Shown here: piece after piece, positions 1 through 64,000 of the stretch
Numbering within the stretch: the stretch's first letter is position 1
How the letters are laid out: each line of letters begins with the position of its first letter
Assembly (NCBI RefSeq): GCF_024218775.1
Contig: NZ_CP100404.1
Location: 2,728,001 to 2,792,000, forward strand
Length of the DNA: 64,000 nt
Source of the DNA: Haloarcula marina
Lineage (GTDB): Archaea > Halobacteriota > Halobacteria > Halobacteriales > Haloarculaceae
Direction of reading: 5' to 3'
The notes under the pieces: generated by a model
The model's database searches: none
What the model was told of the DNA's origin: nothing
What the model saw: the letters and a program-made list of their open reading frames with translations, nothing else
Program-made: the position numbers and the translations under genes

Positions 1-1323
1 CATCACGACCACCAGCGGGAGGTGTGCCCGTCGGCCGCCGACGCGGCCGTACCGAGAGACAGCGACGGTGTGAGCGGCGACGACGGCGACGACGTGGCCG
101 AGGACGACGAGCAGGACTTGCGACCCCCAGAACACCGGCAACGACAGGGCGGCGGCGGGGTTCGGGCCGAACAGGCCGCCGCTCGCCAGTTCGACGAGTC
201 CTCCGAGGTTCCGTAGGACGAACGGGTAGGTGTGGGCGATTTCGTAGGCCCCGGCGATGGGGAGCAAGGAGGCCGCGAAGGCCTCGGTCGCACGTCGCGA
301 CGCGTCCGACTCACCAAGTGCTGCGACGACGGCCACGGCGAGCCGATAGCTCCCGAGGAAGAGCGCGAACCCGACGGCGTAGAGGACGATAGCCGCGGGC
401 GTGGGTCCGACGGAGTCTGGGACCGCGGCCAGCAGATTCCGGAACGCCACCGTCTCGGTCAGACCGTCGAAGCTGACGGTGTACAGCGCGAGGACGACGA
501 AGGCCACCATCGAGGCGTCGCCGACCGGGCGCGTGCAGGCATGCCACGGGGCGCGGAACGAGAGTCGGTACCCGCCACGTTCACGGTCGGCGCGAACCGG
601 CGCGACCCGCCCGAACAGGCGATACAGGACCGCGAGCGCGTCGGCGCGCCGGAGCCACGCGGGACCGTACGCCAGCGCCCCGAGGAGCATCGCCAGCGCG
701 TAGGCGGCCACCAGCGCCGCCGTGAGCCGCGGTGACCGCGGCAGGGTCGTGAGGTTCTCCGCGACGCCGACCACGAGGCCGAACCCGACGACGGCGGGCC
801 AACTCCCGAGGCGGTCGGGGTACGAACCGAGAACGGCGGGTGGCTCCCCTTCGAGCCACGTCAGCGCGGCGTAGAGCGTCCCCCACGGGGAGCAGACGCG
901 CCACGGACTCCCGAAGACGAGCGCGAAGAGGCCGAGGCCTTTCAGCCACACCGGCCAGAACAGCACCGTCGCGACGTTCTCGGACTGAATCTGCTGACCG
1001 AGGAGGCCCCCGGCGAGGACGGCGACCAGCGCGAACAGGCCGAGCGCCCGCCCGACGTTTCGCAGCGTCTGTGCCGCCCAAAACGGGACCGCGAGCGAGC
1101 GGGGTGCATCGGCGGGTCCCGTTCGGTCCCCGAGGGCCAGCAACCCGGCGGTCAGCGCGACGGTCCCACCGGCCCCGACGTACAGCAACCACAGCGGAAT
1201 CGGGGTCTCGATTCCGCCCCCGATAGCGCCGTGGGCGCTGGCCGTCCCGGTCGCGGCGAGGAGCGCGAACACCGTCGCTCCCGCGAGGGCGGTCCGGCGA
1301 CGATGGCTCGCTCGGCCGTTCAT
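1..1323 (-). CDS. Multi-pass membrane protein, 3' end cut by window edge
   Basis: An uninterrupted frame of 441 codons runs from the ATG at 1323 to the left edge with no stop, so the C-terminus lies outside. The protein opens with an Arg-rich stretch and a hydrophobic segment ending GTASAHGA (a possible signal peptide). It continues with about eight or nine hydrophobic segments separated by short Arg-rich loops, including a Trp-rich motif SPWRVCSPWGTLYAALTW near residues 140-155. I do not recognise the family; integral membrane location is the only firm statement. It is divergent from the secreted beta-propeller gene at 1426, with about 100 bp between the starts. Coding status rests on the long stop-free frame and the hydrophobic periodicity. 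Confidence 0.75.
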   Translation of the reverse strand, partial: MNGRASHRRRTALAGATVFALLAATGTASAHGAIGGGIETPIPLWLLYVGAGGTVALTAGLLALGDRTGPADAPRSLAVPFWAAQTLRNVGRALGLFALVAVLAGGLLGQQIQSENVATVLFWPVWLKGLGLFALVFGSPWRVCSPWGTLYAALTWLEGEPPAVLGSYPDRLGSWPAVVGFGLVVGVAENLTTLPRSPRLTAALVAAYALAMLLGALAYGPAWLRRADALAVLYRLFGRVAPVRADRERGGYRLSFRAPWHACTRPVGDASMVAFVVLALYTVSFDGLTETVAFRNLLAAVPDSVGPTPAAIVLYAVGFALFLGSYRLAVAVVAALGESDASRRATEAFAASLLPIAGAYEIAHTYPFVLRNLGGLVELASGGLFGPNPAAALSLPVFWGSQVLLVVLGHVVAVVAAHTVAVSRYGRVGGRRAHLPLVVVM

Positions 1324-1395
1324 CTGCAGGCACTCGGCCGTCGTCGTGGAAGTACGTACCGCTCTCGCTTGCGGAAGGCCCGCGCGATGGTCGGG

Positions 1396-1402
1396 CTTAT
1401 AC
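1396..1402 (+). promoter_or_regulatory. TATA box for the beta-propeller gene
   Basis: CTTATAC is centred about 27 nt before the ATG at 1426. This spacing implies a leaderless transcript and favours that ATG over start codons further upstream in the same frame. Confidence 0.55.
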
Positions 1403-1425
1403 CCGCCGACGGTCGACGTACGGTG

Positions 1426-2676
1426 ATGCGACCCCGGACCGCTCTCGCCGCAGTGCTGTGCTGTGTCGCACTCGCTTCCGTCGCCGTCGCTGGGGTGGCG
1501 GCCGACGGCGGGGCGCTCACGCAGACGTGGGTGAGCGACACCGCCCGAGAGAACGAGGTGAACCACCACGCCGTCGGCGTCGGGCCGCGCGGCAACGTAG
1601 TGGTCGCGCCCGTCGCGGCGGTTCCGAACGCCGAACCTATCGGTCCCGACTCGTGCTCGCTCGCACGACTCAGGCCGAGCGACGGCGCGACCCGCTGGCG
1701 CTGGAGCGTCCCCGCCGAGGACTGTTTCACCCACGCGCTCACGGAACCGGCTATCGCCGACGTGGACGGTGACGGCGGACTGGAGGTGGCCGTCGGGACG
1801 ACGCAGAACGCGCTGGTCGTCCTCGACGCCGCCACCGGGACCGAACGGTGGCGCGTCCCGCTGTCGACGTACGGCTACGGCAAGCCAGCGGTCGGCGACG
1901 TGACGGGGGACGGCACGCCGGAACTCGTCACCAGCGACATCGCGGGAACGCTCGTCGTCGCCGACGGGAACGGCACCGCGGTCTGGCGTCGGGACACGAA
2001 CATGACGGTGTGGGCGGCCCCGCGAGTGGTCGACGCGGACGGCGACGACGAGACGGAGGTGGTCGTCGGCGGCGACGAGGCCGTCGTCGTCTACGAATCG
2101 AACGGGACCGAGCGCTGGCGAACCGAGGCGTCGGCGACCACCCTCGCCGTCGGGTCGGACGGGACGATACTGACGGGGACCACCGGCACGCTGATGGCCC
2201 TCGACGGAGCGACCGGCGAGCGACTGTGGACGGTCGACGTGGCGGGCACGCCGCGGCTTCACGACGCGGGGGACGCCGACGACGACGGCCGGACGGAGGT
2301 GTACGCTGGCGTGGCTGGCGGGACCGTACTCGCCGTCGACACGGCCACCGGCGAGACGGACTGGCGGACGTCGCTCGGCGGCGGGGAGCGACAGGCGACG
2401 TACGCGCCGCGACTCGCCGACGTGGACGGCGACGGCGGCGACGAGGTGGTGGCGCTGACAAACGGGGGCACCGTCGCGGTGCTGGACGGCCGAACCGGTG
2501 AGGAGCGGGCGGCCTACGAGCGCTCGGTCCCCATCTGGACGTTCGTCACGGCAGCGGACCTCGACGGGGACGGCGGCGCGGAGGTGCTGGTGCGCTACGG
2601 CGACGGCCGGGTGGTCGCACTCGACTGGACCAGTGCCGCGGCGGGCGGCGCGCTACAGGTCACAGACGGGTTTTGA
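1426..2676 (+). CDS. Secreted FG-GAP/PQQ-like beta-propeller protein
   Basis: 416 residues. The N-terminus is a Sec-type signal peptide (hydrophobic residues 5-27, then VAADGG). The rest is at least six repeats carrying a calcium-loop motif of the form DxDGDGxxEVxVG alternating with PQQ-like strands such as VVLDAATGTERWR and LAVDTATGETDWR. This is the signature of an extracellular or surface beta-propeller. No catalytic residues can be assigned, so a binding or scaffold role is an inference. The start is fixed by the signal peptide and by the TATA box 27 nt upstream. The last 17 bases overlap the convergent hydrolase gene. Confidence 0.85.
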   Translation: MRPRTALAAVLCCVALASVAVAGVAADGGALTQTWVSDTARENEVNHHAVGVGPRGNVVVAPVAAVPNAEPIGPDSCSLARLRPSDGATRWRWSVPAEDCFTHALTEPAIADVDGDGGLEVAVGTTQNALVVLDAATGTERWRVPLSTYGYGKPAVGDVTGDGTPELVTSDIAGTLVVADGNGTAVWRRDTNMTVWAAPRVVDADGDDETEVVVGGDEAVVVYESNGTERWRTEASATTLAVGSDGTILTGTTGTLMALDGATGERLWTVDVAGTPRLHDAGDADDDGRTEVYAGVAGGTVLAVDTATGETDWRTSLGGGERQATYAPRLADVDGDGGDEVVALTNGGTVAVLDGRTGEERAAYERSVPIWTFVTAADLDGDGGAEVLVRYGDGRVVALDWTSAAAGGALQVTDGF

Positions 2677-3259
2677 AAAAGTTCGACACGACCTCGGCGA
2701 CCGCCCCGGCTTGCCCGACGAAGTGGTGGTCGCCGGGGACCGACTCGACTGCGTGGCCCAGTTCGCGGGCGCGGTCGACGACGGGTCGCCAGTCGACGGT
2801 GTCGTCTCGCTCGCCGTAGACGACCTGTACGGGGCAGTCGATGCCGTCGAGCGCGGCGACCGGGTCGGTGTCGCCGCTCCCGAACTCGCTCGGCGGGGCC
2901 AGTACCGAGAGGGCGTCGGGGGCGTCTGCTTCGGCGACGCTCGCGGCCGCACACAGCGCCATGCTCGCCCCGAAACTGTAGCCGAACAGACCGACCGTGT
3001 CGTAGCGGTAGCGCGCCCACGACAGGGCGTTCTCGGCGTCGACTCGCTCGCCGCGCCCCTCGTCCCACGGGCCGTAGTCGAAGCGGAGGCAGGCCGCGTC
3101 GGGGGCGAGGGCGTCGCTCACCGCGCGCAGTCGCTGGTCGGACCGGCGGCCGCCGTGCCGCGGATGCGGCGGGCACGCGACGACGACTCGGTCGGCGTCG
3201 GGCGCGTCGAGACTGCCGACGACGCGGCGGCCGCCGGGGACGTGGACCGGGTCGCTCAT
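2660..3259 (-). CDS. Alpha/beta hydrolase (dienelactone-hydrolase-like)
   Basis: 199 residues, a single cytosolic alpha/beta-hydrolase domain. The nucleophile elbow GYSFGA (Ser near residue 95), an acid-turn region VVYGERDDTVDW and a C-terminal His in GDHHFVG give a plausible Ser-Asp-His triad. An early ACPPHPRHGG loop resembles the oxyanion-side HPHP loop of small archaeal hydrolases. The substrate is unknown; esterase or peptidase-like activity on a small molecule is a family-level inference. Size is normal for compact members. It converges on the beta-propeller gene with a 17-base overlap. Confidence 0.85.
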   Translation of the reverse strand: MSDPVHVPGGRRVVGSLDAPDADRVVVACPPHPRHGGRRSDQRLRAVSDALAPDAACLRFDYGPWDEGRGERVDAENALSWARYRYDTVGLFGYSFGASMALCAAASVAEADAPDALSVLAPPSEFGSGDTDPVAALDGIDCPVQVVYGERDDTVDWRPVVDRARELGHAVESVPGDHHFVGQAGAVAEVVSNFFKTRL

Positions 3260-3261
3260 AC

Positions 3262-3528
3262 TTGCCGGGTCGGCCCCTGCGGGCCTGTATCTGTCGCCGT
3301 CGCCGCAGCGTCCGCCAACTCCGCTTTATCATCGCGGGTTCACACACCGGCGCGTTCGTCGGGAGCCTCGTCCCCTCCTTTGGCCTCCCCGACGACGTCT
3401 TCTCGGTCCTGCTGGTCGTGTTCTTGCTCGCCCTCCCGCTGGTGGTCGACGCGAAGTGGGCGGCCGTCGAGCGGACGTGGTTTCGACTGGTGGGGGACCG
3501 CAGCCAGTCGTCTCAGGGGGGCGAGTAG
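3262..3528 (+). CDS. Possible small membrane protein, start uncertain
   Basis: The frame ends with a convincing hydrophobic segment (SVLLVVFLLALPLVVDAKW) followed by a short basic tail, as in haloarchaeal one-helix proteins. The only upstream initiation codon in frame is a TTG at 3262, which would add an Arg-rich N-terminus lying over the promoter of the divergent hydrolase. A TATA-like CTTTATCA at 3323-3330 points to a start near 3350, but no ATG, GTG or TTG is there. The C-terminal half may be real and the N-terminus is unresolved. Confidence 0.35.
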   Translation: MPGRPLRACICRRRRSVRQLRFIIAGSHTGAFVGSLVPSFGLPDDVFSVLLVVFLLALPLVVDAKWAAVERTWFRLVGDRSQSSQGGE

Positions 3529-3535
3529 TGGAAGA

Positions 3536-3543
3536 AATTTAAG
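3536..3543 (+). promoter_or_regulatory. TATA box for pspA
   Basis: AATTTAAG is centred about 27 nt before the pspA ATG at 3567, in an AT-rich pocket of otherwise GC-rich sequence, implying leaderless transcription. Confidence 0.55.
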
Positions 3544-3566
3544 TCGACAGCACCGAACTTTGTGCC

Positions 3567-4421
3567 ATGGGAATCCTCTCGCGCGCCTCGTACATCATCC
3601 GGTCGAAGGTGAACGCGGTGCTCAATCGCTCTGAAGACCCCGCCGAGACCCTCGATTACAGCTACGAGCAGTTGCGGAACGAACTGCAGGACGTCAAGCA
3701 GGGCATCGCCGACCTCACGACCCAGAAGAAGCGACTGGAGATTCAGAAGCGCCGCCTCGAAGAGAACGTCGAGAAGCACAACGACCAGGCGCGACAGGCG
3801 GTCAAGCAGGACCGAGAGGACCTCGCTCGACAGGCCCTTGAGAAGAAGAAACAGAAGATGACCCAGATAGAGGAACTGGACAGCCAGATTCAGCAACTCC
3901 AGTCCCAGCAGGACCAACTCGTCGAGCAGAAAGACGAACTCCAGCGCCAGATAGAGCAGTTCCGCACGAAGAAAGAGACGATGAAGGCCCGCTACGAGGC
4001 CGCCGAGGCCTCCAAGCGGGTCAACGAGGCCATGACCGGCGCGGGCGACGAGATGGAGGACGTGAACCGCGCCATCGAGCGCGCAGAGGAGCGTACCGAG
4101 GACATGGAGGCCCGCGCCCAGGCGATGGACGAACTCCGCGACGACGGCGTGCTGGACGACCAACTCTCGGAGAAGAGTTCGCTGGAGCGCGAACTCGACG
4201 ACATCCAGCAACAGGGGGCCGTCGACGCCGAACTCGACACGCTGAAACGGGAGATGGGGAAGGCCGACGAGAGCGACGAGGGCGACGCGGATGCCGAACC
4301 GAGCGAGGAAGAAGCCGAACTGGAGGCGGAACTCGCCGACGACACCGTCGAATCCGTCGAGGTCGACGAGAGCGAAGTCGAGGCGGAACTCGAAGAACTG
4401 AAAGACGACGAGCAGGCCTGA
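3567..4421 (+). CDS. pspA: PspA/IM30 family membrane-stress protein
   Basis: 284 residues. The N-terminal amphipathic segment (MGILSRASYIIRSKVNAVLN) and the EDPAETLDYSYEQL region match the PspA/Vipp1 start, followed by an almost continuous coiled coil to about residue 220. The final 60 residues are a very acidic Glu/Asp tail, a haloarchaeal addition. Family knowledge: PspA proteins polymerise on stressed membranes and help keep the proton gradient intact. It stands alone with its own promoter; the neighbouring SLC13 transporter is convergent. Confidence 0.92.
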   Translation: MGILSRASYIIRSKVNAVLNRSEDPAETLDYSYEQLRNELQDVKQGIADLTTQKKRLEIQKRRLEENVEKHNDQARQAVKQDREDLARQALEKKKQKMTQIEELDSQIQQLQSQQDQLVEQKDELQRQIEQFRTKKETMKARYEAAEASKRVNEAMTGAGDEMEDVNRAIERAEERTEDMEARAQAMDELRDDGVLDDQLSEKSSLERELDDIQQQGAVDAELDTLKREMGKADESDEGDADAEPSEEEAELEAELADDTVESVEVDESEVEAELEELKDDEQA

Positions 4422-6335
4422 TTACAGCGGCCAGACGACTGCGACGCCGACCGTCGTCACCGCACACAGCAGGAGTTGTAACGGCCCGCCGACGCGGGCG
4501 TAGTCTGTGAACCGATAGCCGCCCGGCCCGTACACCATCAGGTTCGTCTGGTAGCCGACGGGCGTGAGGAAGGCGGTGGCGACGGCGAACGTGACGACGA
4601 ACAGGAACGGTGCGCCGGAGAGGCCCACGTCCTGCGCCGTGGCGACGGCGATGGGTGCGAGCAGAACCACCGTCGCGACAGGGGTGATGACGCTAGCGAT
4701 TACGGCTGTCAGGAGGTAGAACAGCGCCAGCAACGCGAGCGGCGGGAGGACGGTACCCGCACCGGCGAGGAGGCCGCCGACGAACGTCGCGCCGCCGGTC
4801 GCCTGCATCGCCGCACCGAGGGGGAGGAGGCCAGCCAGCAGGAAGACGACGTTCCAACTCACGGCGTCGTAGGCCCGCGAGGCGCTCAGCGACCCGGTGG
4901 CGACCATCGCCACGACGCCGCCCAGCGCGGCGATGTAGATGGGGACGACACCGAGGGCCGCAAGCGCGATGACGGCGACAAGGATACCGACGGGAACCAG
5001 TGCCCGCGGGCCGAGCGTCGGCGGCGCGGCCTCGTCGTGGATGACGTCGAACAGTTCGGGCGGCCCCTCGGTGAGGACGAGATACCCCTCCTCGTCCAAG
5101 TGGAGGATCTCGTCGACCGGCGTCTGGACCAACAGCGTGTCACCCGCGGCGAGTTCGACCCCCGCGAACCCCTCGCGGATGACGGTGTCGCCCCGGCGAA
5201 TCGCCAGCACGGTCACGTCGAACCGCGAGCGGAGGCCAACGTCGCCGAGCGTCCGCCCGAGCAGTCGGGACTCGCCGTCGACGACGGCTTCGGCGAGGAT
5301 ACCGGCGTGGCCGCTCTCGGCCAGTAGTTCCTCGGTCACCGACTCGCGGGGGAGTTGCCGGAGTTCGTACCGCTCGGCGAACTGGTTGACCGCCTGCTTG
5401 CTCCCCCGGACCGTCAGTACGTCGTCGGCTTCAATCGGCCAGTCGGTCGCCGTCGCGAAGAACGATTCGCCGTCGCGGTCGATTTGGAGCACGTCGACGT
5501 CGATGGGGTCCACCGCGTCGGACGGCGCTTCCTCGTCGGCAGTGGCGGCGACTCCGTCCGTTTCGTCGACCAGCGCTTCGAGTTCCCCGCCGTCCAGCGC
5601 CTCCGCGACGGTCAGGCCGACCAGCGGCGAGGACTCTCGAACCGTCAACTGCGCGAGGTGGCGGTCCATATCGAACTCCTCGGTGAAGTCCGCGGCCGGG
5701 TGGATCCGTTCGGGGACGAGCGATTGACCCACGGTGAGGAGGTAGGCGACCCCGACCAGGAGGACGACGACGCCGACGGGCGTGAGCGTGAACATCGAGA
5801 ACGGTTCGCCGAGCAGGTCGCGCGAGATGTCGCTCGCGAGCAAGTTCGTCGTCGTCCCGATGAGCGTCAGCGTGCCGCCCAGCATCGCGGCGAACGACAG
5901 GGGGAGGAGGAGTCGAGACGGCGAGATGCGGTAGCGCTCGGCGAGACTCGTCACCAGCGGGATGAACACGGCGACGATAGGAGTGTTGTTGACGAACCCG
6001 GCGCTGACGCTCGTCGTGCCGACGATGGCGGCCAGCAACCGGTTCTCGTCCCCACGGGTCAGCGTCGCCAGTCGCGCGGCAAGCCAGTCGACCAGTCCGG
6101 CCTGCTCGACACCGGCGCTCAGGATGTACATGGCGACGATGGTGACGACGGCGGGGCTGGCGAACCCCTCGATGGCCTCGCGGGCCGGGACGCCCGTGTA
6201 CGGTTCGAGGACGGCCAGTGAGACGAGGACGGCGATGGCCGTCATGTCCGGCGAGAGCCACTCGGTAACGAACAGCGTCAGCGCGGCGGCGATGAGCGCG
6301 AACACGACGAGCGCGCCCGCCGATAGCGGGGCCAT
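4422..6335 (-). CDS. SLC13/DASS-type anion transporter with two RCK_C domains
   Basis: 637 residues. The transmembrane part is split into residues 1-200 and 425-637, each carrying the family reentrant-loop type motifs (SAGFVNNTPIVAVFIPL and GTLTLIGTTTNLLASD in the first half). Between them lie two TrkA-C (RCK_C) domains, near residues 220-310 and 340-410, which in relatives are thought to bind regulatory ligands. This is the SLC13-permease/RCK_C architecture associated with sulfate, dicarboxylate or related anion import with Na+. The actual substrate cannot be read from sequence. A TATA-like GCATTTATCCC (minus strand, about 6357-6367) sits 28 nt upstream of the ATG. Confidence 0.88.
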   Translation of the reverse strand: MAPLSAGALVVFALIAAALTLFVTEWLSPDMTAIAVLVSLAVLEPYTGVPAREAIEGFASPAVVTIVAMYILSAGVEQAGLVDWLAARLATLTRGDENRLLAAIVGTTSVSAGFVNNTPIVAVFIPLVTSLAERYRISPSRLLLPLSFAAMLGGTLTLIGTTTNLLASDISRDLLGEPFSMFTLTPVGVVVLLVGVAYLLTVGQSLVPERIHPAADFTEEFDMDRHLAQLTVRESSPLVGLTVAEALDGGELEALVDETDGVAATADEEAPSDAVDPIDVDVLQIDRDGESFFATATDWPIEADDVLTVRGSKQAVNQFAERYELRQLPRESVTEELLAESGHAGILAEAVVDGESRLLGRTLGDVGLRSRFDVTVLAIRRGDTVIREGFAGVELAAGDTLLVQTPVDEILHLDEEGYLVLTEGPPELFDVIHDEAAPPTLGPRALVPVGILVAVIALAALGVVPIYIAALGGVVAMVATGSLSASRAYDAVSWNVVFLLAGLLPLGAAMQATGGATFVGGLLAGAGTVLPPLALLALFYLLTAVIASVITPVATVVLLAPIAVATAQDVGLSGAPFLFVVTFAVATAFLTPVGYQTNLMVYGPGGYRFTDYARVGGPLQLLLCAVTTVGVAVVWPL

Positions 6336-6383
6336 GTCTACGCGAAACGACCGTCTGTGGGATAAATGCTGGTGGGCGGCTGC

Positions 6384-7427
6384 TTACTCCCACGACACGT
6401 CGACCGAGCGGTCCGTCTCCCGGAGGATGAACGGGCCGATGGAGAGGGTCCGCTTGGTGACGGTGACGATGCGGAGGATGTACGCGAGCAGGATGGTGAA
6501 GGGGACCAGCGAGATGGTCGTCGTCGTCACCAGTATCCACAGCGAATCAGCGACCCAGAGCGTCGTTCCGGCGAAGTCCCGCGGGTCGAAGAATACCTGC
6601 GACGAGATGGCGACGGCGAGCGCGGGGACGGCGACGTACAGGAGCGTCCGCGAGAGGTTCGATAGCTCCCACTGGAAGTACAGCGTCTTGAAGTGTTCGC
6701 GGGCCGGGCCGAACAGTTCGAGCGTCTCCAAGAGGTCGTCGAGTTTGTCCAGCGCATCCTGCGAGAGGTCGTCGGTGTGCTCCCGTCGGATGCGTCGCCC
6801 GGCGTAGAGTTTCCACGAGTAGTTGTAGTTCAGGGCGGCTTTGACAACGTCGAACTCGCCGAAGTTCGCGCCTTCGAGTTGCTCCGTGACGGTCTCGGCG
6901 TTGCCGACGATAGAGTCGAGGTACGTCGACAGCAGGTCCGAGAGGTCGTCGCTCACCGCGCCTTTGTCGACGGCGTCGTCGAGGGCCTGGGCCTGCTCTT
7001 TGGTCGCGCGGACGAGCGAGCGGAGGAACGCGGACGGTTCCGCCGGACTGACGGCCGCGCCGACGGCGTCGGCGACGTTCTCGCGGAATGTCATCGCGCC
7101 GCTCATCCGGTCGCGCTGGTCACCGGCCGCGCCGAGTTCCTGCGAGAGGACGAGTTGGCTCAGCGTCAGAATCAGCGTGACGGCGGTAATCGTGCCGGTG
7201 ATGAGCGCCTGGTACAGCGTCTCGATGGGGTCGCCGCGGACCAGCAGCGTGTGCGCGGACGTGGGATGGGCGACGCCGAAGACGAGGATGGTGGCGAACA
7301 GCAGCGCCGAGAACAGCGCGGCGACGAGTCGGCGGTCCGCGTCCAACAGGAACCAGATGACGCTCGCCCGCTCGTCGGCCCGTCCGCGCATGGTGTCGCT
7401 GGGCTGGTCGCGGTCGGAATCTGCCAT
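6384..7427 (-). CDS. Conserved haloarchaeal membrane protein
   Basis: 347 residues with four predicted transmembrane helices, two near residues 30-100 (LVAALFSALLFATILVFGV; ALITGTITAVTLILTLSQLVL) and two near 265-320. The roughly 150-residue cytosolic middle is rich in charged helices. I recognise no enzymatic motif. The four-helix layout with a central soluble domain resembles DUF2254-like or bestrophin-like proteins but I cannot confirm either. Transcription is co-directional with thrS, 81 bp downstream of it. A TATA-like GCGTTTTTATCGG is about 27 nt before the start. Confidence 0.75.
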   Translation of the reverse strand: MADSDRDQPSDTMRGRADERASVIWFLLDADRRLVAALFSALLFATILVFGVAHPTSAHTLLVRGDPIETLYQALITGTITAVTLILTLSQLVLSQELGAAGDQRDRMSGAMTFRENVADAVGAAVSPAEPSAFLRSLVRATKEQAQALDDAVDKGAVSDDLSDLLSTYLDSIVGNAETVTEQLEGANFGEFDVVKAALNYNYSWKLYAGRRIRREHTDDLSQDALDKLDDLLETLELFGPAREHFKTLYFQWELSNLSRTLLYVAVPALAVAISSQVFFDPRDFAGTTLWVADSLWILVTTTTISLVPFTILLAYILRIVTVTKRTLSIGPFILRETDRSVDVSWE

Positions 7428-7457
7428 ACGGGGGGCCTCTCGCGCCTCCGATAAAAA

Positions 7458-7471
7458 CGCACGTTCGTGCG
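7458..7471. promoter_or_regulatory. 14-bp palindrome beside a promoter
   Basis: CGCACG-TT-CGTGCG is a perfect 6-bp inverted repeat. It directly adjoins the TATA-like GATAAAAA (7450-7457) of the membrane-protein gene starting at 7427. Its position suggests a regulator site, although a 6-bp arm can occur by chance in GC-rich DNA. Confidence 0.3.
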
Positions 7472-7508
7472 AAGACGTGGCACGCCGACAGCGCCGTCGG
7501 GACGGCGG

Positions 7509-9437
7509 CTACCGTCCGGCGAGGAACGTCACGGCGGTCCGCTGCTGTTCGACTTCGGTTTCGAGGTGGTCGCGGAACTCGGCGAGGTCGATTTCCTTCT
7601 CCTCGCGCTCTTTGCGGTCGCGCACCGAGATGTCCCCCGCGTTCTCCTCGTTGTCGCCGATGATGAGCATGTAGGGGACCCGGTCGTCGTGGGCCTGCTG
7701 AATCTTCCGGCCGACGGTCCACGACCGGTCTTCGATTTTGACCCGGAAGTCGCCAAGTTCGTCTTGCAGTTCCTCACAGTAGGGGATGTTGTCGTCGGAA
7801 ACGGGGAGGATACGGACCTGTTCGGGGGCCAACCACGGCGGGAACTTCCCGTTGTAGTGCTCGGTCAACACCATGAAGAACCGCTCGTAGGAGCCGTACA
7901 GCGCGCGGTGAATCATCACCGGGCGGTGGTCCTCGTTGTCCTCGCCCGTGTAGGTCAGGTCGAACCGCTCGGGCATGTTGAAGTCCAGTTGGACCGTGGG
8001 GCCGTCCCAGTTGCGCCCGAGTGCGTCCTCGAAGGCGAAGTCGATTTTGGGACCGTAGAACGCGCCGTCGCCCTCCTCGACGACGTAGTCGATGTCCTGA
8101 GCGTCGAGAACCGATTCGAGTTGGGACTCCGCTTTCTCCCAGATTTCGTCGCTGCCAACGGACTTCTCGGGCCGGGTGGCGAACTGGACGGTGTAGTCGA
8201 GGTTGAACGTGTCCAGCGTGTCGAGGATGATGTCGACGGTGGCCAGCACCTCCTGTTCTATCTGGTCGGGCCGGACGAACAGGTGGCCGTCGTCGATGGT
8301 GAACGCCCACGTCCGCGAGAGGCCCGACAGTTCGCCGCGCTGTTCTTTGCGGTACACCTTCCCGTCCTCGAAGTAGCGAACGGGGAGGTCACGGTAGGAC
8401 CACGACTTCTGGTCGAAGATGGTCGCGTGGCCGGGACAGTTCATCGGCTTGAGGCCGTACTCCTCGTCGTTGACCTCCAGCAGGAACATGTCGTCGACGT
8501 AGTTGTCGTAGTGGCCGGACTTCTTCCACAGTTCCGTGCGGAAGACGTGTGGCGTCTCGATTTCGTCGTAGCCCGCGTCGCGGTTCAGTTCGGCGACGTA
8601 GTCCGACAGTTCGTTGAGAATCTTCTTGCCGTTCGGTTCGTACAGCGGGAGGCCCGGGCCGGTGGTGTCGTCGATGGAGAACAGGTCCATCTCCTGGCCG
8701 ATTTTGCGGTGGTCGCGCTCCTGGGCCTTCTGTCGGCGTTCGAGGTAGTCGTCCAGTTCGCTCTGGGTGGGGAAGGCAGTCCCGTAGACGCGGGTGAGCG
8801 TCTCGTTGTCCTCCTCGCCGCGCCAGAACGCCGCCGAGATTTCCAGCAGGGCGAACCCACCGATTTCGCCGGTCGATTCGACGTGGGGGCCCTGACAGAG
8901 GTCGTAGAACTCGCCCTGTTCGTAGACGGAGACGGGGTCCTCACCGGCGGCCTCGGTTTCGAGGATGTCCTGCTTGAACGGGTTGTCCTCGTAGCGCTCG
9001 AAGGCCTCATCGCGGTCGACGAGAACGCGTTCGATGTCGTAGTCCTCCTCGATGATGGCCTCGGCCTCGTCCTCAATGGCTTCCAAGTCGTCCTCGTCTA
9101 AGTCGACGCCGGTGATGTCGTAGTAGAAACCGTCGTCGGTCCACGGTCCGATTGTCAGTGTCGCCTCGGGGAACTCGCGCTGGAGCGCCTGTGCGAAGAC
9201 GTGGGCGGCCGAGTGGCGCAACACGTCGACGTACTCGTCGCTGGAGGGTGTGACGATGACCAGTTCGACGTCCGTCTCGATGGCCGTGTGCTTGTCGACT
9301 AACTCGCCGTCCACGACGCCCGCGACGGTGTCGTCACCGAGTCCCGGTCCGATTTCGTAGGCGACGTCTTCGACCGTACTACCGGCGTCCATCTCTAACG
9401 TGGACCCGTCCGGCAGCGTGACCGTGACCGTACTCAT
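7509..9437 (-). CDS. thrS: Threonyl-tRNA synthetase
   Basis: 642 residues, the full bacterial-type length. Order: TGS domain (1-62), second additional editing domain with HSAAH (His75, His79) and YDLCQGPH (Cys181, His185), then the class II catalytic core. The core shows [10 protein letters not shown], motif 2 around [16 protein letters not shown] and motif 3 in [15 protein letters not shown], followed by the anticodon-binding domain (from about 530). It charges tRNA-Thr and clears mischarged Ser through the editing domain. Many archaea instead use a ThrRS with an unrelated editing domain, so this is the bacterial-type enzyme common in haloarchaea. All key residues seen are intact. Confidence 0.97.
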
Positions 9438-9498
9438 ACCCGTGGATACGATAGCCGCCGGGGATAAGTGTATTGAGACGCGGACGCCCGCCCTCGAA

Positions 9499-10080
9499 TC
9501 AGTTCGTCGTCAGGAGGTCGTGGTCGGCCCCGTCCGCGTCCTCTTCCTCCGTGACCGACCGGACGGATGCGACGCGGGTTGGCGGGTCCGCGACGGCGGC
9601 CTGCGCTATCGCCTCGTACTGCGTCGGGTCGCCAGCCTCCAGTTCCGCCAGTCGGTCGGAGACGGTCGTCACCTCGTCGCCGTCGGTGTGGGGCGTGACG
9701 CAGACGAGGTCGGCGCCGCGGTACTCGGCCAACAGCACCGCCGGGAACCGGATAGCCCGGTAGTGGGTGTCGTGCATCGTCGCGTCGACCTCTCGCATCT
9801 CGAAGGCTGGCGTCAGCGAAAGCCCGTTGGCCGCCGCCCACTCGCGGAAGACGGTGACGCGGTCGCGGGCGTACTCGCCGACGGCGGTCCGAGCGTCCGC
9901 CCGATTCGCGGGCGCTCGGTCGCCCCAGACGTGGACGTTCCGCTCGGCGAGGGGTCCGTCCTCGACCAGCGCGGCCGTCCGGTCGAGGACCGCGGTCTGT
10001 TGCTGATGGTAGCTCTCCGGTAGTAGCGACCGCAGGTACAACGCCGCTCGAACACCCCGTCTCTGGTCACTCCCGTGCAT
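9499..10080 (-). CDS. Conserved haloarchaeal protein of unknown function
   Basis: 193 residues from the ATG at 10080 (MHGSDQRRG). A TATA-like TACTTTTACCC on the minus strand sits about 30-35 nt upstream and argues against a longer N-terminus. The N-terminal part ([22 protein letters not shown]) is helical, the middle carries [26 protein letters not shown], and the C-terminus is acidic. No membrane helix or catalytic motif is visible. Similar proteins seem widespread in haloarchaea but I cannot name a function. It is divergent from the UspA gene at 10243; a perfect palindrome lies between them. Confidence 0.7.
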
Positions 10081-10140
10081 ACTGATACCATAGTACGGGC
10101 CGATGGGTAAAAGTATGCTGGTTGACAAGTAATGCCGCGC

Positions 10141-10155
10141 TTACCGATTCGGTAA
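10141..10155. promoter_or_regulatory. Perfect 15-bp palindrome between divergent genes
   Basis: TTACCGA-T-TCGGTAA has 7-bp arms and a one-base centre. It lies 61 bp upstream of the gene starting at 10080 (minus) and 88 bp upstream of the UspA gene at 10243 (plus). Its relatively AT-rich content stands out from the surrounding GC-rich DNA. It looks like a dimeric transcription-factor operator; the regulator is unknown. Confidence 0.5.
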
Positions 10156-10242
10156 ACAGTGGTAAATCGCCTCAGTCGAGATGGTCGTGTGGTGTGTCAA
10201 CAGGGAGTTCTATGTGTCGGGGGCGCGGAGACGTGAGTGTCG

Positions 10243-10674
10243 ATGTACGACAACGTACTCGTCGCGACAGACGGCAGTTCGGGCGCTACGGAGACGCTCA
10301 CCCACGCCGTCGCCATCGCCCGCGACAACGACGCAGTGTTGCACGGTCTCTACGTCGTCGACAGACGCCTCTACCTCGCGGCGGAGAAAGACACACAGGA
10401 CGACGTTCGGCAGTCGCTCGAAGAGGAGGGGGAGGTAGCGCTGGACGACGTCGCCGTCAGAGGAGAGGAAGCGGGACTGGAGACGGTGACGGAGATGGCC
10501 GAGGGCATCCCGCACAAGGTCATCACCGAGTACGCCGAGGCGGAGGGTATCGACCTCATGGTGGTGGGCACGCACGGGCGCACCGGCCGCAACCGCGTGG
10601 CGAACCTCGGGAGCGTCACCGAACGCGTCGTCGAGAACGCGCCGGTCCCGGTGCTGGTCGTCCACATCGACTGA
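10243..10674 (+). CDS. Universal stress protein (UspA family)
   Basis: 143 residues, a single Usp domain. The N-terminal strand YDNVLVATDGS carries the Asp that contacts adenine. The C-terminal ATP loop GTHGRTGRNRVANLGSVTERV fits G-2x-G-9x-G-S/T, so it belongs to the ATP-binding subclass. Its role in stress or signalling is inferred from the family. I chose the ATG at 10243; a GTG two codons earlier is an alternative. A TATA-like TTCTATG (about 10209-10215) lies 28-30 nt upstream. Confidence 0.92.
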   Translation: MYDNVLVATDGSSGATETLTHAVAIARDNDAVLHGLYVVDRRLYLAAEKDTQDDVRQSLEEEGEVALDDVAVRGEEAGLETVTEMAEGIPHKVITEYAEAEGIDLMVVGTHGRTGRNRVANLGSVTERVVENAPVPVLVVHID

Positions 10675-10757
10675 CCGCGCCGTACCGGCCCGAGGGAGAC
10701 CTCTCTGTCGAGTGAAGTGACCGGTATCTTTTCGGATAACCCACACGCTGTACCGGT

Positions 10758-11270
10758 ATGGACAGCCGCGAGTACGAGTTCGAGGGAGCCACGCCGGACA
10801 TCCACGGATACGCGCACGTCAGCCGCGAAGCCACCGTCGTCGGCGACGTGAGCATCGGTCCGAACGCCAACGTCTGGCCGGGGTGCGTCCTCCGCGGCGA
10901 CGTGGGACCCGTGGAAGTCGGCCGCCAGAGCGCCATCGGCGACGGCGCTATCCTTCACGCCTCCTCGGTCGGCGAGAAGGTGATGGTCGGCCACGGGGCC
11001 GTCCTCAACGACGCCGAGGTGCGCGACGGCGCGCTCGTCGGGTTCAACTCCACCGTCAGCGACGCCATCATCGGCAAGAGGTCAATCGTCGCCATGGGAA
11101 CCGTCGTCCCGCCGGGCTACGAAGTCCCGCCGGAGTCGTTCGTCCGCGGGAGTCCCGCGCAGGTGACCCCGCTCTCGGAGACGAACATCGACCCCGACGA
11201 AGTGTTCGAGGCCTTCTCCTCGGGCGACTACGCCAATCTCGCCGCGCGGCACGAAGATTTGTTCGAGTAG
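10758..11270 (+). CDS. Gamma-carbonic-anhydrase-like hexapeptide protein
   Basis: 170 residues folding as a left-handed beta-helix: repeated hexapeptides such as VVGDVSIGPNANVWPGCVLRG. Family members bind zinc with three His. Here the first two are present (His67 in GAILHAS, His79 in VGHGAVL) but the position five residues after His79 is Asn84 (AVLND) instead of His. Carbonic anhydrase activity is therefore uncertain; it may bind another metal or act on another substrate. The last 35 residues form an acidic helical tail. It has its own promoter, TATCTTTTC about 28 nt upstream. Confidence 0.85.
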   Translation: MDSREYEFEGATPDIHGYAHVSREATVVGDVSIGPNANVWPGCVLRGDVGPVEVGRQSAIGDGAILHASSVGEKVMVGHGAVLNDAEVRDGALVGFNSTVSDAIIGKRSIVAMGTVVPPGYEVPPESFVRGSPAQVTPLSETNIDPDEVFEAFSSGDYANLAARHEDLFE

Positions 11271-11524
11271 GGCGAGACGCTGAGCGTACCGAAGCGTCTC
11301 GGAACAGCGCAGCGGTGAGGAACGACGAGCGAGCGACAGTGAGGGAGTCGGCCCTCGAGACGGAACGGCGAACGGAGTGGGCCGTGGAGTACGCCGCGAA
11401 ACGCTGAGCGTAGCGAACGGCCCGCAAAACGGCGAGCCACGTGCTGGTTCTCGACGGCGACCGAAGCGCGCGGCCACCGTAACCGCCGCGGCAGTTATAA
11501 GGGAGGCACCGACACACACAGCAC
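11271..11524. other. Intergenic region with a 12-bp direct repeat
   Basis: 254 bp without a convincing gene. The 12-mer ACGCTGAGCGTA occurs at 11277-11288 and 11401-11412, both followed by C/G-CGAA. The sequence between is low in codon structure and rich in GAGCGA-like words. A TATA box TTATAAG at about 11494-11500 precedes the ATG at 11525 by 28 nt. Confidence 0.45.
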
Positions 11525-13441
11525 ATGGACGATATCGTCGACCTGGTACGCCGGTCGCTCGCCGCCGAGACGTACACGGAGTTCGAAGACCGGGTCGACG
11601 CGCAGGCGAGAGAGTTGGAACGGGCCATCGAGGCGGGGGAGTTCGACAACGACGCGTTCTCGGTCGGTCTCGAAATCGAGTTGTACGCCATCAACAGCGA
11701 ACCGGACCCGCCGGACCCCGAACCCGAGGCCGAGGAGGAAGTGAGCGAAGCGGACCTCGACGACGACCCCTCGGGCGGGTCGAACGCGTGGGACGACTCG
11801 CTAGAACCGGCCGCCGAGTCGGGCGGTGGCGGTGCGTCGCTCGAACCGGACAGCGGCGCGTCGTTAGACCCCGAGGGAGGGGCCGACGACGCGCTGGAAT
11901 CAGACACCGGTGCGTCACTGGACGTGGAAGACGCCGACGACACCGAGAACGGCGGCGACGGACCCTCGCTCGACGTGGACCCGGACAGTCCGCTGGCCCA
12001 AGACGAGACGATAGCGACCGAAGACGAGAGCGAACCCGCGGTCGAGGTGGCCGCCACGGACGACGACGAACCGTACATGGACCCAGCGGACTGGGAAGGG
12101 CGACTCACGCGTCTCCCCGACGTGGTGTTCGAGGGCGAGGCCAACAAGGAACTGGGCCTGCACAACGCCGAGGTCAACACCGAACCCAACAGTTTCGACG
12201 GGAGCGGGATGGCGGTCCAGACCACCGCCGTCGAGATGCAGACGAAGCAGGCCCGCCAACAGGCCAGCAACCAGAACTGCGAACTCGTCTTGGACGCGAT
12301 GTGGACCATCCCTCCCGAGGAAGGAAGCGAGGCGTACCTCTCGGCCCACGAGGAACGTGAGGGCGTGGTGATAGCCGAGAACATGCGGCAGGCCCCCCGA
12401 TATGTCGCGCTGGACAACGAGGCACTCGGCCACGCCGGTGGCGAAATCGACTTCTCGGTCCCGGGGTACGACGGCGCGTTTCCGACCATCCTCTTCGAGT
12501 CGCTGGCGACCTCCATCCAGCCACACCTCCAGATTCCCGACAGCGATGCGTTCCCGGACTACTACAACGCCGCGATTCGGACCCTCGGCCCCCTGCTTGC
12601 GCTGTCGGCGAACTCGCCGTTCCTCCCGGCGGACATGTACGACGGCGTCGACGGCGCGTGGCTGTGTGACAACACCCACCACGAACTGCGCATCGCGGCC
12701 TTCGAACAGTCGGTCAACACGGGCGACCGGCCGAAGGTGCGGGTCCCGAGCGACATCGACGACGTGACCGACGTAGTCGACCGCGTCGTGGCGGACGAAC
12801 TCTTCGCGCCGTTCCTGCGTGAGTGGCTGGCAGACGGCGACCGACGCGGCTTCGAAGACGAGTTCTGGGAGTTCGACCACAAGCGCGGGACCTACTGGCG
12901 GTGGCTCCGCTGTGTCGCCGGCGGCACGCCGGTCGACGGCGTCGCGAGCGAACGGTCGCTCCGCATCGAGTACCGGCCCCTGCCGACCCAACCGCACGTC
13001 GACGACATCGTCGGCTTGCAGGCGCTGACGGCTGGCCTCATTCGCGGCCTCGTCGTCGCGGACCATCCGCTCGCGGAACTGCCGTGGCAGGAGGCCGAGC
13101 GGAGTTTCTACGCCGCCGCGGAGGACGGCCTCGACGCCGACCTCTCGTGGGTGTCGACCCACGGCGAGCGGACGACGGACCACTCGGTCATCTTCGACGA
13201 GGTGTTCCGCTACGCCCGCCTCGGCCTCGACGCGCAGGGCGTCCCCGAGGCGACCGTCGACGAATATCTCGCGCCCATCGAGGCCCGCTACGAGGCCGGA
13301 GCGACGCCGAGTTCGTGGAAGGTCGGGCGCGTCCGCGAGTACCTCGACGACGGGCAGGCCGTCGGCGACGCCATCGAGGCGATGCAGCGGGACTACATCG
13401 CGAACAGCCGCGAGCACCACACCTTCGACGAATGGCTCTGA
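11525..13441 (+). CDS. Glutamate-cysteine-ligase-family protein with acidic insertion
   Basis: 638 residues. The strand SVGLEIELYAI (46-56) and later segments GLHNAEVNTEPNSF, LCDNTHHELRIAAFEQSVNTG and SLRIEYRPLPTQP fit the glutamate-cysteine ligase (GCS2/GshA-like) superfamily, which joins an amino acid to a glutamate side chain using ATP. Family members are usually 360-500 residues. The excess is a low-complexity, almost purely acidic insertion near residues 60-178 with imperfect GASLEPD/GASLDPE repeats, placed right after the first active-site strand. Haloarchaea use gamma-glutamylcysteine, so a thiol or related ligase role is reasonable, but substrates are unproven. Confidence 0.7.
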   Translation: MDDIVDLVRRSLAAETYTEFEDRVDAQARELERAIEAGEFDNDAFSVGLEIELYAINSEPDPPDPEPEAEEEVSEADLDDDPSGGSNAWDDSLEPAAESGGGGASLEPDSGASLDPEGGADDALESDTGASLDVEDADDTENGGDGPSLDVDPDSPLAQDETIATEDESEPAVEVAATDDDEPYMDPADWEGRLTRLPDVVFEGEANKELGLHNAEVNTEPNSFDGSGMAVQTTAVEMQTKQARQQASNQNCELVLDAMWTIPPEEGSEAYLSAHEEREGVVIAENMRQAPRYVALDNEALGHAGGEIDFSVPGYDGAFPTILFESLATSIQPHLQIPDSDAFPDYYNAAIRTLGPLLALSANSPFLPADMYDGVDGAWLCDNTHHELRIAAFEQSVNTGDRPKVRVPSDIDDVTDVVDRVVADELFAPFLREWLADGDRRGFEDEFWEFDHKRGTYWRWLRCVAGGTPVDGVASERSLRIEYRPLPTQPHVDDIVGLQALTAGLIRGLVVADHPLAELPWQEAERSFYAAAEDGLDADLSWVSTHGERTTDHSVIFDEVFRYARLGLDAQGVPEATVDEYLAPIEARYEAGATPSSWKVGRVREYLDDGQAVGDAIEAMQRDYIANSREHHTFDEWL

Positions 13442-13442
13442 G

Positions 13443-14168
13443 TCAGCCGTAGACGGCCGTCCCGTCCAGCCACGGCGGTATCGGCACGCGGTCGATGTCG
13501 GTCCGCACGCGCATCCGTACCGTCCGAACCGTCCCGTCGGCGTATCGCTCGCGGTGGTCCACGTAGCGGATGCCCCCCCGACGGTCGACGTAGAGGCGCG
13601 AGTCGGCGGCGACGACCGTTCTGAACGCGCTCCGCGAGATGGTCGAGTTGGTCGTGTTCGCGCTGACGACGGCCAACCGTTCCCCGTTGCGGGTGACGGT
13701 TCCCGTCCGGTTGTAGACGAGGCCCGAGACGAGTTGCTGGAGGAAGAACAGCCCGCTCGCCGTCTCGACGTAGGGTACTTCGATGGACGTCTCTACCTGT
13801 CGCTCGACCCCCCGCTCGTAGCGGACGCCGTCGGCGACCACGGTGTCCGTCGTCGAGTTTCCGTATCGTCGCTGAACGCGGGCCACGTCGGCCTCGCGGT
13901 CGACCCACACGTCGACGGCCGTCTCGCCGCCCCCAGTGACCACGCGGCGGTGGAGGGTCCGCTCGCTAACCGTCCGGTGGTGGCCGATGACGATTTGACC
14001 GACGGCGGGCGTCCCGTCCTCGCTCTGTGGGAGCGTCACCGGCGCTGGCGGCGTCTCCGGGACCGGGGCCGCCGTCACCGGGGCCGTCTCGGTCGGTCGG
14101 CCGTCGTCGGCGAAGACGCCCGAGCATCCCGCGAGGACGACGAGCGCGACCGCCAGCAGCCGTCGCAT
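13443..14168 (-). CDS. Haloarchaeal lipoprotein
   Basis: 241 residues. The N-terminus MRRLLAVALVVLAGC has a lipobox with Cys15, so it should be lipid-anchored outside the membrane. A Thr/Pro-rich linker (TETAPVTAAPVPETPP) precedes a beta-rich domain. The organisation resembles the second lipoprotein at 34762-35565 (same linker style, TxT-rich strands, ERY/RERY motifs), suggesting one paralogous haloarchaeal family without known function. It is convergent with the ligase-like gene, only 1 bp apart. Confidence 0.8.
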   Translation of the reverse strand: MRRLLAVALVVLAGCSGVFADDGRPTETAPVTAAPVPETPPAPVTLPQSEDGTPAVGQIVIGHHRTVSERTLHRRVVTGGGETAVDVWVDREADVARVQRRYGNSTTDTVVADGVRYERGVERQVETSIEVPYVETASGLFFLQQLVSGLVYNRTGTVTRNGERLAVVSANTTNSTISRSAFRTVVAADSRLYVDRRGGIRYVDHRERYADGTVRTVRMRVRTDIDRVPIPPWLDGTAVYG

Positions 14169-14235
14169 ACGCCCGCTTGGGCCGCTCTCGGCATGTAGCT
14201 ACGGGACTCGGGCAGCGGCTCCCGGCTTACCACCA

Positions 14236-14242
14236 TTTATCC
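14236..14242 (+). promoter_or_regulatory. TATA box for the peroxiredoxin gene
   Basis: TTTATCC is centred about 28 nt before the ATG at 14267. It fixes that start against in-frame codons further upstream that overlap the divergent lipoprotein. Confidence 0.5.
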
Positions 14243-14266
14243 GAATCAAACGCGAAGCCGTGGGTG

Positions 14267-14740
14267 ATGGTTTCCACAGGCGAATCCGCGCCGAACATCT
14301 CGGCGACAGTCGCGAACGGTGAGGTAGAAGCGTTCGAACTCGACGACCACCTCGACGACGGCCCCGTCGTGCTGGCCTTCTTCCCCGGCGCGTTCACGCC
14401 GCCGTGTTCCAACGAGATGGTCGCACTGCAGGACCACCTCGGCGACTTTCACGACGCCGGAGCGACCGTCCTCGGTCTGAGCGCGGACTCGGCGTTCTCG
14501 CTCAACGCCTTCCGCGACGAACACGACCTCGGATTCTCGCTCCTCAGTGACATGGACCGGGACGCCATTCAGGACTACGGCCTCGAAATCGACATCGAGG
14601 AACTCGGCCTCCTCGGCGTCGCCAACCGCGCCGTTTTCGTCGTCGACGACGAGGGCGACGTCGCCTACGACTGGGTCGCCGACGACCCGACCAACGAACC
14701 GGACTACGCCGAATTGGTCGAGGCCGCCGAGAGCGCCTGA
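14267..14740 (+). CDS. Peroxiredoxin (AhpC/TSA-Bcp type)
   Basis: 157 residues. The active-site loop PGAFTPPCSNE matches PxxxTxxC, with peroxidatic Cys47 and Thr44. It is the only cysteine in the protein, so there is no internal resolving Cys and it must work as a 1-Cys enzyme or use an external thiol. It reduces peroxides in the cytosol. Haloarchaeal low-molecular-weight thiol is gamma-glutamylcysteine; whether the GCS-family gene at 11525 connects to it is speculation. Confidence 0.93.
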   Translation: MVSTGESAPNISATVANGEVEAFELDDHLDDGPVVLAFFPGAFTPPCSNEMVALQDHLGDFHDAGATVLGLSADSAFSLNAFRDEHDLGFSLLSDMDRDAIQDYGLEIDIEELGLLGVANRAVFVVDDEGDVAYDWVADDPTNEPDYAELVEAAESA

Positions 14741-14794
14741 CGCCGGCCTACACCAGCAAATTCTTTCGCTCGTCGACCGATAGCGGCGCCGCCG

Positions 14795-15838
14795 TCACGC
14801 CTCGAAGTCGGGGGTCGGTCGCGCGCCCGTCCCCGACTCGATGGCCCGGAGGTCGAACCGGTCGTCGGCGAGGGGGACGCCGTCGTAGGGGTCCGCGTCG
14901 AGCAACAGCGCGCCGTCTAGGTCGACGTAGTCGACAAGCGGCGAGAGGGAGACGGCGGCGGCGATGGAGGCGTTGGACTCGACCATACACCCGAGCATCG
15001 TCGAGAGGCGGTGGGCGTCGGCGGCGTGGACGATACGGCGGGCCGCCCGCGGGCCGCCGCACTTCATCAGTTTCACGTTGACCACGTCGCAGGCGTCCGC
15101 GACGCGGGGCACGTCCGTCGCCGTGACGCAGGCCTCGTCGGCACACACGGACATCGGTGTCGTCTCCGTGACCCGTCGTAGCCCGTCGACGTCGTCGGCG
15201 GGAACCGGTTGTTCGAGCATCGTTACCCCCGCCTCGGCCAGCCATCCGGCGTTCTCGACGGCCCTCTCGGCGTCCCACGCGGCGTTGGCGTCGACGCGGA
15301 GTTCGGCGTCGGGTGCGGCCTCGCGCACGGCGTCGAACCGCGCCCGGTCGTCCTCGGCCCCGAGTTTCACTTTCAATCGCGAAAAGCCCGCGTCGACGGC
15401 CGCACGGGCCTTCTCTGCCATCTTCTCCGGCGGGTCGATGCCGACCGTATAGGTCGTCGGCGGGGCCGCGTCGGGGTCCAGTCCCCACTGGCGATACAGG
15501 GGGACACCGAGCGACCGGGCAGCGAGGTCCGCGAGTGCGATTGAGACCGCCGCTCTCGCGGCCGGTTCCTTCGGGGCCCGTTCGCGCAAGCGTCGCTCGA
15601 TTCGTTGCCCTGCGTGGGGGTCGCCGATTTCCGCGACGGCCTCCAACAGCGTGGGGAGCGTCGACTCGACGCTCGTCGGCGTCTCGCCGTAGTACTCGGT
15701 CGGCGTCGCCGCGCCGACCCCCGTCACGCCGTCGTGCGTGAGTTCGACGACGACGGCGGGACTCGTGGCGCTGGTCCGGCGGGCGATGCCGAAGGGCGTC
15801 GACAGCGGCAAGTCGTAGCGTTCGACGCGCCAGTTCAT
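14795..15838 (-). CDS. dgcA: Enolase-superfamily racemase/epimerase DgcA
   Basis: 347 residues of the muconate-lactonizing / dipeptide-epimerase group. Visible catalytic set: KVK (Lys156, Lys158), metal ligands Asp183 (VDANAAW), Glu209 (LEQPV), Asp234 (CADEA) and the opposite-face Lys256 or Lys259 in NVKLMKCGG. Close relatives are called L-Ala-D/L-Glu epimerase or, when paired with a DUF1611 protein, N-acetyl-D-glutamate racemase DgcA. Here the ATG overlaps the stop of the DUF1611 gene (ATGA), a strong sign of coupled translation, so I favour the DgcA reading. Archaea have no murein, which weakens a cell-wall recycling role. Confidence 0.82.
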   Translation of the reverse strand: MNWRVERYDLPLSTPFGIARRTSATSPAVVVELTHDGVTGVGAATPTEYYGETPTSVESTLPTLLEAVAEIGDPHAGQRIERRLRERAPKEPAARAAVSIALADLAARSLGVPLYRQWGLDPDAAPPTTYTVGIDPPEKMAEKARAAVDAGFSRLKVKLGAEDDRARFDAVREAAPDAELRVDANAAWDAERAVENAGWLAEAGVTMLEQPVPADDVDGLRRVTETTPMSVCADEACVTATDVPRVADACDVVNVKLMKCGGPRAARRIVHAADAHRLSTMLGCMVESNASIAAAVSLSPLVDYVDLDGALLLDADPYDGVPLADDRFDLRAIESGTGARPTPDFEA

Positions 15839-16845
15839 AGAATCGCGTCGAGCACTTCGTCGGGGACGCCGTCCCGGACCGGGTCCGTCGCCGGGACGCC
15901 GATGGCGTCGGCGTAGTCGGTCACCGCCGTCTCGGCCTCGTCGGCGTCGAGTTTGCTGGTGTTCAGCGACCCGGCGACCACCTCCGCGCCGGAGACGGGG
16001 GCCGCCATCTGCTCGTAGAGGTCGACGTACTCTGAGAGCGGCGGGATGGCGAACGATTCGTAGCCGTGGACCACCTCCTGCCCGGCGTTGTGACACATCA
16101 CCAGCGCATCGGGTGCGGACCCGTGGAGGATGCTCGTCGTCACGCCGGAGTACGCCGGATGGGCGAGCGACCCCTGCCCCTCGACGATGAGCAGGTCCGC
16201 GTCCGCGGGCGTCTGGACCAACCGCTCGACGGCCCCGGCGGCGTAGTCCGAGATGACCCGGTCGACGACGATGCCCCATCCGGTGATGGCGATGCCGGTC
16301 TGTCCGGTCGGGACGACGGCCGCCTCGATGCCCCGCTCTCTCGCGGCGTCGCGCAGTTCGAAGGAGGCGGTCATCTTCCCCGTCGAGCAGTCCGTGCCGA
16401 CGGTGGTGACGACGGTGGCGTCCACGTCCCCCGCGGTCCCCTCGGCGACGGTCAAGTCGTCGGGCGGTTTCCGGAGGTCGTCGAGGGCCCCGCCGTGTTC
16501 GGCGGCGAGGCGGACGAACTCTTCGTCGTCTTCGAGGAAGTCGTGGAGGCCGGACATGACGGTACATCCCCGCTCCAGCGCCGCGCGCACGTCGGGACGC
16601 CACGATTCGTCGAACTGGCCGCCGATGGGCGAGATACCGACGACGAGGGCGTCTATCTCGGGCACGTCGGCCATCGATGCGACGATGGGAGCGTCCTGTA
16701 CGTCCGGGAGCACGTCGGCGACGCGGCTTCCGGCGCGCTCTCTGTCGACGACGGCGCGGACCTCGTGGTCACCGTAGCGGAGCAACCCGACGGCCGTCTT
16801 GGCGCGGTCGGGGAACGATTCGTGGGCGAGGACGGCGACCTGCAT
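15835..16845 (-). CDS. dgcN: DUF1611 protein, DgcN-type N-acetyltransferase
   Basis: 336 residues. An N-terminal Rossmann-like domain (to about 135) is followed by a P-loop-like NTPase fold with GTDCSTGKMT (150-159) and DLLIVEGQGSLAHPAYSGVT. This two-domain layout defines DUF1611. Characterised bacterial relatives are called D-glutamate N-acetyltransferase DgcN and work with DgcA to convert D-glutamate through N-acetyl forms to L-glutamate. The neighbour relation and four-base overlap with dgcA support that pathway. The function in this archaeon is inferred. Confidence 0.8.
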   Translation of the reverse strand: MQVAVLAHESFPDRAKTAVGLLRYGDHEVRAVVDRERAGSRVADVLPDVQDAPIVASMADVPEIDALVVGISPIGGQFDESWRPDVRAALERGCTVMSGLHDFLEDDEEFVRLAAEHGGALDDLRKPPDDLTVAEGTAGDVDATVVTTVGTDCSTGKMTASFELRDAARERGIEAAVVPTGQTGIAITGWGIVVDRVISDYAAGAVERLVQTPADADLLIVEGQGSLAHPAYSGVTTSILHGSAPDALVMCHNAGQEVVHGYESFAIPPLSEYVDLYEQMAAPVSGAEVVAGSLNTSKLDADEAETAVTDYADAIGVPATDPVRDGVPDEVLDAIL

Positions 16846-16893
16846 ACGAGAACTGACGCGGGGGGTCCGCGTAAAAGTATGGTCGGACGTGCC

Positions 16894-17322
16894 TCACTCC
16901 TCGTCGAGGTCGAGTTGCGCGGCGAGTTCCTGCGGCTCGTAGTACACCCACTCGCGCTGAATCCGTCCGTCTTCGACCTCCATCTTGTCCATGAAGTTTA
17001 TTTCGACCCGCTGACCCGTCGGCGGGATGCCGTCGAAATCGCCGTCGTGGGTCCCGGTGAACGTCGCGTCGAACATCACGACGCCGTCGTCGGCGAGCAC
17101 GTCGCCGACGGTTATCTGCAGGTCCGGAAACCCGGTCGCGAACTCCCGTATCCACTCTTCGACGCCGCCCGGACCGCGGACCGTCCCGTCCGGTGCGCCG
17201 GGTTCGTACATGACGAACGACGGCGCGACGATGTCCCGAATCGTCTCGTACGCCCGTTCGTTCCACACGGCCAGATACGCGTCGACGACGGCCGGTGCGT
17301 CGCGGCGAGTAATCGATACCAT
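16894..17322 (-). CDS. SnoaL-like ester cyclase family protein
   Basis: 142 residues, one NTF2/SnoaL-like alpha+beta barrel. Typical elements are VDAYLAVWNERAYETIRDIVAPSFV at the start, GPGGVEEWIREFATGFPDLQITV in the middle and FTGTHDGDF followed by EINFMDKMEVEDGRI at the end. Relatives catalyse diverse aldol cyclisations or hydrations, or simply bind small hydrophobic ligands, so no substrate can be given. It stands between dgcN and a membrane protein, all on the minus strand, with gaps of 49 and 94 bp. Confidence 0.85.
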   Translation of the reverse strand: MVSITRRDAPAVVDAYLAVWNERAYETIRDIVAPSFVMYEPGAPDGTVRGPGGVEEWIREFATGFPDLQITVGDVLADDGVVMFDATFTGTHDGDFDGIPPTGQRVEINFMDKMEVEDGRIQREWVYYEPQELAAQLDLDEE

Positions 17323-17415
17323 CGTGATACACCGTGTGCTAGTTCGGTTCGCGGCAGAATATACACTCCTTCGGAGTAGAGGCCAGATAGCGACAGATAC
17401 GCGCCGAATGGTCGG

Positions 17416-18117
17416 TTACTGGTCCAGCGTCGAGAGGACGCGCAGGACCCACTGGAGGACGTGGATGAACACGCCCATGACAGCGACGTAGATGCCGATG
17501 GCGTTGCGCAGGTCGCTGGCGTAGCGGTTCGTCTTCACCGCCCAAATCTCGTAGGTCAGGTCGACGACGAACCCGAGGAAGAAGAGGAGTCCGGCGACGA
17601 CGAGCAGTATCGAGGCGACGAACACGCCCGCCGCGCCGACGACGAGGCCGCCGATGAAACAGGCGAACGCGTAGGTCTGCCACCGCGAGAAGTCGTGGTC
17701 GGTGCGGAAGACGACCAGCGTGATGGCGGCGGTGATGAGGCCGGTGACGACCGCTGTGATACCCAGTGCCGGGACGCGGAGCGAGGGCGCGACGGCGTAC
17801 AGCAAGGCCGCCCCGAACACGCCGTAGCCGCTCTGAATCAGCGCGACGCCAGCGGCGGCCAATCCCATAGTGTCCCGCTGGATGCCCTTCGTCGCCAGCC
17901 AGTACCCGCCCCCGACGGAGACGGCGAAGGCGGCGACGCCGACGAAGAAGTTCGAGAACAGCGCCGCGCCGAGGGGCGCGAGGGGCGTGTACGACAGCGC
18001 CAACATCACGAGGACGTTCGCCGCGACGAGGGCCGTCCCCATCCCGACGATTTTGCTCACGTTCTGGTCGACGGCCGCGCCGGGCGTCGCTCGCGACCGC
18101 TCGAAAGTCCCACTCAT
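17416..18117 (-). CDS. Bax-inhibitor-1-like membrane protein
   Basis: 233 residues from ATG 18117. About seven transmembrane helices follow a short polar N-terminus. The C-terminal helix pair, with LTYEIWAVKTNRYASDLRNA then IGIYVAVMGVFIHVLQWVL, matches the end of Bax-inhibitor-1/YccA proteins, where a charged loop precedes the last helix. The family is linked to calcium leak and membrane-protease regulation; the role here is unknown. The identification is by pattern only and should be treated as likely rather than certain. Confidence 0.65.
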   Translation of the reverse strand: MSGTFERSRATPGAAVDQNVSKIVGMGTALVAANVLVMLALSYTPLAPLGAALFSNFFVGVAAFAVSVGGGYWLATKGIQRDTMGLAAAGVALIQSGYGVFGAALLYAVAPSLRVPALGITAVVTGLITAAITLVVFRTDHDFSRWQTYAFACFIGGLVVGAAGVFVASILLVVAGLLFFLGFVVDLTYEIWAVKTNRYASDLRNAIGIYVAVMGVFIHVLQWVLRVLSTLDQ

Positions 18118-18178
18118 GTATGGTGGTCGAATCGACACCGACACATGAGCTTTCTGTCCGCGTTCCGTGACCGGACTC

Positions 18179-20041
18179 TCAGTCCCGGCCGTGGCGGGTC
18201 ACACAGGTCGAGAGGCCGATGAGTTCGACGGGTTCGGAGTTGTCCGGCGAGTAGACGACGCGCTGGCCCTTCTCCATGTAGGGCACCTTCGATTCGAGGT
18301 TGCTGGGGATGTTCACGGCCTTGATGGCGTCCTCGTCGCCCAGATTGAGGACCATCGTCGTGTTTATCTGCTTGAACACGGGGTCGGCGATGTCCTGTGG
18401 GTCCTGCGTGATGAGGTACAGGCCCAACCGCTCTTTCCGGCCCTGTTTGGCTGCTTCGGTGAACTTCCCGATGACCTTCCGGCCCTGGACGCTGTCGGCG
18501 TCGGTGAGGAAGTTGTGCGCCTCGTCCATTCCGAGGACGAGGGGCGTCTCCTTGATGCGGTCGTAGCGCGGGTCGTTCGAGAGTTTCTGGTCGATGAGGA
18601 GGCTGGACACCGCGAGCACGATGGTCGACGCCGTCCGGGAATCGGTGATGTGGTAGGTGGGGATGACGGTGAGGCCGCCGTCGCGGACGAGGCGGGCGAC
18701 TTGGTCGGTGATGGGTTCGGCGTCCTGGTCGAAGACGGCCCCGAACCCGCGGACCCGCCGTTTCACGGCGTCGAAGGTTGCCTCGTGTACGTCACCGGCC
18801 TCGTGGAGTTCCTCTTTCAGCGCCGGGTCGTCGAGGAAGGTGAGGAACTGGTCGTAGGTGGCTCCCCGGCCGTACTCGCGCTTGAACCGCGGCAGGAAGG
18901 TGTTGACCAAGGCCCCGTACTGGTTGTCGTTGAGGCTGGACCCGGCGATGAGCCACGGGTTGCCGTGGACCAGCGAGAAGGGGATGGTGAACTCCACCTG
19001 TTCGGCGTGGTGGTGACTGGCGCTGTAGTTCGTCCCGGCCACCTTCGGGATGAAGGCGATAGTGTCGTCGTACCCGCCGTAGGCGACCCCCTCGCGCTCA
19101 CAGCGGCGGGCGAAGTCGTCGGTCAGGTCGGGGTTGTCGTCGTGCATCTGGGCGTACTCGTCTTGGGGGTCGAACTGGACGACGGCCAGTTCGGGCGAGC
19201 GGCCGTCGCTCATCTCGTAGGTCCGCCCGAGGTACTGCCGGAGGACGTTCTTCGAACTGTGGGTCTTCCCGGACCCCGTGCCACCGGCGACCAGCGTGTG
19301 CCGGAAAATGAGGGGGTCGCCGTCGGTGTAGTCGTCCTTCAGGCGGTAGTCGATGGTCGGCGGTTCGGCGCTCGTGCGGACCTTCTCCCCGCCGACCGAG
19401 AGGTGACCGAGGAAGACGCCGTCCTCGGGAATCTTCAGGCCGGTCTTGATTTCGGACTTGTCGGTGGCCTCCCGGACGGCGGTGTCTGGTTTCGGTATCC
19501 GGTCGGTCATCCGCCGCTTCAGTTCGCCGCCGTCCTGATAGAGGACGGCGAGCGGGTCCAGTTCGGCCATGAACTTGAAGTCGCGTTCGTCGATGCTCGT
19601 CTCGCGCATCGCGCGGCGGGCGTGAATCTCGGTGGCGTCGTCGGTGCGGAATTCGCGGGCGTACTCCAAGGCAGAGATGCGACAGAAGAGGCGCTCGCCG
19701 TCGGGGTAGGGGACGAGAAGGTACTTGCCGATGCGGACCGTCGAGCGGTTCCCGGCGGTGACGTACGCCCGGAGCGCGCACTCCTCGGCGTCCTCGCTGA
19801 TGCGAAGGCCGTTCGCGGCCGAGAGGACGCCGAGACCGGTGTCGACGCCGGTCGGGCCGATGTCGTCGACCTCCTCGAAGTCGTCGTCTCGGTCGGTGGC
19901 CGCGTCGGTCGCGGTGCTCGCTCCCGTCTCCGCCGACGACTGGGCGGTCGTCTCGGTTGTCTCGCTGGCGGTCGCGGCGTCGGCGCTCTCGGCGTCGCCG
20001 TCGTCGCCGTCGAAATCGGTGAAGTCCCCCAAGTCGGACAT
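18179..20041 (-). CDS. herA: HerA-family DNA translocase ATPase
   Basis: 620 residues. After a 60-residue acidic disordered N-terminus comes the HerA beta-barrel (HAS-barrel) region, then a motor domain with Walker A GGTGSGKT (253-260), the hallmark FLGHLSVGGEKVRTS just before it, and Walker B LVLGMDEAHNF. C-terminal PVFKQINTTMVLNLGD is typical of HerA/FtsK-like hexamers. HerA works with NurA to resect DNA double-strand breaks. nurA lies about 1.3 kb away at 21367-22620 on the same strand. It is divergent from the nuclease/phosphatase-fold gene at 20129, with an 87-bp shared promoter region. Confidence 0.92.
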   Translation of the reverse strand: MSDLGDFTDFDGDDGDAESADAATASETTETTAQSSAETGASTATDAATDRDDDFEEVDDIGPTGVDTGLGVLSAANGLRISEDAEECALRAYVTAGNRSTVRIGKYLLVPYPDGERLFCRISALEYAREFRTDDATEIHARRAMRETSIDERDFKFMAELDPLAVLYQDGGELKRRMTDRIPKPDTAVREATDKSEIKTGLKIPEDGVFLGHLSVGGEKVRTSAEPPTIDYRLKDDYTDGDPLIFRHTLVAGGTGSGKTHSSKNVLRQYLGRTYEMSDGRSPELAVVQFDPQDEYAQMHDDNPDLTDDFARRCEREGVAYGGYDDTIAFIPKVAGTNYSASHHHAEQVEFTIPFSLVHGNPWLIAGSSLNDNQYGALVNTFLPRFKREYGRGATYDQFLTFLDDPALKEELHEAGDVHEATFDAVKRRVRGFGAVFDQDAEPITDQVARLVRDGGLTVIPTYHITDSRTASTIVLAVSSLLIDQKLSNDPRYDRIKETPLVLGMDEAHNFLTDADSVQGRKVIGKFTEAAKQGRKERLGLYLITQDPQDIADPVFKQINTTMVLNLGDEDAIKAVNIPSNLESKVPYMEKGQRVVYSPDNSEPVELIGLSTCVTRHGRD

Positions 20042-20128
20042 ATCGCCACCGACGGTAGCCGGGGACTAACACCTTTCCCCGCCGCGGCGGAAGTGAAACC
20101 TTACGCTCGTGGCCCGGTAGGATGGGGT

Positions 20129-20920
20129 ATGGACAAGGCGCGGGTGATGTCGTTCAACGTCCGGTACGACGCTCCCGAAGACGGACTGGACAACTGGTCG
20201 CACCGTCGACGACTGGTCGCCAGCACGATACGGTACCACGGCCCCGACATCGTCGGGACACAGGAGGCACAGGCCCACCAGATACTCGAACTGGAGACGG
20301 TCCTGCCGAGTTACGACTGGGTGGGTGACCCGCGCGACACCGTGGAGGCGGGCGGCGAACACACCGCCATCGGCTACCGGACCTCCCGGTTCGACTGCGA
20401 GGCGACCGAGACGTTCTGGCTCTCTGAGACCCCCGACGAACCCGGGAGCGTCGGGTGGGACGCGGCCTATCCGCGCGTCGCCACCTCCGCGCGGTTGCGC
20501 GACCGGGACTCCGGGGAGGTGGTCGTCGTCGTGAACACGCACTTAGACCACAAGGGTGCACGCGCCCGGCGAGAGGGCATCGACCTGATTCTCTCGTACA
20601 TCGACGACACCGTCGACGGCGAACCGGTCGTCCTCAACGGCGATTTCAACTGCGTCGTCGGCGACCCGGCACACGAACGCGCCGACGGCCACGCCCTCCC
20701 CGACGGCCGGGAACTCCGTGATACGCGCGACCTGAGCCCGTTTCAGCACGGGCCGACGACGACCCGGACGGACTTTCACGACCTCATCCCGGACATGGGC
20801 ATCGACCACGTGTTCGTCGGTAGCGACACCGTCGTCGACGGGTGGGCCGCGGTCGCCGACCGGGACGACGAACACTACGCCTCCGACCACCTCCCTGTCG
20901 TCGTGGACTGTCGGTTCTGA
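20129..20920 (+). CDS. Endonuclease/exonuclease/phosphatase-family protein
   Basis: 263 residues with the complete metal-dependent EEP core: MSFNVRY (near residue 7), GTQEAQ (metal-binding Glu), VNTHLDHKG, NGDFN and the terminal SDHLPVV. The fold hydrolyses phosphodiester or phosphomonoester bonds in DNA, RNA, lipids or sugars. No signal peptide is present, so it is cytosolic. Its position between herA and nurA invites a DNA-repair role, but cytosolic EEP proteins of this subtype are often annotated simply as hydrolases. Start is the ATG at 20129. Confidence 0.88.
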   Translation: MDKARVMSFNVRYDAPEDGLDNWSHRRRLVASTIRYHGPDIVGTQEAQAHQILELETVLPSYDWVGDPRDTVEAGGEHTAIGYRTSRFDCEATETFWLSETPDEPGSVGWDAAYPRVATSARLRDRDSGEVVVVVNTHLDHKGARARREGIDLILSYIDDTVDGEPVVLNGDFNCVVGDPAHERADGHALPDGRELRDTRDLSPFQHGPTTTRTDFHDLIPDMGIDHVFVGSDTVVDGWAAVADRDDEHYASDHLPVVVDCRF

Positions 20921-20979
20921 GGCGCGGTTCGGTCGCCACCCCGTGTCGTATGATAGCGACCCACAGGCACCATACGTCT

Positions 20980-21004
20980 AAAAGCCTTTCGCGGGGAGGC
21001 TTTT
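20980..21004. terminator. Hairpin after the EEP gene, before a small gene
   Basis: AAAAGCC (20980-20986) and GGCTTTT (20998-21004) form a perfect 7-bp stem with an 11-nt loop, 60 bp after the stop at 20920 and 25 bp before the ATG at 21030. The T-run on the 3' arm fits a terminator. The left arm also overlaps where the TATA box of the next gene might lie. Confidence 0.4.
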
Positions 21005-21029
21005 GCACGTACGGCCCCTACGCCTCGGT

Positions 21030-21365
21030 ATGTTGTTCATTCGCGGGACCACCGGGGGGACCGGTCTGACCGGCACGCTGTACGAACCGGGCGAAGACCC
21101 GCCGTCGTTCCGGGGCGCGCCGGACGAGGGGTCGCCGTACGTCTGGGTGTGTGACGCCTTCTACGAAGTCGAGAGCGGCGGGCAGGTCCAGGCCATCGGT
21201 GACCGGGAACTCCGCGTTGCCTTCGAGTCGCCGATGCCCCGCGGATTCGAGACGCGCGAGACGGCCATCGAGGCGGCGAAAGACCACGTCCGGACGCAGT
21301 TCGCGCGCCTCGGCGTCGAGGAGGCCGCTGTCGAGGTGACCGTGCTGCAGGTCGAGGAAGCGTAG
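21030..21365 (+). CDS. Small conserved haloarchaeal protein
   Basis: 111 residues, acidic and soluble, opening MLFIRGTTGGTGLTGTLYEPG. Strand-rich composition with SPYVWVCDAFYEV and a helical segment (RETAIEAAKDHVRTQFARLG) suggests a compact alpha+beta domain. I believe this is one of the haloarchaea-only DUF families (DUF7113-like) but cannot confirm it. The stop is 1 bp from the convergent nurA stop, so the two transcripts must meet here. No function is proposed. Confidence 0.75.
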   Translation: MLFIRGTTGGTGLTGTLYEPGEDPPSFRGAPDEGSPYVWVCDAFYEVESGGQVQAIGDRELRVAFESPMPRGFETRETAIEAAKDHVRTQFARLGVEEAAVEVTVLQVEEA

Positions 21366-21366
21366 G

Positions 21367-22620
21367 TCAGAACACTTCATCGGCCGCGCCCCAGCGGGTG
21401 TCGTTGTACTCTTTCTCCCGGTCGGTGTCGAACGCCTGTTCGATGCGGCGAGTGAGTCGTTCGCCGCCCTCGCGGTCGATGCTGGCGAGTTCGTCGGCCT
21501 TCGCGACGGCCAGCGGCGGCCCCTTCCGGGCGGCCACGTCGTGGAGAATCTGCCGCGTGAGTCGTTCTCGGCGCTCCTCGTCACTCGTGAACGCGTAGGG
21601 CGCTTCCACGCGGAAGACGAGGTCGCTCCGGGGGTCGTAACAGACGAAGAAGGTGACCTCGTACAGTTCGGGGTCCAGCGAGCGCTCGATGCCGAGGGCG
21701 TCGCCGTCGGCGGCCATCACGCCGTCGGTTCCGGCCCGCGAGCGGAACCAGTTCGTGCAGGTGAGCGCGTCCGTCAGGAGTTCCCCGTCCTCGTCGCGTC
21801 GCTCCAGTACGCGGCGGAAGAACGCGGTGTCGTTGACCCACGGCGCGTTCGTCCGCTTGCGGACCCCGCGGGTCAGCGCCTTCGTCGAGGAGTTCTTGAT
21901 GAACCCGACCAGCGGCACGTCCCGGTCGACGAACCGCTCGACGAGTTCGACGTAGTTGCCGACGACGGTTTTCGGTTCGTCGCTCTCGTCCAGCAGTTCG
22001 GCCAGTTCGGTGTCGCGGTCGGCCCACCGCAACAGGCCCGTCGGATAGAGCGGCCCGTCCAAGATGAACAGGTCCTCGACGGTGTCGGCGTTCAACAGCG
22101 CGTGTTCGCTCTCGGCGAGGTAGAGGGCCAGCGCGTGGACGACCCGTTGCTCGAAGCGGTCGACCTTCGGGGCGTCGAGCACCCGGCGGCGGCCGTAGCC
22201 GTGGTCGAGGCCCTGCCAGTCGCCGTCGAACGCGATGGTCGCGTCGTTGGAGTGGACGGCCATGATGATGGTCCGACCGCGGTGCAGTTCCACGTCCGAC
22301 GGCGTCGCGCTCATCGCCGCCTGGGCCACGTCGATGACGAGGCCGTTCTTGAACGTCGTCGGGTTGATGGTCCCCGAGTCGAGGCCGTGTTGCGTGGGGT
22401 AGGGCGGCTCCGTGAGCGCGGCATCCTCGATGTCGACCATCCGGCGGCGTTGCTCGCCCATCGGTGCCAGTAGCTCACCCCCGTGCGTGTCGTAGAGCGG
22501 GTCCAGAAAGTTCGCCCACACCGTCTCGGCGGCGGCCCCCTGGTCACTCGTCTCGACGGTCTGGCGAACCTGTCTGGCGAGGCTCGCGATGCCGTCGACG
22601 TGTACCGGGTCCAGCGTCAT
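21367..22620 (-). CDS. nurA: NurA-domain 5'-3' nuclease
   Basis: 417 residues from ATG 22620. The catalytic Asp-bearing strand FKNGLVIDVAQAAMSATPSD, HRGRTIIMAVHSND, LFILDGPLYPTG and VPLVGFIKNSS follow the NurA order, and the C-terminal YEVTFFVCYDPRSDLVFRVEAPYAF resembles the conserved acidic-strand end. NurA is the nuclease partner of HerA in DNA double-strand break end resection. Length is near the family norm. The same frame stays open upstream, but no promoter supports a longer form, and a TATA-like GAGTTATGC lies about 28 nt before this ATG. Confidence 0.85.
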   Translation of the reverse strand: MTLDPVHVDGIASLARQVRQTVETSDQGAAAETVWANFLDPLYDTHGGELLAPMGEQRRRMVDIEDAALTEPPYPTQHGLDSGTINPTTFKNGLVIDVAQAAMSATPSDVELHRGRTIIMAVHSNDATIAFDGDWQGLDHGYGRRRVLDAPKVDRFEQRVVHALALYLAESEHALLNADTVEDLFILDGPLYPTGLLRWADRDTELAELLDESDEPKTVVGNYVELVERFVDRDVPLVGFIKNSSTKALTRGVRKRTNAPWVNDTAFFRRVLERRDEDGELLTDALTCTNWFRSRAGTDGVMAADGDALGIERSLDPELYEVTFFVCYDPRSDLVFRVEAPYAFTSDEERRERLTRQILHDVAARKGPPLAVAKADELASIDREGGERLTRRIEQAFDTDREKEYNDTRWGAADEVF

Positions 22621-22701
22621 GTGCGTGGGTTCGGGGGCGCGAGCATAACTCTGGTGGGGACAGACACAACAGTTAGGAGCGTGCTGTCGGTAGGCCGCCC
22701 C

Positions 22702-22752
22702 ATGTGGGAGACAGTCGCCGAAAGAGTGCGCTACCTGCGGGAGCGACGCTGA
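22702..22752 (+). CDS. Short upstream ORF before the CaCA exchanger
   Basis: A 16-codon ORF (MWETVAERVRYLRERR) ends one base before the exchanger ATG at 22754. It is amphipathic and Arg-rich. A TATA-like TTAGG about 28 nt upstream would give a leaderless start exactly here, leaving the exchanger to be translated by re-initiation. It could be a leader peptide controlling the exchanger, a tiny protein, or chance. Confidence 0.35.
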   Translation: MWETVAERVRYLRERR

Positions 22753-22753
22753 G

Positions 22754-23671
22754 ATGGTCGTCTTCGACGTGTTGTTCGTCGGCGTCGCCGTCGTCGCCCT
22801 CTGGTTCGGGGCCGACCAGTTCGTTACGGGAGCGGCCCGTCTCGCTCGCCGACTCGGCGTCCCGGGGCTGGTCGTCGGCCTCACCGTGGTCGCCTTCGGC
22901 ACGTCCGCCCCCGAGTTCGCGGTGACGCTGGACGCCGCGCTGGCCGGGCAGACGGACATCTCCGTCGCGAACGTCGTCGGGTCGAACGTCCTCAACCTCG
23001 GGTTCATCCTCGGCGGCGTGGCCCTCGTTCGGGCGCTGACGGCGTCGACGGCGCTGCTCCGCCGCGACACCGTCGTCCTCGTCCTCTCGTCGCTCGTCCT
23101 CGTAGCGCTCGTCTCCGACGGCCGTCTCACGCGCCTCGAAGGCGGCCTGCTGTTCGGAGCGCTCCTCGTCTATCTCGGCGTCCTCGCTCGCGTCGGCGGC
23201 GGAAGCGTCGAACCGGACACCGACCAGCGGTTCCACTGGCCGGACGTGGGTCGCCTCGTCGGCGGCCTCGCACTGGTCGTCGGCGGCGGCCACCTGTTGG
23301 TCGTCTCGGCCGTCGACATCGCGCAAGTCGTCGGCGTCTCCGAGTGGGTCATCGGCCTCACCGTCGTCGCCGCGGGCACCTCGCTCCCGGAGTTCGCCAC
23401 GTCGATGGCGGCGGCCACGCAGGGGCGGACGGGCATCTCCGCGGGGAACCTCGTCGGCAGTTGTATCTTCAACGTTCTGGGCGTCCTCGGACTGGCCGCG
23501 GTGGTTCACCCCCTCCCGGTCGCGCCCGTCGGTATCGAGGGAGCGACGTGGCTCCTCGGGACGACGGTGCTGGTGCTCGTCCTCTTTTATACGGAAGAAG
23601 TGCTGTCGCGGCTGGAAGGCGGTCTGTTGGTCGTCCTCAACGCCGCGAACTGGGTCGTGAACCTGCTATGA
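22754..23671 (+). CDS. CaCA-superfamily Na+/Ca2+ (cation/H+) exchanger
   Basis: 305 residues, about ten transmembrane helices. The two inverted alpha-repeats are clear: GLTVVAFGTSAPEFAVT with NVVGSNVLNLGFILG in the first half, and GLTVVAAGTSLPEFATS with NLVGSCIFNVLGVLG in the second. The conserved Glu in each PEF motif and the GS(N/C) helices form the ion-binding site. It exchanges Ca2+ for Na+ or H+ across the cytoplasmic membrane. Length matches short prokaryotic members (YrbG, NCX_Mj). It begins one base after the short ORF at 22702. Confidence 0.95.
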   Translation: MVVFDVLFVGVAVVALWFGADQFVTGAARLARRLGVPGLVVGLTVVAFGTSAPEFAVTLDAALAGQTDISVANVVGSNVLNLGFILGGVALVRALTASTALLRRDTVVLVLSSLVLVALVSDGRLTRLEGGLLFGALLVYLGVLARVGGGSVEPDTDQRFHWPDVGRLVGGLALVVGGGHLLVVSAVDIAQVVGVSEWVIGLTVVAAGTSLPEFATSMAAATQGRTGISAGNLVGSCIFNVLGVLGLAAVVHPLPVAPVGIEGATWLLGTTVLVLVLFYTEEVLSRLEGGLLVVLNAANWVVNLL

Positions 23672-24064
23672 TTACTCTTTGCCCGACTCCTCGCGGAGGA
23701 GGCGTTCGATGGCCTCGGCGATTTCCTCGTACGAGCTCATCGAGAGGCCGTCGGTGGTGATGAGGATACCCTGGCGCTCCGTCGTGACCCGGAGGAGATA
23801 GCCGTTCTCGAAGGCCCGAACCGTGAACTTGTAGTCGCCGAGTTCGGACTCCTGATACGCGTTCTTCGTCTGTTTGTAGCCCTGCCACTCGTGGCCGACG
23901 AAGGTGTTCAGGTCGGCGTCCTGTTCTAAGTCCTCGCGGAGGTACAACTGCTCGAAGTTCGCCCGCGTGAAGTACGTGACCGACCGCAGGGAATCCCCGG
24001 TCGCCGTCCGCGCCGTCGTGACGATGCTGTCGGCGAGGTCCTCCGAGAGGATGTTTCGTGTCAT
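23672..24064 (-). CDS. Conserved haloarchaeal protein, unknown function
   Basis: 130 residues beginning MTRNILSEDLADSIV. A helical N-terminus is followed by a strand-rich half (GDYKFTVRAFENGYLLRVTTERQGILITTDGL), a layout that recalls small roadblock-like or DUF7522-type proteins, but no function is known to me. The minus-strand CTTAAG (24089-24094) is centred 27 nt before the ATG at 24064, which favours this start over the ATG at 24070. It is convergent with the CaCA exchanger with no gap. Confidence 0.75.
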   Translation of the reverse strand: MTRNILSEDLADSIVTTARTATGDSLRSVTYFTRANFEQLYLREDLEQDADLNTFVGHEWQGYKQTKNAYQESELGDYKFTVRAFENGYLLRVTTERQGILITTDGLSMSSYEEIAEAIERLLREESGKE

Positions 24065-24225
24065 GCCCATAGGGTGACGGGCCAGCGTCTTAAGGTCGGG
24101 GTTCCCGGCGACGGGGTTCGGTCTTCCGGGACGCTCACTCGGTTCGTTCGGCGTCGAGGGCCGCCAGCGCCGCGCCGCCTGGCCCCGGTCCGGCGAGCGC
24201 CGCCTAAGCGCTACGGAGCGGTCCG

Positions 24226-24240
24226 TTCGGTCCGACCGAA
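24226..24240. promoter_or_regulatory. Palindrome immediately upstream of the gpmI TATA box
   Basis: TTCGGTC-C-GACCGAA is a perfect 7-bp inverted repeat with a one-base centre. It ends five bases before the TATTAC box and so covers the position expected for the BRE element. Confidence 0.5.
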
Positions 24241-24244
24241 GGGC

Positions 24245-24250
24245 TATTAC
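24245..24250 (+). promoter_or_regulatory. TATA box of gpmI
   Basis: TATTAC is centred about 27 nt before the gpmI ATG, so transcription should begin at or next to the start codon. Confidence 0.5.
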
Positions 24251-24268
24251 GCGGGTCGTGCGACCCGC
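24251..24268. promoter_or_regulatory. Palindrome between the gpmI TATA box and start codon
   Basis: GCGGGTCG-TG-CGACCCGC is a perfect 8-bp inverted repeat with a two-base centre. It fills the space from the TATA box to five bases before the ATG, where bound protein would block polymerase; a repressor operator is the simplest reading. Confidence 0.5.
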
Positions 24269-24273
24269 CTAGT

Positions 24274-25833
24274 ATGCAAGTCGGGCTCGTAATCCTCGAC
24301 GGCTGGGGCCTGAACCCGGACGACGACGTTCGGGACGCGGTGGCCGCCGCCGACACGCCGAACTTCGACCGGTACTGGGACGCAGGCGCACACTCGACGC
24401 TGGAGACGCACGGCCGCCGCGTCGGCCTCCCGGAGGGCCAGATGGGCAACTCCGAGGTCGGCCACCTCAACATCGGGGCCGGACGCGTCGTCAAGCAGGA
24501 CTCCGCCCGCGTCAGCGACAGCATCGCTCGCTCGCGTGGCGAGGTCGCGGCCGACGAGACGGCCGAGGACCCGCCCTTCTTCGAGAACGAGCGGGTTCTG
24601 TCGGCCTTCGAGTACGCCGAGGACCACGGCGGCCGCGTCCACTTCATGGGACTGGTCTCGGACGGCGGCGTCCACTCCTATCAGGACCACCTCCACGCGC
24701 TCATCGAACTCGCCGACGAGCGAGACGCCGACGCCGTGACCCACGCCTTCACCGACGGCCGCGACACCTCGCCGAAAGGCGGCGAGGGCTACCTCGCAGA
24801 ACTGGAAGCACACGCCGACGACCACGGGACCGGACGGGTCGCCACCGTAACCGGCCGCTACTACGCGATGGACCGCGACCAGAACTGGGACCGGACACGC
24901 CGGGCCTACGACGCCATCGTGAACCGCGAGGCCGACCACACCGCCGCGTCGGCCGTCGCCGCCGCCACCGAGTCCTACGAGCGCGGGGACACCGACGAGT
25001 TCGTCGAACCGACGCTCGTCGAGGGCGGGGCCGCCCTCGAAGACGGGGATGCGGTCGTCTTCTTCAACTTCCGGTCGGACCGCGCCCGCCAACTCACGCG
25101 GATGCTCGCCGACATCCGGCCGGAGGACTGGGGGGCCGACACCGAACCGCCGGCGACACGGGTCGTCACCATGACCCAGTACGACGCCACGTTCGACCTC
25201 CCCATCGCGTTCCCGCCGAACCAACCGCAAGACGTGCTGGGCGAGGTGCTGGCCGACGCCGGGAAGACTCAACTCCGACTCGCCGAGACGGAGAAGTACG
25301 CCCACGTCACCTACTTCCTCAACGGCGGCCGCGAGGTGGAGTTCGACGGCGAGGTTCGACACATCGTCGAGAGTCCCGACGTGCCCACCTACGACCTGCA
25401 ACCCGAGATGAGTGCCCCCGAGGTGACCGACACCGCCATCGGGGTCATCGAGAGCGAGGACCCCGACGCGATGGTGCTCAACTACGCGAACCCGGACATG
25501 GTGGGCCACACCGGCGACTTCGAGGCGGCCGTCGAGGCCGTCGAAGCCGTCGACGAGCAGTTGGGGCGACTCGCCGCGGCGATTCAGGCCGCTGGCGGGC
25601 ACCTCCTCGTCTGTGCCGACCACGGCAACGCCGACAACATGGGGACCGAATCCGACCCCCACACGGCCCACACGACCAATCCCGTCCCGTTCATCTACGT
25701 CTCACCGGACGGGACTGCGGGCGGCAAGACGGCCCGCGACGGCGGGACGCTGGCCGACCTCGCGCCGACGATGCTCGCGCTCATGGGCGTCGAGCGACCC
25801 GACGCGATGACCGGCACGCCGCTGGTCGAGTAG
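24274..25833 (+). CDS. gpmI: 2,3-bisphosphoglycerate-independent phosphoglycerate mutase
   Basis: 519 residues, the usual length for the bacterial-type iPGM. The phosphatase-like core has ILDGWG (metal-binding Asp9), the catalytic Ser60 in MGNSEVGH and DHGNADNM near the C-terminus. The inserted transferase domain carries DGRDTSP and TGRYYAMDRD. It interconverts 3- and 2-phosphoglycerate in glycolysis and gluconeogenesis, using Mn2+. The promoter is framed by two palindromes (24226-24240 and 24251-24268), so the gene is probably under direct transcriptional control. Confidence 0.97.
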   Translation: MQVGLVILDGWGLNPDDDVRDAVAAADTPNFDRYWDAGAHSTLETHGRRVGLPEGQMGNSEVGHLNIGAGRVVKQDSARVSDSIARSRGEVAADETAEDPPFFENERVLSAFEYAEDHGGRVHFMGLVSDGGVHSYQDHLHALIELADERDADAVTHAFTDGRDTSPKGGEGYLAELEAHADDHGTGRVATVTGRYYAMDRDQNWDRTRRAYDAIVNREADHTAASAVAAATESYERGDTDEFVEPTLVEGGAALEDGDAVVFFNFRSDRARQLTRMLADIRPEDWGADTEPPATRVVTMTQYDATFDLPIAFPPNQPQDVLGEVLADAGKTQLRLAETEKYAHVTYFLNGGREVEFDGEVRHIVESPDVPTYDLQPEMSAPEVTDTAIGVIESEDPDAMVLNYANPDMVGHTGDFEAAVEAVEAVDEQLGRLAAAIQAAGGHLLVCADHGNADNMGTESDPHTAHTTNPVPFIYVSPDGTAGGKTARDGGTLADLAPTMLALMGVERPDAMTGTPLVE

Positions 25834-25897
25834 TCGAGTAGTCGATTCGCCGCCTTCGCGTCGACCGCGCTACGCTGTCCTGAACGCGGAGTGACCG

Positions 25898-26551
25898 CTA
25901 CGCCCCGTCCAACCGCGAGAGGTACCGCGGCGGGACGAAATCGGTTGTGAACGTCGCCCGTCCGCGTCGGGTCACGTCGTGAGCGTCGGCCTCCATCGCG
26001 GCGGCGTCGACCACCAGCACGACCGGGTCGCTGGCGTGGCGCGCGCCGACTTCGCGGGCCGTCTCCACGTCACCGGAGAGGTGGACCTGCTGGCGACCCA
26101 TCGGTTTCAAGCCCTCCGTGAGAATCGCGTCGACGTTCCGCGGCGCGGTGCCGTGATACAGCGTCCCGGGCACCGGGTCGTCGCCAGCGTCGAGGGTCAC
26201 GTCGACAGAGTGGCCGTAGGCCGCGCGAACCCGGTCGGCGTCGCCGTCGCCGCCGGTCCGCTCGAACCGCCCTTTCGGGTCCGTGGCGACCACCGCCGCC
26301 AGCGACTCGCGGTCGGCCCAGCCGTACTTTCGCTCGACGGCGGCGACCAGCGAGTCGAACGGCGTCCATCCGGCGTCGTCGAGTCTTATCCCGGCGTCGG
26401 CGGGGAAGTGTCGGAGCGCGCCCGAGACGAACTTCGAGAGGCGTCGCCGTCGGTCACCCGAGAGGACGGGGCGGCCCCCTGACGCACAGGCGGGACAGGC
26501 CTCGCCCTCGAAGAAACCGTGGTCCTCGCAGATTCGGACGGCGTCGGGCAT
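25898..26551 (-). CDS. kptA: RNA 2'-phosphotransferase Tpt1/KptA
   Basis: 217 residues from ATG 26551. A small N-terminal zinc-like motif (Cys8, His11, Cys19, Cys22) precedes the KptA domain. The domain shows LSKFVSGALRHFP (the conserved LRH helix), GWTPFDSL, LYHGTAPRNVDAI and QVHLSGD, matching the RNA- and NAD-binding residues. The enzyme removes an internal 2'-phosphate from RNA by transferring it to NAD+. It lies 39 bp downstream of nadC on the same strand. A TATA-like TTTTTCC 27 nt before 26551 supports this start; a GTG at 26569 is less likely. Confidence 0.9.
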   Translation of the reverse strand: MPDAVRICEDHGFFEGEACPACASGGRPVLSGDRRRRLSKFVSGALRHFPADAGIRLDDAGWTPFDSLVAAVERKYGWADRESLAAVVATDPKGRFERTGGDGDADRVRAAYGHSVDVTLDAGDDPVPGTLYHGTAPRNVDAILTEGLKPMGRQQVHLSGDVETAREVGARHASDPVVLVVDAAAMEADAHDVTRRGRATFTTDFVPPRYLSRLDGA

Positions 26552-26590
26552 CACCCTCTCGTGGGTCACTCCGACGGAAAAACGTCCCGC

Positions 26591-27406
26591 CTATCCGGTC
26601 CGGAAGGAGAGGTCCAGCGTCGGCGCGGAGTGGGTCAGCGCCCCCATGGAAATCACGTCGACGCCCGTCGCGGCGTAGTCGGGCACGTCGGCGACGGTGA
26701 TGCCGCCGCTGGCCTCGGTGAGTGTCTCGCCGTCCGTCGCCGCCACGAGGTCGACGGCACGTTCGGTTTCAGCGACGCTCATGTTGTCCAGCAGGACGAT
26801 GTCCGCCCCGGCCTCGGCGGCCCGCGGCGCGTCCGCGGGCGTCTCGACTTCCACGTCGAGTTGCGTGGCGAACGACGCGCGCTCGCGGAAGTGCTCGATA
26901 GCGCCCGCCAGTCCCATCTCGGCGACGTGGTTGTCCTTGACCATCACCATGTGCGAGAGGTCCAGTCGGTGGGTGTCGCCGCCGCCCGCAACGACGGCGC
27001 GCTTCTCCACGCCGCGCAGGCCGGGCGTCGTCTTGCGGGTCGCCGCGATACGCACCGCGTCGTCGACGGTTCGGGCCGCGTCGACGGCCGCCCGCGTCTC
27101 CGTGGCGATGCCCGACGCGTGGCCGACGACGTTGACCGCGACCCGCTCTCCGCGCAGGACCTCGCGGGCCGGTCCCGCGACCCGGAGGACCACATCTCCG
27201 GCGTCGATTCGGTCGCCGTCGTCTGTTTCGAGGGTCACATCGCAATCCAGATACTCGAAGACGGCACTGGCGGCGTCGAGGCCAGCGACCACGCCGGACT
27301 CCTTGGCCACGAGTCGACCCTCGGTGTCGCCGGGGACCTGATTCGTCACGTCGTGGTGGCCCACGTCCTCGCGGAGCCATCGTTCCACGTCGGCGTTCGT
27401 AATCAT
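26591..27406 (-). CDS. nadC: Quinolinate phosphoribosyltransferase
   Basis: 271 residues. Type II PRTase with TRKTTPGLRGVEKRAV (the phosphate-binding Arg/Lys cluster), GGGDTHRLDLS, VKDNHVAEMG and C-terminal EASGGITVADVPDYAATGVD. It converts quinolinate and PRPP to nicotinate mononucleotide, the last step of the de novo NAD branch. The ATG overlaps the nadB stop (ATGA), so translation is coupled. Length is normal. Confidence 0.96.
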   Translation of the reverse strand: MITNADVERWLREDVGHHDVTNQVPGDTEGRLVAKESGVVAGLDAASAVFEYLDCDVTLETDDGDRIDAGDVVLRVAGPAREVLRGERVAVNVVGHASGIATETRAAVDAARTVDDAVRIAATRKTTPGLRGVEKRAVVAGGGDTHRLDLSHMVMVKDNHVAEMGLAGAIEHFRERASFATQLDVEVETPADAPRAAEAGADIVLLDNMSVAETERAVDLVAATDGETLTEASGGITVADVPDYAATGVDVISMGALTHSAPTLDLSFRTG

Positions 27407-28932
27407 CAGTCCGCCGTTGGCGTCTCCGCGTCGGCCACGAGGTTGTGCGTGCCGACGCTCTCGGTGTTCTCGGTGGCGTGGCGGGCGATCAGTAGCGCCG
27501 TGACGCTCGCGTTCCGGAGTTCGTACAGCGAGCGCGAGGTCCGGGTCCGGACGTAGGCGTCGACTTCGCCTTTCAGGCGGCGGAGGAGCGCGAGCGACCG
27601 GTTCAGGTCCGCGGGCGTCCGTTCGACGCCGACTTGCTCGTCCATCACGCGACGGAGACGGTGGAACTTCTCGCGGGCGAAGCGGTCCGGGAGGTCCGGG
27701 TCCCGGGTCAGCAGGTCCGGGGCCTCGATTGGGTCGGCGTCGTTCCCGGCGGCGTCCGCGCCGGCGCGAAGGCCCCAGACGAGGCCTTCGAGCAGGGACG
27801 TGGAGGCGAGTCGGTTCGCGCCGTGGACGCCGGTGCGGGAACACTCGCCGACGGCGTACAACCTATCGAGCGTCGTCCGGCCCCGGTCGTCGACGGCGAC
27901 GCCGCCACAGAGGAAGTGTTCGGCGGGCGCGACCGGAATCCCCTCGTCGTAGTCGACCCCGTGTTCCGCACAGCGGTCGGCGAGGCCGGGGAACTCGTCG
28001 GCGAAGTCCACTGGCGACACGTCCAGACGGACCTCGCCGGTGGCTTCGCGTTCGGCCGTCACGGCCCGGGCGACCACGTCGCGCGGAGCGAGTTCGGCGT
28101 CCGCGTGGTAGTCGGGCATGAACCGCTCGCCGTCGCCGTTGCGCAGGAGGCCGCCCTCGCCGCGGACCGCCTCGCTGACGAGGAAGGCCACGTCGGCGTC
28201 CGCGCCGGTGGTGCTGTCTGCGTCGTCGACGACGCAGGCGGTCGGGTGGAACTGCACGTACTCCATGTCCCGAACGTCTGCCCCCGCTAGCGCGGCCATC
28301 GCGATACCGTCGCCGGTAGCGTTGTCGGGGTTCGTCGTCCGCGGGTAGAGTTCGCCGATACCGCCGGTGGCGAGGACGACGCTGCCCGCGAAGTGCGGGC
28401 GCACGTCGTCGTCGGATTCGAGCATCGCGCCGTGGACGCGGCCCTCGTGGCGAATTAGTTCCAGCGCGGCGGTGTCGTCGATAATCTCGACGCCGTCGTG
28501 GGCATCCAGATAGTTCAGGAACGGGACGTGGATGTGCTTGCCCGTCGCCGCGTCGACGTGGAGGATGCGGTCCTCGCTGTGGGCGGCCTCTCTGGTGTAG
28601 TCCGGGCCGTCATCGCCGCTGTCAAATTCGACTGCCAGCGTCTCGAACAGCACGTCTTGGACGGCGTCGTTCGCGTTCTCGACCAACACGTCGACGGCGT
28701 CGGCGTCGGCGGTGTCGTCGCTGGCCGCGACGATGTCGTCTTTGAACTGTTCGGGGTCGTCCCGGGAGACGGCGATACCGCCCTGCGCCCACCACGAGGA
28801 CGCGCCTTCGGGGCGGGTGGCTTTGGTGACGAGCGTCACGTCGTCGCCCTGCCGTGTCGCGCCGAGCGCCGCCGCCAACCCGGCGAGGCCGGACCCGACG
28901 ACGAGTACGTCGGAGGTGTCGTGGTCGGTCAT
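27406..28932 (-). CDS. nadB: L-aspartate oxidase
   Basis: 508 residues of the succinate dehydrogenase/fumarate reductase flavoprotein family. FAD-binding GSGLAGLAAALGA (13-25), SSWWAQGGIA, ATGGIGELYPRTTNPD, the substrate-binding EYVQFHPTA and the C-terminal GECSRTGVHGANRLASTSLLEGLVWG are intact. It oxidises L-aspartate to iminoaspartate for NadA. It sits between nadA (2 bp upstream) and nadC (ATGA overlap) in an operon. Confidence 0.97.
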   Translation of the reverse strand: MTDHDTSDVLVVGSGLAGLAAALGATRQGDDVTLVTKATRPEGASSWWAQGGIAVSRDDPEQFKDDIVAASDDTADADAVDVLVENANDAVQDVLFETLAVEFDSGDDGPDYTREAAHSEDRILHVDAATGKHIHVPFLNYLDAHDGVEIIDDTAALELIRHEGRVHGAMLESDDDVRPHFAGSVVLATGGIGELYPRTTNPDNATGDGIAMAALAGADVRDMEYVQFHPTACVVDDADSTTGADADVAFLVSEAVRGEGGLLRNGDGERFMPDYHADAELAPRDVVARAVTAEREATGEVRLDVSPVDFADEFPGLADRCAEHGVDYDEGIPVAPAEHFLCGGVAVDDRGRTTLDRLYAVGECSRTGVHGANRLASTSLLEGLVWGLRAGADAAGNDADPIEAPDLLTRDPDLPDRFAREKFHRLRRVMDEQVGVERTPADLNRSLALLRRLKGEVDAYVRTRTSRSLYELRNASVTALLIARHATENTESVGTHNLVADAETPTAD

Positions 28933-28934
28933 AC

Positions 28935-30056
28935 TCAGATGTCCAGCATCCGGTCGAGCGCGACCTGTGCGAGTTCCTTCTCTTCGGGCGCGACTTCGAT
29001 GACGTTGCGTTCGCGCCCCGCGACCAGTTCCTCCAAGACCCACGTCAGGTAGTTGGGGTCGATTTGGCGCATGGCGTTGCAATCCATGCAGGCGTCGCCA
29101 CAGAGCGGAATTACGTTCACCTCGGGGTGCCACCGCTGGAGGTGGTTGGTGAGGTGAATCTCGGTCCCGATGGCCCACGTCTCGCCGGGGTCGGCGTCCG
29201 CGACTGTCTCGCAGATGGTCGCCGTCGACCCGACCACGTCGGCCGCTTCGACGACTTCGCGACGGCACTCGGGGTGGACGATGACGTTCGCGTCGGGGTC
29301 GTCGGCCCGAATCTGTTCGATGTGGTCCTCGCGGAACCGCTCGTGGACCTGACAGTACCCCTCCCAGAGGACGATGTCGTTCTCGACGGCCGCGGCGGCG
29401 TCGGTTCCCTCGGGGTCCCACGGGTCCCACTGGACCGTCTCGTCGGCCATATCCAGTCGGTGTGCGGTGTTCTCGCCGAGGTGTTTGTCGGGCAGGAACA
29501 GCACTTTGTCACCCTTCTCGAAGGCGTACTCGAAGGCTTTGTGCGCGTTCGAGGACGTACAGACCAAGCCGCCCTGTTCGGCGCAGAACGCCTTCAGGTC
29601 GGCGTAACTGTTCATGTACGTGATGGGGATGATGGTCTCGTCCGTCGCGGCCGTGAGTTCGGCCCACGCAGCGTCGACTTGCAGGGCCTCGGCCATCCCC
29701 GCCATCGGACACGAGGCTTCCATCGACGGCAATATCACGCTCTGGTCGTCGTCCGTGATGATGTCGGCGGATTCGGCCATGAACGTCACGCCGCCGAAGA
29801 TTACGTAGTCGGCGTCGCTCTCGGCCGCTTCGACGGACAGTTGGTAGGAGTCGCCGATGAAATCCGCGTGCTCGACGATTTCCCGGCGCTGGTAGTTGTG
29901 GCCGAGGATGACCACGTCGTCGCCCAGTTCGTCGAGCGCGGCCTCGATGCGCTCGGTCCGTTCGTCCGCCTCTAACTCCCGGTACGCGGGGGGTAGCTGT
30001 TCGAGGTTGTCGTATTTGAAGAGACTGAGGTCGGTTTCGAACTCAGCTGTTTCCAT
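28935..30056 (-). CDS. nadA: Quinolinate synthase
   Basis: 373 residues. [4Fe-4S] enzyme; the cluster ligands appear in ASCPMAG (Cys116), a later CTSSNA segment or HPECRREV, and GDACMDCNAM near the C-terminus. ILGHNYQRREI and GDKVLFLPDKHLGENTAHR are family landmarks. It condenses iminoaspartate with dihydroxyacetone phosphate to form quinolinate and is oxygen-sensitive. It is the first gene of nadA-nadB-nadC. I chose the ATG at 30056 (METAEF); the frame stays open further upstream, but that region is AT-rich promoter sequence. Confidence 0.96.
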   Translation of the reverse strand: METAEFETDLSLFKYDNLEQLPPAYRELEADERTERIEAALDELGDDVVILGHNYQRREIVEHADFIGDSYQLSVEAAESDADYVIFGGVTFMAESADIITDDDQSVILPSMEASCPMAGMAEALQVDAAWAELTAATDETIIPITYMNSYADLKAFCAEQGGLVCTSSNAHKAFEYAFEKGDKVLFLPDKHLGENTAHRLDMADETVQWDPWDPEGTDAAAAVENDIVLWEGYCQVHERFREDHIEQIRADDPDANVIVHPECRREVVEAADVVGSTATICETVADADPGETWAIGTEIHLTNHLQRWHPEVNVIPLCGDACMDCNAMRQIDPNYLTWVLEELVAGRERNVIEVAPEEKELAQVALDRMLDI

Positions 30057-30301
30057 TTTTGGCACGGTTGACCAGCCTATGAGTATCACACCGTTCGGAC
30101 GGCGGTATTGAAAACATTTTGCCTTCAATGATGCGGCCTGGGGAGAATTGGGAGACAGACACACCGATTGGTGATTTTCGGTACTGTCGAGGCCACATGT
30201 GTGAAAATGTCTAGCCAACCATTGCGGATAAGGTCCGCTTATCCGTTCCGGGCCGTCGCTATCGCTCTCGTAACTTTGTGTATCTCGTGCTTTCTGGGCG
30301 T
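30057..30301. promoter_or_regulatory. Divergent nadA / phoD control region
   Basis: 245 bp without a gene, with lower GC than its surroundings. It holds promoter-like AT pockets (TACTCATA about 27 nt before nadA on the minus strand; AACTTTG before the phoD start), the palindrome CACATGTG (30194-30201) and a perfect inverted repeat at 30225-30245. Confidence 0.5.
30225..30245. promoter_or_regulatory. 8-bp inverted repeat upstream of phoD
   Basis: CGGATAAG (30225-30232) and CTTATCCG (30238-30245) form perfect arms around GTCCG. It lies 57 bp before the phoD ATG and well upstream of nadA, so it more likely serves phoD. A TATA-like element could be part of either arm (TTATCC). Confidence 0.4.
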
Positions 30302-31951
30302 ATGACCGACCACTCCGAGGTCGACACCGGTCGGCGACGGGTGCTCGCGGGCGCACTCGCCGCGGCGCTCCCCGCTGGCGTCGCCCGCGCGGAAACCGTC
30401 GAGACGTTGCCCACGGCGGGGCAGACGGCGGACGGGGACGCCTCCGCGGCGGTGTTCCCGCAGGGCGTCGCCAGCGGCGGACCGTCGACGGACGGGGCCG
30501 TCCTCTGGACCCGCCTCTCTCCGGACGCCTACCGCGAGGGGGCGCAACTGCGCGTGACCGTCGCCCGCGACGAGGCGCTAAACGACGCCGTCGGGTCGTG
30601 GCGCGTCCCGACCGACCGCCTCACCGAGCAGGACTACACGATGAAAGTCGCCCTCGACGGCGAACTGTCGGCCGACCGAACCTACTACTACCGCTTCGAG
30701 TACGACGGCGCGGCCAGTCCGGTCGGGCGCACGCAGACGCTCCCCGCCGCCGACGCGAGTCCGGACCGCGTCGCGTTCGCCCTCATGACCTGTCAGGACT
30801 ACCGGAACGGCTACTACGGCGCGTATGACCACGTCGCGCGGGAAGACGTGGACTTCATCGTCCACCTGGGTGACTTCATCTACGAACACGGGGGCAACAG
30901 CCAGTACGCCGGGCGCTCGCTCTCGTTGCCGAACGGCAAGAACGTCGTCATGGGCGTCGAGGACTTCCGCTATCTGCACCGCACGTACCGAAGCGACCGG
31001 TTCCTCCGAACGGCGCTCGCGGCTCACCCCGTCCTCCAGACGTGGGACGACCACGAGATAGTGAACAACCGCTACTGGGACTACGAGGAGTCCCGCCCCT
31101 ACGCGGGCGACGGGGACCATCCGCGCAACGCCGACGCCGAGTTCATGACGCGACTGTTCGCGGAGGGCATCCGGGCGTGGTGGGAGTACACGCCGACGCG
31201 GGTCCCCTACGACCCCGACGCCGACTCCCTGCTGGAGCAACTCGAACTGTGGCGCTCGCTCCGCTTCGGTGACCTCGTGGAACTGTTCCTCACGGACGAG
31301 CGACTGTTCCGGAGTTCCCCGGCCGACGGCGCGCAGTTCGGCGCGCGCATCGGCGAGGCGGGCGACGAGATAACCGAGACGATGCTCGGCGAGCGCCAGC
31401 GAGGGTGGTTCACCGAGCGGTTGGCGAGCACCGACGCGACGTGGTCGGCGTGGGCGAACGAGGTGTTGGCGATGGAGTTCGACCTCGACTTGGCCGGGGT
31501 GTCGCTGCTCAACGCCGACGCGTGGGACGCCTTCCCCGCCGAACGCGACCGAATCCTGCGGAGCGCGGCGTCCGGCGACGGGACGCTCGTCGCGCTGACC
31601 GGCGACATGCACACCGCGCTGGCGGGCTACATCGAGGGGGAAGACGACCGCTACGGTGTGGAGTTCATGACGCCAGCCGTCACGAGTCAGAACCTCCGGG
31701 AACTGCTGGGTATCCCCGACGAACGCGGTATCCGGGAACTCGTCGAGTCGTACGTCCAGCAGTACAACCCCCACGTCGACTTCTTCAACAGCCACGACTG
31801 GGGGTACGCCACCGTCGAGTTCACGCCGGAGGACTGCACGTACAGCGCCTACGGTGTGGACAAAGCGACCGATTCGGCCGACGCGAACCGCCGTCTCTTG
31901 GCTCGCTATCGCTGTCCGGCCGGGCGCTACGACCTCCAGCGCCTGCGGTGA
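30302..31951 (+). CDS. phoD: Tat-exported alkaline phosphatase D
   Basis: 549 residues. The N-terminus has a twin-arginine signal (TGRRRVLAGALAAAL, cleavage after ARA around residue 30). A small beta domain (about 40-140) precedes the catalytic PhoD domain with metal motifs MTCQDY, FIVHLGDFIYEHG, QTWDDHEIVNN and ALTGDMHTALAG. It hydrolyses phosphomonoesters or diesters outside the cell with Ca2+/Fe3+ chemistry, probably during phosphate limitation. The inverted repeat at 30225-30245 could be its control site. The length suits the family. Confidence 0.94.
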   Translation: MTDHSEVDTGRRRVLAGALAAALPAGVARAETVETLPTAGQTADGDASAAVFPQGVASGGPSTDGAVLWTRLSPDAYREGAQLRVTVARDEALNDAVGSWRVPTDRLTEQDYTMKVALDGELSADRTYYYRFEYDGAASPVGRTQTLPAADASPDRVAFALMTCQDYRNGYYGAYDHVAREDVDFIVHLGDFIYEHGGNSQYAGRSLSLPNGKNVVMGVEDFRYLHRTYRSDRFLRTALAAHPVLQTWDDHEIVNNRYWDYEESRPYAGDGDHPRNADAEFMTRLFAEGIRAWWEYTPTRVPYDPDADSLLEQLELWRSLRFGDLVELFLTDERLFRSSPADGAQFGARIGEAGDEITETMLGERQRGWFTERLASTDATWSAWANEVLAMEFDLDLAGVSLLNADAWDAFPAERDRILRSAASGDGTLVALTGDMHTALAGYIEGEDDRYGVEFMTPAVTSQNLRELLGIPDERGIRELVESYVQQYNPHVDFFNSHDWGYATVEFTPEDCTYSAYGVDKATDSADANRRLLARYRCPAGRYDLQRLR

Positions 31952-31998
31952 CCGTCCGCAAGAGCAACTGTTAGGGGGGCGGCCCGCTACCGCCCTGT

Positions 31999-33216
31999 AT
32001 GACCGACACCGACGCCGAGACGCTCGCCGAGCGAGTCCGCGACGGCGAGTTGCGCCTCTACGAACTCGAAGACCACGCCGACGCCGAGACGGCCGCCGCC
32101 GCCCGCCGCCGCCTCCTCGCCGCGGAGACGGGCGCGGACCTCTCGACGGTCGGCGAGTACGCCTTCGACGCCGCCGACGCAGACAGCAACATCGAGAACA
32201 TGGTCGGGGCCGCCCAGATTCCGATGGGCGTTGTCGGCCCCCTCCCGATAGACGGCGGGGCCGCCGACGGCGAGCACTACCTCCCGCTGGCGACGACGGA
32301 GGGCGCGCTGTTGGCCTCGGTCAACCGCGGCGTCTCCACCATCCGCACGGCCGGTGGCGCGACGGCCCGCGTCCTCAAGTCCGGGATGACCCGCGCGCCC
32401 GTGTTTCGGGTCGAAGACGTGGCCGCCGCCGGGGAAGTGTCCTCGTGGGTCCGCGAGAATGTCGACCGACTGGCCGAGGCCGCCGAGTCCACGACCAGCC
32501 ACGGCGAACTGCAGGACGTGACGCCCTACGTCGTCGGCGACAGCGTCTTCCTGCGCTTTTCCTACGACACGAAAGACGCGATGGGGATGAACATGGCGAC
32601 CATCGCCACCGAAGCGGCCTGCGACGTTATCGAGGACGAGACCCCAGCGGACCTCGTCGCCCTGTCGGGGAACCTCTGTTCGGACAAGAAACCCGCGGCC
32701 ATCAACGCCATCGAGGGACGGGGCCGGACCGTCTCCGCCGACGTGCTCGTCCCGCACGAACAGGTCGAAGAACGGCTGAACACCACCAGCGACGCTATCG
32801 TCGAGGCCAACACCCGCAAGAACCTCGTCGGGTCCGCGAAGGCCGGTGCGCTCGGCTTCAACGCCCACGCCGCCAACGTCGTCGCCGCCGCGTTCCTCGC
32901 ACTCGGGCAGGACGCCGCGCAGGTCGTCGAGGGGAGCAACACCATCACGACCGTCGACGACCGCGAGGACGGTCTGTACGCCTCGGTCACCATCGCGTCG
33001 CTGGAAGTCGGCACGGTCGGCGGCGGGACGAGTCTGCCGACCCAGTCGGAAGCGCTCGACGTACTGGGGTACGGCGGCGGCGGCGACCCCGCCGGGAGCA
33101 ACGCCGATGCCCTCGCCGAAGTCATCGCGGCCGGGACGCTCGCGGGCGAACTCTCGCTGCTCGCGGCGCTGTCCTCGCGGCACCTCTCCTCGGCCCACGC
33201 CGAACTCGGGCGCTAA
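31999..33216 (+). CDS. hmgA: HMG-CoA reductase, class I
   Basis: 405 residues. Catalytic set: Glu101 (TTEGALLASV), Lys in LCSDKKPAAIN, Asp in LGQDAAQ, and His400 in HLSSAHAELG at the C-terminus. The NADPH motif is DAMGMNMATIATEA. It makes mevalonate for the isoprenoid chains of archaeal lipids and is essential. The haloarchaeal enzyme is the target of mevinolin. The gene follows phoD by 47 bp with its own TATA-like TGTTAGG. No anomaly seen. Confidence 0.97.
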   Translation: MTDTDAETLAERVRDGELRLYELEDHADAETAAAARRRLLAAETGADLSTVGEYAFDAADADSNIENMVGAAQIPMGVVGPLPIDGGAADGEHYLPLATTEGALLASVNRGVSTIRTAGGATARVLKSGMTRAPVFRVEDVAAAGEVSSWVRENVDRLAEAAESTTSHGELQDVTPYVVGDSVFLRFSYDTKDAMGMNMATIATEAACDVIEDETPADLVALSGNLCSDKKPAAINAIEGRGRTVSADVLVPHEQVEERLNTTSDAIVEANTRKNLVGSAKAGALGFNAHAANVVAAAFLALGQDAAQVVEGSNTITTVDDREDGLYASVTIASLEVGTVGGGTSLPTQSEALDVLGYGGGGDPAGSNADALAEVIAAGTLAGELSLLAALSSRHLSSAHAELGR

Positions 33217-33217
33217 C

Positions 33218-33571
33218 TCAGCGGTCGCGGGCGAGCGTCACCAGCAGGCCGATACCGGCCACGAGGACGACGACGCCAGCCACCAGCAAATCGCCGACAC
33301 CGAGCAACGGTCCCAACACCAGCAACACCCACGCGACGGCGAACACGCCGTGTGCGATGGCGAACAGGCGGTGGCCGCGCCGGGCGAAGACGACCGTTCC
33401 GAGACTGAATCCCGCGGTGAGGACGACGGCCGAGAGGGCGACGACGCTCACCGCGCCGCCGCCGACGGCCACGGGGTCCACGACGGGCGCGAGTAGGAAC
33501 AGCAGACCGGCGAGGCCGACCAATACGCCGACGGCCATCGGCCCGAGTTCGAACTCAGGGGTGACCGTCAT
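33218..33571 (-). CDS. Small four-helix membrane protein
   Basis: 117 residues starting MTVTPEFELGPMAVGV. Four hydrophobic helices with short loops fill the protein (VGVLVGLAGLLFLLAPVV; VVALSAVVLTAGFSLGTVVFA; LFAIAHGVFAVAWVLLVLG; LLVAGVVVLVAGIGLLVTLA). No family is recognised. The ATG overlaps the stop of the upstream DUF5817-like gene (ATGA), so the two are translationally coupled. It converges on hmgA with 1 bp between. Confidence 0.75.
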   Translation of the reverse strand: MTVTPEFELGPMAVGVLVGLAGLLFLLAPVVDPVAVGGGAVSVVALSAVVLTAGFSLGTVVFARRGHRLFAIAHGVFAVAWVLLVLGPLLGVGDLLVAGVVVLVAGIGLLVTLARDR

Positions 33572-34092
33572 AGCAGGCGGTACGTGCCCCGCGACTCGGT
33601 GGCCTCGCCCGCCCGGACGAGTTTCGCGAGCGTCTTCTCGGCGTAGTCGGCGGGGACGCCGCGCTCCGCGGCGTAGGAAACCACCTCGTCTTGGGTCGGC
33701 GAGTCGAGTTCCCGGAGCGCGGTCAGCACCGTCTCTTTCCGACTCGAACCGCTCGTCGCGCCCCGTTCGGCCCGGTCGCCCGCGGCCGCGACGGCGTCGC
33801 TGTCGATACCCGACGCTTCGAGGTACGTCTCGTCGTCGACGCCCGACTCCTCGATTTGCCGATCCATCTCGGCGAACGAGTCCAGTTCCGCGAAGTCCTC
33901 GCCGTGGCCCTGTCGGTTCGCCAGCATCGAGGCCCGCACTTCGCGGGCGTGGGCCTCGTCGTCCGTCTCGACGAACTTCCGCCGTTTCGCGTGTTTCCGA
34001 CGCTGTCCACAGCGGGGACACTGCGTCGTCTCGGGCCGACCGGAGACGACCCAGAGGGCGCTACACTCGCTGCACCCGACCACCGCGTACAT
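33568..34092 (-). CDS. Zinc-ribbon and winged-helix protein (DUF5817-like)
   Basis: 174 residues. The N-terminal zinc ribbon has CSEC (7-10) and CPRCGQRR (about 25-32), and the C-terminal third (KETVLTALRELDSPTQDEVVSYAAERGVPADYAEKTLAKLVRAG) looks like a winged helix. Between them is an acidic helical linker. This resembles the haloarchaeal DUF5817 family, a likely nucleic-acid-binding protein. It is coupled to the membrane protein at 33218 by a four-base overlap; the significance of that pairing is unknown. Confidence 0.75.
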   Translation of the reverse strand: MYAVVGCSECSALWVVSGRPETTQCPRCGQRRKHAKRRKFVETDDEAHAREVRASMLANRQGHGEDFAELDSFAEMDRQIEESGVDDETYLEASGIDSDAVAAAGDRAERGATSGSSRKETVLTALRELDSPTQDEVVSYAAERGVPADYAEKTLAKLVRAGEATESRGTYRLL

Positions 34093-34183
34093 GGGCGTTC
34101 GTTGGTCCCGTTCGGGGTTGAACGTTCGGATTGCCGCGCATCTCGACCCCGGGATTTACGCTCCCCTGCCGCTATCCGTCCCC

Positions 34184-34522
34184 ATGGAAGAAGTCCCGCA
34201 GGCCGCGAGCGAGACGGTCGAAGTCGTCGACGGCGTCTACCTCACCCAACTGGCCGCTGGCGAGGCGATGAGCGTCCAGCACTTCCACATCGACCCCGGA
34301 GCGGCCGTCCCCGAACACAGCCACCCCCACGAACAGGTCGGCTTCGTGGTCAAGGGAACGCTCACCTTCCGCGTCGGCGGGGAGACGTTCGTCGTCGGCC
34401 CGGGCGACTCCTACGTCATCCCCGGCGGCGAAACCCACAGCGCCGAGAACCGCCGGGACGACCCGGTCACCGGTATCGACGTGTTCAGCCCGCCTCGGAC
34501 CGACCCCGACTGGCTGGACTGA
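34184..34522 (+). CDS. Small cupin-domain protein
   Basis: 112 residues, a single cupin_2 barrel. Motif 1 is HFHIDPGAAVPEHSHPHEQVGFVVKG with His ligands and Glu, and motif 2 is GPGDSYVIPGGETH with the terminal His. Such proteins bind a metal ion and act as small dioxygenases, isomerases or ligand sensors. The start is the ATG at 34184; the TATA-like TTTACG is about 27 nt upstream. Confidence 0.88.
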   Translation: MEEVPQAASETVEVVDGVYLTQLAAGEAMSVQHFHIDPGAAVPEHSHPHEQVGFVVKGTLTFRVGGETFVVGPGDSYVIPGGETHSAENRRDDPVTGIDVFSPPRTDPDWLD

Positions 34523-34560
34523 CACAAGACACTTTCTTCCGCCCGCCGGACCACCCGGAT

Positions 34561-34683
34561 GTGCCCGAGTCACGCGCGCTCGCCGTGGCCGTCGCGCTCC
34601 TGTTGGTGACCGCCGGGTGTCAGGACCTCACCACGGGCGGCGCCGACACGCCGGAGACGGCCGCGGTCGGCGAGAGCGGATAG
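34561..34683 (+). CDS. Tiny putative lipoprotein
   Basis: 40 codons from GTG 34561. The translation begins with a basic residue, then the hydrophobic run LAVAVALLLVTAGC ending at lipobox Cys20, and has only 20 residues after that (rich in Thr and Gly). The combination of signal segment, lipobox and stop is unusually complete for a chance ORF. A TATA-like ACTTTCTT is about 27 nt upstream. If real, it would be a lipid-anchored peptide of about 21 residues. The GTG start and short length keep confidence moderate. Confidence 0.5.
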   Translation: MPESRALAVAVALLLVTAGCQDLTTGGADTPETAAVGESG

Positions 34684-34761
34684 GCGGCGTCCTCCCGGCG
34701 CTCGGCGCGTCCGGGACGGGTGCGCGATAGGTGTTTGTGTCTCGGGACCGTTGTCCGGACG

Positions 34762-35565
34762 ATGCGGCTCCGACTCGCCGTCCTCGCCTGTACGCTCGTT
34801 CTCGCGGGCTGTGGCGGGTTCACGACGGCCGACGAGGCGGCGACGGTGACGCCCGCGCCAGTTCCGACAGACGGCATCCAGTTCCCCCCGGGAGTCACCG
34901 CCGACGGCGTCGTCCCCTCCGCGCTGGCGAGCGCCCACGCCGGGTCGCTCGCGACGACTGACTACACCATCACGACCCAGCAGGTCGTCCGCGAGACGGA
35001 CGACGACGAGGTGGTCCGACAGACCACGCACACGCGCTGGGTTGCCGCGAACGCCTCCCACTACCGCGGTCAGTACCGGCAGAACGCGAGCCAGTATCGC
35101 GCCGGGTGGTCGACCACGGCCGTCGATTACTGGTCGAACGGCACTATCGTCGCCACCCGCTACGAGAACCGTCGCGGCGAGGTGACACTCCTGCGGTGGG
35201 CCGCCGAGAACGACGAACTGCTGACCGACCTCGCCGACGAACAGCGCCTCGAAGGCGAACTCGCCGCCGCCGAGTATCGAGTCGTCCGGCGCAACGCCGA
35301 CGGCGACGTGGTCGTCGCGGGGGCGCGACTGCGGGACCCAGAACGGCTGGTCACGCCGCTGTTCGTCCGCGACATCGAGAACCTCAGCGTCCGGATGCAC
35401 GTCCGCTACGACGGGACCGTCGTCGCCCGCCGCCTCACCTACGACGCGGTGTTGAGCAGTCGCTCGGTCCGAATCGTCCGCGAGACCCGAATCACCGAGA
35501 TGGGCGAGACGACGGTCGAGCGGCCGTCGTGGGTCGCGAACACGACGATGTCGCGGCGCGAGTAG
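34762..35565 (+). CDS. Haloarchaeal lipoprotein, related to 13443-14168
   Basis: 267 residues. N-terminus MRLRLAVLACTLVLAGC gives lipobox Cys17 and lipid anchoring. A Thr/Pro linker precedes a beta-rich domain with repeated TxxTR and NASHYRGQYRQNASQYR segments, similar in style to the other lipoprotein in the window (DUF7537-like group). The presence of VRMHVRYDGTVVARRLTY matches VRTVRMRVRTD in the relative. The function is unknown; external binding of a lipid or protein is possible. The stop is followed by the structured region preceding icd. Confidence 0.8.
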   Translation: MRLRLAVLACTLVLAGCGGFTTADEAATVTPAPVPTDGIQFPPGVTADGVVPSALASAHAGSLATTDYTITTQQVVRETDDDEVVRQTTHTRWVAANASHYRGQYRQNASQYRAGWSTTAVDYWSNGTIVATRYENRRGEVTLLRWAAENDELLTDLADEQRLEGELAAAEYRVVRRNADGDVVVAGARLRDPERLVTPLFVRDIENLSVRMHVRYDGTVVARRLTYDAVLSSRSVRIVRETRITEMGETTVERPSWVANTTMSRRE

Positions 35566-35617
35566 CCGTCATTCGCGGGATGAAAGATGGAGAAATCGGT
35601 CGCCGTCGGGGCGTCGT

Positions 35618-35640
35618 TTACGCGAGTTTGTCGATGTTCT
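35618..35640 (-). repeat. Degenerate copy of the icd 3' end
   Basis: This 23-bp segment matches 35733-35755 at 21 positions, including the stop codon; read on the minus strand it would encode NIDKLA* versus NIEKLA* in icd. It is out of context, since a stop lies shortly upstream in that frame, so it is a remnant or duplicated signal rather than a gene. Confidence 0.6.
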
Positions 35641-35658
35641 GGCGGCGCAGCCGCCAGA
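35638..35658. terminator. Hairpin I downstream of the lipoprotein gene
   Basis: TCTGGCGGC and GCCGCCAGA are perfect 9-bp arms around a GCA loop. No T-run follows, so it may be an RNA structure or part of a bidirectional terminator. Confidence 0.5.
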
Positions 35659-35662
35659 GTCA

Positions 35663-35688
35663 GAGAAGGTGGCCTGAGCCAGCTTCTC
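35663..35688. terminator. Hairpin II downstream of the lipoprotein gene
   Basis: GAGAAGGTGGC and GCCAGCTTCTC pair at ten of eleven positions around a CTGA loop. It follows hairpin I by four bases. Confidence 0.5.
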
Positions 35689-35695
35689 GAGATCC

Positions 35696-35716
35696 CCGAA
35701 AATCGTCTATTTTCGG
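35696..35716. terminator. Hairpin III in the lipoprotein-icd gap
   Basis: CCGAAAAT and ATTTTCGG are perfect 8-bp arms around CGTCT, with A/T-rich arms usable as a terminator in both directions. Confidence 0.5.
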
Positions 35717-35722
35717 ATGCTC

Positions 35723-35746
35723 AAAAACTCGGTTATGCGAGTTTTT
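35723..35746 (-). terminator. icd intrinsic-type terminator spanning its stop codon
   Basis: AAAAACTCG (35723-35731) and CGAGTTTTT (35738-35746) form a perfect 9-bp stem. In the icd transcript the stem is followed by a U-run and the TAA stop lies in the loop, so the last codons of icd are part of the hairpin. This is a good terminator candidate for icd. Confidence 0.6.
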
Positions 35747-36995
35747 CGATGTTCTCGACGACCTTGTCGGCGAACTCGCTGGTGGCGAGTTTGTTGCCGC
35801 CCTCGATCTGGCGTTCGAGGTCGTAGGTCACGTCGCCATCGGAGATGGTCTTCTCGACGGCGTCGCGGACGAGCATACCGGCGTCCTTCCAGCCCATGTA
35901 TTCGAGCATGAGGCGGCCGGAGAGAATCATCGCGGTCGGGTTGACCTTGTCTTCACCGGCGTACTTCGGGGCGGAGCCGTGGACCGGTTCCGCGAGACAG
36001 CGAGCCTCACCGAAGTTCGCCCCGGGGGCGATGCCGAGACCACCGATTTGCGCACCGGCGGCGTCGGACATGTAGTCGCCGTTGAGGTTCATCGTCGCGA
36101 TGACGTCGTACTCGTCGGTGCGGGTCAGCAGCTGCTGGAGCATGTTGTCCGCGATGCGGTCGTTGACGACCAGCGTGTCCTCGGGAGCCTCGCCGTCGTA
36201 CTCGTCCCACAGCTGGTCCTCGGTGATGACCGAGTCGTCGTACTCCTCGTCGGCGACTTCGTAGCCCCAGTCGCGGAAGGCGCCCTCGGTGAACTTCATG
36301 ATGTTGCCCTTGTGGACGAGGGTGACGGAGTCGCGGTCGTTCTCGATGGCGTAGTCGATGGCCTCGCGGACGAGTCGCTTGGTCCCGAACTCCGTAATCG
36401 GCTTGACGCCGATGCCGACGGGGCCGTCGTGGATGGTGCTGTCGAAGCCCATCTCTTCCTCGACGAACTCCTTGACTTCCTCGACTTCGTCAGTACCGGC
36501 TTCCCACTCGATACCGGCGTAGACGTCTTCGGTGTTCTCCCGGAAGGTGACCATGTCCATCTTCTCGGGTTCCGAGACGGGGGAGGGAACGCCCTCCAGG
36601 TGGTAGGTCGGACGGACGTTGGCGTAGAGGTCGAGCGTCTTGCGGAGCGCGACGTTCAGCGAGCGGAAGCCAGCGCCGACGGGCGTCGTGAGCGGGCCCT
36701 TGATGGCGACGTTGAACTCCTTGATGGCCTCGACGGTGTCGTCGGGCAGGTTCTCGTCGTACTTGTCGCGGGCGGACTGACCGGCGTAGACGCGCATCCA
36801 CGCGATGTCGCGGCCGGTGGCGTTCGCGGCGGCTTCCAGCACTTTCTGGGCGGCGGGGCCGACGTCCTTACCGATACCGTCACCGTGGATGATGGGGATG
36901 ATGGGTTTCTCGGGGACGTCGAGTGCGTTGTCGTCAGTGACCTGAATCTTCTGTCCCTCTTCGGGGACCTCCACTTGCTCGTAATCGTAGCCCAT
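35733..36995 (-). CDS. icd: NADP-dependent isocitrate dehydrogenase
   Basis: 420 residues. Active site: GFRSLNVALRKT (Arg111, Ser112, Asn114, Arg118), RENTEDVYAGIE, LVHKGNIMKFTEGAFRDWGYEVA, NGDYMSDAAGAQIGGLG and the coenzyme loop HGSAPKYAGEDKVNPTA, where Lys and Tyr are typical of NADP specificity. It converts isocitrate to 2-oxoglutarate in the TCA cycle. The ATG at 36995 has a TATA-like CCTTTAGG on the minus strand about 26 nt upstream. It is divergent from the isoaspartyl peptidase gene, and the 3' end carries an unusual terminator. Confidence 0.97.
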   Translation of the reverse strand: MGYDYEQVEVPEEGQKIQVTDDNALDVPEKPIIPIIHGDGIGKDVGPAAQKVLEAAANATGRDIAWMRVYAGQSARDKYDENLPDDTVEAIKEFNVAIKGPLTTPVGAGFRSLNVALRKTLDLYANVRPTYHLEGVPSPVSEPEKMDMVTFRENTEDVYAGIEWEAGTDEVEEVKEFVEEEMGFDSTIHDGPVGIGVKPITEFGTKRLVREAIDYAIENDRDSVTLVHKGNIMKFTEGAFRDWGYEVADEEYDDSVITEDQLWDEYDGEAPEDTLVVNDRIADNMLQQLLTRTDEYDVIATMNLNGDYMSDAAGAQIGGLGIAPGANFGEARCLAEPVHGSAPKYAGEDKVNPTAMILSGRLMLEYMGWKDAGMLVRDAVEKTISDGDVTYDLERQIEGGNKLATSEFADKVVENIEKLA

Positions 36996-37102
36996 ACGCG
37001 GGCATCGATATTCGCGCCTAAAGGAGTGCCGTTTTCCCGTAGACATGGTAGCGCAACCCACAGGACAGCGAGGCGATATTATCGGCGCGAGGCGGCGACA
37101 TA

Positions 37103-37109
37103 CTTTATC
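37103..37109 (+). promoter_or_regulatory. TATA box of the isoaspartyl peptidase gene
   Basis: CTTTATC is centred about 26 nt before the ATG at 37131, consistent with leaderless transcription. Confidence 0.5.
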
Positions 37110-37130
37110 GGTGGCGGCCGGAGGTGGAGT

Positions 37131-37982
37131 ATGCACGTCGTCGTTCACGGTGGAGCGGGGAGTCCGCCCGAGGAACCGGCCGAGAGACAGTCGACGCTCG
37201 CGGCGGCCGCCAGCAGCGGGGGCGAGGCGGAGTCGCCTCTCGACGCGGTTCGGGCGGCCATTCGGCCTCTCGAACGCGACCCGGCGTTCAACGCGGGGGT
37301 CGGCGGGGCCGTCCAGAGCGACGGCGTCGTCCGCACCGAAGCGGGCCTGCTGACCGACGACGGGACGACCGGTGCGGCCTGCGGCCTGACCGGCGTCGCC
37401 CACGCCGTCGACGCCGCCGCGACAGTCGCCACGCAGACGCCACACGTCCTGCTCGCGGGGGACCCAGCAGTCGAACTCGCGGCCGCCAACGGCGTCGACA
37501 CGGACGAGCAACTGCTGACCGAGCGCACCCGCGGCCGTTACGCGGACGCCGACCCGCCCGACGGTAACGTCGCGGACCACCTCGCGTGGGTGCGCGACCA
37601 CTTCGCGGGGACGGACACCGTCGGGGCCGTCGCCACGGACGGGGACCGACTCGTGGCGGCCACCTCGACGGCGGGCCGGTGGTTCGCGCTCGCGGGACGC
37701 GTCGGGGACGTGCCCCAACTCGGTGCGGGCTTTTTCGCCGACGAGCGCGGTGGCGCGAGTGTCACCGGGGAAGGCGAGGCCATCGCCCGCTTCGGCCTCG
37801 CGCGACGCGCGGTCGAACTCCTCTCGACGTTCGGCCCGCGGCAGGCCGCCGAGGAAGCGCTCGCCGAGTTCGCGGACGAGACGGGCGGCCGTGCTGGCCT
37901 CGTCGTCCTGGACCACGCGGGCCACGTCGGGACCGAGTACAACACCGACGCGATGCAGACGGCCCGGACGCCGCGTGAGTGA
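37131..37982 (+). CDS. Isoaspartyl peptidase / plant-type L-asparaginase
   Basis: 283 residues. Ntn-hydrolase of the IaaA family: VVHGGAG at the start, FNAGVGGAVQSDG (substrate pocket), and the autoproteolytic site TDTVGAVATD with Thr163 as the new N-terminal nucleophile. It hydrolyses beta-aspartyl dipeptides and asparagine, recycling isomerised Asp from damaged proteins. Length is slightly short of typical 310-residue members because the linker before Thr163 is compact. Cytosolic. Confidence 0.92.
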   Translation: MHVVVHGGAGSPPEEPAERQSTLAAAASSGGEAESPLDAVRAAIRPLERDPAFNAGVGGAVQSDGVVRTEAGLLTDDGTTGAACGLTGVAHAVDAAATVATQTPHVLLAGDPAVELAAANGVDTDEQLLTERTRGRYADADPPDGNVADHLAWVRDHFAGTDTVGAVATDGDRLVAATSTAGRWFALAGRVGDVPQLGAGFFADERGGASVTGEGEAIARFGLARRAVELLSTFGPRQAAEEALAEFADETGGRAGLVVLDHAGHVGTEYNTDAMQTARTPRE

Positions 37983-37985
37983 GTG

Positions 37986-37993
37986 TTTATATC
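37986..37993 (+). promoter_or_regulatory. TATA box of the membrane protein at 38016
   Basis: TTTATATC is centred about 27 nt before ATG 38016, one of the cleanest TATA boxes in the window. Confidence 0.55.
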
Positions 37994-38015
37994 GCTGGCC
38001 GCCGCATCGCGGTGC

Positions 38016-38330
38016 ATGAACGCCTTCCTCCTCGCCCTCGCTGTCGGGTTCGCCGCCGTCGCGGCAGTCGTCGCCGGCGTCGACGCCGCTCGGCGCGGGC
38101 GGTCGTGGCTCCCCGCGACAGTCGCCGTCGGCGGCACGACAGTCGCCGCATCGCTCGTCGCTCTCAGTGCCGAGAGCGCCCTATTGAGCGGATACGCGAC
38201 ACTGACCGGCGGCCCCGTCGTCGTGGCGAGTCCGCGCGAACTCCTCGCGGTGCTCGTCGGCTGCCTGCTGCTCGTCGCCCTCGCGGTGCTCTCCGGATAC
38301 AGCGTCGTCACCCGATACCGGGCAGTCTAG
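38016..38330 (+). CDS. Small membrane protein, unknown function
   Basis: 104 residues with three hydrophobic helices (LLALAVGFAAVAAVVAGV; ATVAVGGTTVAASLVALSA; LLAVLVGCLLLVALAVLSGYS). It has a strong own TATA box and sits between the isoaspartyl peptidase and map genes on the same strand. No family is recognised. Confidence 0.7.
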   Translation: MNAFLLALAVGFAAVAAVVAGVDAARRGRSWLPATVAVGGTTVAASLVALSAESALLSGYATLTGGPVVVASPRELLAVLVGCLLLVALAVLSGYSVVTRYRAV

Positions 38331-38375
38331 CCCACAACGACAAACGCTTTCACCGACAGCGCCCAACGCCGGGGC

Positions 38376-39272
38376 ATGAGCGACGTGGACTTCGAGTCCG
38401 AGCAGTACGAGAAGTGCCGCGAGGCCGGTGAAATCCTCGCACAGGTACGCGACGAGGCCGCAGAGCGAGTCGAAGTGGGGGCGTCCCACCTCGAAGTCGC
38501 CGAGTGGGCCGAGGGGAAGATTCGGGAACTGGGCGGCGAACCCGCCTTCCCGGTCAACATCTCCATCGACGAGGAGGCCGCCCACGCGACGCCCGAACGG
38601 GACGACGACAGCACCTTCGGCGAGGAGATGGTCAACCTCGACATCGGCGTCCACGTCGACGGGTGGCTTGCCGACACCGCCGTCACCGTCGACCTCTCGG
38701 GCCACGACGAACTCGCGGCGGCCTCCGAGGAAGCGCTCGACGCCGCCCTCGACGTCGCCGGGCCGGGCGTCGACGTGGGCGAAATCGGCGCGGCCGTCGA
38801 GGAGGTCATCGAGGGCTACGGCTTCAACCCCGTCGTCAACCTCACGGGCCACGGACTGGGCCACTGGGAGCAACACACCGCGCCGAACATCCCGAACCGC
38901 GAAGTCTCGCAGGGCGCAGAACTCTCGCCGGGACAGGTCGTCGCCATCGAACCGTTCGCCACCGACGGCCGCGGGAAGGTCAAGGAGGGGGCCGACGAGG
39001 AGATTTTCGCGCTCGAACGACAGGGTTCGATTCGCGACCGGAACGCCCGGCAGGTCCTCGAACAAATCGTCGACGAGTACAAGACGCTCCCGTTCGCCGC
39101 CCGGTGGCTGGACTCGCCGCGGGCGAAGATGGCGCTGCGCCGCCTCAAACAGCAGAACATGGTCCACGGCTACCCGGTCCTCAAAGAGGAAGACGGGAAG
39201 TACGTGAGTCAGAAGGAACACACCGTCATCGTCACCGAAGACGGCGTCGAAGTGACGACGCGGTCACGGTAG
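38376..39272 (+). CDS. map: Methionine aminopeptidase, type II
   Basis: 298 residues, the archaeal length of the pita-bread fold without the eukaryotic extension. Metal ligands: two Asp in NLDIGVHVDGWLAD, His in GHGLGHWEQHTAPN, Glu in AIEPFA and Glu in QKEHTVIV. The catalytic His is in EEAAHATPE. It removes the initiator Met from nascent proteins. TATA-like GCTTTCACC is 27 nt before the ATG. Confidence 0.97.
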   Translation: MSDVDFESEQYEKCREAGEILAQVRDEAAERVEVGASHLEVAEWAEGKIRELGGEPAFPVNISIDEEAAHATPERDDDSTFGEEMVNLDIGVHVDGWLADTAVTVDLSGHDELAAASEEALDAALDVAGPGVDVGEIGAAVEEVIEGYGFNPVVNLTGHGLGHWEQHTAPNIPNREVSQGAELSPGQVVAIEPFATDGRGKVKEGADEEIFALERQGSIRDRNARQVLEQIVDEYKTLPFAARWLDSPRAKMALRRLKQQNMVHGYPVLKEEDGKYVSQKEHTVIVTEDGVEVTTRSR

Positions 39273-39365
39273 ACTGGGCCGAAAATCGCCGTCGGCGAAC
39301 GGCAGGTCGTCGGCGAGGGCCGAACGGAGGGGGACTTTTTCGGGGGTCGTTCGCCGGGGGACGGC

Positions 39366-39563
39366 TTAGGCGTTGTTCATCCTGGTACTCGTCGTCTCGC
39401 CGCACACCTGACACTCGCTGACCCGATAGGGTTCGCGGGAGAACTCCGCGTTCTCGGGTTTGCTGCTCTCGGTCTGTATTTCGAGACGGATATCGTGGGG
39501 CGTCTCTCGTTCACAGACGACACAGGACTCGGTCATATCGACGCCGTCGTTCGTGGTTGCCAT
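39366..39563 (-). CDS. Small zinc-binding protein
   Basis: 65 residues with CVVCERETPH and CQVCGE, four Cys that form a zinc ribbon, plus a polar linker. Such DUF7835-like proteins are widespread in haloarchaea and of unknown function, possibly nucleic-acid or protein binding. The minus-strand TATA-like GCTTTATCC (about 39588-39596) lies 28 nt upstream. It is divergent from the HIT gene, with which it shares a 235-bp control region. Confidence 0.75.
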   Translation of the reverse strand: MATTNDGVDMTESCVVCERETPHDIRLEIQTESSKPENAEFSREPYRVSECQVCGETTSTRMNNA

Positions 39564-39798
39564 CCCTATCGAACCATTCCCTGAGATGGGGATAAAGCGG
39601 GCCGACCGTTGGGGTCAGTTCACCACCGTTTAACCTGTCACCCGCCGGGTCCGGGGATTTCCGCCGAACGGCCGGGAACCGGGTTCCCGACGGTTATCAC
39701 CGTTCTAACCGACCGTTTTCGGCGTGAACGGCCGACAGATTTAAATACTGCCACTGGCCCGCCGAAGTCGTTTAGAGCGGGGCACCGGACCGTGGTGT
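39564..39798. promoter_or_regulatory. Palindrome-rich region between zinc protein and HIT genes
   Basis: 235 bp with no convincing gene. CGGGAACC-G-GGTTCCCG (39673-39689) is a perfect 17-bp palindrome. A second repeat, CGGTTA...TAACCG, begins at 39691 and ends at 39711. Several CCGTT/AACGG words surround them. An AT-rich TTTAAATA (39738-39745) and a TTTAGAG (39770-39776) are candidate TATA elements for the HIT gene. Confidence 0.5.
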
Positions 39799-40356
39799 AT
39801 GGACAAAGTGTTCGCGCCGTGGCGCATCGAGTGGGTCGAACGCGAGGAGTCGAACCCCGAGGTGGACTGCGTGTTCTGTGCGTTCCGCGAGGAGGCCGAC
39901 GACCGGGCGAACAACGTCGTCGCACGCGGCGACCACGCGTTCGTGCTGCTGAACAACTACCCGTACAACCCGGGACACGTGATGGTCATCCCGCACGTAC
40001 ACACGGGCGAGTACCGCGAGTTGGACGACGAGACCCTCCTGGACGTGGCCCGCCTGAAACAGCGCGCGTTCGACGCGCTCGAAACCGGCCTCGGTCCCGA
40101 CGGCTTCAACGTCGGCTTGAACCTCGGCGGGGCGGCCGCCGGGGGGTCCATCGACGACCACCTCCACACCCACGTCGTCCCGCGATGGGAGGGCGACACG
40201 AACTTCATGCCCGTGGTAAGCGACACCAAAGTCATCGTCGAAGCCGTCGAGGACACCTACGACCGCTTGCACGCGGCGTTCGCCGAACAGGACGGGGCTA
40301 CCGTCGACGACGAGTCGACGGCCGTTCGGGTCACGGAGTCCCGAAAGGGGCTTTGA
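39799..40356 (+). CDS. HIT family nucleotide hydrolase/transferase
   Basis: 185 residues. The HIT signature HLHTHVVPRW (His121, His123, His125) follows the usual NPGHVMVIPHVH strand. CVFC (Cys24, Cys27) with nearby His makes a zinc site seen in GalT/AP4A-type members. Enzymes of this family hydrolyse dinucleoside polyphosphates or transfer nucleotides. The long C-terminal region after 145 is acidic. Cytosolic; the substrate is unknown. Confidence 0.9.
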   Translation: MDKVFAPWRIEWVEREESNPEVDCVFCAFREEADDRANNVVARGDHAFVLLNNYPYNPGHVMVIPHVHTGEYRELDDETLLDVARLKQRAFDALETGLGPDGFNVGLNLGGAAAGGSIDDHLHTHVVPRWEGDTNFMPVVSDTKVIVEAVEDTYDRLHAAFAEQDGATVDDESTAVRVTESRKGL

Positions 40357-40378
40357 ACAGGCCCGTCTACTCCCGTCC

Positions 40379-41293
40379 ATGTCGCGCCGCGCTACGCTCC
40401 GCCGGGTCGGTCTGTTGGTCCTCGGAGTGAACCTCCTCCTCGCGGTCCTCAAGGGGGCCGTCTGGGTTACCACCGGGAGCCTCGCGGTCCAGTCCGAAGC
40501 GGTCAACAGCGCGGCCGACACCGCGTACTCGCTGGTCATCGTCGCTGGCCTGTACCTGACGACCCAACCGCCCGACTTCGAGCATCCGCACGGCCACGAG
40601 CGCATCGAACCGTTCGTCTCGCTGTTCGTCGCGGCCGGTATCTTCGCCGCGGGCGGCGTCGTCCTCTGGCAGGCCGGGCAGTCCCTGCTGTCCGGGAACG
40701 TCGCCGTCGCCCGCGGGCCGATGGCCGTCGGCGTCCTCGCGTTCTCCGCGGCGGCGAAGTACGGCCTCTACCGCTACTGCCTCGGGACGGGCCGGGACAG
40801 CAACTCCCCGGCACTGGTCGCGACGGCGAAGGACAACCGCACCGACATCCTCACCGCGGGCGCGGCGCTGGTCGGCGTCCTCGGCGCGACGCTGGGCTAC
40901 CCGCTCGCAGACCCCCTCGCGGCCGTCGTCGTCGCCGTCGGCATCCTCTACACCGGCGTCGACGTGGTCCGGGACAACGTCGCCTACCTCGTGGGGGCCG
41001 CACCACCCGAAGACCTGCGCCGGGAGATTCTCGAACGGGCGCTCGACCACCCGCAGGTGCAGGGCGCACACGACGTTATCGCCCACTACGTCGGCCCGGA
41101 AATCGACGTGAGCCTCCACATCGAAGTGGAAGGCGACCTCACCCTACGGGAGGCCCACGACATCGAGACGGCAGTTATCCAGGCGGTGCAGGAACTCCCG
41201 GAAGTCGACGACGTGTTCGTCCACGTCGACCCGAAGGAACTCGGCGAGTGGAAAGACGACGACGAGGTCGAGCGGTTGGCCGACCTGAAGTGA
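40379..41293 (+). CDS. Cation diffusion facilitator transporter
   Basis: 304 residues, six helices and a C-terminal metallochaperone-like domain (VQGAHDVIAHYVGPEIDVSLHIEVEG). Metal ligands usually come from helix 2 and helix 5. Helix 5 has Asp152 and Asp156 (KDNRTD), but helix 2 has Asn43 and Asp47 (NSAAD) where most zinc or iron CDFs have Asp or His. The pattern suggests a selectivity different from classic zinc exporters. It follows the HIT gene by 22 bp on the same strand. Confidence 0.9.
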   Translation: MSRRATLRRVGLLVLGVNLLLAVLKGAVWVTTGSLAVQSEAVNSAADTAYSLVIVAGLYLTTQPPDFEHPHGHERIEPFVSLFVAAGIFAAGGVVLWQAGQSLLSGNVAVARGPMAVGVLAFSAAAKYGLYRYCLGTGRDSNSPALVATAKDNRTDILTAGAALVGVLGATLGYPLADPLAAVVVAVGILYTGVDVVRDNVAYLVGAAPPEDLRREILERALDHPQVQGAHDVIAHYVGPEIDVSLHIEVEGDLTLREAHDIETAVIQAVQELPEVDDVFVHVDPKELGEWKDDDEVERLADLK

Positions 41294-41409
41294 GATACCG
41301 TCGGCGGCGAGCGGGAAACCGCGTCCTCGCTGGAAGCGGACCCGAGAGGGCGGACGGCGACGAGTCACCGTGGACGTTCTGCGAGGCGCGACTCGACTGA
41401 GCGACGCGG

Positions 41410-41967
41410 TCACTCGGCGTCGGCCGGGCGTTCGTAGGTCCGGACGAACCGCTGACTGGCGACGGTCGCGGCGCTGATAGCGTCCAGCGCGTCGTCGTTG
41501 GCGGTCCCGCCCGGAAGGTCCAGCGGCGAGTCGAGGGCGGACACCTGAAAGCGGTAGTCTTGGGTCGCGCCGCGGGCCGGACAAGGGGCGGCGTAACCCG
41601 GCGCGTCACCGCCGGACCGGCCCTGTCGCGCGCCACCGAGCGAGTCGAGCGAGGCCGTCCGCGGGAGGCCAGCGGGAATCTCCCGACGGTCGGCGGGCAC
41701 GTTCCACAGCGTCCAGAGCACCGGTTCGATGATGGCGTCGCGGTTCGCCTCGGCGGTGACGGCCACGGCTTCGACCGGTTCGGGGACGGACTCGACGGTT
41801 ATGAGTGGCGACTCGCCCGCGCCGTCGCAGGTGTAGCGGGTCGGGAGACGCTCGTCACCGGGGAACGAGACGGAGAACGGTTGGCCGTCCGTCTGCCCCT
41901 GTCCGGCGCATCCGGCGGTCGCTCCCAGCGCCGTTCCGACAGTCGCCAGCAGGCGTCGCCGTCGCAT
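41410..41967 (-). CDS. PEBP-like (YbhB/YbcL) lipoprotein
   Basis: 185 residues. The N-terminus RRRRLLATVGTALGATAGC has both a Tat-like Arg run and a lipobox with Cys20, so it is exported and lipid-anchored. The rest matches the PEBP fold: RYTCDGAGESPLITVESVP, LWNVPADRREIP, GYAAPCPARGATQDYRFQVSALD. Family members bind small anionic ligands. The usual His in the third motif (G..HRYxF) is replaced by Gln-Asp (ATQDYRF), so the ligand pocket may differ. It is convergent with the CDF gene. Confidence 0.85.
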   Translation of the reverse strand: MRRRRLLATVGTALGATAGCAGQGQTDGQPFSVSFPGDERLPTRYTCDGAGESPLITVESVPEPVEAVAVTAEANRDAIIEPVLWTLWNVPADRREIPAGLPRTASLDSLGGARQGRSGGDAPGYAAPCPARGATQDYRFQVSALDSPLDLPGGTANDDALDAISAATVASQRFVRTYERPADAE

Positions 41968-42033
41968 ACTCGATGCTGGTGGCCGTCGGTACTTCGCGGC
42001 TTCGGTGTCGGGCGGCGGTCCGCACCTGCCGCC

Positions 42034-43323
42034 TCAATCGGCCGCTCGCACGGGTTCGCGGTCGACGGGCACGCCGAAGGCGTAGACGGTGTTGTGGCTC
42101 GTAATCTCCACGTCGACGGTGTCGCCGATTTCGAGCCCTCGGTCCTCGGCGTCGGCGACGACCACCTGCCGGTAGGCCTCGTCGTAGCCCACCAGCGACT
42201 CGTCTGTGCCGTCTTCCACCAGCAGAACGGCGGACTCGCGGCCGACCATGTCCTCGTAGGCCTCGCCGGTGACTTCCATCTTCAACTCGCTCATGGGCTT
42301 CGAGCGGTCCTTCTTCGTCTGTCCGCCCAGTCCCTTCATGTCCGCGGCGTCCGTTCCGGGCCGCTTCGAGAAGCGCGTGACGTTGATTTTCTCCGGTCGC
42401 GTCTCCCGGAGGAGCGCCATCGACTGCTCGTGGTCGGCCTCGGTTTCGGTCGGGAAGCCCACGATGAAGTCCGTCGACAGCGTCCAGTAGTCCAGGGCGT
42501 CGTCGAACGCCTCGACGACCTCCAGATACTCCGAGACGCTGTGCTGGCGGCGCATGTCCGCGAGCACGTCGTCGGACCCGGACTGCACCGGGGCGTGGAT
42601 GAAGTTGTACAGTTCGTCGTGTTCTGCGAACACCGCCGCGAGTTCCTCGCGGACGCCGTGGAGGCCCTTCGGGTTCGCCATCCCGACGCGGACCCGAAAG
42701 TCGCCGTCGATTTCGGTGCAGATGCGCTCTAAGAGTTCCGGCAGGAGACTCGTCCCCTGATTGCGGTCCCAGCCGTAGACGCCGGTGTCTTGACCCGTAA
42801 TCCGAATCTCCTTCGCGCCAGCGTGGACGAGCGCCCGGGCCTTCTCGACGTTCTCTGCGACGGAGGGCGACTCGATACGACCCGTCGCCTGCTTCGTGAT
42901 GCAGTACGAGCAGTCACTCATGCACCCGCGGGCGATGGGGAGGATGCCGACGACGCCGTTCAGTACGGTTTCGGTGTCGGGCGTGACCGTCGGACATTCC
43001 CCGTTGAGGACGTGTTGGGGCACGTCGTCCCAGTGGAGGACTTCCGCGTCGATGTCGGCGTCGCGGAACTGCTCGCCCTGCGCGAGCGCCATGCATCCGG
43101 TGACGACGAGGTCCGCCGGCGTCTCGGCGTCCAGTTCTTCGGCCCGTTTGAGCATGTTCCGCTCCGTCTTCTCCAGGACGGTGCAGGTGTTGAGGATAGC
43201 CACGTCGGCCGACTCGGGGCCGTCCGCGGGGTGGTGGCCGCCCTCCCGGAGCGCCTGCTCTATCTGTTGGGTCTCACCTCGATTGGAGGTACACCCGTAC
43301 GTCTCGATGTGGTAGCGGGCCAT
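42034..43323 (-). CDS. tRNA t6A methylthiotransferase (radical SAM)
   Basis: 429 residues. MiaB/MtaB-type: N-terminal UPF0004 cysteines Cys11, Cys47, Cys77; radical SAM CxxxCxxC at Cys134, Cys138, Cys141 (GCMSDCSYC); TRAM-like C-terminal strand-rich segment. Archaeal and eukaryotic (CDKAL1-like) enzymes of this group add a methylthio group to t6A37 in tRNA decoding ANN codons. The length and clusters are intact. A TATA-like CCTTTTGAC lies 28 nt before the ATG on the minus strand. Confidence 0.9.
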   Translation of the reverse strand: MARYHIETYGCTSNRGETQQIEQALREGGHHPADGPESADVAILNTCTVLEKTERNMLKRAEELDAETPADLVVTGCMALAQGEQFRDADIDAEVLHWDDVPQHVLNGECPTVTPDTETVLNGVVGILPIARGCMSDCSYCITKQATGRIESPSVAENVEKARALVHAGAKEIRITGQDTGVYGWDRNQGTSLLPELLERICTEIDGDFRVRVGMANPKGLHGVREELAAVFAEHDELYNFIHAPVQSGSDDVLADMRRQHSVSEYLEVVEAFDDALDYWTLSTDFIVGFPTETEADHEQSMALLRETRPEKINVTRFSKRPGTDAADMKGLGGQTKKDRSKPMSELKMEVTGEAYEDMVGRESAVLLVEDGTDESLVGYDEAYRQVVVADAEDRGLEIGDTVDVEITSHNTVYAFGVPVDREPVRAAD

Positions 43324-43532
43324 TCGTCTAGGGGTACGGCTTCCGCGTCAAAAGGACGACGGATTCGCGCTGCACGGCGGGATAACGTCCACGATTATAC
43401 ACATCATTCTACCGGTTTGTCGAGAATAGTCCCACCTTACCGCCGCCGATACGACGTGCGTAGTGTCCAGTTCGAGTGACTAATTACACGTAGCCACCAC
43501 CGCTATTGGCCTAACTATCACACGTTGGGGCG

Positions 43533-43853
43533 ATGAGTAGGAGTGAGATGCGGTCACCCCCTGTGGTGGCGTCAATCGCGTCCGATTCGTCGACAGACGA
43601 TATCGTTCACGCGATCGTCAGTGCCGTCGCAACGGCTACCGACCAATCCGTCGTCGATATCGACCCGCCGCTGTACGACTGCCTCGACCCGGACGCGCTC
43701 GGCCGCGTCATCGAAACGGCCGAGAGCGCCGTCGTCGAGTTCAGACACGCTGGCTGTGCGGTGACCGTCGACAGCGACGGCACCGTGACCGCCGACCCAG
43801 TCGCTCGCGGCGGCACCGCCGACCGCTCCGATGACTCGCCACCACTGTCATGA
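43533..43853 (+). CDS. HalOD1 output-domain protein
   Basis: 106 residues. The segment STDDIVHAIVSAVATATDQSVVDIDPPLYDCLDPDALGRVIE followed by VVEFRHAGCAVTVDSDGTVTA is the haloarchaeal output domain HalOD1, usually a stand-alone or sensor-linked signalling module. It has no DNA-binding helix that I can identify. ATG 43533 or ATG 43548 may be the start. Its stop overlaps the ATG of the next small gene by four bases (ATGA), so both are co-translated. Confidence 0.82.
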   Translation: MSRSEMRSPPVVASIASDSSTDDIVHAIVSAVATATDQSVVDIDPPLYDCLDPDALGRVIETAESAVVEFRHAGCAVTVDSDGTVTADPVARGGTADRSDDSPPLS

Positions 43854-44002
43854 CCACAGAAACCGACGTTCAGACCCACGACACTACCAGCCCAGTCGAC
43901 GACTACACGGCCCTGCGAATCGACGGGGAACTCGTCATCTACGACCCCGACAACCACCGCGCGTGGCTCCAATCGACCGAAACGGCCGAGCTACGCCGCT
44001 GA
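43850..44002 (+). CDS. Small DUF7331-like protein
   Basis: 50 residues: a polar N-terminus, then DYTALRIDGELVIYDPDNHRAWLQS, the sort of compact strand-turn unit seen in haloarchaeal DUF7331 proteins. It is translationally coupled to the HalOD1 gene. No function is known. Its size and simple composition could lead gene finders to miss it. Confidence 0.7.
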   Translation: MTTETDVQTHDTTSPVDDYTALRIDGELVIYDPDNHRAWLQSTETAELRR

Positions 44003-44033
44003 CCGCCCACCCGCTGACGCGGCCCTCCACCCG

Positions 44034-44672
44034 CTACTCCCCCCGCTGTTCGCGCCACTGTTGGACGATAACGTCCCCGCTGGACGCGCCGATGCGCTCG
44101 GCCCCCGCCTCGAACATCGCTTTCGCTTCGGCCCACGACCCGACGCCGCCGCTGGCTTTCACCGGAAGGTACTTGCTGAGAATCTCCACGTCGTGAACTG
44201 TCGCGCCGCCCTCGCTGAATCCCGTCGCCGTCTTGAGGTAGGCCGCGTCGGCTTCGGCGACTAATCGCCCCACGCGGTCGAGTTCCTCGTCGGTCAGTAG
44301 CGGCGCTTCGACGATGACTTTCACGGGAATCGGCACCGCCGCCACGGCTTCGGTGAGTCGTTCCTTGACGGCGTCGTCCTCGCCCGCCTTCAGGCGGCCG
44401 ACGTTACAGACGATGTCCAGTTCCTCGGCCCCGTCGTCCCACGCCTGCCGCGCCGCGTGACAGGCGGTGTCCGTCGCGCCCTGTCCGTGCGGGAAGTCGA
44501 TAACCGTCGTGAGCGGGACGTTCGCGTAGTCGGTCGCCAGCGGGAGGTAACACGGCGGGATGCAGGCCCGCATCCCGTACTGGATGGCGTCGTCGAGGCA
44601 CGCGCGCACGTCGTCCGGCGTCGTCGTCGGCCCGAGAACGGTGTGTTCTATCCGGTCGGGTACGTCGTCCAT
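44034..44672 (-). CDS. deoC: Deoxyribose-phosphate aldolase
   Basis: 212 residues from ATG 44672 (a GTG lies two codons earlier). Class I aldolase with Schiff-base Lys147 (YLKTATGFS) and Lys172 (VKASGGV), Asp86 in ELDIVCNVG. It cleaves 2-deoxyribose-5-phosphate to acetaldehyde and glyceraldehyde-3-phosphate. The nucleoside phosphorylase at 46416, 1.7 kb away, supplies the pentose phosphate route, so the pair likely works in nucleoside salvage. A TATA-like TTTAGG is 25 nt upstream. Confidence 0.96.
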
Positions 44673-44761
44673 ATCCACAGCACAGGGGGCGGATACCTAA
44701 ACGTCTCGGGCGGATGACCGATGCCGGAACCTTTTCGGCACCACGGGCCGCCGTGGGGGAC

Positions 44762-45598
44762 ATGGTACTGCCCTCGGGGTTCGCGCTACCGCCGTTGCCG
44801 TACACGGCCGCGCTCGTCGGTGGGACGTTCGTGGTCGCCGCCCTCCTCGTCGCCCTCGAACCGCCAATCGACCAGCGAACGGTGGTGGCGCTCGCGCCGT
44901 GGATGGCTATCGGCGGGTCGCTCCACGCGCTGAATCAGCCGCCAATCGAGTTGTACACCGCGGCGATACGCCCGCTGTTCGGGACCCCGGCAGTGTACTT
45001 CACGACGTTCGTGACCCTCGGCACCGTGTGGGTCCTCCTCTCGCTGTTCGGCGTCCGCCGCGGCCACGACGAGAACGTCTCGCGCAACCTCGGCCTCGTC
45101 GGAACGGGCGTTCTGACGGTGTTACTCTTCCTCGCCGCCATCTCCGCGCTTCGGTCGGGACTGCTCTCGCTGGTGTGGCCGACGGTGTCCGTCGTCGTCG
45201 CGCTAGTGCTCTCGGCCGTGACGCTACTGGTCGTGGCGCTGTGGCGCACCCCGCTCATCGTCCGCAGTCGCTACGCGGCGCCCGTCGTCGTCTTCGCACA
45301 CGCACTGGACGGCGTGTCGACGGCCGTCGGCACCGACGTTATCGGCGTTGGCGAACGTTCGCCGGTCCCGCGGGCCATCATGGACTTCGCCGGAACGCTC
45401 CCGATAGCGTCGACCATCGGTGAGGGGTGGCTGTTCATCGCCGTGAAACTGTTCGTCGCCGTCCTCGTCGTCGCCCTCATGCACCAGTATCTCGAAGAGG
45501 AACCGGTCGAGGGGAGCCTCCTGCTGTCGTTTATCGCCGCCGTAGGCCTCGGCCCGGCGACGAACAACATCGTCCTCTTCCTCTTTACCCCGGTGTAG
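44762..45598 (+). CDS. DUF63 family membrane protein
   Basis: 278 residues from ATG 44762; a TATA-like CTTTTCGG lies 27 nt upstream and rules out a longer form. Seven to eight transmembrane helices, with family signature-like stretches SLHALNQPPIELYT, FAHALDGVSTAVGTDVIG and HQYLEEEPVEG near the C-terminus. DUF63 is an archaeal membrane family of unknown function, sometimes considered enzyme-like. It lies between deoC and the nucleoside phosphorylase. Confidence 0.85.
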   Translation: MVLPSGFALPPLPYTAALVGGTFVVAALLVALEPPIDQRTVVALAPWMAIGGSLHALNQPPIELYTAAIRPLFGTPAVYFTTFVTLGTVWVLLSLFGVRRGHDENVSRNLGLVGTGVLTVLLFLAAISALRSGLLSLVWPTVSVVVALVLSAVTLLVVALWRTPLIVRSRYAAPVVVFAHALDGVSTAVGTDVIGVGERSPVPRAIMDFAGTLPIASTIGEGWLFIAVKLFVAVLVVALMHQYLEEEPVEGSLLLSFIAAVGLGPATNNIVLFLFTPV

Positions 45599-45639
45599 CT
45601 TCCAAACCCTCATACCCTCCCCCCACGCAGATGCCGAGT

Positions 45640-46116
45640 ATGCTGGCCTTTCCGCTCGGACAGTGGATGTTCGTCTGTCTGGTCTCCGGTGCGTTCGCCG
45701 CGGTGCTGATGAACATCCCGATGTACGTCCAGCCAGAAGGGTATCGCCCCGCGTACGTCGCCGCGGGCGGCCTGACCGGCGTCGACCCCCGGGACGTGCA
45801 CACGGCCCTCGCAGTCGCCCTCCACCACGTCACCGGCACCGCGGCGGGACTCCTCTACGGTCTCGTCGTCTTCGTCCTCGCGGCGATTCTCCCGACGGCC
45901 GTCCCGCTCAACGGTATTCCGGCGATTCCGCACCTGCTCGGCGCGACGGCGGTGACGCTGTTCATCTACTTCTTCTTCGAGCGCATCGCGATGCCGCGGG
46001 CTGGCGGGAGTTTCCGGGCCGACCGGGAAGACATCGTCCAACAGTGGGCGCTCTCCTCGTTCATCTACGGAACGACGTTGGCGCTGTTGACGCCCGTCGC
46101 CGTCACCCAGTTGTGA
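45640..46116 (+). CDS. Membrane protein of unknown function
   Basis: 158 residues starting MLAFPLGQWMFVCLVSGA. Four transmembrane helices are clear, with VHTALAVALHHVTGTAAGLLYGL bearing a pair of His in helix 2. A TATA-like CTCATACC is 27 nt before this ATG; an ATG three codons earlier at 45631 is less likely. It sits downstream of DUF63 in the same direction. I cannot name the family. Confidence 0.72.
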   Translation: MLAFPLGQWMFVCLVSGAFAAVLMNIPMYVQPEGYRPAYVAAGGLTGVDPRDVHTALAVALHHVTGTAAGLLYGLVVFVLAAILPTAVPLNGIPAIPHLLGATAVTLFIYFFFERIAMPRAGGSFRADREDIVQQWALSSFIYGTTLALLTPVAVTQL

Positions 46117-46117
46117 C

Positions 46118-46333
46118 TCAGCCGAGTCGCTTCGACATGTTGCGATACATCACCGCGTAGAGGAACGCGGCCGCTATCGCACCGAACGGGAGCGCGAACG
46201 CCCACGGCGGGGCCGTGCCACCGGCGGTTCGCTGGACGTAGACGGCGAGAAAGGCGAGGCCGAATCCGATGACGACGGCACCAAGGGCTGGCCAGCGCAT
46301 CCGGTCGTCGAACGGCGAGAGACTGTCGCTCAT
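46118..46333 (-). CDS. Small two-helix membrane protein
   Basis: 71 residues from ATG 46333 (MSDSLSPFDDRMRWPALGAVV). Two hydrophobic segments follow. An upstream ATG at 46363 in frame would extend it by ten residues. The stop is 1 bp from the convergent membrane-protein stop. No family is recognised. Confidence 0.6.
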   Translation of the reverse strand: MSDSLSPFDDRMRWPALGAVVIGFGLAFLAVYVQRTAGGTAPPWAFALPFGAIAAAFLYAVMYRNMSKRLG

Positions 46334-46415
46334 GTCCCACCCCTCGGACTCCGCCCACCTCATTGTTCCGGGCGGACCCCCGGCGTTCTTGTAGGTTGCC
46401 GGTCGAACCACGGCT

Positions 46416-47141
46416 ATGGCGAAACAGCCCCATCTGCTGGTCGAACCGGGCGACCTGAACGACGTTGCGCTCCTGCCGGGCGACCCCGGTCGCGTCGACC
46501 GCATCGCCGGTCACTGCGAGGACCACGAAGTCGTCGCCGAGAACCGCGAGTACAAAGTCGTCAACGCGACGTACGACGGGACCGACGTGACCCTCTGTTC
46601 GACCGGTATCGGGTCCCCGTCGGCCGCTATCGCCGTCGAGGAACTCGCCGCCGTCGGCGTCGAGACGTTCGTCCGCGTCGGCACGACGGGGGCGCTCCAG
46701 CGCGGCATAGAAATCGGCGACATGGTCGTCGCCACGGGCGCGGCCAAAGACGAGGGGACGACCGAGCGCTACGAGTCGACGACGGTGCCCGCCGTCCCCG
46801 AGTACGAGACGCTGTCGGCGCTCGTGGATGCCGCCGAGGCCAACGACGAAGACGTACACGTCGGCCCCGTCGCCACGGACGACGCCTTCTACGCGGAAAC
46901 CGACGAGTACGTCGCGAACTGGGAGGCCGCCGGACTGCTAGCCGTCGAGATGGAGGCCGCCGCCATCTTCTCGCTGGCCCGCCGGAAGGGACTCGCGGCC
47001 GGTGCTATCTGCACCGTCGACGGGAACCTCGTCGAGGGGACGCAGAAAGGCGAGACGAGCGACGAGGAACTCCCCGAGAAGGCGAAAGACAACGTCGACC
47101 GCGCCATCGCTATCTCGCTCGACGCGGCCGCCTCGCTCTGA
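46416..47141 (+). CDS. udp: Nucleoside (uridine) phosphorylase
   Basis: 241 residues of the PNP/UDP superfamily. Phosphate and ribose motifs: LLPGDPGRVDRIA, STGIGSPSAAIAVEEL, RVGTTGALQRGIEIGDMV, and AVEMEAAAIFSLA, the ribose-binding Met-Glu motif. It cleaves nucleosides by phosphorolysis to base and pentose-1-phosphate. The sequence looks closest to uridine phosphorylases; substrate specificity is unproven. Together with deoC it suggests nucleoside catabolism. Confidence 0.93.
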   Translation: MAKQPHLLVEPGDLNDVALLPGDPGRVDRIAGHCEDHEVVAENREYKVVNATYDGTDVTLCSTGIGSPSAAIAVEELAAVGVETFVRVGTTGALQRGIEIGDMVVATGAAKDEGTTERYESTTVPAVPEYETLSALVDAAEANDEDVHVGPVATDDAFYAETDEYVANWEAAGLLAVEMEAAAIFSLARRKGLAAGAICTVDGNLVEGTQKGETSDEELPEKAKDNVDRAIAISLDAAASL

Positions 47142-47331
47142 GGTTGTCGCGTCGTCCGTTCCGGTGCGACGGGGTCCGCGACCCGGGAATCCCCGGCCGT
47201 AACCGGTTGCCCGGCAACGGTGTCGGGACGTTCCGGTTCCGCCTACCAACACCGTTTGTAGCAACTCCCACGGTCGCTCCGGGCGGTGGGTTTTAGACGC
47301 TCCGCCGCACGCGGTAGATGTAGACGTCGCT
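47142..47331. other. Intergenic region upstream of the HPP-Usp gene
   Basis: 190 bp without a gene. Short GC-rich inverted repeats are present (for example GTTGC-CCG-GCAAC near 47205-47217), and TTTTAGACG near 47290-47300 is a weak TATA candidate. Confidence 0.35.
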
Positions 47332-48777
47332 ATGCTCGACCATCTCTTCCAGCGGGGCCGCGACGCGGTGGCGCGCGCCCGCCGCGTCGAGCGCCGCGAA
47401 CTCCGGGAATTCCGCCGGTGGGCCGAGACGACCGACCGACTGGTCCACCTCTCGGTGCTGGTGTTCGTCCCCTTACTCATCGGCCTCGTCACGGCGCTCG
47501 CCAACGCCCTCCCCACGCTCACCTTCCTCCTGTTCCCGCCGCTGGCGTCCGGGACGTACACGCTGTTCGTCGACCCGCGGGGGCGCTACTCCGCGCCGGG
47601 GCGTTTCGTCGGAGGTCTGACCATCGGCGCGGCCTGCGGCCTCGGCGCGCTCTGGGTGTCGAAACACGCGCTCGCGGCCCCGCAAGGGGAGTTTCAGGTG
47701 GCCGCGGCCAGTGCGGCGCTGGCCGTCTTGGCGACCGGCGTGGTGACGTGGCCGCTCGACATCGAAGAGCCGTCGGCGTACTCGACGGCGCTGCTCGCGC
47801 TGTTGGTCCAGCCCACCCAGCGCGTGCCCTTCCTCCTGAGCATCTTTCTGGCGAGTTCGCTGGTCGCGAGCGTGTTCGTCGTCTGGCGGTCGCGGTTCTA
47901 CGACCGGCGGGCGACGGTCCTCTACGAGTCGACGACGGGCGACGACCACGTCCTCGTGCCGATGCGCGGCGAACACGCTGGCGCGACGGCGATGCTGGCC
48001 GGGCGGTTGGCGTCAGCCCACGAAGCGGGCAAGGTGGTCCTGCTGGACATCGTCGAGAACGTGGCCCACGCCGAGGCCAAGCAGGCGCTGTTGGAGGGCC
48101 ACGGCCGCGGGACCGCGGAGTCACCGCCGAACGACGCGGTGACCGAGTCGATGCGGGCGACGGTCGACCGCCTCGAAACGCATGCCGACCGCGTCGAGAC
48201 GCAGATGGGCGTCCCCTGTCAGGTCGTCGTCGCCGCGAGCGAGGACCCGGGAGTGGCGACGTTGCAGGCCGCCGAGGAGGCGAACTGCGACCTCGTCGTC
48301 GCGCCCTACGAGAGCGAACACGGCGCGCTGACGCCGTACCTCCGCCAGTTGTTCCGGGGCAGTACGGACGTGGTCGTCCACCGGTCGCGCGAGGGGCGTC
48401 GGCGCTGGAAACGCGTCCTCGTGCCGGTCCGACGGGCCAGCAACGTGGCACACCACATGATAGATTTCGCCCTCCGTCTCGCTGGCGGGAGCGGCCACGT
48501 GGCCGTGGCGACGTGCATCGGCGACCGGAGCAACGGCCGCCGCCGCGCGGAGTCGATGCTCGCAGACCTCGTCGAACCGTTCGCGGGACCGATAGAGACG
48601 CGGGTCGCACAGACCGGCATCCACTCGTTTCTGAGCAGCGCCGGGCCGCAGTACGACCTCATCATCGTCGGCGCGAGTCGAGACAGAAGCGCCGCCTCTC
48701 GGTTCGTCGCGCCGCCGACGTTCGAGCGGTTGGACGACATCGACACCGACGTGGCAATCGTCGACCGGAGCCGCTAA
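47332..48777 (+). CDS. HPP-type membrane domain fused to two Usp domains
   Basis: 481 residues. Residues 40-190 hold four to five transmembrane helices with FPPLASGTYTLFVDPRGRYS and PLDIEEPSAYSTALLALLV, like HPP-family domains. The cytosolic half has two UspA-like domains (about 205-345 and 360-481): first with VLVPMRGEHAGA and NCDLVVAPYESEHG, second with KRVLVPVRRASNVAH and YDLIIVGASRDRSA. The nucleotide-binding loops are degenerate. A membrane receptor or transporter under Usp-type control is an inference. It ends by overlapping the Kch gene by four bases. Confidence 0.75.
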   Translation: MLDHLFQRGRDAVARARRVERRELREFRRWAETTDRLVHLSVLVFVPLLIGLVTALANALPTLTFLLFPPLASGTYTLFVDPRGRYSAPGRFVGGLTIGAACGLGALWVSKHALAAPQGEFQVAAASAALAVLATGVVTWPLDIEEPSAYSTALLALLVQPTQRVPFLLSIFLASSLVASVFVVWRSRFYDRRATVLYESTTGDDHVLVPMRGEHAGATAMLAGRLASAHEAGKVVLLDIVENVAHAEAKQALLEGHGRGTAESPPNDAVTESMRATVDRLETHADRVETQMGVPCQVVVAASEDPGVATLQAAEEANCDLVVAPYESEHGALTPYLRQLFRGSTDVVVHRSREGRRRWKRVLVPVRRASNVAHHMIDFALRLAGGSGHVAVATCIGDRSNGRRRAESMLADLVEPFAGPIETRVAQTGIHSFLSSAGPQYDLIIVGASRDRSAASRFVAPPTFERLDDIDTDVAIVDRSR

Positions 48778-49943
48778 ATTTCGGCGTCTTCCTCGCGTTC
48801 GATATCGAGGAGGTGGTCGGCGATGTTCTCCATGCCCTCGCGGCCCAGCGCCGACTGGACGAGGAGGTGGCCGCCGATGAGCGCGGGACTGATGACGGTG
48901 TTTGCCCCCGCCCGGCGGAGTTTCTCCACGTTCTCTCGTTCGGTGGCCGCGGCGACGATGTTCAGGTCCGGGTTGAGGTTGTGGGCTGTCAGAATCGCGA
49001 GGGCGTCCTGCGCGTCGTTGTTGGTAGCGGCGACGGCGGCCCGCGCATCGGAGATACCGGCCTTTTCGAGCGGTTCCTCGTCGCTCGGGTCCGCGGTCAA
49101 CACGGCGATATCTCGCTGTTGGAGTCGCGCCGCCGTGTCCGGGTCCGGCGTGATGACGATGAAGTCCGTCGTCCCCACGAGTTCGTCGATAATCGGTTCT
49201 GTCAGGTCGCCGTAGCCGAGAACCACGACGTGGTTCTCGAACAGTTCGAGTTGTGCTTCGGTCATGTTCCCGAGTGCTTCGGAGAGTCGCTTCTCGATGG
49301 CCGGGCCGAGCAGTGACCCCAGTGCGATGGCGAAACTCGCCGTGCCGAGGACGACGACGGACATCGCGAAGAGCGTCGCCTGTTCGGTCGCCGGGGTCAG
49401 GTCGCCGTAGCCGACGGTGCTGGCCGTGACGAGCGTGTAGTAGAAGGCGTCGGTGAGCGTCGAGACGTTGTTGAACTCGTCGCGCAGGGCGTATGTCCCC
49501 ACCGTCCCGTACACTTGCGCGCCCAACAGTGCCGCGCCCGCGGCCAACTGAGCCGTCGAGAGGTCGACTTCGCGGTCGAACCGACGGCGGTTCAACAGCA
49601 TGGTCGGCAGGGACACCAGCGAGAGCACCACGAGCGGAACGGCGAACGCCGACGACTGGACGATGCCCTGTAGCGCCGACACCGGCAGCAGGACGACGGT
49701 GCTGTACCACGCGACGCGCAAGCGACGGCGCAGGCCGACCACGCTCAACAGGAGCGAGAACCCGGTCAGCGCGCCGGTGAACCCGGCCGCTCGCTGTGCG
49801 CTGTGCGGGACCACGTCGGCGAGCGGGCCGCTGATGGTCATCGCGCCGATGTTGACGACGCCCGTGGCGAACGACAGCACCGCCACTAGCGTCGGCAGCA
49901 GTATCGTCGCCCGCGCGCCGAGCCACTCCCGCGACCAATCCAT
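48774..49943 (-). CDS. Kch-type potassium channel with RCK domain
   Basis: 389 residues. Four to five N-terminal helices, then a pore with selectivity filter TVGYGD (176-181), followed by an RCK (TrkA-N) Rossmann domain beginning NHVVVLGYGD and a TrkA-C-like end. It gates K+ flow. The fourth position of the Rossmann motif is intact, so NAD(H) or another nucleotide may bind. It is divergent from two RCK_C membrane proteins at 50055 and 51272; a TATA-like CATTTACACC lies 27 nt upstream. K+ is the dominant intracellular cation in haloarchaea. Confidence 0.93.
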   Translation of the reverse strand: MDWSREWLGARATILLPTLVAVLSFATGVVNIGAMTISGPLADVVPHSAQRAAGFTGALTGFSLLLSVVGLRRRLRVAWYSTVVLLPVSALQGIVQSSAFAVPLVVLSLVSLPTMLLNRRRFDREVDLSTAQLAAGAALLGAQVYGTVGTYALRDEFNNVSTLTDAFYYTLVTASTVGYGDLTPATEQATLFAMSVVVLGTASFAIALGSLLGPAIEKRLSEALGNMTEAQLELFENHVVVLGYGDLTEPIIDELVGTTDFIVITPDPDTAARLQQRDIAVLTADPSDEEPLEKAGISDARAAVAATNNDAQDALAILTAHNLNPDLNIVAAATERENVEKLRRAGANTVISPALIGGHLLVQSALGREGMENIADHLLDIEREEDAEI

Positions 49944-50054
49944 ATCTATCCTCTGTCGATGGGGTGGTGTAAATGTGCTGTCCTTCGGCGTCCGTATCCG
50001 GAACTGCCTCACGGTGGCGGAAACCCTTTGGCTTCGGGTGCGCAGGGTGGGTGT

Positions 50055-51275
50055 ATGGCCTCGCTCCCTATCGAGATTCTCATCGGTATCTATCTCGGCC
50101 TTCTCGTGGGCGTCATCCCCGCGCTCGCGTCGTGGACGCTGGGATTCGTCTTCAAGTACTTCACCGGGGTGACCCTCCCCGGGTTCGGTGTCGCCGTCCT
50201 CGCTATCGCGCTCGCGGGGGTCAGCGGTGGCCTGTTGGCGCTTGCCGACGAGTCCATCACGCAGGCCCCGAACGCCGAGCGCATAATCACCGCCATCATC
50301 CTCGTCGGGATGGTGTCGCTGTACGCCCACAGCAAGGGCGACAAGATGGGCGCGACGATGCCGAAACGGCTCTCACTGAAGGGGTTCCGTGACAGGAAAC
50401 TCTCTGCGGACGTCGTCGAGTTCGTCGGCGGCCGCGACGAGATACGGATTCCCGTCGTCGGCGAAGTCGCCGACATGGAGGGGTACCCGCCGCTGTCGGA
50501 CGCGCTTCGGGCGGAGATTCGGGCCGGCGAGTGGACCTTTCCGGCGGACCTCCGCATCGGCGAACTCGAAGCGCGGATGGAAGAGCGCCTGCGGACGGAG
50601 TTCGAGTTGGGCGACGTCGCGGTCACCATCGACGAGAAGGGGCGGGCCACCGTCGTCGCGGCCCCGCCGTTCTCCGGCCTCTCCAAGCGAGTGGCCGACG
50701 GTCGCCACGCCGTCTCCGTCGACGCGCTCCTTCCGACCGGCCTGGCGCGAAACGACGAAGTGACCGTGCTCACGCCGGACGCGCAGGTCCGGGGAACCGT
50801 CGTCAGCGCGCGCACAGACGGCGCGAAAGAGGACGTGGAGACGCCTGACGAACCGGAAATCCTCGACGACGACGCGCCGCCAGCGCCGGTGCGCGCGCCG
50901 ACGACGGACGGGGGCGAGGGACGACTCACGGTGGCGGTCAACCGCACCGACGCCCAACCGCTGCTGCGGAGCGAGTCGGCGAAAGTCGTCGTCGAACCGC
51001 GGGGGACTCGTCGGGAGTACGAACTCGTCTCGCTGCTCCGACGGGCCGGGAGTCGGTTTCGTCGGCTGACGATTCGCCCGAACGGCGCGCTGGACGGCGT
51101 GGCGTTGGGTGAGGCACATATCCGCGAGACGTACGGCGTCGCCGTCGTCGCCGTCCGCAAGCAAGGTGGGTGGAAACTCTCGCCGCGGGGGGAAACGACC
51201 ATCGAGGCCGGAGAAGAAGTGTACGCCGTCGGGTCGCGCGACGGCCTCGACGCGTTCGCGGAGGCGGTCGCATGA
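50055..51275 (+). CDS. Membrane protein with C-terminal RCK_C domain
   Basis: 406 residues. Three N-terminal transmembrane helices (1-95) are followed by a cytosolic middle domain (FPADLRIGELEARMEERL, then GDVAVTIDEKGRATVVAAPP), an acidic linker and a C-terminal TrkA-C (RCK_C) domain (RLTIRPNGALDGVALGEAHIRETYGVAVVAVRKQG). No pore motif is seen. The middle domain matches that of the next protein, so the two are tandem paralogues. Its stop overlaps the next start (ATGA). Confidence 0.8.
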   Translation: MASLPIEILIGIYLGLLVGVIPALASWTLGFVFKYFTGVTLPGFGVAVLAIALAGVSGGLLALADESITQAPNAERIITAIILVGMVSLYAHSKGDKMGATMPKRLSLKGFRDRKLSADVVEFVGGRDEIRIPVVGEVADMEGYPPLSDALRAEIRAGEWTFPADLRIGELEARMEERLRTEFELGDVAVTIDEKGRATVVAAPPFSGLSKRVADGRHAVSVDALLPTGLARNDEVTVLTPDAQVRGTVVSARTDGAKEDVETPDEPEILDDDAPPAPVRAPTTDGGEGRLTVAVNRTDAQPLLRSESAKVVVEPRGTRREYELVSLLRRAGSRFRRLTIRPNGALDGVALGEAHIRETYGVAVVAVRKQGGWKLSPRGETTIEAGEEVYAVGSRDGLDAFAEAVA

Positions 51276-52981
51276 CGCTCCTCTTACAGGGCGGTTTGGT
51301 CCTGCAGGGCGGGTCGACGACCGACGTCGTTGTCCGACTGCTCGCCCAGTTGCTCGGCATCGGCATCGCCGCCGCGGCCGCCGCGGCCGTCGTCGCGCTG
51401 GCGTACCGCTGGTACGTCCGCGAACGCGTCCCCTCGGGGCTGGGCATCCTCTTCGGGTTGAGCGTCGTCGCCGTCTACCTCGGCACGACCGGGGCGCTCG
51501 GCGAGGTCATCGGCGGACAGGAGGATGTGCTCGCCTCCAGCAGCGTCCTCCCGAACCTCGCGGCGTTCGCCGTCGGTGCGGCCGCGTCGTCGGTTGGCAC
51601 GCGCGTCGGCGACCGACTCGGGACGGACCTCTTCGCGGCGGCCGGCGGCCGGGACGTCGACGCCGACGTGAGCGAAATCGTCCAGACCGTCGGGCGCGTC
51701 ACCGCGGTCCACCTCCCCGAAGACATCGAAGACATCGTCGGCTACGACCCGGTCCCCAAGGCGACGAAAGAGACGCTCTCGGGCCGCCGGTTCCTCTTTC
51801 CCCGACGGTTGACGAAGAACGAACTGCGCGACCGACTCGTCACGCGCCTCAAGACGGACTACGGCGTCGGCCACGTCGACCTCGAACTCGCCGACAACGG
51901 GACCGTCGAGTTCCTCGCCGTCGGGTCACGCGCTGCCGGTATCGGACCGACGCTCCCGCCAGCGACCAACGCCGTCGCCATCCGCGCGAACCCGGCCAAC
52001 GCCGCGAGTTCGGGCGACCTCGTACAGGTGTGGGCGAGCGACCCGCTCCAGCGCGTCCTCACGGGCGAACTCCGCGGCGTCGTCGGGGACGTGGTGACCG
52101 TCGCCATCGACGCGGCGGACACGCAGAAACTCGACCCCGCGACGGAGTACAAACTCGTGACGCTCCCCGTGCAGGACCGGCCCGACCGGGAGTTCGCGTC
52201 GCTCCTCCGAGCGGCCGACGAGACGATGGACACCGTCACCATCGAGGCCGGGAGCGCCCTCGTCGGGCAGTCCGTCGGGTCGCTCGCCGTGACGGTCACC
52301 GCCATCACGCGCGAGGACGCCCAACCCGAGACGATTCCCTCGCGTGACCGCGTGCTCCGGGCGGGCGACGTGCTGTACGCCATCGCGACGCCGGACGCCC
52401 TCCGGCGGACCGAGGAGGCCGCCGTCGGTTCGGACGCGGCGGCGGGCGACGAGTCGGACTCGCCGACGGTAGCGACCGACGAGAACAACGAACCCGAGGA
52501 AGCCGAGAGCACGACAGAGACCCGGGACGCGGAGACGCCCGCGGACGACGAGCAAGCGGACCCGCTGGCCGCTATCGAGGACGATGACAGTGACGCCGAC
52601 GACGATGACGCTGACGTGTTCGACTCGCTCGACATCGAGGGGGAACCGACCGACGCGTCGCTACTGGACGACGAGACGGCCCCCGAACCCAAAGACGGCG
52701 TGGAAATCTGGGACCCGGACGAACGCGTTCCGGACCCGGACTCGGGGACGGAGGCGGAGGCGGAGGCAGACGGCGAGGCGGATGGTTCGGAGACGAACGC
52801 CGACGACAGCGGTGACGAGGGCGAACCGACGACGAACGCGGAGGACGACGACGACGGACCGGACGAAGACGCCGACGACGGACCGGACGAAGACGCCGAC
52901 GACGGACCGGACGAAGACGCCGACGACGGACCGGACGAGGATGCGAACGGCGGACCGGACGCGGACCGCGACAGGGAGTGA
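51272..52981 (+). CDS. Paralogous RCK_C membrane protein with acidic repeat tail
   Basis: 569 residues. Three N-terminal helices (to about 110), a middle domain (FPRRLTKNELRDRLVTRLKTDYGVGHVDLELADNGTVEFLAV, aligned with the same region of the upstream paralogue) and an RCK_C domain (about 310-385). The remaining 180 residues are extremely acidic, ending in DDGPDEDA repeats from a 24-nt DNA repeat. It is coupled to its paralogue by ATGA overlap. The tail is probably disordered; a role in salt adaptation is possible. Confidence 0.8.
   Translation: MTLLLQGGLVLQGGSTTDVVVRLLAQLLGIGIAAAAAAAVVALAYRWYVRERVPSGLGILFGLSVVAVYLGTTGALGEVIGGQEDVLASSSVLPNLAAFAVGAAASSVGTRVGDRLGTDLFAAAGGRDVDADVSEIVQTVGRVTAVHLPEDIEDIVGYDPVPKATKETLSGRRFLFPRRLTKNELRDRLVTRLKTDYGVGHVDLELADNGTVEFLAVGSRAAGIGPTLPPATNAVAIRANPANAASSGDLVQVWASDPLQRVLTGELRGVVGDVVTVAIDAADTQKLDPATEYKLVTLPVQDRPDREFASLLRAADETMDTVTIEAGSALVGQSVGSLAVTVTAITREDAQPETIPSRDRVLRAGDVLYAIATPDALRRTEEAAVGSDAAAGDESDSPTVATDENNEPEEAESTTETRDAETPADDEQADPLAAIEDDDSDADDDDADVFDSLDIEGEPTDASLLDDETAPEPKDGVEIWDPDERVPDPDSGTEAEAEADGEADGSETNADDSGDEGEPTTNAEDDDDGPDEDADDGPDEDADDGPDEDADDGPDEDANGGPDADRDRE
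52850..52969 (+). repeat. 24-bp in-frame tandem repeat
   Basis: Three exact 24-bp units (52850-52921) are followed by a variant (52922-52945) and a degenerate unit (52946-52969). Each unit encodes DDGPDEDA. Because 24 is a multiple of 3, copy-number change would alter the tail length without frameshift. Confidence 0.9.
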
Positions 52982-53023
52982 CCGGTCCGCAACCCTCTTT
53001 GTCCCCGACGGCCGGGATGTGGT

Positions 53024-53299
53024 ATGGAGTGGAAACTGTTCGCACACCTCCGGGACGCCGCCGACGCCGACAGCGTCACGGTCGACGTCGCGGACGGCGC
53101 GACGGTCGGGACGGCGCTGGACGCCCTCCTCGACTCGCGGCCCGCGCTGGCGGCGGAAGTCCTCGACGACGGTGACCTCGCGGAGCACATCCGCCTGCTG
53201 GTCGACGGCGAAGACCCGTTTCTCGCGGACGACGGTCTCCAGACGACCGTCGACGCGGACGCCGAACTGGCGCTGTTTCCGCCGGTCAGCGGCGGCTGA
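53024..53299 (+). CDS. samp1: Ubiquitin-like modifier SAMP1
   Basis: 91 residues, beta-grasp fold, MoaD-like. It begins MEWKLFAHLRDAA and ends LALFPPVSGG; the C-terminal di-glycine is the isopeptide-forming end. The pattern matches Haloferax SAMP1, which is conjugated to proteins by the E1-like UbaA and also serves sulfur transfer. No protease site follows Gly-Gly, so it is made in mature form. A TATA-like CTCTTTG is 28 nt upstream. Confidence 0.92.
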   Translation: MEWKLFAHLRDAADADSVTVDVADGATVGTALDALLDSRPALAAEVLDDGDLAEHIRLLVDGEDPFLADDGLQTTVDADAELALFPPVSGG

Positions 53300-53320
53300 G
53301 CGGCCGGGCGCGACGGGCGA

Positions 53321-54226
53321 TTACGTCAGGTCCGCCGCCAGCACGAAGTCCGGCCAGTCGGCGAGGTCTGCCCGGACCGACGCCGCTTGTGCGACGTGGC
53401 GCGGCGTCTCCGGGATGAGTACGCGCGTGCCGTCGACGCCCAGTTCGGCGGCGTCGGTCCGAATCGCGTCGAACAGCGCCCGGGCGGCGTCGCGGTCGTC
53501 CCACGTCCCGACGGCGTACTCCGCCAGCGTCTCGTCGGCGGTGGGGTCGACCGTTTCACGGACCCGGCAGGCCATCCCGCGCGTGCCGTCCCCCTTGACC
53601 GCGAAGACTGCCTGTTCCTCCGCGAGACGGTGCAGGCGCTCGCGGGTCAACTCCGAGAGCGCCCACGTCTGTCCGGGGTCCAGCGCGAGTCCCGAAAGCG
53701 TCGTTCGCCCCTCGCTGCCGGTCCAGTAACTCCACGCCGCGGCGGGGTCGGCCTCGACGATGAGGCCGTCGCCGTCGGCCTCCGAGTCGGTCGCTCTCGG
53801 GGACGGGTGCGCCCACCGGAACGACGTAATCGGTTCGAACCCCGTGGTGATGGACTGGCCCAGACCGGCGTCGTTCCACGAGAACACCATGTTGCGGCCG
53901 ACGGTCGCCCCGCGGTCGCTTGCCCACTCGAACAGGTCGTGGACCATCGCCACGCCGAGTCCCTCGCCGCGGTGGTCGGGGTCGACCCGGATGCCCTGGA
54001 ACCACGCCTCGTGGTCGGTGAGCATGACCGCCTGACAGAGTCCGGCAGCGGTGCCGCCAACCTCGGCGACGACGGTGCGTTGGGTCGGGCCGTCGCTCTC
54101 GACCCACGACTCGAACACTTCGGGGATGTAGTCGACGGTGTCCTCGCGGTCGGCCCACACCTCCGTCGCGAAGGCAACGATGTCGTCGTAGTCGTCGAGA
54201 CGGGCCTGCCGGACGGTCGGAGACAT
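53321..54226 (-). CDS. GNAT acetyltransferase
   Basis: 301 residues, longer than a single GNAT domain. The N-terminal half carries acetyl-CoA motif A in QGIRVDPDHRGEGLGVAMV (about 77-95). The C-terminal half (after 155) has a second, degenerate GNAT-like unit lacking the V-x-x-R/Q-x-x-G/A loop. It acetylates an unknown amine. It converges on SAMP1. Start is ATG 54226. Confidence 0.85.
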   Translation of the reverse strand: MSPTVRQARLDDYDDIVAFATEVWADREDTVDYIPEVFESWVESDGPTQRTVVAEVGGTAAGLCQAVMLTDHEAWFQGIRVDPDHRGEGLGVAMVHDLFEWASDRGATVGRNMVFSWNDAGLGQSITTGFEPITSFRWAHPSPRATDSEADGDGLIVEADPAAAWSYWTGSEGRTTLSGLALDPGQTWALSELTRERLHRLAEEQAVFAVKGDGTRGMACRVRETVDPTADETLAEYAVGTWDDRDAARALFDAIRTDAAELGVDGTRVLIPETPRHVAQAASVRADLADWPDFVLAADLT

Positions 54227-54313
54227 ACGCTATCGGAGGTGCCGTGGCGACAAAAAGGCACGACTGGAGAGCGGCGGCCGTGCGAGGAACCCCATCTCAC
54301 GAGAAAGAGGGCG

Positions 54314-55933
54314 TCACTCGTCCGGCGGCGTGTAGCCCGACGAATCCAGTTCGGTAGTGTCGGGGACGTACAGGTTCCGTTCGATGTACGACCAGTCGTC
54401 GAAGCCGTTGCCAGTGCCGTCGGACGAATAGGTGTAGCTATCGGCGGGCCTATTGTAGTTCATCACGCTCCGGTACTCTGCATACGAGTACCGCTCGCTG
54501 TCGATGCCGTTGTAGCCGGTAGCTCTCAGACCGACCGAGTGGCCGAGTTCGTGCATTATCACCGACCCGGTGGCCGTGGACTGGTCTTTCACAATCATCG
54601 TGCCCTCACTGTGCACTCCCACGGCCCCGCCAAGGTCTGCATTGTCGACCAACAAGAGGTGGTGATAGCCGTAGCCCTCGTTGTCGAAGTACTCTCGCTC
54701 GTAGGCGCTCCACGTACCCTGGTCGAAGCCTTCCTCGTCGGGGATTCCTCGGTCGTCGACCACGAAGTGGAGGTTGATTCCGGTGGAACCGTCTGGGTTC
54801 GAAACGGGTGCCGCGGCGTAACTGTCTTCGATACGAGAGAGTCCACTCGTCGGAGCGCTCGTCCCGTCGACGACGTCCACCTCGACGTAGATGTCCGTTC
54901 TGAGCGGGTCCGCGCCGGGGTACCGGTCTGGATCGTTCACTTCGAGACCGTCGGGGATGCCGTCACCGTCGGTGTCGGCCGCCTTCGGGTCGGTCCCGAG
55001 CGAGAGTTCGACGGCGTCGGCCAGCCCATCGCCGTCCACGTCCCGTCTCGTCGGGTTCGTTCCTGCGTCGAGTTCTCTGTCGTCATCGAGTCCGTCGAAG
55101 TCGGAGTCCGCCTGTGTCGGGTTCGTGCCGTGGTCGGTGACCTCGGCGTCGTCGGTCAGGCCGTCCTCGTCGCTGTCGGCGACGAGCGGGTCGGTACCGT
55201 ATTCGACGAACTCTCGCCCGTCGGTGAGTCCGTCGCCGTCGGTGTCGGCCGCCGTCGGGTCGGTCCCCGCGTCGAGTTCAGCGTTGTCGCCCAGTCCGTC
55301 ACTGTCGGTGTCGGCCGCCGTCGGATCGGTCCCCGCGTCGAGTTCCGCACTGTCGGCCAATCCATCCTTGTCCGTGTCGGCCGCCGTCGGGTCAGTGCCG
55401 TGCTCGTCGACTTCGACGCCGTCACTCAGTCCGTCCTCGTCGCTGTCGGCGACGAGCGGGTCCGTCCCGTACTCTTCTACTTCCGTTCCGTCGACGAGTC
55501 CGTCGTCATCGGTATCTGCGACGAGCGGGTCGGTGTCGTACTCGTCGAGTTCCGCCCCGTCGGTTAGCCCGTCGTCGTCGGTGTCCGCGACTGCCGGGTC
55601 GGTACCGGCATCGAGTTCCGCACTGTCGTCGAGTCCGTCCCCGTCGCCGTCGGCGGCCGTCGGGTCAGTCTCGTGTTCGCGTACCTCTTCCGGGTCGGTG
55701 AGTCCGTCGCCGTCAGTGTCGGCGGTAGTTGGATCAGCACCGTTCGCCCGCTCCGCGCCGTCGTCGAGGCCGTCGCCGTCGGTGTCGGCGCTCAACGGGT
55801 CGGTCCCGGCCGTCAGTTCTGTCACCGCCGGGACGCTGTCCCCGTCGAGGTCGACGACGTTCGTCACACCCACGACACCCCCCGACGCGCCGACGAGGAG
55901 GACGACGAGCAGGACGCTCTTGAGCGCCGTCAC
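54314..55933 (-). CDS. Exported TSP3-repeat protein with metalloprotease motif
   Basis: 539 residues from GTG 55933. A hydrophobic N-terminal segment (LLVVLLVGASGGVVGV) is followed by 14 thrombospondin type-3-like calcium repeats of 22-23 residues (ADTDGDGLTD..EL..GTDP) spanning about 25-345. The final 190 residues hold HELGHSVGL (His461, Glu462, His465) and SVMNYN, a Met-turn-like motif. The usual third metzincin ligand (position 11 of the motif) is Ala, so the zinc geometry must be different or the site weak. The GTG overlaps the stop of the upstream exported protein (GTGA). Likely a calcium-dependent surface or secreted protease. Confidence 0.8.
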   Translation of the reverse strand: MTALKSVLLVVLLVGASGGVVGVTNVVDLDGDSVPAVTELTAGTDPLSADTDGDGLDDGAERANGADPTTADTDGDGLTDPEEVREHETDPTAADGDGDGLDDSAELDAGTDPAVADTDDDGLTDGAELDEYDTDPLVADTDDDGLVDGTEVEEYGTDPLVADSDEDGLSDGVEVDEHGTDPTAADTDKDGLADSAELDAGTDPTAADTDSDGLGDNAELDAGTDPTAADTDGDGLTDGREFVEYGTDPLVADSDEDGLTDDAEVTDHGTNPTQADSDFDGLDDDRELDAGTNPTRRDVDGDGLADAVELSLGTDPKAADTDGDGIPDGLEVNDPDRYPGADPLRTDIYVEVDVVDGTSAPTSGLSRIEDSYAAAPVSNPDGSTGINLHFVVDDRGIPDEEGFDQGTWSAYEREYFDNEGYGYHHLLLVDNADLGGAVGVHSEGTMIVKDQSTATGSVIMHELGHSVGLRATGYNGIDSERYSYAEYRSVMNYNRPADSYTYSSDGTGNGFDDWSYIERNLYVPDTTELDSSGYTPPDE

Positions 55934-57189
55934 CGTTCGAGCCCTCCGTAAACCTGCCCGAATCGGTCTAACTCCCGAGCAGCGTCGGCGTGGACGAGAC
56001 CGGGAACGTAGTCGTACGCGACTTCGTACACCGCGAAGTTGCCGTCGAACAGGCCGCCGTATCCATCGCTTCCGGGCGCGATATCGAAGACGTAGTTGCC
56101 GCCGCGGTCGCGAGCGAGTTCCATCACGCCAGCGAGATTCCGGAACCACTCGAACTCGACGTCGTCGTGGCGGTTGTATTCGAGCAGCGTTCGCGTCAAC
56201 ACCGTCGCGAAACCCGTGGTCAGGCCGATTCGTCCCTCGCGGTCGAAGTGTTGTGGAACGGGGTCGCAACCGATGTGGTTCACGAGTTCGACGACCGCCG
56301 TCTTCGCCGGTCCGAACGCGATCGATTGCCGGTTCCACCCTTCGGTGTGAAACAGGAGCGGATGGTGGAGCGAGTCCGGTCCGCGGTCCGCCTCCGCGTC
56401 CGGGTCGTCGGTGACCGACCACTCCTCGATGAGTGGATGCATCTGCAGCGACCCGTCCTCTGCGAAGCCGGTGGCCGTGAGCGTAAACGCTCGGAGTTCG
56501 TCGGCCTGTGGTGAGTAGACGAGTCCGACTTGCGTCCCGTCGTCACCGGTCGGCGTTATGGTGTTGTCGTCGTGGCCGTTGTCCATCGTGAAACTCCACG
56601 CGAGCACGTCGTACGTGGGGTGATACCGTCGGTAGGCCTCTCTGAGTATCGCCGTCTTCGCTCCAAAACGGCGGCCAGCGACAGCGTTGTCTATCGAGAT
56701 GAGCAGGCTGTGAGCGTAGTCCAGCGACGTACCGAAATCGTCCGCGTTCAGCCACGCCTCTCGGTCCCACTCTTTCGGTGCGTCCCGTCTGGCGTAGCGG
56801 AACCGTTCCGTCTTCGCTTCCTCGAACCGGTCGTTGTCGAACGCCTCGACGAACCGTCCGAGCGACCTTCCGGATGATTCGTCGTACTCCTGGTAGTTTC
56901 GCTCGCGGTAGAGTTTCAGCGCCTCGAAGTCGACCCCGTGGTCGTCTCGCTCGGCGTCAGTCTCGTACGCGAAGGCCGGATGGCTCTCGGTTAGCGGGCC
57001 GACATCTCCCACGAGGGCCGACAGTTCGTCCCGCCGCTCAGCGTCTCGAACCGGTGTCAAATCCCACCGATACTGGGCTGGCCGATTCCGGTCGGCCGCC
57101 TTCACAGAACCCGCGATTGCGCTGCCAGCCAGCGTCAATCCGACCGACCGAACGACCGCTCGCCGACTCACGGCGTTTCGATGTCGCAT
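55930..57189 (-). CDS. Tat-exported protein of unknown function
   Basis: 419 residues. A twin-arginine signal (SRRAVVRSVGLTLAGSAIAGS, cleavage near residue 31) implies folded export. The mature part is rich in aromatic residues and in His/Glu/Asp (for example FTMDNGHDDNTITPTGDDG and FHTEGWNRQSIAFGPAKTAVVELVNHIGCDP), with helices after residue 90. Two Cys are absent except one. I recognise no family. It is coupled to the TSP3 protease downstream by GTGA overlap, suggesting a common pathway (substrate, chaperone or partner). A TATA-like CGTTTATTA (minus, 57221-57229) lies about 36 nt upstream. Confidence 0.78.
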   Translation of the reverse strand: MRHRNAVSRRAVVRSVGLTLAGSAIAGSVKAADRNRPAQYRWDLTPVRDAERRDELSALVGDVGPLTESHPAFAYETDAERDDHGVDFEALKLYRERNYQEYDESSGRSLGRFVEAFDNDRFEEAKTERFRYARRDAPKEWDREAWLNADDFGTSLDYAHSLLISIDNAVAGRRFGAKTAILREAYRRYHPTYDVLAWSFTMDNGHDDNTITPTGDDGTQVGLVYSPQADELRAFTLTATGFAEDGSLQMHPLIEEWSVTDDPDAEADRGPDSLHHPLLFHTEGWNRQSIAFGPAKTAVVELVNHIGCDPVPQHFDREGRIGLTTGFATVLTRTLLEYNRHDDVEFEWFRNLAGVMELARDRGGNYVFDIAPGSDGYGGLFDGNFAVYEVAYDYVPGLVHADAARELDRFGQVYGGLER

Positions 57190-57220
57190 CTAGTTCTGTA
57201 CTCTCCTGACTGTCGAACTG

Positions 57221-57229
57221 TAATAAACG
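57221..57229 (-). promoter_or_regulatory. TATA box of the exported-protein operon
   Basis: On the minus strand CGTTTATTA is centred about 36 nt before the ATG at 57189. The spacing predicts an 8-10 nt leader, unlike the leaderless genes elsewhere in the window. Confidence 0.45.
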
Positions 57230-57289
57230 TTGATATGTCATGGACTGCTACATCGAGCGACTGGGTGGGTCACCCACCGGTCCCGGCGG

Positions 57290-58537
57290 TTAGAGCCACG
57301 GCGTCGACCGCCGCTGAATCTCGCCAGCCAGCGGTTCGGCCATCGCGTCGGCCACGTCGTCGGCGTTCGCCAGCGCCCACATCAGTTTCACCTTCGCGGT
57401 TCCGGGGAGCATGTCCTCACCCTCGATAACGCCCGCGTCGAGGAGGTCGCGGCCGGTGTCGTAGACCCGGTCACAGACGCGGCCTTCGATGCACTGGCTG
57501 GTCATCACGACCGGGATGTCGAGGTCCTCGATGACGGAAATCCACTCGGTGTTGACGTGGCCCAGTCCCGTCCCTTCCAGCACGATGCCGTCGGCCCCGT
57601 CGGCGGCGACTTCCAGCAGTTCCGTACTCATGCCGGGCGTGAACTTCACGAGTTCCACGTCGGTCGCGAGGTCCTCGTGGAGGGCGAGTTCGGTCTCGTC
57701 CCGCTTCGCGTACTCGCGGCGGAACGTGACCGCGTTGTCGCCGTCGGTGCTGTAGTCGACTTCGCCGAGCGGTTTCGCGCCGACCGTCCGGAAGGCGTCA
57801 CGGCGGGAGGTGTGGTTCTTCCGGACCCGGGTGCCCCGGTGGAGCGCACACCGGTCGTCGGATTCGTCGGCGTGCATGCAGACCAGCACTTCGGCGCAGT
57901 CGGATTTCGCGGCTTCGACGGCGCAGACGGCGTTCATCACGTTATCGGAGGAGGGGCGGTCCGCCGAGCGCTGACTGCCGGTGAAGACGATGGGAACCGG
58001 CGTGTCGAGCATGAAGGCCAGCGCGGAGGCGGTAAACTGCATCGTGTCCGTGCCGTGCATGACGACGACGCCGTCGGCCCCGGCCTCGATTTCCTCCCTG
58101 ACTGCGTCGGCGAGGTCCTGCCACACCGCGGGCGTCATGTTCTCCGAGAGGATGTTGGCGACGACGCGGCCGCGGTAGTTCGCCATCCCGGCGAGATCCG
58201 GCACCGCTCGAAGCACGTCTTCGGCGTCGAACTGGGCGGTCACCGCGCCGGTGCGGTAGTCGACGGTGGAGGCGATGGTCCCCCCGGTGGAGATGAGCGA
58301 CACCGTCGGGAGGTCGTCGTCGAACTCGACGGCGGAGCCGTCGTCCTCGTCCTGTGCGCTCTCGACGTCGTACACGTCCGATTCGAGGACTTCGACCGAC
58401 GACTCGTCGCGGTCGATGCCGACGTTGTACCCGCCGTCGAGTTTGACCACGAGGTGGTCGGGCGTGCTGGACGGGAGCAAGACGCCCTCGTAGGTCTGGT
58501 CCGCGCGGTCGACGCGGACCCGGTCGCCTGCGTTCAT
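57290..58537 (-). CDS. gatD: Glu-tRNA(Gln) amidotransferase subunit D
   Basis: 415 residues. An N-terminal beta-barrel domain (1-75, VRVDRADQTYEGVLLPSS) precedes an asparaginase-like domain with STGGTIAS (83-90) and MHGTDTM active-site threonines, GSQRSADRPSSDN and SQCIEGRVCDRVYDTGRDLL. This is the archaeal GatD, which releases ammonia from glutamine or asparagine for GatE to amidate Glu-tRNA(Gln). gatE is not in the window. The N-terminal extension and length distinguish it from a free asparaginase. Start is ATG 58537. Confidence 0.93.
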   Translation of the reverse strand: MNAGDRVRVDRADQTYEGVLLPSSTPDHLVVKLDGGYNVGIDRDESSVEVLESDVYDVESAQDEDDGSAVEFDDDLPTVSLISTGGTIASTVDYRTGAVTAQFDAEDVLRAVPDLAGMANYRGRVVANILSENMTPAVWQDLADAVREEIEAGADGVVVMHGTDTMQFTASALAFMLDTPVPIVFTGSQRSADRPSSDNVMNAVCAVEAAKSDCAEVLVCMHADESDDRCALHRGTRVRKNHTSRRDAFRTVGAKPLGEVDYSTDGDNAVTFRREYAKRDETELALHEDLATDVELVKFTPGMSTELLEVAADGADGIVLEGTGLGHVNTEWISVIEDLDIPVVMTSQCIEGRVCDRVYDTGRDLLDAGVIEGEDMLPGTAKVKLMWALANADDVADAMAEPLAGEIQRRSTPWL

Positions 58538-58651
58538 GCGCGTGGCTTTCCGCCGGCGGGACTTGAACCCATTTGTTTCGAGCGTCCGGCGGTCGGTCAT
58601 CGGGTCGGCAGCGGCACAAAGGCCATACGTCAGCCGAGCGAACCGACGAGT

Positions 58652-59149
58652 ATGTCCGAGCGAACGGCCGAGCGCTCCCGAGAGACCGAGAGTGAGGCGA
58701 GCGCCGAGACTGGTTCGGGGGTCGACATCGGCCGCCTCGACGGATTCTCGACGACCGACGAGGCCGAGACGGAGAGCGACGGCGGGCGCTACTTCTCCGC
58801 GCGAGCGCTCCTGTTCGCACTCGTCGCGGTCGGTGCGGGGACCGTCGTCGGCGGCCTGATTCCCGTGATTCCGTTCACCGCACTGCTGGGGATTCCGGCG
58901 GGCGCGTTCGTCTACGGCCTGCTGGCGAGTCAGCGCCGCTATATCGAGACGGGACTCGCCGGGGGCGTCGTCGCGGGCCTGCTCACCGTCACGTCCTTCC
59001 TTCCGCAGTTCCTCGTCCGCGGGGTCGGCGGCGGTCAACTCGGGATGGGACGGCTGTTCGCCGTCGCGGCCGCTGTCGGTCTCGTGCTGTCCATCCTCGG
59101 CCACTACTTCGGTCGGGACCTCCGGGACGGCCTGACCCGGGACCTCTAA
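58652..59149 (+). CDS. Small membrane protein with charged N-terminus
   Basis: 165 residues. The N-terminal 45 residues are acidic and disordered, followed by four hydrophobic helices. The TATA-like CATACG (58624-58629) lies 25-27 nt before the ATG. It ends by overlapping the winged-helix regulator by four bases on the opposite strand. No family is recognised. Confidence 0.72.
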   Translation: MSERTAERSRETESEASAETGSGVDIGRLDGFSTTDEAETESDGGRYFSARALLFALVAVGAGTVVGGLIPVIPFTALLGIPAGAFVYGLLASQRRYIETGLAGGVVAGLLTVTSFLPQFLVRGVGGGQLGMGRLFAVAAAVGLVLSILGHYFGRDLRDGLTRDL

Positions 59150-59793
59150 CGCAACTGCCAGCCGTCGCGAGTCTGCTCGACGATGCCTTCGTCGTCGAGG
59201 CGGCGGAGCGCTTCCTCGACGAGTTCCGGCGGAGCCTCGACCCGTCGAACCAGTCGCGAGACGGACGCCGACCCGTGGGCCAGCGCGCTCACCAGTTCGG
59301 CGTAGAGGCGGCCGTCGCCGTCACCGGCGCGGTCCTCGAACTCGTCGCGGACCTTCGTCACGCGGCCCTGTACCCACCGCTGGGCGAGCGACAGTTCGTT
59401 CTCCAGTTGTTCGAGGTGTTCGAGTTCGTGGGCGAGGTCCCGCAGGTCGCCGCTCTCCTCGTCGTTGAGGTCGATAGAGAGGTGGCGACAGGCCGAGATG
59501 TCCAGTCCCGAGTTCGCCGGATAGGCGCTCTTGGTCCCGAACTCGTAGGGCGAGACGCGGACCTCTAGACGGAGGTTACGGGCGATAGAGAAGTACTTCC
59601 GCCGCTGGTCGTCGGTGCGTGACTCGACGAGGCCCGCGTCTTCCAGTTTCTGTAAGTGGTCGATGACGGCTTTGGGGCTGACGCCGATGTACTCGCTTAT
59701 CTCGGTCACGTAGCACGGCTTGTGCGCGAGCAGGCGGAGGATGCGCCGTCGGTTGGCGTTCCCCAGCAAGTCGAGCAACTCGGCGGAGTCCAT
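59146..59793 (-). CDS. ArsR-like winged-helix transcription regulator
   Basis: 215 residues. The N-terminal winged helix (residues 5-75) is clear: LLGNANRRRILRLLAHKPCYVTEISEYIGVSPKAVIDHLQKLEDAGLVESRTDDQRRKYFSI. A second, less conserved winged-helix-like region lies near the C-terminus (SASVSRLVRRVEAPPELVEEALRRLDDEGIV), with a coiled segment in between. This two-domain layout is common in haloarchaeal ArsR-type regulators of unknown ligand. A minus-strand TTTTCTACC near 59818-59826 sits about 27 nt upstream. Confidence 0.85.
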   Translation of the reverse strand: MDSAELLDLLGNANRRRILRLLAHKPCYVTEISEYIGVSPKAVIDHLQKLEDAGLVESRTDDQRRKYFSIARNLRLEVRVSPYEFGTKSAYPANSGLDISACRHLSIDLNDEESGDLRDLAHELEHLEQLENELSLAQRWVQGRVTKVRDEFEDRAGDGDGRLYAELVSALAHGSASVSRLVRRVEAPPELVEEALRRLDDEGIVEQTRDGWQLR

Positions 59794-59869
59794 TCACCCG
59801 AGGGTAGCGGGTCGCGGTAGAAAAGGGTGACTCTCGCTTACAGCGTGTCGGCGACAGCGGGCGACACCG

Positions 59870-60814
59870 CTAGTCGGGACGGCCGCTCGCGGCGGTGTCG
59901 TTTCCGGTACCCCGAACGCTCTCGTTCCGGCCGTTTCCGCGCTCGCCAACCGCCACACCGCCGCTGCTGTTAGTCGGCCCCGGTGCGGGCGGCCGCTCGG
60001 CCGTCACGGCGTCCATCTCGCTAGCAGCGCCACGCTGGTCGGTCCGGTCGTCACCGCCCGTCGAGTTTCGGCCGTCGGCGTCGACTTGCGGCCCGTCACC
60101 GCCCCGATTCCCGGGGGCGACCGGTCCCTCGCGGCCGTCGGCGTGAGTCGAGACGGCCGTCGGCGGGCCCTGGTCACCAACCGCCGACGCGTTTCCCCGA
60201 CTGGACACTTCAGGGCGGTCCTCGACGACCTTTCGCGCCGCCGTCTCGTTCTCTCGGTCGACTTCCACCGACGGTCCCCGGCTGTTCTCGCGCGCGAGTT
60301 CGGCGACGCGCGGCCCGGAGAGTCGGCTCGCGTTCTCGCGGAGTTCGTCCAGCCTCGTTTCGTTCACGTCCGCCGACGTCGCAGCGTCGTCGGTGTCGTC
60401 GATGGCCGCTCTGAGACCGCTCATCTGCGCCGATAGCTGGCTCGTCTGTGCGACGTAGGCCTGCCGGGTGAGCGACCCGTTCTCGTAGCGCTCACGGAGC
60501 GTCTGGTTGCGGTCTTCGAGTCGTTCGAGGCGGCGTTCGAGGCCGTTCGCACGGTTGGTCACCATCCGCGCCCGCTGGCTCTCGTTCGCGTTGTCGAAGC
60601 CTGCTCGCCACATCCCGTTCTTGACGGTGTCGTTTGCGGCGGCGGAACTCGACTGCAAGAAGGCCGTCAATTGTGCCCCGAGTCCGCCGTCGTCGGTGCT
60701 TTCGTTGGCCGCCGCGGTCGGCGTCCCCGTTTCCTGTGCCGCGACGCTCGGCATCCCGAGGAGCGCGACGGCGACCAGCCCCAACACGAACACCACGGCG
60801 TACCGTCGTGTCAT
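59870..60814 (-). CDS. Secreted coiled-coil protein
   Basis: 314 residues from ATG 60814 (a GTG two codons earlier is possible). A signal peptide (residues 4-27, cleavage at VAAQ) is followed by a helix-rich domain (about 65-160) with coiled-coil character (LERRLERLEDRNQTLRERYENG). The last half is low-complexity and Gly/Pro/Asn-rich with N-glycosylation sequons (NESTD, NST, NGRNES). I think of the DUF7096 haloarchaeal family for the helical part but cannot confirm it. It may be cell-surface associated. Confidence 0.72.
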   Translation of the reverse strand: MTRRYAVVFVLGLVAVALLGMPSVAAQETGTPTAAANESTDDGGLGAQLTAFLQSSSAAANDTVKNGMWRAGFDNANESQRARMVTNRANGLERRLERLEDRNQTLRERYENGSLTRQAYVAQTSQLSAQMSGLRAAIDDTDDAATSADVNETRLDELRENASRLSGPRVAELARENSRGPSVEVDRENETAARKVVEDRPEVSSRGNASAVGDQGPPTAVSTHADGREGPVAPGNRGGDGPQVDADGRNSTGGDDRTDQRGAASEMDAVTAERPPAPGPTNSSGGVAVGERGNGRNESVRGTGNDTAASGRPD

Positions 60815-60910
60815 CTTCACTCGTCAATCGAGGACCCCGCACAAAAAGCAGTCACTTCGTTCGGACGGTTTAGCGGCCCACGAAAACGCCTTCAGACCGT
60901 CCAAGAGAGT

Positions 60911-61549
60911 TTACTGACCCCTCTCGCTCTGTCTCGGGAGGAGCCACCACGCGACGGCTACCGAGAGGACCGAGAGCGCCACGCTCGCGGCGACGAGCGC
61001 GAAACCGGGGTCGTATCTGAGCGGCGGGTAGTAGCCGAAGCCGTAATCGAGCACATCGTTACCGAGGGCCAACACCAGCGCCGTCAGGAGCGCTCCGCGG
61101 GTCGTTCGGCCGTAGTGGGGCACTAACAATCCCTCCGCGACGAACCCGAGGTGAGTGACGATGATGCCGAAGTACGCCCACGGGGCCGGGAAGTACGCGT
61201 CGAACCCGAGGTTGAGCGCGACGAACGTCCAGACGCCCATCTTCAACAGCCACACCAGCGCGATGGTGTGGAGGTACGCGAGCGGAAGGTTGGTCGGCAC
61301 GTCGTCGAGCGACCGGCCGAGGAACGGCAGGAGCGTCACCAGCGACAGCGTCATCAGGAACAGGGCGGCGGGCGAGTCGGCGTACAGCGGCCACAGGAAC
61401 GTCGACACGTCCGGCATCGTCTCGACGTAGTAGCGTACGCCGACCAGCGTCGCGACGGCGTTGACGACGACCAGCCACACCAGACTGGGCGTGTTCTCCA
61501 GATAGTACCGCGCGTAGCGGCGCGGGAGCGGTCCCCAGTCGATGTCCAT
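60911..61549 (-). CDS. DUF1405 family membrane protein
   Basis: 212 residues from ATG 61549. Six transmembrane helices, with WLVVVNAVATLVGVRYYVETM, LLKMGVWTFVALNLGFD and YFGIIVTHLGFVAEGLLVPHYG, the signature-like His and Glu residues of DUF1405. Function unknown. It is divergent from the small gene at 61682; the 132-bp gap holds both promoters. Confidence 0.85.
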   Translation of the reverse strand: MDIDWGPLPRRYARYYLENTPSLVWLVVVNAVATLVGVRYYVETMPDVSTFLWPLYADSPAALFLMTLSLVTLLPFLGRSLDDVPTNLPLAYLHTIALVWLLKMGVWTFVALNLGFDAYFPAPWAYFGIIVTHLGFVAEGLLVPHYGRTTRGALLTALVLALGNDVLDYGFGYYPPLRYDPGFALVAASVALSVLSVAVAWWLLPRQSERGQ

Positions 61550-61681
61550 ACGCCGTCTCCGGCCCGGCGGGCGGAAACCCTGTCGGTCCGACGGCGGCGA
61601 AAATTGCGGGCTGAATGCCCGACGGCAAAAGGATATCGGCAAACGCTTATCCATGTCACTGACAAACATACACACGAACAG

Positions 61682-62047
61682 ATGTTCGAACAGTTCTCCC
61701 GCGGCTACTACCTCGGCCGTCTCTACGTCGAACCACGCGACGACGGCGCGGCCGCGATGTGCCGGGACCAACACGAGCGAGTCAATCGACAACTGTACGC
61801 CTCCGGAACGGGCGTCGAGCGCACAGACCTGCCGCTCGTGATGAAACTCGGGTCGCGGCACTTCCCCGTCCACGGCGACGAGCAAGTCCCGGCCGACACC
61901 CTCGCGGTCCCCAGCGAGGTGTTGGAGTCCGCGAACGTGCGCAACCCCCCCAGCCTCCGCGAAGTGTTCCTCGCGAAGGCCGACCACGCCGCCCAACTGC
62001 TGTCGGTGACGGGCACGGACGCCGCGATTCCGGACAGCGCCGTGTAG
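61682..62047 (+). CDS. Small conserved haloarchaeal protein (DUF5802-like)
   Basis: 121 residues. It opens MFEQFSRGYYLGRLYVEP and holds RDQHERVNRQLYASG, LPLVMKLGSRHFPVHG and NPPSLREVFLAKADHAAQLL, a conserved haloarchaeal pattern that I believe is DUF5802. The function is unknown; the composition suggests a small cytosolic protein. It is divergent from DUF1405. Confidence 0.8.
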   Translation: MFEQFSRGYYLGRLYVEPRDDGAAAMCRDQHERVNRQLYASGTGVERTDLPLVMKLGSRHFPVHGDEQVPADTLAVPSEVLESANVRNPPSLREVFLAKADHAAQLLSVTGTDAAIPDSAV

Positions 62048-62066
62048 CCGCCGTCCGTGGCGGCCA

Positions 62067-62074
62067 GTTTTAAG
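62067..62074 (+). promoter_or_regulatory. TATA box of the VLRF1-like gene
   Basis: GTTTTAAG is centred about 29 nt before the ATG at 62100, a good haloarchaeal TATA match. Confidence 0.5.
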
Positions 62075-62099
62075 CCGGTCGGAGTCCGCAGTCCAGTCG

Positions 62100-62993
62100 A
62101 TGCTGGACCGGTTGCTGGGACGCGCCGCGCTCAAAGAGCGCGTCGCGGACCTCGAAGAGGAGAAGCGCCACCTCGAACGGCAACTCGACGCCGAACAGGA
62201 GCGCCGTTCCGAGGCGGCGACGGCCCGACAGCGCGCCGAGGCGGAGACGAACCGCCTCGAGGACCGCGTCACCGAACTCGAAGACCGCGTCGAGCGCCTG
62301 CAAGCCAGCGAGGGCGGCCCGACCTACCGCGCCGAGGAACGGTTGACCGGCGAACGAGTCGCCGAAATCCTGAACCGGCTCGAGTCGTTCGAAACCGAGC
62401 GCGAGGGCGTCTTCACCGCCTACGTCGCCGACGAGAGCGACCTCACGGAATCGGTTCGAGAAGCGTTCGGTGACCGGGCGTCGCTGGTCGCCGGGGCGGC
62501 CCCCTGCCTCGCGGTGACCGACGACGCCGGGTTGCTGTCGGCCTGTCTGTCGGTGCCGGTGCCGCCCGAACCGTTCGCGTCGTGGGACGACCACGTCAGA
62601 CTCGACCGCTCGCGGTTCGAACCGACCGGCGAGTACGCCGTTGCCCTCGTGCGCTCTGACCTGTTCGCGCTGGGCGTCTACGACGGCCGCGAGCGGACTG
62701 CCTTCCACGGCTTCGACTCCGAACTGAAGAGCCAACACTCGAAAGGCGGCTTCTCGCAGTCCCGGTTCGAGCGCCTGCGCGACCAGCAAATCGAGAACCA
62801 CGTCGAGCGGTGTCGGGCGACCATCGAAGCGGTCGACCACGAGACGCTGTACGTCGTCGGCGAGCGCTCCGTCATCCACGAGTTCACCGACCTCGCGGCG
62901 CTGACCCAGAGCGTCGACGCCACGGGCGACCCCGAGGACGCCCTCGCGGATGCCGTCCGGTCGCTGTGGACGGTCCGACTGCGCGTGCCTTGA
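62100..62993 (+). CDS. VLRF1/Vms1-type peptidyl-tRNA hydrolase
   Basis: 297 residues. A coiled-coil N-terminus (10-70, LKERVADLEEEKRHLERQ) precedes an eRF1-like domain 2 with the hallmark HSKGGFSQSRFERLRDQQ; GGFSQ at 216-220 with Gln220 is the counterpart of the GGQ/GGSQ tRNA-end cleavage loop. Vms1/VLRF1 proteins release stalled nascent chains from ribosomes in quality control. The C-terminus resembles the eRF1/Pelota-like third domain. Overall, an archaeal ribosome-rescue enzyme candidate. Confidence 0.8.
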   Translation: MLDRLLGRAALKERVADLEEEKRHLERQLDAEQERRSEAATARQRAEAETNRLEDRVTELEDRVERLQASEGGPTYRAEERLTGERVAEILNRLESFETEREGVFTAYVADESDLTESVREAFGDRASLVAGAAPCLAVTDDAGLLSACLSVPVPPEPFASWDDHVRLDRSRFEPTGEYAVALVRSDLFALGVYDGRERTAFHGFDSELKSQHSKGGFSQSRFERLRDQQIENHVERCRATIEAVDHETLYVVGERSVIHEFTDLAALTQSVDATGDPEDALADAVRSLWTVRLRVP

Positions 62994-63040
62994 TTGTCGA
63001 AGGCCGAACATTCAAGCCGACGGGCGCGGCCAGTGGTCGT

Positions 63041-63478
63041 ATGGCACCGCGAATCCTCGTTCCAGTCGACAGGTCCGACCAAGCCCGAACTGCCTGTGAG
63101 TTCGTGGTCGACAACCACCCCGACGCGACCCTCGTCCTCCTCCACGTCATCAACCCCGCGGAGGCGGGGTACAGCGCGCAAGCGTCGGTCCCATCGTTCT
63201 CCGAGGAATGGTACGAGCAGAAGAAATCGGCCGCCGAATCGCTGTTCGACGACCTCGAAGCACTCGCCTACGAGGGCGGCGTCTCGGACGTCGAACGCGT
63301 CCTCGAAGTCGGTCGGCCCACCCAGACCATCGTCGACTACGCCGACGACGAGGACAACGATATCGACCAAATCGTGATGGGCAGTCACGGCCGGTCGGGC
63401 GTGTCCCGAATCCTGCTGGGGAGCGTCGCCGAGACGGTCGTCCGGCGGGCGTCGATTCCGGTCACCGTCGTCCGCTGA
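63041..63478 (+). CDS. Universal stress protein (UspA family)
   Basis: 145 residues. PRILVPVDRSD at the start and MGSHGRSGVSRILLGSVAETVVR, which fits G-2x-G-9x-G-S, give an ATP-binding Usp. Helical segment FSEEWYEQKKSAAESLFDDLEAL is typical. It has a TATA-like ACATTCAAG about 29 nt upstream and converges on another Usp gene. Confidence 0.93.
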   Translation: MAPRILVPVDRSDQARTACEFVVDNHPDATLVLLHVINPAEAGYSAQASVPSFSEEWYEQKKSAAESLFDDLEALAYEGGVSDVERVLEVGRPTQTIVDYADDEDNDIDQIVMGSHGRSGVSRILLGSVAETVVRRASIPVTVVR

Positions 63479-63487
63479 CGCGCGTTC

Positions 63488-63931
63488 TCAGGCGTGCCGG
63501 ACGATGTGCACGTCGTACTGCGGGTCCTCGGAGACGGGTGCGCCGACGCTACTGACCGGCGTGGAAACGCGTCCGGCGTTCTCGCTCCCGATGAACACGA
63601 TAGAGGCGTCGATGTCGTGAGCGACGGCGCGAATCGTCCGCACCACGTCCGTCGTGTTCGAGGCCATCGAACTCACGTCGTCGGGGACTTCGTAGCGGAA
63701 CTGCGCGTCGGGCGCAATCTCGGCGATGCGCTCGCGGAAGCGCTCGGCGATTGCCTCGTGGTCGAACGGGTCGTTCGGGGTGAGCCAGTTTCGCTCCAGC
63801 GCGTAGTCCGGTTCGTTCGGGATGACTACTAGCGCGACGACGTCCTCGCCGGTGTACTCCGAGAACTCGGTCGCGCGTTCGAGGGCGGCCGTCGAGAGGT
63901 CCGAACCGTCGAAGGGGACGAGTAAAGTCAC
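63488..63931 (-). CDS. Universal stress protein (UspA family)
   Basis: 147 residues. TLLVPFDGSDLS starts the Usp domain and FIGSENAGRVSTPVSSVGAPVSED stands where the ATP loop would be; it lacks the GxxGRxG pattern, so nucleotide binding is doubtful. It is convergent with the Usp gene at 63041, 9 bp between stops. Head-to-head adjacency of two different Usp subclasses is common in haloarchaea. Confidence 0.88.
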   Translation of the reverse strand: MTLLVPFDGSDLSTAALERATEFSEYTGEDVVALVVIPNEPDYALERNWLTPNDPFDHEAIAERFRERIAEIAPDAQFRYEVPDDVSSMASNTTDVVRTIRAVAHDIDASIVFIGSENAGRVSTPVSSVGAPVSEDPQYDVHIVRHA

Positions 63932-63982
63932 AGTCGGGCCTTCGACGGACTGCGGTATAAAGGATAGCCCGGCGTCCCGCGG

Positions 63983-64000
63983 TCAGAAGATGTTGGCCTG
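63983..64000 (-). CDS. 3' end of a gene leaving the window
   Basis: Read on the minus strand, the last bases give QANIF followed by a TGA stop. This is the likely C-terminus of a gene extending beyond 64000, about 50 bp upstream of the Usp gene. Nothing can be said about its product. Confidence 0.3.
   Translation of the reverse strand, partial: QANIF

Follow-up and report, generated by a model that had tools for sequence, protein, structure and literature searches.

A metzincin-like domain with an unusual zinc motif forms the C terminus of B, one of two exported proteins encoded by overlapping genes in a 64,000-nucleotide stretch of the Haloarcula marina genome (here called the window; Table 1). 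The domain is most likely a variant that has not been described before and that scarcely occurs outside Halobacteria, and B itself is most likely a catalytically active zinc protease of the metzincin-like type, with a displaced aspartate as its third ligand. The pair lies in a genome of 3.74 Mb, on a contig of 3.36 Mb. We consider it reasonably probable that B is a divergent, haloarchaea-centered metzincin-like zinc endopeptidase, that the upstream protein, A, evolved separately, and that the two do not make up a conserved system. Counting against this explanation, overlapping translation would suit a functional A/B pair.

Domains of the B type were detected in 81 of the 342 sampled genomes. 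In a phylum-wide sample they were almost confined to Halobacteria, the clearest exception being genome G530 (E = 5.9e-19), and one match in a congener (C5:32941-33504) coincides with that on pNG500 of Haloarcula marismortui; no relatives of B were found in viral contigs. Homologues are labeled hypothetical protein in the public records seen, and the domain is unnamed in Pfam and NCBIfam. The domain, carried by about a quarter of the sampled genomes of the order, probably represents a family of secreted proteases whose zinc motif is unusual.

Table 1. Features of the A/B locus (positions in the window)
Feature	Position	Strand	Description	Basis or conservation
Gene A	55930..57189	minus	419 aa, Tat-exported; haloarchaeal family without assigned function	translation
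Gene B	54314..55933	minus	539 aa, GTG start, exported; TSP3 stalk plus metzincin-like domain	translation and Pfam
GTGA overlap	55930..55933	minus	start of B and stop of A	sequence
GGAGGG	55942..55947	minus	ribosome-binding sequence within the 3' end of A, 8 nt upstream of the B start codon	sequence
TTTATTA	57221..57227	minus	TATA-like, at -38 to -32 relative to the ATG of A; candidate promoter for both genes	sequence only
Tat signal peptide of A	57094..57189	minus	SRRAVVR, hydrophobic stretch, VKA-AD; without lipobox Cys	sequence
B residues 4-24	55862..55924	minus	hydrophobic N-terminal segment (signal peptide or anchor)	sequence
B residues 27-340	54914..55855	minus	TSP3 calcium-repeat stalk, 14 repeats	PF18884 TSP3_bac, E=1.7e-62
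B residues 342-539	54317..54910	minus	metzincin-like catalytic domain, ~198 aa	sub-threshold Pfam and PDB profile matches
HELGH, B 461-465	54539..54553	minus	putative zinc ligands H461 and H465, general base E462	invariant 36/36
G476-I-D478	54500..54508	minus	proposed third zinc ligand D478	D 36/36, G 35/36
SVMNY, B 489-493	54455..54469	minus	Met-turn	S, M, Y kept 35/36
GNAT-type gene	53321-54226		flanks the B side	name by sequence recognition
GatD-like gene	57290-58540		flanks the A side	name by sequence recognition

The stalk of B scores 207 bits against PF18884 TSP3_bac, for which the cut-off is 25, in 14 stretches; the 14 repeats, the HELGH, and the SVMNY that the initial annotation had read in this protein are all present by Pfam and translation. 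Most homologues have 2 to 16 recognizable repeats ahead of the domain, and in a few distant ones the repeat pattern detects none. The architecture is not a product of chance, because the whole of it, stalk and C-terminal domain, recurs in many haloarchaea, with the C-terminal domains about 35 to 52% identical. Tandem TSP3 repeats are also found in the bacterial proteins CglD and MtsD, but their match with B is limited to the repeats and lies far below the cut-off. Two plus-strand open reading frames that run across the repeats (53387-55567 and 54891-56414) are most likely antisense artifacts of the GC-rich repeat.

At the place corresponding to the hydrophobic N-terminal segment of B, several relatives have a lipobox (L041, L062, L131, L155, L156, L158, and L170). 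In window B the segment may be removed as a signal or stay as an anchor; B would be exported through it and then be either secreted or held at the surface. The architecture reads most naturally as a protease carried on a calcium stalk and held at the membrane or cell surface, and this stalk, if rigid, acidic, and loaded with calcium as its repeats suggest, would keep the catalytic domain away from the membrane.

In published metzincins, the third zinc ligand is a histidine or, rarely, an aspartate at a fixed place, three residues after the glycine. The residue at this canonical position in window B is Ala471, as had been pointed out from the sequence, and the column is variable across the family. 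The doubt about the ligand that had been attached to this alanine finds a probable answer in the alignment of 36 nonredundant homologues (<75% mutual identity; repeated with 35 sequences), in which an Asp further on, D478, is as invariant as H461, E462, and H465 (36/36 each). G468, G476, Y487, S489, M491, and Y493 are each kept in 35 of the 36, which gives the family the HExxHxxG pattern, complete at H461, E462, and H465 and missing its glycine once. The Asp stands in a G[IV]D motif 15 to 19 residues past the first His of HExxH, and a Met-turn-like S-x-M-[NS]-Y, recognizable as such by its residues alone, is found in 35 homologues, its Met 13 residues past D478. With 9 residues separating G468 from D478, B departs from the published metzincin consensus. 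The sole deviant, L161:5374-6375, is a TSP3 protein that has HELLH and an Asp and none of the other kept residues, the Met-turn included; it looks degenerate and is possibly inactive.

From the invariance of D478 across the family, we infer that it is probably the third zinc ligand, displaced by an insertion. Zinc in B would be held by H461, H465, and D478, with E462 as the base and M491 as the Met-turn methionine. A displaced Asp ligand is uncommon, though something of the kind is already known: the igalysins (M64), with HExxHxxxGxxD, have an Asp third ligand with altered spacing (PMC12237041). If D478 is indeed a ligand, metzincin chemistry would tolerate a displaced Asp, and proteins in dozens of genomes would gain a function. 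The alanine at the canonical third position, together with the fact that no family cut-off is reached, would also suit a catalytically dead metzincin-like adhesin or sensor carried on a stalk, with HELGH as a relic. Such a protein is nonetheless unlikely, because the four residues proposed for catalysis and zinc binding do not vary in any of the 36 homologues, even at identities of about 24 to 35%.

Aspzincins are arranged as HExxH followed by G-x-D and have a GTXDXXYG motif. The HExxH and G-x-D of B resemble this arrangement, so that B might be an M35-like enzyme rather than a metzincin, with its third ligand an Asp about 15 to 19 residues past the first His. However, no M35/aspzincin model was matched among the Pfam hits at E<=0.1 of 35 B members, the PDB profile matches are to metzincins, and the Met-turn-like SxMNY is kept, all of which makes an aspzincin very unlikely.

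A metzincin-like enzyme is what the remaining comparisons point to. In Pfam and NCBIfam scans, the window B catalytic domain gave sub-threshold matches only (Pfam M64, M57, M12B, and M10) and reached none of the curated family cut-offs. Among 35 B members scanned against Pfam, PF13582 Reprolysin_3 was matched by 31, Reprolysin_4 by 26, and Matrixin by 21, all weakly (best E, 5.8e-05). A profile of the B family run against PDB sequences placed adamalysins, ADAMTS-5, serralysin, MMP-1 collagenase, and snapalysin on top (best E, 0.0011). The initial view of B as an exported protein resembling zinc proteases is supported. The AF2 model of the B domain (11 sequences) was poor, with a mean pLDDT of 43.5, and Foldseek with this low-confidence model ranked chains of fragilysin, MMP, and ADAM17 among its best matches, at a nonsignificant E of 0.012 or worse. 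Judged by its sequence, B probably works like a metzincin; it does not count as an established member of the clan, since the canonical spacing of the ligands is absent and the fold model is of low confidence.

The best sub-threshold matches are to the M12B adamalysins/reprolysins and the M10 matrixins/serralysins, with which B has in common HExxHxxG and a downstream Met-turn Met. Unlike these, B has no conserved His at +10 and has its Asp displaced by an insertion, and the overall similarity is very small. Igalysins (IgAse; PDB 3p1v and 4df9) are like B in having an Asp third ligand preceded by irregular spacing, and PF09471 (M64) is the best single-protein Pfam match of B, at 16.8 bits and below its cut-off of 26, with a weak PDB match as well. 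B differs from them in the insertion between HExxHxxG and G[IV]D and in domain size (about 198 against 313 aa). The small, secreted metzincin snapalysin (M7) also uses an Asp as its third ligand and matches the B family profile weakly (1c7k), but its Asp is at the canonical position and it has no stalk. In a tree of the B domain, window B received no clear placement.

Turning to the gene pair, we found the GTGA overlap between two genes for exported proteins, as well as their differing export signals (Tat in A, a hydrophobic N-terminal segment in B), to be just as the initial annotation had described them. The overlap, the GGAGGG, and the TTTATTA make co-transcription and translational coupling plausible: A and B may share one promoter, and they are probably translationally coupled on one message. 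RNA folding at the A/B junction showed nothing special (z=+1.07).

The N terminus of A, MRHRNAVSRRAVVRSVGLTLAGSAIAGSVKA-AD, has by eye the twin-arginine signal SRRAVVR and hydrophobic stretch of a Tat substrate and no lipobox Cys; among its relatives, one carries a Tat annotation and two give weak PF10518 matches. No match to A was found in Pfam, NCBIfam, PDB, or PADLOC, and PHROG gave a single nonsignificant one, in keeping with the earlier statement that A belongs to no recognized family. A transglutaminase-like fold (a helix and then four strands) was considered and dropped, there being no profile match. The AF2 model from the single sequence reached a pLDDT of 34, at which fold matches are meaningless.

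Relatives of A fall into a near group, 39 to 57% identical to window A over the mature protein, and a distant one. The closest orthologue, in G383, is 57% identical and not a lipoprotein; at about 39 to 45% identity are Tat lipoproteins in G104, G269, G080, G299, G151, and G484, and a lipobox Cys stands at the equivalent site in the nearest relatives other than G383. The distant relatives (17 to 24%) include plasmid-borne proteins of Haloferax and Halobacterium as well as others encoded elsewhere, and some of them carry an extra N-terminal region. The family is sparse, often plasmid borne, and, apart from window A, made up mostly of stand-alone Tat lipoproteins, whereas window A has no lipobox Cys and sits on a 3.36-Mb contig. 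Third-position GC is 0.40 to 0.62 in most A homologues, low for haloarchaea, which suggests that the family is mobile cargo; no relatives were found in viral contigs and phages. On the Haloferax/Halobacterium plasmids, L059, L060, and L061 are long lipoproteins in which the extra N-terminal region is fused to an A-type domain, and their close copies have a low third-position GC of 0.42 to 0.57. A relative in G247 (L056:7970-9266) is split into three frames and is a probable pseudogene.

It had been proposed that A is the dedicated partner of B in a surface proteolytic system, a proposal to be abandoned should the orthologues lie apart in most genomes. They do. A was found in 8 of the 342 sampled genomes, weak and broken copies included, and a profile search, counting only A-type matches that reach past the signal region, gave about 20 of 392 Halobacteria genomes; the raw tally of 312/392 was set aside as mostly Tat-lipobox/linker matches at profile positions 1 to 90. 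Set against the 81/342 genomes with B, these counts lend no support to a conserved system, nor is there the conserved neighborhood expected of a protease and its dedicated partner: no A was found near 50 B loci, and no B domain within the few kilobases examined around 19 A homologues, with a run of N beside the G383 copy. Where a genome holds both types (G080, G026, G209, G270, and G365), they lie on separate contigs or a long way from each other. The pairing in the window appears incidental.

A dedicated module, in which A, produced from the same message as B, encounters it outside the cell as its substrate, chaperone, or inhibitor, draws on the GTGA overlap with its ribosome-binding site and on the export of both proteins. 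The G383 orthologue likewise is without a lipobox and is directly followed by 1,950 N (L107:5958-7907), a gap with room for the end of A and a B gene; no B was found elsewhere in G383 and no full A in other genomes of its genus. There is a haloarchaeal precedent in a secreted protease, of the serine type, that acts on a secreted precursor (PMC12893001). Against this stand the lack of a B domain in the surroundings of the other A homologues examined, the absence of A from most B genomes, and the separation in the five genomes named above, and we regard such a module as quite unlikely. A mixed history, with B a distinct metzincin family (HExxHxxG, insertion, G[IV]D, and SxM[NS]Y, in this order) on calcium stalks of variable length and A acquired in the window/G383 lineage as a co-translated extracellular substrate or regulator, is very unlikely.

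We favor a history in which A, a separately evolved Tat-exported protein, would be co-transcribed and translationally coupled with B within one insertion. A and B together are a single local insertion between the GNAT-type and GatD-like genes. In many congeners these two genes are 46 to 150 bp apart (G322, 94; G349, 147; G343, 62; G131, 100; G233, 46); in others the spacing is 0.4 to 5.4 kb and is often filled by other genes for exported proteins. By eye, these inserts include one PQQ-propeller-like gene in L063 and three in a row in L064, lipoproteins in L065 and L066, and Tat proteins in L068 and L069. Across the genus, the GNAT-to-GatD interval (54227-57289 in the window) seems to be a hot spot. 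It has the look of a site of gene gain, and this would account for two unrelated exported proteins side by side. Beyond the GNAT gene, an acidic tandem repeat, DDGPDEDA (about 52850-52981, plus strand), forms the C terminus of a 603-aa open reading frame that ends at 52981.
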